DNA of 20,224 nucleotides, from the IMG/VR virus record IMGVR_UViG_3300042987_000176, positions 1 to 20,224 of that record; one strand, 5' to 3'. Below the pieces are notes generated by a model, which saw nothing but the letters and a program-made list of their open reading frames with translations, had not been told where the DNA came from and made no database searches. The position numbers and the translations under genes were made by a program. This DNA comes from a virus. Positions 1-20,224 of the stretch are shown piece after piece. Each line of letters starts with the position of its first letter. The stretch's first letter is position 1.

Positions 1-871
1 TAGATGCACTGTTGGCGCTAGTTAGGGCGTTAGAAGCGCTTGTAGCCGCGCTAGAGGCACTTGTAGCGGCAGAGGCAGCACTTGTAGCAGCCGATGCTGC
101 TGAGGTTGCTGCAGCCGTTGCTGAGCCAAGGATGCTATCTACATAATCTTTAGGGGTAGCAGAGGATGCAACCATACCTGCGCTAGACAAACCTGTAATT
201 ACTGGCGTACCTGATAATACAGGACTTGTCAAGGTCTTATTGGTCAGGGTTTGGGTTGCTGTATCTAGGACTACCGTACCTGTGGTATTGGGGATTGTTA
301 CTGTGTTGTCCTGTGTTGGGTCAACTACAGTCAGGGTAGTCTCATAGGCATCAGCCGTAGTACCTTCAAATACTAGGACTGCTCCAGCAGAAGCGGTTCC
401 TGTAATTGTTGGGTCAGAGATTGTTGGGCTGGTAAGAGTCTTATTGGTTAGGGTCTGCGTCTTTGCTGTACCGACAACATCGCCTTCTCCAGAACCAATA
501 CCGTGCATTGTATGCCCGGTACCAGAGCCATCATTATAATAGGCGGAAGCTTCAGCGTGTAGGTTAGCGTCACGGAAGTCACGGCCAATTGCCATGTGAC
601 GGACAACAGCACCTGCCGAGTGTTCCTGCGCTGATGAACCATCAATTGCGCGAGTGATTGTAAAGGTGTTAGTAGCAACCGCCGTAGCATCTACAATTTC
701 CTCAAGGGCGGTATCAGGGTCGATTACCAATGTAAAGGTACGACCAGAAGGGATTGTCACACCACCTAGTAGAGTCGTTCCTGAAACAACTGTCATCGAG
801 GTTGCACCCGATGTGATTGTTCCAGTCAGTGTACTCTGCTGGCTACGGGACGAGTATTGGCGTGTTGTCAT
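1..871 (-). CDS. Tail fibre / receptor-binding protein, N-terminal part (runs off left edge)
   Basis: An open frame starts at an ATG at 871-869, 8 bases past the stop of the adaptor gene, and stays open for 290 codons to the window edge, so the 3' end is missing. It begins MTTRQYSSRSQQSTLTG, then has a beta-rich part with an RAIDG element and two copies of the TQTLTNKTLTSP motif that is common in phage tail fibres. From about residue 254 an Ala/Ser/Thr heptad region begins, as in fibre shafts. It is the last gene of the leftward late operon and directly follows the adaptor, which suits a fibre attached to a short tail. The function is assigned from motif and position. The receptor-binding tip, which would indicate the host target, lies outside the window. 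Confidence 0.85.
   Translation of the reverse strand, partial: MTTRQYSSRSQQSTLTGTITSGATSMTVVSGTTLLGGVTIPSGRTFTLVIDPDTALEEIVDATAVATNTFTITRAIDGSSAQEHSAGAVVRHMAIGRDFRDANLHAEASAYYNDGSGTGHTMHGIGSGEGDVVGTAKTQTLTNKTLTSPTISDPTITGTASAGAVLVFEGTTADAYETTLTVVDPTQDNTVTIPNTTGTVVLDTATQTLTNKTLTSPVLSGTPVITGLSSAGMVASSATPKDYVDSILGSATAAATSAASAATSAASAATSASSAATSASNALTSANSAS
2..112 (-). repeat. 21-bp tandem repeats coding an AATSAAS heptad in the fibre shaft
   Basis: Five successive 21-bp units (112-92, 91-71, 70-50, 49-29, 28-8) encode AATSAAS, AATSAAS, AATSASS, AATSASN and ALTSANS, and a sixth is cut by the window edge. The codons differ between units although the residues hardly do, so protein-level selection rather than fresh slippage keeps the pattern. 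Ala/Ser heptads of this kind form elongated trimeric shafts in other phage fibres. The rest of the array is not visible. Confidence 0.8.
221..460 (-). repeat. Two copies of a TQTLTNKTLTSP-coding repeat
   Basis: The 36-base segments 460-425 and 256-221 encode the identical dodecapeptide TQTLTNKTLTSP. They are 204 bases (68 codons) apart. The motif recurs in many phage fibre proteins and marks a modular beta-structured stem. The sequence between the copies includes VVDPTQDNTVTIPNTTGT, also typical of these stems. Confidence 0.85.
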
Positions 872-879
872 TTATGTTC

Positions 880-1806
880 CTATCGGCTGTAGTGAACTCG
901 GGTTGGGAATTGACCCTGGAAGGCTGATATTTCTTCTTTGAGTCTTTGTTGATAAAGTGCGTAGATTTGACGAGCAGCGGAGTTGGCAGAGCCAAAGGAG
1001 CGCTTAGCATCAATCTCATCAGCTTGTGGGCTAATCTGGCTAGCACGAGCTGGGTCAAGGTATGTAAGTAGTCGGTAAGCTGCACCAAGGATTACCACAT
1101 CACGAGCAGTCTCGGAGTATCCTGTGGTAGTTGTGAAGTCATCTGATGTGTTAGACATTGCAGATGGTTGCTTTAAGTAGTTCACTTTAACAGTGCGACC
1201 TGCTGTGATATAGTCACCTATGGTAACTGTCTGGGCATTGTTGCCCCATGTTGCAGATTCTGCCTTTGCGTCCCATGTCCAACGGCGAACCGGAATCCAC
1301 TCTTGGCTTGGCCCAATATCCTGCCAAGACATACTGAGGATGTTTTCAATCAGACTACCGCCTGAGTCTGTTACCTCGTATGTTGTAACCGATGGATTAA
1401 ATGTAAATGTTGTTTGTCCAATCACCATAAGCTGCGTGCCCATAGCACGGACAGTGTCGTTGATAGCACGCTTTACTACATAGCGTGGGAAGATTGGAGA
1501 GATAGTAACCTTAGCATCAACAGCGTGGGTAGCAGCAGTTGTACCTAGGTATCCGCGTCCATATGGCGCGATAGTTGCCGTGTTACCTACACGGTCAAAG
1601 GATGTAATCCACATTAATTCCTCGTCAACTTCAATAATGCCCTTACCTACTGAGTCAGTTGAGCCAAGGCTCAGAATCGTTGGCGAGGAACTAGGAGAAG
1701 TTAATGTGGTGACTGCAGCCGTCAGGTATGTGCTTCTGTCCTGCTGGTATGTGTAGCCTGAGAGGTTGATTAGAACCTCATCAATCATTGAGCCAAGTGT
1801 TGTCAC
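880..1806 (-). CDS. Head-tail adaptor / tail nozzle-like structural protein
   Basis: The protein is 308 aa. The GTG start at 1806-1804 overlaps the upstream stop as GTGA and has AGGAG about 9 bases ahead, so the GTG is credible. Visible features are an N-terminal helix (MIDEVLINLSGYTYQQDRSTYL), a beta segment with YGRGYLGTTAATHA, and PRYVVKRAINDTVRAM, which begins a helical part. A long C-terminal helix follows (DEIDAKRSFGSANSAARQIY and on). The RGYLGT-x-A-x-H signature occurs in phage adaptor and tail-attachment proteins. Its place between the capsid module and the fibre, with no tape measure nearby, suggests the adaptor or nozzle joining portal to fibres in a short-tailed phage. The role is inferred and no catalytic motif is seen. 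Confidence 0.6.
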   Translation of the reverse strand: MTTLGSMIDEVLINLSGYTYQQDRSTYLTAAVTTLTSPSSSPTILSLGSTDSVGKGIIEVDEELMWITSFDRVGNTATIAPYGRGYLGTTAATHAVDAKVTISPIFPRYVVKRAINDTVRAMGTQLMVIGQTTFTFNPSVTTYEVTDSGGSLIENILSMSWQDIGPSQEWIPVRRWTWDAKAESATWGNNAQTVTIGDYITAGRTVKVNYLKQPSAMSNTSDDFTTTTGYSETARDVVILGAAYRLLTYLDPARASQISPQADEIDAKRSFGSANSAARQIYALYQQRLKEEISAFQGQFPTRVHYSR

Positions 1807-2078
1807 AGGTTAATGCTCCTTAAAGCGTCAGTCGGGGATAAGTCTGTTGTTCCTGCAAGTTCATTGCAGATTCCGCCAAGGGCTTTGTAGTCATCAGGTT
1901 GACGGTTAGCATCGGCTTTCTTATTGAGGGCAGCAATCAAGGCTAGTCCAGTAGTCCCTGCATATACATTAGCAGCCTTAGTAGGTGCTACATAGTTGAG
2001 TAGCGATGGGTATGTGCCACCATTAGCTAAGCGATTAAGCTCGCTAGTAAATGAACTACCTGCTGTGCCTGTTGCCAT
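1803..2078 (-). CDS. Small conserved-looking structural protein, function unknown
   Basis: The protein is 91 aa. Its ATG shares one base with the preceding stop (TAATG) and its stop overlaps the next gene (GTGA), so it is translationally coupled on both sides. The sequence is mostly helical and not strongly charged (MATGTAGSSFTSELNRLANG, then KAANVYAGTTGLALIAAL, ending DLSPTDALRSINL). There is no signal peptide or membrane helix of full length. I do not recognise the family. Position directly before the adaptor gene suggests a virion or assembly component. Confidence 0.75.
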   Translation of the reverse strand: MATGTAGSSFTSELNRLANGGTYPSLLNYVAPTKAANVYAGTTGLALIAALNKKADANRQPDDYKALGGICNELAGTTDLSPTDALRSINL

Positions 2079-2473
2079 TATCTATACCTCGAAGTTTTCT
2101 TTGCTATTGATTTAGGTTGCTTAGAGAACTGCTTACCTTTGCGTAAATCTTCACGCTTCTTAGCTGATGTCTTAGCGTATTCAGCAGCAGAGAGTTTTTC
2201 TCTTGCTTTCTTTGGTAGATATCTTTCACCTGTAGCTTTAGAACCTTGAGTGCTTGGCTTACCAGACTTGGTTCCCCACTCTTCTTTAGTCCATTTAGAC
2301 AAAGACTTTTGTTTGCTAGTCTTGGCACCGGTGTAACCACCGCCAGCCTTCTTGTATTCTTGTGCTACAATCTGAGCCTTACGAGCAGACCATTGTCCCG
2401 CTTTGCCACCTTTTGTGCCAGCAAGTACGCGGTTCTTGATACGCTCTCTGAGTTCAGGTTTGGTGTATGACAT
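2078..2473 (-). CDS. Basic protein, DUF5872-like
   Basis: The protein is 131 aa, starting MSYTKPELRERIKNRV. The ATG at 2473 forms TAATG with the stop of the gene before it. A GTG six bases earlier is in frame but less likely, because the other junctions in this cluster use the same one-base overlap. It is rich in Lys and Arg, with the blocks GGKAGQWSARKAQ, SLSKWTKEEWGTKSGKPS, RYLPKKAREKL and KGKQFSKQPKSIAKKTSRYR. This combination is one I associate with the domain of unknown function DUF5872, found in phage and other viral proteins. The number is from memory and should be treated as probable. A nucleic-acid-binding or virion-internal role is plausible from charge only. Confidence 0.8.
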   Translation of the reverse strand: MSYTKPELRERIKNRVLAGTKGGKAGQWSARKAQIVAQEYKKAGGGYTGAKTSKQKSLSKWTKEEWGTKSGKPSTQGSKATGERYLPKKAREKLSAAEYAKTSAKKREDLRKGKQFSKQPKSIAKKTSRYR

Positions 2474-2775
2474 TACCACTTCACCTTGTCAGCCCAATAA
2501 GCAGCAGACATCTTGCCTTTGGCAATGTTCTTGCTATGGCGTGCTTTGAATGATGCACGCTTCTTCTTCATTCTGTCAGACTCTCCAGCCTTTGGCTTGC
2601 CAGCAGTTTCTGCACCTTGCTCACCGAAACGGATAGTCTTTACTTTGTCCCCTACTTTAGCCACAACTACATGTGACTTCTTCGGGTGGTTGGGGGTGCG
2701 CTTTGGTTTGTTAAAACCAGAGACACCTGCACGAGCTAAGCGTGGGTCACGCTTTTTGCTTTCCATACTCACCAT
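2473..2775 (-). CDS. Small basic phage protein (KRDPRLARAG ... AAYWADKVKW type)
   Basis: The protein is 100 aa. The ATG at 2775 has AGGAAAG just ahead, and a second ATG at 2766 (MESKK) is a possible alternative. Residues include KRDPRLARAGVSGFNKPKRT, an SHVVVAKVGDKVKTIRFGEQ core and a C-terminal KARHSKNIAKGKMSAAYWAD segment. I recognise this as a recurrent small protein in many unrelated phages, where it has no established function. It overlaps the 46-aa gene upstream by 29 bases in another frame and is coupled to the next gene by TAATG. It belongs to the run of basic proteins between 3399 and 2078. Confidence 0.85.
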   Translation of the reverse strand: MVSMESKKRDPRLARAGVSGFNKPKRTPNHPKKSHVVVAKVGDKVKTIRFGEQGAETAGKPKAGESDRMKKKRASFKARHSKNIAKGKMSAAYWADKVKW

Positions 2776-2887
2776 ACTTTCCTAGTACTGCTTTGACTCT
2801 GCCATCTTTTCTAAGCCGCACTACATAGCCATCCTTAATCTGAATAGGATTGAACTTGCGATGCGGCTTATACTTACCCGATGACAT
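2747..2887 (-). CDS. Tiny basic protein, 46 aa, function unknown
   Basis: The ATG at 2887 overlaps the stop of the DUF6496-like gene (TAATG), and the frame runs to a TGA at 2749-2747. The peptide begins MSSGKYKPHRKFNPIQIKDG, continues YVVRLRKDGRVKAVLGKYGE and ends YGKQKA. The alternating YVVRL and VKAVL strands around a charged turn suggest a small beta fold. Its last 29 bases are shared with the next gene in a different frame. I do not recognise a family. The start coupling, protein-like composition and place in the cluster support it as real. Confidence 0.65.
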   Translation of the reverse strand: MSSGKYKPHRKFNPIQIKDGYVVRLRKDGRVKAVLGKYGEYGKQKA

Positions 2888-3048
2888 TACTTCTTTTTCT
2901 TTTTAGCCATACCTGCTTGAGATAGGGCGATAGCAACTGCCTGCTTCTTAGACTTTACTTTCTTGGATGACTTGCCAATGTTGAGTTCGCCTTTCTTGAA
3001 CTCACGCATTACTTTAGCCACTTTCTTCTTAGCTGCTGCCTTCTTCAC
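2887..3048 (-). CDS. DUF6496-like small basic protein
   Basis: The protein is 53 aa. It starts at a GTG (3048-3046) that overlaps the previous stop as GTGA. An in-frame ATG 13 codons in (MREFKKGELN) is the alternative start. The body VMREFKKGELNIGKSS, then KQAVAIALSQAG, then a run of lysines, matches the pattern I know from DUF6496 (V-M-x-E-F/Y-K-x-G-x-L, K-Q-A-I-A-I-A-L-S-x-A). The family is found in bacteria and phages and has no known biochemical role. More than a third of the residues are lysine. Nucleic-acid contact is possible but unproven. Confidence 0.75.
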   Translation of the reverse strand: MKKAAAKKKVAKVMREFKKGELNIGKSSKKVKSKKQAVAIALSQAGMAKKKKK

Positions 3049-3221
3049 TTCTTCTTGCCCTTCTGAATCAGGTTGCCGTTCTTATCATAACGACGGCCCT
3101 GGAATAGAGCGCCATAGAACTGACCAGTATTCTCATCTGTTCTGCTGGCATCCCATGTTGCATACTCTTTAGCGACATTTGCTACATACTTAGCAAAGCG
3201 CCCTGCTGGACTGTTGGCCAT
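3045..3221 (-). CDS. Small protein, 58 aa, function unknown
   Basis: The ATG at 3221 lies one base after the preceding stop, and the frame ends at a TGA at 3047-3045 that overlaps the next GTG. The sequence begins MANSPAGRFAKYVANVAKEY, has an acidic/polar middle (TWDASRTDENTGQ), then FYGALFQGRRYDKNGNLIQK and a terminal lysine cluster. The aromatic-rich centre distinguishes it from its purely basic neighbours. No family is recognised. Tight coupling on both sides supports expression as part of the late operon. Confidence 0.7.
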   Translation of the reverse strand: MANSPAGRFAKYVANVAKEYATWDASRTDENTGQFYGALFQGRRYDKNGNLIQKGKKK

Positions 3222-3222
3222 G

Positions 3223-3399
3223 TTACTTCTTCTTTCCCATTTTCTTCATTGACTTCTTGGCAGCCATCTTCTTCATACCTTTTTTGGCTTCCATTTTCTT
3301 CTCAGCCTTGGACTCCATCTTTTCGCCCATAGCATAAGCCTTAGCTGCCTTCTTGCCTTTTGCTGTGTAAGGGAACTTCTTTCCGTTTACCATTGGCAT
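3223..3399 (-). CDS. Lys/Met-rich small basic protein, 58 aa
   Basis: The ATG at 3399 has AGGAG 7 bases ahead; that AGGAG overlaps the TAG stop of the previous gene. The start MPMVNGKKFPYTAKGKKAAK is a form I have seen in small phage proteins. The rest is repeats of KKM/KKG (EKKMEAKKGMKKMAAKKSM and on). By count 21 of 58 residues are Lys and 9 are Met. Such a composition suggests an unstructured or simple helical polycation, for instance one that contacts DNA or an acidic virion protein. That is inference, and no enzymatic motif is present. Confidence 0.75.
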   Translation of the reverse strand: MPMVNGKKFPYTAKGKKAAKAYAMGEKMESKAEKKMEAKKGMKKMAAKKSMKKMGKKK

Positions 3400-3400
3400 G

Positions 3401-3712
3401 TTATACTCCTAGTTCTTTCATTACCGCTGCTGATTTTTTATTGATTGCTTTAGCTGGTGGCATCTTGCCTGCATCATATGCTCGGCCTAATGTTTCACTA
3501 GCTTGTACTGCTTGTTGGATTTTATCCATTGTTGTTCCTGCTGGTTGAATGCCTTGGGCTCTAGCCTCTTTGTAGGCATCCAATTCTCTATTGTGTCGCT
3601 TGTTAGTCATAAACTTACGACTGTCAGCGTCTCCTGCATTCATCTGTATGCTTAGGCCTTTACACCCAAAGCAGCCGTCCACAGGCTCAGGATGATATTC
3701 CCAATGTTTCAT
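3401..3712 (-). CDS. Small CxxC-containing phage protein
   Basis: The protein is 103 aa. The ATG at 3712 overlaps the previous stop (ATGA). It opens MKHWEYHPEPVDGCFGCKGL; the CFGC pair with nearby His residues (H3, H7) could bind a metal. Then come a helical charged middle (KFMTNKRHNRELDAYKEARA) and a C-terminal helix with a basic patch. I recognise the WEYHPEPVxGCFGCK opening as recurring in phages of actinobacteria, without a known function. The position right after the capsid gene suggests a head-related role, but that is weak. Confidence 0.75.
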   Translation of the reverse strand: MKHWEYHPEPVDGCFGCKGLSIQMNAGDADSRKFMTNKRHNRELDAYKEARAQGIQPAGTTMDKIQQAVQASETLGRAYDAGKMPPAKAINKKSAAVMKELGV

Positions 3713-3981
3713 AGCTGTGTAAAGTTCTCCGTTGTAACTCCAACATTACCATTGATGAGAGCTTCACGAGTAGCATCATCTACTGTGTACTCATATCCAC
3801 CACGATATACTTCGGGGTAGGATAGTAAGCTATCGTCAACTGGGTAACGAATCTGTGCGTAAGTACCAGTTGGATTCTTTACTATTGTAATACCTCTGTC
3901 AAGCTTATAGAAGTAGAACAAGCGGTGTTCACCAGCTGGCCCTTCCTCTACGGTTGGGGTTTTAAAAAGCCATTCTGCCAT
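3709..3981 (-). CDS. Small head-associated protein (MAEWLF type)
   Basis: The protein is 90 aa. I place the start at the ATG at 3981 because AAAGGGA sits just ahead. A longer in-frame version from 4041 would run through a strong hairpin and adds residues that look non-coding. The sequence MAEWLFKTPTVEEGPAGEHR, then FYFYKLDRGITIVKNPTGTY, then PEVYRGGYEYTVDD is a compact all-beta pattern. MAEWLF-x-TPTVEEGP openings recur in phages of actinobacteria close to capsid genes. It could be a head-completion or stopper-type protein, by position only. It is first after the capsid gene and its hairpin. Confidence 0.75.
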   Translation of the reverse strand: MAEWLFKTPTVEEGPAGEHRLFYFYKLDRGITIVKNPTGTYAQIRYPVDDSLLSYPEVYRGGYEYTVDDATREALINGNVGVTTENFTQL

Positions 3982-4011
3982 AAAGTCCCTTTCTAATGAA
4001 CTCACCCCGAA

Positions 4012-4031
4012 GGGATAGGTTGCCCTATCCC
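4012..4031 (-). terminator. GCAA-tetraloop hairpin after the capsid gene
   Basis: Bases 4012-4019 and 4024-4031 are perfectly complementary (8 bp, GGGATAGG with CCTATCCC). On the minus-strand RNA the loop is GCAA, a GNRA tetraloop. It begins 15 bases after the capsid stop and ends 30 bases before the next start. No U-tract follows, as the next bases are UUCGGGG. It is therefore more likely a partial terminator, processing site or 3' stabiliser for the capsid message than a classical intrinsic terminator. Confidence 0.6.
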
Positions 4032-4045
4032 CCAGAGTCAATCAA

Positions 4046-5248
4046 CTAGAGAGCAGCGATTGAGGAACCAGAGGTGATGCGATACAACGCTTCGTCACGG
4101 TAGACTGCGAAGCCGAGTACGCCGTACCAGCCCATTGGGCGGAAGCGCATCAACTTATCAGTTACGTTACCGATAACGATGTGTGGTTCTTCAGCAACAG
4201 CTTCAGCCATTGCTTGAGCACCACAGACGATTGTATTGAATACACGGGTAACTGGAGTAACAGTAACAGTTGTTGTTGCAGTAACTGCAGCGGTGTTAGC
4301 TGTATCTACAGTGAAGGTTGTGGTTGAGCCAGAGGTGCTGATTGCAGTAATCTTTGCACCTGAAGCGATACCAGTTCCAGCAATCTTATCTCCAACTTCT
4401 GCACGAGTTGCGATAGCAGCAGAAGAAGCAACACCGAAGGTGAAGCCTGCTGAAGTACCAGCAACGGTTACAGTGGTTGTAGGCAATGCTGTCTGGTCTG
4501 CACCTGACTTAGCATTGTAAAGACGTGGGGATTCGACGAAGAATGCACCTTCGTAGTCTCCGATTTCTCCTGCCCAAATCTTGTCTGCAGCAGGAGCGGT
4601 TTGTGCATGTACGAAGTTCCAGCCCATGTTTCCGGTTTCTGCACGAAGGTCGTGTGAAACTTCTGGGTGAATACCTGTCCAGTACAAGGAACCACGGCGA
4701 GCCTTAGCCTTGTTGGTGCGGAGACGAGCAACAGCCTTGCGGATGTCAGCTGAGTCAATTGTATCAGCTGCAGCAACAGTTGCTACTGTGGTTGCAGAAC
4801 CTGAGAAGATGTTGTTTGAACCAGAGCGGAGGGTTGTCATTGCGACAGAGTCGATTGAGTCAGCGAGGTTGTAAGCAATGATGTTTGCAATCGCTGGGTC
4901 GACATCTGCGAGTGAGAACAACTCGAGTGCACGGGTTACGAGAACTGCATTACCGTACTCATTGAGAGTAATGGTGACAGTTGTCGGTGTTGATAGAGAA
5001 ACTGCATCTGGGTCAGTTGTCTCTGTAAGAGTTGAAGTAACCTGGTCTAGGTCGACATACTTCTGGAGTACGACGGTTTGTCCAGGAATTGCTTGACGGG
5101 CAGGACGCTTATCTGCGACCGAACGGATTAGTGGTTCGGAACGGAGAGCGAACTCGAGAAGGCGGTCATATGCCTTCTGTACGAGACCTGCGCCACCAAC
5201 TGTTCCACCGAGAGACGTGCTCGCGGTTGAGGTATATTGGTTTGACAT
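4046..5248 (-). CDS. Major capsid protein, N4-gp56 family, with inserted beta domain
   Basis: The protein is 400 aa. The ATG at 5248 has AGGAGAC about 8 bases ahead. It shows the N4-gp56 capsid pattern: a helical arm (AYDRLLEFALRSEPLIRSVA), IPGQTVVLQKY, LTETTDPDA, NEYGNAVLVTRALEL, IHPEVSHDLRAETG (residues 193-206) and AGEIGDYEGAFFVESPR (226-242). It ends with AVAEEPHIVIGNVTDKLMRF and RPMGWYGVLGFAVYRDEALY. Residues about 246-334 do not fit the fold. They form a Thr/Ser/Val-rich insert with VGDKIAGTGIASGAKITAIS, resembling small beta domains in phage decoration and fibre proteins. The scaffold gene is 31 bases upstream and a hairpin follows. There is no long N-terminal delta domain, so scaffolding is supplied in trans. 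The capsid call is strong; the role of the insert is inferred. Confidence 0.92.
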   Translation of the reverse strand: MSNQYTSTASTSLGGTVGGAGLVQKAYDRLLEFALRSEPLIRSVADKRPARQAIPGQTVVLQKYVDLDQVTSTLTETTDPDAVSLSTPTTVTITLNEYGNAVLVTRALELFSLADVDPAIANIIAYNLADSIDSVAMTTLRSGSNNIFSGSATTVATVAAADTIDSADIRKAVARLRTNKAKARRGSLYWTGIHPEVSHDLRAETGNMGWNFVHAQTAPAADKIWAGEIGDYEGAFFVESPRLYNAKSGADQTALPTTTVTVAGTSAGFTFGVASSAAIATRAEVGDKIAGTGIASGAKITAISTSGSTTTFTVDTANTAAVTATTTVTVTPVTRVFNTIVCGAQAMAEAVAEEPHIVIGNVTDKLMRFRPMGWYGVLGFAVYRDEALYRITSGSSIAAL

Positions 5249-5279
5249 TAGTTTTTAGTCTCCTATGACTATGAACGGA

Positions 5280-5759
5280 TTATTGTTGTGACTGAAGGAT
5301 TGACAACAGTTCTTCAGCAGAAGCTGCTTGATTCAGACGCTGGTCTAAATCCAATCCTCTATCAGGTGTCACAGCACCCTGTGTCAGCACATCTTGCTGG
5401 CGTAGCCGAGCTAAGTCTTGCTGACTAATTGGTGCCTCTTCTTGCTGTACCTTGATTCCGAACAAGTCTGCGTTATCATCGAGCCAGTGAGATACTGACT
5501 CCTCGTTAACATCATCCAAATCCTTCAATACAAGGCGTGCAGCTTTTTCGTTGACACCTTTCTTTGCTAGGACTTCCTTGACTACTCGCTCACGCTGCAC
5601 CTTGGATAGTGACTCAAGTTGCTCAGTAAGTTCCTTGATTCTCTTTTCGTCAGCACGCTTGGCTTTACGAAGCTTCTTTAGTAAGTCGCTTCCATCGCCT
5701 GTGTACTGCTCTTGAGTATCTAGGTCGTCGTCTTCATCATCCCAGTAGTTGTTGCTCAT
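5280..5759 (-). CDS. Scaffolding protein candidate
   Basis: The protein is 159 aa and sits directly upstream of the capsid gene, the classical place for a scaffold. It has a very acidic start (YWDDEDDDLDTQEQ), a charged coiled-coil-prone stretch at about residues 23-65 (LLKKLRKAKRADEKRIKEL and on), a central helical segment with HWLDDNADLFGIKV, and a Gln-rich C-terminal helix (RLNQAASAEELLSILQSQQ) that could bind coat protein. High charge, helix content and small size fit scaffolds of P22- or N4-like heads, although sequence identity in these proteins is usually lost. It may be a substrate of the HslV-like hydrolase encoded upstream, which is an inference. Confidence 0.7.
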   Translation of the reverse strand: MSNNYWDDEDDDLDTQEQYTGDGSDLLKKLRKAKRADEKRIKELTEQLESLSKVQRERVVKEVLAKKGVNEKAARLVLKDLDDVNEESVSHWLDDNADLFGIKVQQEEAPISQQDLARLRQQDVLTQGAVTPDRGLDLDQRLNQAASAEELLSILQSQQ

Positions 5760-5776
5760 AGCAACGTTCCACCCTT

Positions 5777-5875
5777 CTATTCGTTGTTAGTCGCAGGCCT
5801 CACATCCATTCGGGGAAATGGTGTGGCTCCTACATATCGGTCTGTTACACTGGCAGGGCCGACCGGTCTGCTCAG
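5777..5875 (-). other. Gap before scaffold gene; possible 32-codon frame with CTG start
   Basis: The stretch between the 502-aa gene and the scaffold gene is about 120 bases, larger than any other gap left of terL. In one frame it reads protein-like (SRPVGPASVTDRYVGATPFP, then RMDVRPATNNE) and stops at 5779-5777, 17 bases before the scaffold ATG. No ATG, GTG or TTG opens it near the beginning. CTG at 5875 or an ATC two codons earlier, 10-13 bases after AGAGGA, are the only candidates. A short GACCGGTC palindrome also lies here. It could equally be an untranslated leader. Low confidence. Confidence 0.25.
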
Positions 5876-5879
5876 GATT

Positions 5880-7388
5880 CTAGAATTGTCCTCTTTGCTG
5901 TGTCTGCGCTAAACCACCACGGGCTAGTCCAGACTGTCCAGAGAACTCCGCAATTTCTCGTTGCGTTAGTCGTTGACGCTTGCGTTGTGCTGATGCAAGC
6001 TGATTAAATATTTCTTGTTCGCCTTCGGCAAGTCCATAACTTTCAAGCGTTGTTCCATAGATATCTGATAGCTTCTCTGCTGTAGGCAGGATATCAGCAA
6101 TCGTTGCGTAACCACGCTGTGCTTCTGCTTGAGTAATACCTTGTGCTGCGAGTTGCTCAGCAACGGGTACTCCGATATTGAAGCCTTGACGACCAGCAGC
6201 AACACCAATTTCAGAGGCAGCAATCTGACGCTCAATTTTCTGGAACTGTTGGTTAGGGTCAAGCACATAAGCAACTAAGTCATTGTTGCTAATACCGTAG
6301 TAGTTCTTAAGCATTGACGATATAGCTGGGTCAGCATTACGGACTCGCTGTACAGCAGCGACTACTCGGTTAGAAAGCTCGGACACTGAGATATCATTCG
6401 CTAGAAACTGTGAGACATATGAGTCATTATCAAACTGTGTCAGTCCATATGCACGCAGTACTTGACGATAGTCATCTTCAAGTGTAAGATACTCTGATGG
6501 GGTGAGAGCCTTTAGTCCCTTTGTAATACGGCTCTGATTAGCCTTGAAGCGCTCCTGGTATAGGGGCTCTTCTTGTAGGCGAAGCATAATAGTTGCTTCT
6601 GTCGCACCTTCGATTGCTAGCTTCTTGATAAGCGGAGCAAGGGAACCTAGGTTGTAACGGTTCAGCCTATCCACTACGATAGAGTATATATCCTGCTGAC
6701 CAGCAGTCATTACTCCGGCAGCAGCGGTATTGGCAACTGTAGTTGCCTTGATGATTCCACCTTCATAAGTCTTACCATTATAAGAGCCACTGAATGGGCT
6801 ACCATTGTAGTATAACATGCCATCAACAAACTTATATCCAGTTGTATCACCTGAGGCATCAGGAGATGATGTTACTTTTACTTTACCATTTTCATATGTC
6901 TGCCCATTATAAGAGCCACTAAATGGTTGTCCATTAAAGTAAAGTATTCCATTAACTGTTTTGTAACCTGTGGTATCAGTGCTGTCTGGCTCTGATACAA
7001 CAACCGGTGTAACTACCTTAGTTGGAGCAGGAGCTTTAGGATATCTTACTAGGCTCCAGTATCCACCACGACCACCAGCTTCGGGTCGCCACACATAGTC
7101 ATAAGTATATTCTGCATCTTCTGGCGGCACAGTAGGTTTTTCTGCTCTACCTGCTTCTTCTTGTGCTGCAGTATATTCAGCCTGACGAATAGTAGAAAGC
7201 TGTTCAGTACGAGTAAGGCCACCGACATTAACTCCTGCAGCCTCTGCTTTTTCAGCAGTAGCTAGGGCACGCTTAGCAGCACTAAGAGCTTTGCTTGCAG
7301 CAACAACTTTGCTTACGCCAGTTCCCTTTGCAGCATCATAGGCTGCCTGTGCTTCAGCTAAGGCTGCTCTTGCTTCTTCTACTGTCAT
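5880..7388 (-). CDS. Virion-associated modular protein with YNG repeats, function unknown
   Basis: The protein is 502 aa. The ATG at 7388 overlaps the previous stop (TAATG). Modules in order: an Ala-rich coiled-coil-like region (residues 1-55); a linker; an aromatic piece with YDYVWRPEAGGRGGYWSLV; two near-identical repeats (138-171 and 181-214) with SGSYNG and YFNG/YYNG cores; then a helical domain from about 228. That domain contains EPLYQERFKANQSRITKG, LTPSEYLTLEDDYRQVLRAY and FLANDISVSELSNRVVAAV, a pattern I know from large phage virion proteins. It ends in a basic Gln/Arg-rich tail. It probably belongs to the internal or ejected protein set with the neighbouring 308-, 331- and 1619-aa proteins, by position. 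Confidence 0.7.
   Translation of the reverse strand: MTVEEARAALAEAQAAYDAAKGTGVSKVVAASKALSAAKRALATAEKAEAAGVNVGGLTRTEQLSTIRQAEYTAAQEEAGRAEKPTVPPEDAEYTYDYVWRPEAGGRGGYWSLVRYPKAPAPTKVVTPVVVSEPDSTDTTGYKTVNGILYFNGQPFSGSYNGQTYENGKVKVTSSPDASGDTTGYKFVDGMLYYNGSPFSGSYNGKTYEGGIIKATTVANTAAAGVMTAGQQDIYSIVVDRLNRYNLGSLAPLIKKLAIEGATEATIMLRLQEEPLYQERFKANQSRITKGLKALTPSEYLTLEDDYRQVLRAYGLTQFDNDSYVSQFLANDISVSELSNRVVAAVQRVRNADPAISSMLKNYYGISNNDLVAYVLDPNQQFQKIERQIAASEIGVAAGRQGFNIGVPVAEQLAAQGITQAEAQRGYATIADILPTAEKLSDIYGTTLESYGLAEGEQEIFNQLASAQRKRQRLTQREIAEFSGQSGLARGGLAQTQQRGQF
6747..6977 (-). repeat. Two tandem 34-residue repeats inside the 502-aa protein
   Basis: Residues 138-171 and 181-214 both follow DTTGYK-(T/F)-V-(N/D)-G-(I/M)-LY-(F/Y)-NG, then (Q/S)PFSGSYNG, then a TYE-x-G ending, with a 43-residue period. 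The alternating aromatic/NG pattern resembles short beta-hairpin repeats such as those in surface-binding proteins. Similarity is high at protein level and lower at the third codon base. Confidence 0.85.
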
Positions 7389-8314
7389 TACATTAGCCCC
7401 ATATCTTGTAGAACTTTAAGGGTAAGTCCATCAAGGTATGCTGTACCTGATGGAGTTTTAGCGTATAAATCAAAATACTTTTCTTTAGTTCCTTGCTCGA
7501 CAAGGTACTGAGGTGGTTGAGAAAACTCATTAGTCTTTGGGTCTTTCCACTGCAGCCAAGCTGCTACCATCGGGTCGTTATAACTTAAGTCACTAACTGG
7601 TAGACCAGTAACCTTAGATATGGTACCAAGAATATACCCCGTCTGTGCTGCTAAAGACTGACCAGAAGCAAATCCCTTGGCAAACCCAGGGTATGTTTGT
7701 GTTGCCATGTTCTTAATGTCGGCTTGAATATCTTCGGCAGTAGTTTCTCCAAGGAATAGTTTTTCTTTCTTGTCATTCCAATAAGAGTCATTATACATTT
7801 CTAATACACCGTACTGTTCAGCAAATTGCTTCAGGGCATCGATGTCACCAAGAGTAGCTCCGCCAATCTTCCCAAAGTCTTTTCCTTTGATTATGATAGT
7901 ATCAAGAGTATTGTTATCAAGACCTAAGTCGTAAGCACTTTCTACTTGCTTTTCAATTTTAGGAGTCCATTGAATACCAGCGGCAACAAGGCGCTTTTTC
8001 TGCTCTAACTTATATTTGTTTAAGTCTTGTTCCCATACACCAAATTGTTCTTTCTTGGTGATGGCACGGTCCCGGGCAGTCTTGTTAAAGTTTTGATAGA
8101 ACTTACTCTTCTTGACATAAGCAATAAACTGTGCTTTGTTTTCAGCAACATAAGCGTCATAGGCCAGTCTTAAATTATCATCCCAGAATGGACCATCTTT
8201 AAGAGCAAGAATAATGCCTATGAGTTCGCCAAGGGCGGCGTCATTGTCTAAAGCATTTGTGTCTACATTTGCCGAAGCAGCAGCAATACCTTCAAGCGTG
8301 GTTGTATCTACCAT
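7388..8314 (-). CDS. Putative internal virion protein, 308 aa, function unknown
   Basis: The ATG at 8314 is preceded by GGAGG that lies in the end of the upstream gene. The protein is predominantly helical and strongly charged, with no signal peptide or long hydrophobic segment. It contains SKFYQNFNKTARDRAITKKE, QDLNKYKLEQKKRLVAAGIQ and YNDSYWNDKKEKLFLGETTA. These align in order with EPLYQERF..., DDYRQVLRAYGL and FDNDSYVSQFLANDISVSEL of the 502-aa protein, suggesting a shared module. The C-terminal part (FASGQSLAAQTGYILGTISK and on) is unrecognised. The neighbours suggest a component packaged in the head. Confidence 0.7.
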   Translation of the reverse strand: MVDTTTLEGIAAASANVDTNALDNDAALGELIGIILALKDGPFWDDNLRLAYDAYVAENKAQFIAYVKKSKFYQNFNKTARDRAITKKEQFGVWEQDLNKYKLEQKKRLVAAGIQWTPKIEKQVESAYDLGLDNNTLDTIIIKGKDFGKIGGATLGDIDALKQFAEQYGVLEMYNDSYWNDKKEKLFLGETTAEDIQADIKNMATQTYPGFAKGFASGQSLAAQTGYILGTISKVTGLPVSDLSYNDPMVAAWLQWKDPKTNEFSQPPQYLVEQGTKEKYFDLYAKTPSGTAYLDGLTLKVLQDMGLM

Positions 8315-8316
8315 TA

Positions 8317-9312
8317 CTATGCGCCTCCTGCAAGTATCTTCTTAAAATCAGTATCGAAGTTTATGGCTGTAGCCAATTCAAATTGCTGAGGACGAGTCTC
8401 TCTTAACTTCTGCTCCAAAGCTTTTTCTTCTTCCTGTTGACGGAATGCTGCAGTAGTCGTAGTAACATTCTCCATCTTACCAGTCTTAGGATTGCGAACC
8501 TTCTTAGTTGTGGTAAGAGTTCCTTTTGCTAGCTTCTTTTCCCAGGGAGCAATAATCTCATTGAGTTCTTCCTCGGTTAACTTAAACATACCTTTGTTAG
8601 CAACCGACTGAGCTATGTCAATAAGTGTCCCTCTATCAATCTGACCTATTCTACGGTCAGGTAGATTTTCCTCATCTTCTCCTGTACCAGCAATGGCACG
8701 ACCTTTGAGTTTAGTAATTAGTTCAGAGTAGTCCTTGACTGGAAATATTTCTTCAAAGTAATTAATTAATACGCTCTTAAGTGCGCCTTTGTCATAAACG
8801 TCATAATTTAATCTTTTTAGAATTTTGGCGACTTCGGTATACTGTGCGTCAGTTAGTGTGGCAAGAAACTCAATTGCATTTGGTGTTGGCCTAGGGTTTG
8901 AGTTTGTGTACCCTGGAATACCTAGAGCTGCAATGCGACTCTGCATTTTATTATTATACGTGTTTGGGTCAGCAGCATTAGCCGGTATCTTACCTACACC
9001 AGTTGTTGGTGCTGGAGTTGGCTTGAGAACAGTGGGACTTTTTGTGATAGCTGGTGTAGGAACAACACCACTTGGCCCTACTCTACCAGTATTTGGCGTA
9101 GGCAGTGGGGCTGGCATATCCATTCCACTAGCAGCAGTGCCAGCTAGCGTACCGCCAGACTTCTTCGCCTTCTCTTGTGCATCAAAACTACGTTGTGCCT
9201 GGTCTCCAGCCAACATTTTTAAGGCATCTGGGCTGGCATACTTTAGCTTCTTGTCTTTTTTAAGCAGAGCTAAATGATAATCATACCACTGTTTATACGT
9301 TCTATCTGCCAC
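8317..9312 (-). CDS. Putative internal virion protein with Pro/Thr-rich linker, 331 aa
   Basis: The GTG start at 9312 has GGAGG 7 bases ahead (the GGAGG overlaps the end of the previous gene). The N-terminal helix is basic (YKQWYDYHLALLKKDKKLKY). Residues about 68-115 are a low-complexity Pro/Thr/Gly linker. A helical domain follows (FLATLTDAQYTEVAKILKRL, LKSVLINYFEEIFPVKDYSE), then a Glu/Lys-rich segment with TTTKKVRNPKTGKMENVTTT, and a final helix EEEKALEQKLRETRPQQFEL. The order of linker, helices and charged coil looks like a structural rather than an enzymatic protein. No family is recognised. Confidence 0.7.
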   Translation of the reverse strand: MADRTYKQWYDYHLALLKKDKKLKYASPDALKMLAGDQAQRSFDAQEKAKKSGGTLAGTAASGMDMPAPLPTPNTGRVGPSGVVPTPAITKSPTVLKPTPAPTTGVGKIPANAADPNTYNNKMQSRIAALGIPGYTNSNPRPTPNAIEFLATLTDAQYTEVAKILKRLNYDVYDKGALKSVLINYFEEIFPVKDYSELITKLKGRAIAGTGEDEENLPDRRIGQIDRGTLIDIAQSVANKGMFKLTEEELNEIIAPWEKKLAKGTLTTTKKVRNPKTGKMENVTTTTAAFRQQEEEKALEQKLRETRPQQFELATAINFDTDFKKILAGGA

Positions 9313-9314
9313 TT

Positions 9315-12300
9315 CTAGCCTCCGTAAACATGGTCGAATTTGTCATTTGCAAAATATCTTTCATAGAATTTAGCGAACATTGGGTCTTGGCGTTTTAAGC
9401 CATCTACATACTCAGCAACATCATTGCGGATATAAACAGCTTTCATAGAATCAATTGTTGTACCCATCTGTTGTAGGCTACCGTATACATCGTATCTGAA
9501 GTTTAGATACTGTGCTACTGCATACCAGCGTGGGTTCTTAGATAAATCTTTCCACAACTTATCATCATTGATAGCATAGGATAGAGCATCAACAAGTTTA
9601 GCTTGACGGCTGCCAGCTCCGCCACCAGAGTATGCATCATACTCTTCGAACCATAGTGGGTTCTTGGCCTTCATCTGCTCAAGGAAGTCCTTCTTGTAGT
9701 AATCTACAATAGTCTTTCCATAGCCGCGGTTAGGATTGTATGGCTGGTCTCCACCGATACCATTACGTACTTCATCTTCAATGGCTGTGATAAACTTATT
9801 CCAGTCGTTCCATCCTTTAGAGACTACAGAGCTTCTAGCAGAATCAAATGCTGCTGCTGTGTCGCGGAACTTCTTGCTTGTATTAGGTATAGCATTACGC
9901 TCTAACCAAGCTTGAGCCTTAGATGAAAACGCATAGTCATCGTCATTGAAGATTGCTCCCAAAGCAGTAAGGTTATCCTCACCTAGAATAGCGACCAAGT
10001 CGCTAACCATTTCTGGGTTCTTTTTAACTAGTGCTACTGCAGTGTCATCAGAGCGTAGTCCGCTTGTTGCCTCAGATAAGCTGTCAGCAAGTAAGAACAA
10101 ATCTGGGTTCTCATCTACAAAGCGTTGTTCGCCATTGAGTGGGTCTTCTTTACGCATACGAGCTAACTCATCAGCGTATGGCTGAAGTGCTGTCACATAG
10201 CGTGGCTGTGCCGGAGAGGTAAAGGCAGCCAACACACGTACTGTTGATAGAAGAAGCGCATTCTTCTGGGCTTCATCTGACATAGCCTCTAGTTCTAAAG
10301 CTGTAGGTTGACGATGGTATTGCTGTACAAAGTCAACTCGTTCCTGCTTAAGGAACATATTTGTGTCCCTATTGAACTGTGCTTCATCTCTTGTAATTGT
10401 TCCAACAACAAGCTGACCTATACGACGGATAGTATTAGGAAGTAGAGCGTTAGCTGAGTTGGCTTGAACGCCAAATGGCAGTACCCACTCTGTAACTTTC
10501 TTGGTTACTTTATCTTCTCCGCCTACTCGATTGACGTATTCGTTCCATCCTGCTGCGGCAACTGGGCCAGCACCAAGGATAGATGAACCTGTTGGGTTGA
10601 ATACGTTGAACCAATCAGATGGTACACGGGCTGTAAGGCCTAGGATAGGTAATTCTACCTCGATAGATTCCTGTCCAAATGGGTCTTCTGTAGCACTAAA
10701 TACTCTATCTGGAATCTGCTTAATAGCCACTGCTTTAGGTAAAAAGTCAGGGTGCTCTAGGGTAATACGACCATATGCACGGAACTGCTCTACTACCGCA
10801 GGGAAGAAGGCGATGATATAGTTAATCATTCCGCTATAGTTCATATCCCTGTGGAAAGCATTAAGCTTATTGCGGTATTCACTGATAGCATACTGGCGAG
10901 CTAAGCGCTCAAACTGTTGTCTATCCTTAAGAGTAAGCTTACGATTCTGTGCATTTGCTAGAAATACCAGGTTCTGTAGCTTCTGCTCATACTTGAAAGC
11001 AAAGTAAGGAGCAAACATAAGTTTGCTTGTAGGTGCTGTTGATAGCCATTCTACACCCTGGCGCAACATTTCTTTGCCCTTCATATAGGCGTTGCTTGTG
11101 CCGAGCATATCTCTAGCTAGGTCAGTGATGATGACTGGGCGTGCGTCTACATCTGGGTATAGTTTGCGTAGCGCATCTACAGTTACCGCATCATCTAAAA
11201 TAAGTTTATGTAAGGCAGAACTTGGGGCGAACTGCTTAAGCAAATCACCAACACGGGTCCATACCACTTTTCCATCGCTAGGGCGAAGACCCATACGGGA
11301 CATATACTGCTGTCCCTCTGGGGTATTGCGTAGCCATTGGTTGACCTTAGAGAAGTTAGCACCGCTCATCATCATGCGTGCTACTTCATCGTTAGCAATT
11401 TCATCTTTAAGTAGATTCTGCCATGATACTAAGTGTAGTTGTTCGTCACGACGTGGCTCAATCGCTTGGCTTCCAGTACGATTACGGCGTAGGTTACTAG
11501 CCTCAATCTCGCGGATACTGGATAGTGCACGGCGGAGGTCCTCACGCTGGCGTAATTGCTGCATGCTCATCTCGCCAAAGCGTCCACCAGAAGCTGATGG
11601 GAAGTCATAGCCTGCCACTGTAATCTTATCTTTAGAGATTCGCTTGACCGCTGGGGCATTGTTGACGATAGCAATCTCTTGCTTGCGTAGAGCATCAGCA
11701 GTAGCCATCATATCATTAAGATACTTGACAGCTCGTTGCTGTTCTGCAGTCATCAACTGTGGGCTCATCGGCACAATACCAGTCTTGGACGCAGAGTATT
11801 GGAACCCTGATTCGTCTAGCTTCTCACGCAATACACGAATAGTCTCATCGCGTAGGAAGATATCGTTTCTGATATTCTCAAGATTCTTCTTTGGGTCTAC
11901 TGGGCCAAGGGCTGTCTTGAACTTAGACTTAGTATTAGAAGTATTTGTTATAGCACGAAGTGCATCTTCTGATAGAATCTTAAGTACAGGGAACAACGCA
12001 CCATCACCAAGCATACGGACTGAAGAGTCGCGGATAATGTTGGTTGGATATCCTGCACGAAGTAGGGTGAATCCACGCCATAATGAGTTGAACTCATCTA
12101 GCAAGAACTTACCCGTAAGAGCTACGTTGGTTGGAAGGCTAGCTTCTTCACCCAATTTCTCTTTATAGCGCTTGAATGCTTTATCCCATAGCTTAGCATC
12201 AGGCAGATAAGCACCGTTAGCTAGTTGGCTGATGAGTTGTGGGTCATCAATGGTATCGCCATTCTTGGCAATCATGTAGCTACGGCCTTCGGCAGCAGCC

Positions 12301-14174
12301 TTCTTTGCCTCAACTAGTACTTCTCTGTGGGCATCATCCCAAGCCTGAAGCACGGTGTCAGTTAGTTCCTGAGGTACGTTATACTTTGCTGACAAAGACT
12401 TGCCTAGGTTGACAGCATACTCTTGAACTATATTAAACTTATCTATTTCATTAGTTGATGTAATGAATCTATTGTACAAATTCAAGCCATCTTTAGGGTC
12501 CATGCCTGCGTTAGCAACAGCATTTCGGACGCTAGCACGCATTCTATCAGATGCTACAAGGGCATCATTGAAGTTGATTGTATCGCGTGGGGCGTCATCT
12601 GTTGCCCTATCAAACCAACGAATAGCTACAGAGAATGGGCTTCTCTGGTAGAATCCTTGAATAACTCCACCGAAGCGTGTCTCACGCACCAAATCGTCAG
12701 CCTTACGAGAGGTTGACTTGATGCCAGCCTTACTTAGTTCAAACTTACGGGCTGCTCGTTCCTTGGTTAGGTCATTGCGTACACGTTCTGCCCAAGCAAA
12801 GCGGGATACAGTTCTATCTGTTAGTGAGCCCTGTAGGGTATTATCTGCAACAGACCAAAAATCACTTTCTTTCTTTACAGATTCTACTTCCTTCTTTAGG
12901 AAGTCTAGGGTATTTTTGAAATTGTTAGATACTGTTAGTACCTGTCCCTTGTATCGTACATATGTCTGGCCACCTGACTCAGCAATAGCTATTGAATCGC
13001 TCAAGCGGTTATACTCACCAAGTTTAGCAGCAGACTTAGCGCCGAGTTCATCGATTGCGTCTTTATCCCCACGACCTACGCGTAGCACTAAGCCAATAGT
13101 CTCGTCATCAGCGCCAGCTACAAGGTGTGCTGCAATCTGTCCCATCTCATTACGGAACTCTGGGCGCTGTGCTACAACAGCAGCCTGGTTTTCTCTGTAA
13201 AACTTAAAGACTGGTGTATATGCTGTCTCTTCTCCAGCAACAGTACGCTTGATTAAGTCAACATCATCGTATAATCGCTGAGCTGCTTGCTCTGCTTCTT
13301 TCTTGCTGAGTACTTTTGCAAACAAACCAGTACGTTCAGGGGTTACAGCTGCGCCAATAAGGGCTGGACGGGCTACTGCGCCTACACCTTTGAACAAACC
13401 TACGTCAGGACCAGCTGAAACTTCTAGTCCAAAGTTAAGAATACCTGATGTGATGGCACCAATACCCTTAGTTGTGTCACCAAGAGTCTTGAAACCTGTG
13501 ACATCCGCTGCAAAACGGGTGACATCTCTACCAAAATTGTATGATTCTTGCCCGACATCTTGCTCAGAGAACTTAGATGAGCGGTAAAGTTCGTTAGCAT
13601 TGCGCTTGACGAAGTCGGTTTGTGTTATCTCGCGCTGTAATTTACCAGCAGTAGCTGCACCAAGGCTAGCACCAGCGGCTGCACCGAGTGGACCGCCTAC
13701 TGCAAAACCACCAACACCACCAAGAATAGCACCTGTTACAGTGAATAGACCGGAAAGTAAGCCAAGGGCTGCATTCTTACCACCCAAATCACGGGCAAAT
13801 GCGTAGTTGCTACGGACATTGCCTGCACCTGCCATCAGAAGCTTGCTTAAATCGCCTTCTGTAGCCTTATCAAGCTGTGCAAATGCTAAGGGAATGGTTC
13901 CAAGTGCAGCGCCAGCCAAGGCTCCTGGAGGGCCTGCAAAGCTTCCTATAGCTGCACCAGTTAATGGGCCAACTCTCATGGCTTCACCTAGAATGTCTAC
14001 ACCTTTTAGGCGTGCTGATTCAATGGCATCGTTCCATGCCCCAGGATTTTTGGGGATGTTCTGTGCAGCATCTTTAGCCAGCATGAATGGAATGCGGTTG
14101 TTGATTGCACCTGGCATATTTTGAGGATATGCCGCCTTTTGAGCGTTACCTAGTCTATCCCATTGGGTTGACAT
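9315..14174 (-). CDS. Giant internal virion / DNA-ejection protein candidate, 1619 aa
   Basis: This single uninterrupted gene covers about a quarter of the window. The ATG at 14174 forms TAATG with the stop before it. Two Gly/Ala-rich hydrophobic stretches near the N terminus (residues about 69-98, GPLTGAAIGSFAGPPGALAG, and 134-177, GAILGGVGGFAVGGPLGAAA) look like glycine-zipper membrane segments. The middle is long and helical with many charged repeats. Around residue 1115 lies MINYIIAFFPAVVEQFRAYG, resembling a segment of phage large polyvalent proteins (LPD38-like, weak). I see no lysozyme, polymerase or protease motif. Size, glycine zippers and place among head genes suggest a protein stored in the head and ejected to form a channel, as T7 gp14-16 do. 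It is not a tape measure: regular coiled-coil repeats are absent and it lies upstream of the capsid gene. Confidence 0.7.
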   Translation of the reverse strand: MSTQWDRLGNAQKAAYPQNMPGAINNRIPFMLAKDAAQNIPKNPGAWNDAIESARLKGVDILGEAMRVGPLTGAAIGSFAGPPGALAGAALGTIPLAFAQLDKATEGDLSKLLMAGAGNVRSNYAFARDLGGKNAALGLLSGLFTVTGAILGGVGGFAVGGPLGAAAGASLGAATAGKLQREITQTDFVKRNANELYRSSKFSEQDVGQESYNFGRDVTRFAADVTGFKTLGDTTKGIGAITSGILNFGLEVSAGPDVGLFKGVGAVARPALIGAAVTPERTGLFAKVLSKKEAEQAAQRLYDDVDLIKRTVAGEETAYTPVFKFYRENQAAVVAQRPEFRNEMGQIAAHLVAGADDETIGLVLRVGRGDKDAIDELGAKSAAKLGEYNRLSDSIAIAESGGQTYVRYKGQVLTVSNNFKNTLDFLKKEVESVKKESDFWSVADNTLQGSLTDRTVSRFAWAERVRNDLTKERAARKFELSKAGIKSTSRKADDLVRETRFGGVIQGFYQRSPFSVAIRWFDRATDDAPRDTINFNDALVASDRMRASVRNAVANAGMDPKDGLNLYNRFITSTNEIDKFNIVQEYAVNLGKSLSAKYNVPQELTDTVLQAWDDAHREVLVEAKKAAAEGRSYMIAKNGDTIDDPQLISQLANGAYLPDAKLWDKAFKRYKEKLGEEASLPTNVALTGKFLLDEFNSLWRGFTLLRAGYPTNIIRDSSVRMLGDGALFPVLKILSEDALRAITNTSNTKSKFKTALGPVDPKKNLENIRNDIFLRDETIRVLREKLDESGFQYSASKTGIVPMSPQLMTAEQQRAVKYLNDMMATADALRKQEIAIVNNAPAVKRISKDKITVAGYDFPSASGGRFGEMSMQQLRQREDLRRALSSIREIEASNLRRNRTGSQAIEPRRDEQLHLVSWQNLLKDEIANDEVARMMMSGANFSKVNQWLRNTPEGQQYMSRMGLRPSDGKVVWTRVGDLLKQFAPSSALHKLILDDAVTVDALRKLYPDVDARPVIITDLARDMLGTSNAYMKGKEMLRQGVEWLSTAPTSKLMFAPYFAFKYEQKLQNLVFLANAQNRKLTLKDRQQFERLARQYAISEYRNKLNAFHRDMNYSGMINYIIAFFPAVVEQFRAYGRITLEHPDFLPKAVAIKQIPDRVFSATEDPFGQESIEVELPILGLTARVPSDWFNVFNPTGSSILGAGPVAAAGWNEYVNRVGGEDKVTKKVTEWVLPFGVQANSANALLPNTIRRIGQLVVGTITRDEAQFNRDTNMFLKQERVDFVQQYHRQPTALELEAMSDEAQKNALLLSTVRVLAAFTSPAQPRYVTALQPYADELARMRKEDPLNGEQRFVDENPDLFLLADSLSEATSGLRSDDTAVALVKKNPEMVSDLVAILGEDNLTALGAIFNDDDYAFSSKAQAWLERNAIPNTSKKFRDTAAAFDSARSSVVSKGWNDWNKFITAIEDEVRNGIGGDQPYNPNRGYGKTIVDYYKKDFLEQMKAKNPLWFEEYDAYSGGGAGSRQAKLVDALSYAINDDKLWKDLSKNPRWYAVAQYLNFRYDVYGSLQQMGTTIDSMKAVYIRNDVAEYVDGLKRQDPMFAKFYERYFANDKFDHVYGG

Positions 14175-14650
14175 TATATGATTGTCCCCAAGAATCTGAC
14201 ATAGTCTTTAGTCGCTTGAGGAGTATCTGGTTGACTTGCCCAAAATTGCATGACTGGGTAGTACATACGTACTGTATCCAAATCAGGGTCTCCTGTTGGT
14301 CCTTGAGGTAATCCTAATTCAGCAAAATCTAATCCGCCTGGAAGGCGTGAGCCAGAACGAATATCTTCTTCAGGAAGTCTTGTTGCTTCTGTTATTGGAG
14401 TTACTGGAGCACCAGCCATGCTAGTAGAAAATGTCCTACTTCTAGGAGCAGGGTTTGCTGCACCTGCTGTACCAGCTACACCTGGAGCTGCCTGAGCTAA
14501 CTGATTTGTCTGTCCAGTTGTACCATAGCCCATACCACGGTATTTAAGTTCTACATTCTTTGGGTTCTGTCCATTGCCACCCGTAGCAGAAACATTTGCT
14601 GGATTATTCTGTGGCGCTGTGGGGCGAAACCCACCTCTATTTTCCGCCAT
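14174..14650 (-). CDS. Gly/Pro/Ala-rich disordered protein, 158 aa
   Basis: I chose the ATG at 14650 (MAENRGGFRPTAPQNN), which has a near-perfect AGGAGG 7 bases ahead. An upstream in-frame ATG at 14671 has no such site. The start lies inside the end of the 80-aa gene in another frame, so the codons for its PEED residues double as the ribosome binding site. Residues 1-95 are low-complexity Asn/Gly/Ala/Pro/Thr and probably disordered. The C terminus (PDLDTVRMYYPVMQFWASQP and on) has an aromatic helix. It may be a flexible linker or head protein between the portal and internal protein genes. No family is recognised. Confidence 0.7.
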   Translation of the reverse strand: MAENRGGFRPTAPQNNPANVSATGGNGQNPKNVELKYRGMGYGTTGQTNQLAQAAPGVAGTAGAANPAPRSRTFSTSMAGAPVTPITEATRLPEEDIRSGSRLPGGLDFAELGLPQGPTGDPDLDTVRMYYPVMQFWASQPDTPQATKDYVRFLGTII

Positions 14651-14879
14651 TGATATCCTCCTCTGGAACATACGAATATTCTTCTGCTGATAGTAACATA
14701 CCCTTGGCTAACCAAGGATTCATGTTTTCACTGACATCTGTCATGAGATAGCGTGTACCTTCGTAATCGCTCCACTCACTTACTAATACCCATCCAGTAC
14801 ATATTTGACTATCTGAGTCTTCTAATTCTTCTGCAAGTATCCTCATTGCTTTTTCAATAGCCTCTGAGAACTTGCTCAT
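14637..14879 (-). CDS. Small acidic protein, 80 aa, actinophage-like
   Basis: The ATG at 14879 overlaps the stop of the HslV-like gene (ATGA). The sequence starts MSKFSEAIEKAMRILAEEL, then ICTGWVLVSEWSDYEGTRYL with a beta pattern, then WLAKGMLLSAEEY and an acidic tail. GWVLVxEWxDxxGxRxL followed by a W-x-x-x-G-x-L element is one I have seen in small proteins of phages of actinobacteria, of unknown function. The direct coupling to the hydrolase gene raises the idea of a partner or regulator, but nothing in the sequence proves this. Confidence 0.7.
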   Translation of the reverse strand: MSKFSEAIEKAMRILAEELEDSDSQICTGWVLVSEWSDYEGTRYLMTDVSENMNPWLAKGMLLSAEEYSYVPEEDINGGK

Positions 14880-15421
14880 TTGTGTTGTTCTTCTACTTGA
14901 TATGGCGCGGCTGTGTATGCACTAACTCGTGCAGCCACTTCCATAGCACGGATGGCATCAGCGCCTGCGTAAAGAGCTCCAAGAGCGTAGGCCCCGCCAC
15001 TTCCGATGGCATAGAATCCTTCTCCACTCTTCATCACCGCCAAGTCTTGGTCGACATCAAAGAGCTCGCCACCAACTGCGATGAGAAACTGGAATCTAAG
15101 TCCATCTTTATCTTTGTCGTGCGCTTCGTCGAAGTTGTAACCATTCTCGACTAAGCATTTGCGAAGTGAAGGCATAGCCTTGACAATCATATACCGATAG
15201 GCATCTTTCTTGTCCTTCGCTGAAAATACTGGTGGCACCCAGATGTTCTGGGCTATATCACAGGGAGCCACCTCTCCCGCCCCTGCAATAAGCAGGGCGC
15301 CCCGTTGTGCAATCTTTCGCATTACAGGATGTGAATAAACTTTACCACTATCGTCAGTGATACGGCTGTCGGCTACAATGACAGACTTGTCATCATACTC
15401 AACGCCAATAATCGTAGTCAT
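14876..15421 (-). CDS. HslV/proteasome-beta-like Ntn-hydrolase, candidate head maturation protease
   Basis: The protein is 181 aa, close to the length of bacterial HslV (about 175). It begins MTTIIGVEYDDKSVIVADSR; removal of Met would expose Thr2 as the catalytic N-terminal threonine. Numbered from that Thr, Asp17 lies in the VADSRIT motif that matches proteasome beta subunits (ADSRAT). Lys35, in MRKIAQ, corresponds to Lys33 after a two-residue insertion, and IAGAG (45-49) matches the oxyanion glycine region. FYAIGSGGAYALGAL (137-151) matches the HslV AIGSGG-x-YA segment and supplies the catalytic serine. All key residues appear intact. AGGAGGGGACA precedes the ATG. No HslU- or Mpa-like ATPase is in the window. 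It follows the portal gene, where phages usually encode the prohead protease, and no other protease is visible. I infer cleavage or removal of scaffold or internal proteins. A free-standing role on host proteins is the alternative. Confidence 0.85.
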   Translation of the reverse strand: MTTIIGVEYDDKSVIVADSRITDDSGKVYSHPVMRKIAQRGALLIAGAGEVAPCDIAQNIWVPPVFSAKDKKDAYRYMIVKAMPSLRKCLVENGYNFDEAHDKDKDGLRFQFLIAVGGELFDVDQDLAVMKSGEGFYAIGSGGAYALGALYAGADAIRAMEVAARVSAYTAAPYQVEEQHK

Positions 15422-15435
15422 TGTCCCCTCCTAGA

Positions 15436-17199
15436 TTATCGTCGACGAATAGTTCTTACGCTTGCGTTAGCTTCTCCGCCGGCTGTTAGACTTGAAAGAA
15501 GACTCATGATATCTGGTGGTCCGCCTGCTTCAACTTGAGGAATAGCGCCTCCTGCCGGAGCAGCGGGAGCAGGGGACGGTTGCTCAACCATTGGTGCGCC
15601 AGCAGGAGGAACCTGTTGTTGTGGGGCAGGGAAGATTTCTTCAATTGCATCTTCAATCGCCTGTCCCTTTTGGCGTGCCTTGATTACTTGTGCAATCTTA
15701 GATACGATTTGACTTGGGTCTCCACCGCTAGCGGCAAGCTGAGGAATAGCTTGTGTGTAAGCTTGGAGTGAGGCAAGGAGCGCAGTACGCATCTCTTCAA
15801 TCTCAATCTTCTCAACCTCTTGGCTGACATTGACGCTGAATGGTAGTTCACGCATAGCCATATCTTTAGAGATAAGTTTACCACCCAAAGCCTGGAGCAT
15901 AAAGATAAGACCTTGAGCAGGGTTTAATCCTGCAAGCATTCCATAGCGTACATCTGCAGAGTAATCACCCTTGATATCCTTACGAGGATTATAGGTAATT
16001 TCATATGGAGCACCTGCATCTACACCACGAATTGTCTTTTCGTCTGGGAAAATCTTTTCATCAACTTCAAAGCAAATCTGTATTACATCACGGAGGGCGC
16101 TAGCAAAGATTGCTTGTGCAGATTTGACCTGGGTATCGAATGCGCCCATGAGAGCCTGAACGCCCTGACCCGTGACAATCGATGCGTTGACATTGCCTGT
16201 ACGGCCTTCAGGATAGCGAGCACCAACTCGTAGTTCCTGGTTCAACAAAGTCTGTTCTGTAAATGCGCCTTGTGGTAGTGTTAGTTCTACGCGGCGTACA
16301 CCTGCTGGGTTGCTTGTACGAATGACAGCATCTCCACCAAGTTGTAATTCCTGTACATCTTGTGGAAGTACGATTGGAGACTGTACCGACTTCTCTGCAG
16401 CTTCCATAGCAAGGAGTGCAAAACGGTTGCGTAGCAACTGAATACCTAGGATATCATCAAACTGTCCACGCAGTTCGCCATCGATAGATGGTTTACGTGC
16501 GACAACAATCATCATCTTACCGAGTGGATTCTTAACAGCAGACAATACAAGATTGTTCTTATCTGGTAAGTAAATTACTGACTGGTCTTTATCGTAGTAA
16601 CGAACCATCTCAATGAGAGAGTTCAAGTCTTGCTTATAACCAAGTCCACCAAGGAGCGTGCGCTCATACTCAGGGAATTGTGACACGAGTTCGCCTAGTG
16701 TCATTTGGTAACGCTTCGCAAACGCGATGCAACGACCATATCGGTCGAACTCTGGGTAAGCACCCACTGGGTTTTCTAGGCGAATACGAGGAAGCTTAGC
16801 TTCAGCATCTAATTCAATTACGAATGGTAGGAAGCCGTATGTGATGTACCAGTCCGCACCCGAATACATCTGAACGGATAGGTCAGAATGAGCAAAATAA
16901 TTGCTAGCGATGCGAGTACGCTTGTCAGCAAAAGCACGAGCGCGGTCACTCGTTTGGTTTGCCGCTGAGCAGTTAACGGCTGGCAGAGGTGCCATAACTT
17001 CCGATAGGTCTCGAGCAACAATGTCAATAAAATTTGCAACGACATTGGCATCTACTCCATCTGGAAAGAAGTCAGGATATACGCTGGCAATCTGACCTTT
17101 ACGGACAGCAAGGACATCAAGGTTGCGTGCGTCCCTGTCTGAGTTACGAAAGCGCAGCGAGTCAACGCGTGCAGCAATCTGTTCGATTGAAAGTGCCAT
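15436..17199 (-). CDS. Portal protein
   Basis: The protein is 587 aa, with its ATG at 17199 and AAGGAT just ahead. It follows terL by two small genes, as is usual for portals. The N-terminal helix ALSIEQIAARVDSLRFRNSD and IASVYPDF, the central wing region (WYITYGFLPFVIELDAEAKL, RLENPVGAYPEFDRYGRCIA) and a long helical stem region (LLRNRFALLAMEAAEKSVQS; VGARYPEGRTGNVNASIVTG; QALMGAFDTQVKSAQAIF) fit the SPP1 gp6-like portal arrangement. The C terminus from about residue 525 is Pro/Gln/Ala-rich and likely disordered (PAPQQQVPPAGAP), ending in a basic TIRRR. It would form the dodecameric ring through which DNA is packaged and ejected. The assignment rests on position and architecture. Confidence 0.85.
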   Translation of the reverse strand: MALSIEQIAARVDSLRFRNSDRDARNLDVLAVRKGQIASVYPDFFPDGVDANVVANFIDIVARDLSEVMAPLPAVNCSAANQTSDRARAFADKRTRIASNYFAHSDLSVQMYSGADWYITYGFLPFVIELDAEAKLPRIRLENPVGAYPEFDRYGRCIAFAKRYQMTLGELVSQFPEYERTLLGGLGYKQDLNSLIEMVRYYDKDQSVIYLPDKNNLVLSAVKNPLGKMMIVVARKPSIDGELRGQFDDILGIQLLRNRFALLAMEAAEKSVQSPIVLPQDVQELQLGGDAVIRTSNPAGVRRVELTLPQGAFTEQTLLNQELRVGARYPEGRTGNVNASIVTGQGVQALMGAFDTQVKSAQAIFASALRDVIQICFEVDEKIFPDEKTIRGVDAGAPYEITYNPRKDIKGDYSADVRYGMLAGLNPAQGLIFMLQALGGKLISKDMAMRELPFSVNVSQEVEKIEIEEMRTALLASLQAYTQAIPQLAASGGDPSQIVSKIAQVIKARQKGQAIEDAIEEIFPAPQQQVPPAGAPMVEQPSPAPAAPAGGAIPQVEAGGPPDIMSLLSSLTAGGEANASVRTIRRR

Positions 17200-17217
17200 G
17201 TTATCCTTTGGTTAAGA

Positions 17218-17442
17218 TTACTTGCTTGGGTAAAATGTTTTTTTGATTTTAGCTTTTGCTTTTTTAGGTATCAAATCTGGTCTACTAAATCCTGGGTCAA
17301 TTGGTCCATTACCAGAGTTTCTAGAATATATTGGCTCTACATAAGAATCATTTGGAAAATTTGGATTAGCTGCACCCCAACCAGGTTTTTTACCTGAAAC
17401 GATGTCGTCAAAAATCTTTTTGATTTTTTTATTGTCTGCCAT
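17218..17442 (-). CDS. Small Lys-rich protein, 74 aa, function unknown
   Basis: The ATG at 17442 has TTAGGAAA just ahead. The sequence has basic ends and a Pro/Asn/Gly/Ser-rich centre: MADNKKIKKIFDDIVSGKKP, then NPNFPNDSYVEPIYSRNSGN, then PKKAKAKIKKTFYPSK. The central part looks unstructured. Base composition is noticeably more A/T-rich than that of the adjacent portal and terL genes, which may mark a later insertion. No family is recognised. It sits between a basic protein and the portal in the same transcription unit. Confidence 0.65.
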   Translation of the reverse strand: MADNKKIKKIFDDIVSGKKPGWGAANPNFPNDSYVEPIYSRNSGNGPIDPGFSRPDLIPKKAKAKIKKTFYPSK

Positions 17443-17459
17443 ATTTTCCTAACTAAATC

Positions 17460-17834
17460 TTAATATGTGTTGTATGTAGGGTTGACGCTCTTGCCACCCT
17501 TACCTGTAATTCCACCAGAGGAGCGACCAGTTAATCCGCGTCGTCTATCTTCCTTTACTGCTTTTGCCGCAGCACGATTAGTTACACCTTTTGCTCTTGC
17601 AGCACTTCTATCAAGTTCAGCAGATTTAGTTTTCTGCATCATTCTTGCTGCATCTCTTTCGCCTTCGGTTGGCGTTCTACCAAGAAGTCTATCTAGTCCT
17701 CTAGCTTTTCCGCGATTGAGGTCCATTACTGTATCAGCAGTTGACTGCTGATAGTCATTTGTTTGTGCAGCATGTCTAGCCCAATAAGCTTTATCTTCAA
17801 CCTGGCTAACCGACTGGCGCTTTATCTTTGCCAT
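17460..17834 (-). CDS. Basic protein between terL and portal, 124 aa
   Basis: The ATG at 17834 has AGGAG 7 bases ahead. The protein is helical and rich in Arg, Lys and Ala: MAKIKRQSVSQVEDKAYWAR, LNRGKARGLDRLLGRTPTEG, ERDAARMMQKTKSAELDRSA and KAVKEDRRRGLTGRSSGGIT. The C-terminal 25 residues are Gly/Ser/Tyr-rich and probably flexible. It could bind DNA or the portal/terminase during packaging, but the evidence is charge and position only. A separate small terminase is not otherwise seen, and this is one alternative candidate, though it lacks a clear helix-turn-helix. Confidence 0.7.
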   Translation of the reverse strand: MAKIKRQSVSQVEDKAYWARHAAQTNDYQQSTADTVMDLNRGKARGLDRLLGRTPTEGERDAARMMQKTKSAELDRSAARAKGVTNRAAAKAVKEDRRRGLTGRSSGGITGKGGKSVNPTYNTY

Positions 17835-17843
17835 TGTTGGCTC

Positions 17844-19712
17844 CTATCCGTATGTCTGTTGCCATTGTTCTGCAATGGCTTCATCTAAGTTAATTGAGAA
17901 TCTACGCTCTGTCTGAGCTCTTGTCGCCCAGCGATTCTGCATCCATCGTGCTGACTGTGAGTGTTGCTGCATCAGTTCCCTGACGCGTATGATTGCAAAC
18001 CAGAGAGCCATCACGCAGTCGCTAGGGTTTCTAGTTTCAGGTTTCCAAGTAATCAACTGCTGTACAAGAGCCTTAAGCCCTTCACTACCTTCGTTAGAAG
18101 GAAGCTCTATCGAGTTGTTATCTTGGAATCGTCCATCTCTAAGGCTGCCAAAAAGGCTTGCCATAGAAGCCACACCGAAAGAAGTATCCCACTTATTCTT
18201 ACCAGTGAAGTGAGAATTGAGTTGGCACCCATACATCGAGAGCCAGTTACGCAAGTCGTCATCGAGTGCGTATGCTTTCTGGTGTGCGTTGATTTCAATT
18301 CGTAATTCCTGAGGCTTATACTTCTGAACCCATTCTTCAATCAGGGCTCTAATCTTCATTGGTGTTGGGTCAGTCATGTTTGCAGCATCCAACACATAAA
18401 TCATACTATCACTTCGGTTATAAGTCAAGACCACCGCTGCCGTGTTCCCCGTCATCGCAGGGTCTAGACCAATAACCGTATAAGCAGACTCTAGGTGTTT
18501 CGGGTGTCCTGGAGTACCCGGTTTAAGCGGGCCTCGCTTTCGCATACCGTTAACACATCCTGCAACTGCTGCTGGCGCGAATATAGCGTCTTCGACGACA
18601 TCTTCTTGTTGGTAGACCATCGCCCATACGGAAGGTGCCACTTCACTGCGGCGAGTAAAAAGCGAAGGGCCATCCCACTTCGGGTAGAGTCCTTCGGCGT
18701 TAGCCTCATCCTTATCGCCTTCAGGCCTGTCCGTCCACGGCCAAAGCGTTTTCCATCCTTGCGGTTTCTCATCAAACTCCAGTACGGCTGGCTGGGCAAA
18801 GTAGGTAAATGGAGATTTACCGCCAGTCCATTGTTGACCGTCCCGAATCATCTTGTATAAATCTACGGGCGCAACACGGGTCCCTACGATAAGTAGTTTC
18901 CCGTGTCGGCCTAAGCGTGTGATGACTTCTTTTTGAAGCCACTCAATTTGCTTCTCCCACTCGTGGGCATTGGAGTTCATCACAACATCGTCTAGGATAA
19001 TCAAATCGGCACGAGCACCGTAAATCTGTGAGCCAAAGCCTAGGGCTTGCACCGTAGGGTCTTTCTCACCTGAGTCTCGTCCGCTACCCAAATATATCAT
19101 ATCAGCAGACCACGTCTGTGAATCTGCTTTGTATCCACCATTCGGGCCAAAGGCCGTCTGGAGCTTAATCCAGTTAGGGTGGGAAAGTCTTGTCTTGATG
19201 GCGCTAAGGAACTTACGGGCCATACCCTGAGTCTTGGAGACCACGATGATTCTAACATTCGGGTCTACGGCTAGTCGGTAGGTCACATAGTTAATCGTGA
19301 TGACGGTGGACTTAGCGTGCTCGGGTGGTACGTTAATCAGGACTCGGTTAGCCGCGCCGGGTTCATAAACCATGGCGGGGTGTAACCATCGGGGCTCACG
19401 CCCCTCAATCAAGTCTACCCAATCCTTATGATGGTCAAAGAGCTTGGTATCTAGGAACTGCTCGCTGAACTCCTCAAAGGAGATATCCTTGAGGTTTTTT
19501 AAGTCAGCCTTAACGCCCTTGCCTTCTAGGCGGGCCTTGTCGGCCCTATCCTTGAAGTCGGTATCCTTCATCGTCCACTGGCGGAATGTTACTTCATTTC
19601 GGTTGACCGAGGCCATAGCTTGGGTGATGGTGCTACCCTGGCTCAGCTGTTGGAGCACCCGCTCCTTAGCCTCAGCCATAGGGATATCGACTTTACCCGG
19701 CTTTCGTCCCAT
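17844..19712 (-). CDS. terL: Terminase large subunit with N-terminal small-terminase-like HTH
   Basis: The protein is 622 aa, with its ATG at 19712 and GGAAGG 8 bases ahead. It is the ATP-driven DNA packaging motor and nuclease. Walker A is PPEHAKST (129-136) and Walker B is LIILDD (237-242). The coupling motif IVGTR lies at 275-279. The RNase-H-like nuclease acids are D417 in IGLDPAMTGN, E473 in RIEINAH and D565 in DCVMAL. The first 65 residues form an extra part: AEAKERVLQQLSQGSTITQA followed by RQWTMKDTDFKDRADKARLE, which reads as the helix-turn-helix of small terminase subunits (L-x-x-G-x-S/T ... W-x-x-x-D-x-x-F). No separate small terminase gene is seen. It is the first gene after the promoter at 20109-20137. 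The assignment is secure; the fused DNA-binding role is inference. Confidence 0.96.
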   Translation of the reverse strand: MGRKPGKVDIPMAEAKERVLQQLSQGSTITQAMASVNRNEVTFRQWTMKDTDFKDRADKARLEGKGVKADLKNLKDISFEEFSEQFLDTKLFDHHKDWVDLIEGREPRWLHPAMVYEPGAANRVLINVPPEHAKSTVITINYVTYRLAVDPNVRIIVVSKTQGMARKFLSAIKTRLSHPNWIKLQTAFGPNGGYKADSQTWSADMIYLGSGRDSGEKDPTVQALGFGSQIYGARADLIILDDVVMNSNAHEWEKQIEWLQKEVITRLGRHGKLLIVGTRVAPVDLYKMIRDGQQWTGGKSPFTYFAQPAVLEFDEKPQGWKTLWPWTDRPEGDKDEANAEGLYPKWDGPSLFTRRSEVAPSVWAMVYQQEDVVEDAIFAPAAVAGCVNGMRKRGPLKPGTPGHPKHLESAYTVIGLDPAMTGNTAAVVLTYNRSDSMIYVLDAANMTDPTPMKIRALIEEWVQKYKPQELRIEINAHQKAYALDDDLRNWLSMYGCQLNSHFTGKNKWDTSFGVASMASLFGSLRDGRFQDNNSIELPSNEGSEGLKALVQQLITWKPETRNPSDCVMALWFAIIRVRELMQQHSQSARWMQNRWATRAQTERRFSINLDEAIAEQWQQTYG

Positions 19713-19745
19713 AGTCAGTACCTTCCGTTAAATCACACTAATAAC

Positions 19746-19763
19746 GCCCGTCAGAAAACGGGC
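19746..19763 (-). promoter_or_regulatory. Hairpin in terL leader
   Basis: Perfect 6-bp stem GCCCGT/ACGGGC with a 6-base loop (UUUCUG on the minus-strand RNA), 33 bases before the terL ATG and just upstream of its ribosome binding site. There is no U-run after it, so termination is unlikely. It may influence translation or RNA stability. Confidence 0.45.
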
Positions 19764-19774
19764 ATAGCTTCCCC

Positions 19775-19806
19775 ATATATATTATATATTATATTATATA
19801 TTATAA
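19775..19806. repeat. 32-bp A/T-only tract of iterated ATATTATAT
   Basis: The stretch contains only A and T, built from overlapping ATATTATAT units. It is flanked by hairpins on both sides. Such tracts melt easily and occur at replication origins and strong promoters. No initiator-binding repeats are seen immediately next to it, so an origin is only a possibility. Confidence 0.6.
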
Positions 19807-19837
19807 GAAGTCGCGAAGTCTTAAACGGAGCGACTTC
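19807..19837. repeat. 8-bp inverted repeat GAAGTCGC/GCGACTTC
   Basis: Perfect arms at 19807-19814 and 19830-19837 with a 15-base centre that contains a further direct copy of GAAGTC. It could be a protein-binding dyad or a leader hairpin. It sits directly beside the A/T-only tract. Confidence 0.5.
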
Positions 19838-19840
19838 GCT

Positions 19841-19868
19841 CTATATATAAAATATATTACATATATAG
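19841..19868. repeat. 8-bp A/T-rich inverted repeat CTATATAT/ATATATAG
   Basis: Arms at 19841-19848 and 19861-19868 surround a 12-base A/T-rich centre. In such a biased stretch some complementarity is expected by chance, but the G/C-ended arms match exactly. It would be a weak stem in RNA. Confidence 0.4.
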
Positions 19869-19870
19869 AA

Positions 19871-19905
19871 AACCTGTTCAAATCGGGAAACCGAACGGGT
19901 TTCCC
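19871..19905. promoter_or_regulatory. Pair of competing hairpins
   Basis: Hairpin A pairs GGGAAACC (19885-19892) with GGTTTCCC (19898-19905) across a 5-base loop. Hairpin B pairs AACCTGTTC (19871-19879) with GAACGGGTT (19893-19901), using one G-U pair on plus-strand RNA and having one mismatch on minus-strand RNA. They share bases and cannot form together. On the plus strand, hairpin A is followed within 12 bases by TATTTTT, as in a terminator. No plus-strand gene is visible, so its use is unclear. Confidence 0.45.
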
Positions 19906-19933
19906 TAATATATTTTTAGGGGGTATACTATAA

Positions 19934-19949
19934 CTGGGCAAAAGCCCAG
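19934..19949. repeat. 6-bp stem-loop CTGGGC-AAAA-GCCCAG
   Basis: Perfect 6-bp stem with a four-base loop. The minus-strand RNA would have a UUUU loop followed by UUAUAG, and the plus-strand RNA an AAAA loop. It lacks a true U-tract either way. It is one of several structures in the leader. Confidence 0.45.
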
Positions 19950-20032
19950 GTCAGAAGGATATTGGGGGCTTATAACAGAAAATTTTGGGGTGAGAATATA
20001 ATAGCGTATCGTCGCGAGTTTATTCATGGGTG

Positions 20033-20045
20033 GGTCAAAGTGACC
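20033..20045. promoter_or_regulatory. Palindrome GGTCA-AAG-TGACC
   Basis: Perfect 5-bp arms with a 3-base centre, about 57 bases into the predicted leader. Size and symmetry suit a dimeric repressor site or a short stem. No second copy was seen in the window. Confidence 0.35.
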
Positions 20046-20062
20046 TACATCACACCACCGAC

Positions 20063-20106
20063 CCTGAGAGTTTCCTGAGAACTTCCTGAGAGTTTCCTGA
20101 GAATTG
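20063..20106. repeat. Four tandem 11-bp repeats at the transcription start
   Basis: Units 20063-20073 and 20085-20095 are identical (CCTGAGAGTTT). Unit 20074-20084 is CCTGAGAACTT and unit 20096-20106 is CCTGAGAATTG. The period of 11 bp is about one helical turn, so copies face the same side of the DNA. The array directly follows the -10 box of the leftward promoter, with the predicted start near 20102 inside it. It looks like a cooperative protein-binding array. An RNA element is the alternative: on the transcript each unit gives an AGGAA- or AGGG-like motif. Confidence 0.8.
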
Positions 20107-20108
20107 GC

Positions 20109-20137
20109 ATTATACCATGACTCTCTGAGTCTGTCAA
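20109..20137 (-). promoter_or_regulatory. Consensus extended -10 sigma70 promoter, leftward
   Basis: Read on the minus strand: -35 TTGACA (20137-20132), 17-base spacer, TG one base before the -10 box, and -10 TATAAT (20114-20109). Every element matches the housekeeping sigma consensus. The predicted start is near 20102. It points at terL with no other gene between, so it is probably the main promoter of the morphogenesis operon. Such a strong match is likely kept in check by the adjacent operator-like sequences. Confidence 0.85.
20119..20131. promoter_or_regulatory. Operator-like palindrome in promoter spacer
   Basis: GACTC-TCT-GAGTC has perfect 5-bp arms and lies wholly within the 17-base spacer between -35 and -10. 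A dimer bound here would block RNA polymerase. No second copy of the full site was seen. Confidence 0.5.
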
Positions 20138-20162
20138 GTAATAAACATGTGATTTCCGTCAT

Positions 20163-20176
20163 AGAACAAATGTTCT
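20163..20176. promoter_or_regulatory. LexA/SOS-box-like palindrome AGAACAAATGTTCT
   Basis: Perfect dyad whose core GAAC-AAAT-GTTC fits the Gram-positive DinR/LexA consensus GAACRNRYGTTC, and the looser GAAC-N4-GTTC core of actinobacterial SOS boxes. It lies 25 bp upstream of the -35 box. It may serve the leftward promoter or a rightward gene outside the window. A phage repressor with similar half-sites is the alternative. Confidence 0.55.
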
Positions 20177-20184
20177 AATAATTT

Positions 20185-20209
20185 ATGGGGTGGCGGACTC
20201 TCCCCCCAT
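20185..20209. repeat. ATGGGG/CCCCAT inverted repeat near right edge
   Basis: Arms at 20185-20190 and 20204-20209 with a 13-base centre; a run of six C precedes the second arm's end and another C-run closes the window. G/C runs beside terminase genes are compatible with a cohesive-end or packaging site, but nothing here proves it. Confidence 0.3.
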
Positions 20210-20224
20210 GCCCTTAGCCCCCCC

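Follow-up and report, generated by a model that had tools for sequence, protein, structure and literature searches.

Proteasome homologues of phages, of unknown function, have already been published (Fuchs, Alva and Lupas 2021, PMC8665760). PPH and AAH, as described there, are proteasome-like proteins of Caudovirales which keep the catalytic triad and for which no partner ATPase was identified; for AAH, neither Actinobacteria-specific phages carrying it nor an informative gene context were found. The gene studied here encodes a proteasome-like hydrolase directly behind a phage portal gene, in the window (the whole stretch of 20,224 nucleotides that was analysed), which is a member of a freshwater clade of podoviruses of about 40 kb. 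The features that matter are listed below.

4046–5248, minus strand: major capsid protein, 400 aa, PHROG 1357, without an N-terminal pro-domain
5280–5759, minus strand: probable scaffold, 159 aa, PHROG 7813, encoded by a separate gene
9315–14174, minus strand: large internal or tape-measure-like protein, 1619 aa
14174–14671, minus strand: 165-aa protein, PHROG 8200, counterpart of Beephvirinae gp7; downstream edge of the slot
14637–14879, minus strand: acidic partner protein, 80 aa; its gene shares 4 nt (ATGA) with the end of the hydrolase gene
14876–15421, minus strand: proteasome/HslV-like N-terminal-threonine hydrolase, 181 aa, PHROG 1040 (family match and fold)
15422–15435, minus strand: 14-nt gap between portal and hydrolase genes; contains the strong ribosome site AGGAGGGG and bounds the exchangeable cassette upstream
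15436–17199, minus strand: portal protein, 587 aa, PHROG 104 (family match)
17844–19712, minus strand: terminase large subunit, 622 aa (family match)

The freshwater clade resembles the Streptomyces Beephvirinae in gene order, with terminases 46–49%, portals 43% and capsids about 50% identical. All but a few of the relatives are metagenomic assemblies. One of them, a 40-kb contig (G001, IMGVR_UViG_3300016643_000028) whose Ntn protein is 99% identical to that of the window, encodes a WhiB-family regulator at 23677–24048 on the plus strand; because of this gene and the homology to Beephvirinae, the hosts of the freshwater clade are probably Actinobacteria. The same contig carries, at 20995–23121 on the plus strand, an amidoligase gene (PF12224) beside a class-II glutamine amidotransferase-like gene, whose product starts with Met-Cys and is a second Ntn-type enzyme.

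The hydrolase gene, its fold and its active site

The preliminary description had placed the gene at 14876–15421, between the portal and internal-protein genes. Both the coordinates and the site are correct, the order being portal, hydrolase, 80-aa gene, 165-aa gene and 1619-aa gene, but the reading frame belongs to the minus strand (15421 to 14876); the plus strand of the same interval contains four stops. The start ATG abuts the codon for Thr2, and the protein reads MTTIIGVEY...VADSR...RKI...IAGAGE...IGSGGAYALGALYAG. The 80-aa partner accompanies some Ntn types only and gave no family match above chance. Variation is also seen in the slot between terminase and portal, which holds two small genes in the window (17218–17834) and an endolysin in Beephvirinae. 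Residues ~252–333 of the window's capsid (4046–5248) form a stretch of about 80 residues that is missing in capsids of about 318 aa, such as those of G017, G018 and G019.

In profile searches the hydrolase was recognised at a level well above chance: it matched PHROG 1040, the 'peptidase HslV family', with E 8e-28, and Pfam Proteasome with E 8.6e-5, a marginal value just over the gathering score. When the family profile was compared with the PDB, the best match was BPH (5ovu, E 7.8e-10). An AlphaFold2 model of the monomer (pLDDT 92.6) has the Ntn alpha-beta-beta-alpha fold, with helices at residues 51–59 and 74–92 and a charged loop at 93–110. Overlay with Foldseek again gave BPH as the best match (5ovs, E 8e-11), with HslV and 20S beta also among the top PDB matches, and a comparison with viral models returned many phage homologues, some of them named HslV or proteasome. 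Two genome-contig scans, of limited sensitivity with two short patterns each, found no cellular relative of the hydrolase.

Thr2, Asp18 and Lys36 correspond to Thr1, Asp17 and Lys33 of the proteasome. Among 159 distinct homologues encoded by related viral contigs, no substitution was seen at Thr2, Thr3, Asp18, Lys36, Gly49, Gly140 or Gly142; position 141, the serine of the GSGG segment, is occupied by Ser in 136 of them and by Thr in the other 23. These relatives were gathered with a pattern demanding Thr after the start; the invariance of Thr2 is not a product of that pattern, since only one candidate failed it, an apparently truncated fragment from L245. The frame in question (L245:1161–1544) seems truncated or frameshifted, possibly through a sequencing error. 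Purifying selection on the gene is evident from a median dN/dS of 0.085 over 851 close pairs and, taken together with the invariance of the active site, indicates that fold and catalytic set are kept by selection. Thus the threonine after Met, the aspartate of ADSR, the lysine and the GSGG serine, to which attention had been drawn at the outset, are invariant in relatives save for the Ser/Thr alternation at the last, and fold, catalytic residues and selection agree in confirming the protein as an N-terminal-threonine member of the proteasome-like Ntn-hydrolase superfamily. As judged from its sequence, the enzyme is probably catalytically active.

Connectase, in the same superfamily, provides a precedent for a ligase or amidase built on the Ntn fold instead of a peptidase (PMC8665760). 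Connectase lacks both first helices and carries a helical insertion (PMC8665760), whereas the chain in our model is compact, resembles HslV and BPH and has both of these helices, and we regard a connectase-like activity as very improbable.

Presence and absence beside the portal

A survey of phage genomes for portal-adjacent copies gave opposite results in the two groups. Of 99 de-duplicated readable freshwater contigs, 94 have an Ntn gene directly behind the portal and 5 lack it there, while none was found at any of the 56 readable portal loci of Beephvirinae, where three small unrelated genes fill the slot, or anywhere in the entire Immanuel3 genome. No PHROG 1040 match was found on six Ntn-lacking contigs, which are incomplete and cover 4–26 kb of about 40 kb. 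In one of these, G009, capsid and scaffold are 80% and 76% identical to those of the window, and across Ntn types and Ntn-lacking contigs alike the scaffold is 62–84% identical to the window's. Homologues in the cultured phages VpV262, DSL-LC01, Pumpernickel, D'Alembert and Pitbull lie in non-structural regions; those of D'Alembert and Pitbull are distant and stand outside the head genes, and both phages have a separate annotated head protease.

These patterns bear directly on the role proposed in the preliminary description, in which a self-compartmentalising Ntn ring in or near the prohead would mature the head by degrading the scaffold or trimming internal proteins. Its basis was the position of the gene, which in almost every freshwater relative does stand directly behind the portal and lies in a late operon, and the claim that no other protease and no partner ATPase are visible. 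That claim holds among the window proteins scanned. In the 40-kb relative with the 99% identical Ntn protein, ten larger proteins encoded outside the window's span likewise included no head protease and no HslU- or Clp-type unfoldase; the scan covered part of the small proteins. Both scans leave room for host HslU as a partner. To our knowledge, podoviruses that assemble their heads on a scaffold, T7 and P22 among them, do without a prohead protease, so that the missing second protease is weak evidence for a head role, and portal adjacency combined with it does not make the hydrolase a head-maturation protease.

Several observations argue against head maturation. The hydrolase is missing beside the homologous head genes of Beephvirinae and, at this locus, in near-identical freshwater relatives whose portal, scaffold and internal protein are the same. 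The capsid has no pro-domain but just an arm of about 20 residues before the homologous core, Ntn types are swapped while scaffold and capsid change little, and D'Alembert and Pitbull have their separate head proteases. An obligatory role in head maturation was rejected on presence and absence at the locus, as scored for Beephvirinae and for the five freshwater contigs, the latter being incomplete. Since the gene and the head genes do not travel together, the data lend no support to head maturation, which we now consider quite unlikely. The literature searched holds no relevant report of a phage proteasome in head maturation.

Exchange of the cassette and candidate targets

Natural exchanges at the locus are seen most clearly in G012 and G024, which are 98% identical in terminase and portal, 95% in the 169-aa protein and the large protein, and 96% in scaffold. 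Between them, an Ntn gene and its 75-aa partner are cleanly swapped for an 87-aa gene; DNA homology ends 17 nt past the portal gene and restarts about 14 nt ahead of the next gene. In the relatives compared, homology ends no more than about 25 nt from the portal end. In a second pair, L294 and L297, the portals are 98% and the large proteins 87% identical, and the Ntn enzymes only 29%. Overall the enzymes fall into three types, 26–49% identical to one another, behind portals that are about 80–98% identical. On a quick portal tree, from which exact numbers of changes are approximate, the window's Ntn type requires 12 changes, of which well-supported branches demand at least 8, and absence has at least two separate origins. 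The replacement proteins of 87–91 aa (L318:2749–3021, L331:5791–6060 and, on the minus strand, L409:9222–9485) have a basic N-terminus and an acidic C-terminus. They belong to no informative family, the 87-aa protein giving only weak partial matches to PHROGs 8955 and 20731, both of unknown function.

With moderate confidence, we conclude that the gene encodes an intact Ntn peptidase and forms an accessory cassette, open to exchange, in the slot that the portal and PHROG 8200 genes of freshwater podoviruses enclose, with host targets likelier than an obligatory head cleavage. Removal of Met would expose Thr1, and the subunits would assemble into a BPH/HslV-like ring, made late in infection together with the virion proteins, which could degrade its targets without a phage-encoded unfoldase. 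The targets would be host proteins, or unfolded or foreign proteins generally, and head assembly would not depend on the enzyme for a cleavage. Among these classes we favour host proteins, because the way in which divergent types replace one another while retaining the active site is reminiscent of host-interface genes. In the closest pairs, swapping leaves the portal and internal protein little altered, as it does the scaffold in G012 and G024, the sole pair reaching that gene, and this argues against co-evolution of the enzyme with a virion substrate.

The same comparisons bear on the idea that the hydrolase is packaged in the virion and injected with the DNA, acting early on the host. Its gene does lie between those for the portal and the large internal protein, and a comparison of the two main Ntn types shows the hydrolase diverging together with the internal-protein module, against conserved portals and terminases. 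However, the internal protein is still 87–95% identical across the near-isogenic swaps, no packaging signal is known, and we give an injected enzyme little credence.

Some observations count against our preferred reading, an accessory cassette with host targets. For an accessory gene, the hydrolase is tied to the portal with unusual constancy, and what replaces it is in most cases another Ntn enzyme, implying that one is needed continually. Ntn-lacking contigs, being incomplete, could carry a copy elsewhere. A search of a defence-system library gave no match, and no host target or link to defence was found. Moreover, a non-specific peptidase that clears scaffold could be equally free to be swapped. 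The nearest rival to host targets is a generic late peptidase that acts without specificity on scaffold after its release, on virion proteins that have misfolded and on peptides of the host, and is helpful without being required for assembly. It would account for free exchange together with the strong tendency to retain an Ntn enzyme of one type or another next to the head genes; the lack of an unfoldase among the proteins scanned is consistent with it, and the charged loop at 93–110 recalls the pore loop of BPH (PMC8665760). It leaves the divergence of types, 26–49% identical, and their swapping unexplained, and we consider it unlikely.

Host targets also admit a stronger formulation, possible in our view but doubtful, in which the slot beside the portal would serve specifically for the exchange of self-compartmentalising Ntn peptidases, used by actinobacterial phages as host-directed weapons or for counter-defence. 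Host targets or inhibitors would then drive the swapping of the three types in place, and the small 87–91-aa protein would sometimes do the same job.

Comparison with known systems

Among structures, the closest to the phage hydrolase by both profile and fold is BPH (5ovs/5ovu), which likewise has an N-terminal Thr without a propeptide and a charged loop. BPH is bacterial and about 20–25% identical to the phage protein, which is known as a monomer model. With HslV (ClpQ) the hydrolase has the fold and the catalytic residues in common, but no HslU was found in the window or among the scanned proteins of its relative. Assignment to HslV proper was rejected at 21.9 bits against an NCBIfam equivalog cut-off of 157.75 bits. 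PPH, as defined in PMC8665760, has about 140 residues and no helix H2, and was rejected for a protein of 181 residues with a long second helix.

The PHROG 1040 proteins of other phages (VpV262 ORF47, DSL-LC01 and Pumpernickel) belong to the same profile family, with E 8e-28 for the Pumpernickel protein, and share the Met-Thr start, Asp18 and the lysine in matching columns. Their genes lie away from the head genes, whereas that of the window's clade is fixed beside the portal. In Beephvirinae (Immanuel3, FlowerPower), the terminase, portal, PHROG 8200 protein, large protein and capsid are homologous and in the same order, and the difference lies in the slot, where the three small genes take the place of the hydrolase. 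The freshwater clade gives phage proteasome homologues a gene context, which is lacking in PMC8665760. A fixed portal-adjacent exchange site with natural pairs with and without the enzyme appears to be new, with no earlier report in the literature searched, and near-isogenic pairs that have the hydrolase, lack it or carry a very different one make its function testable.
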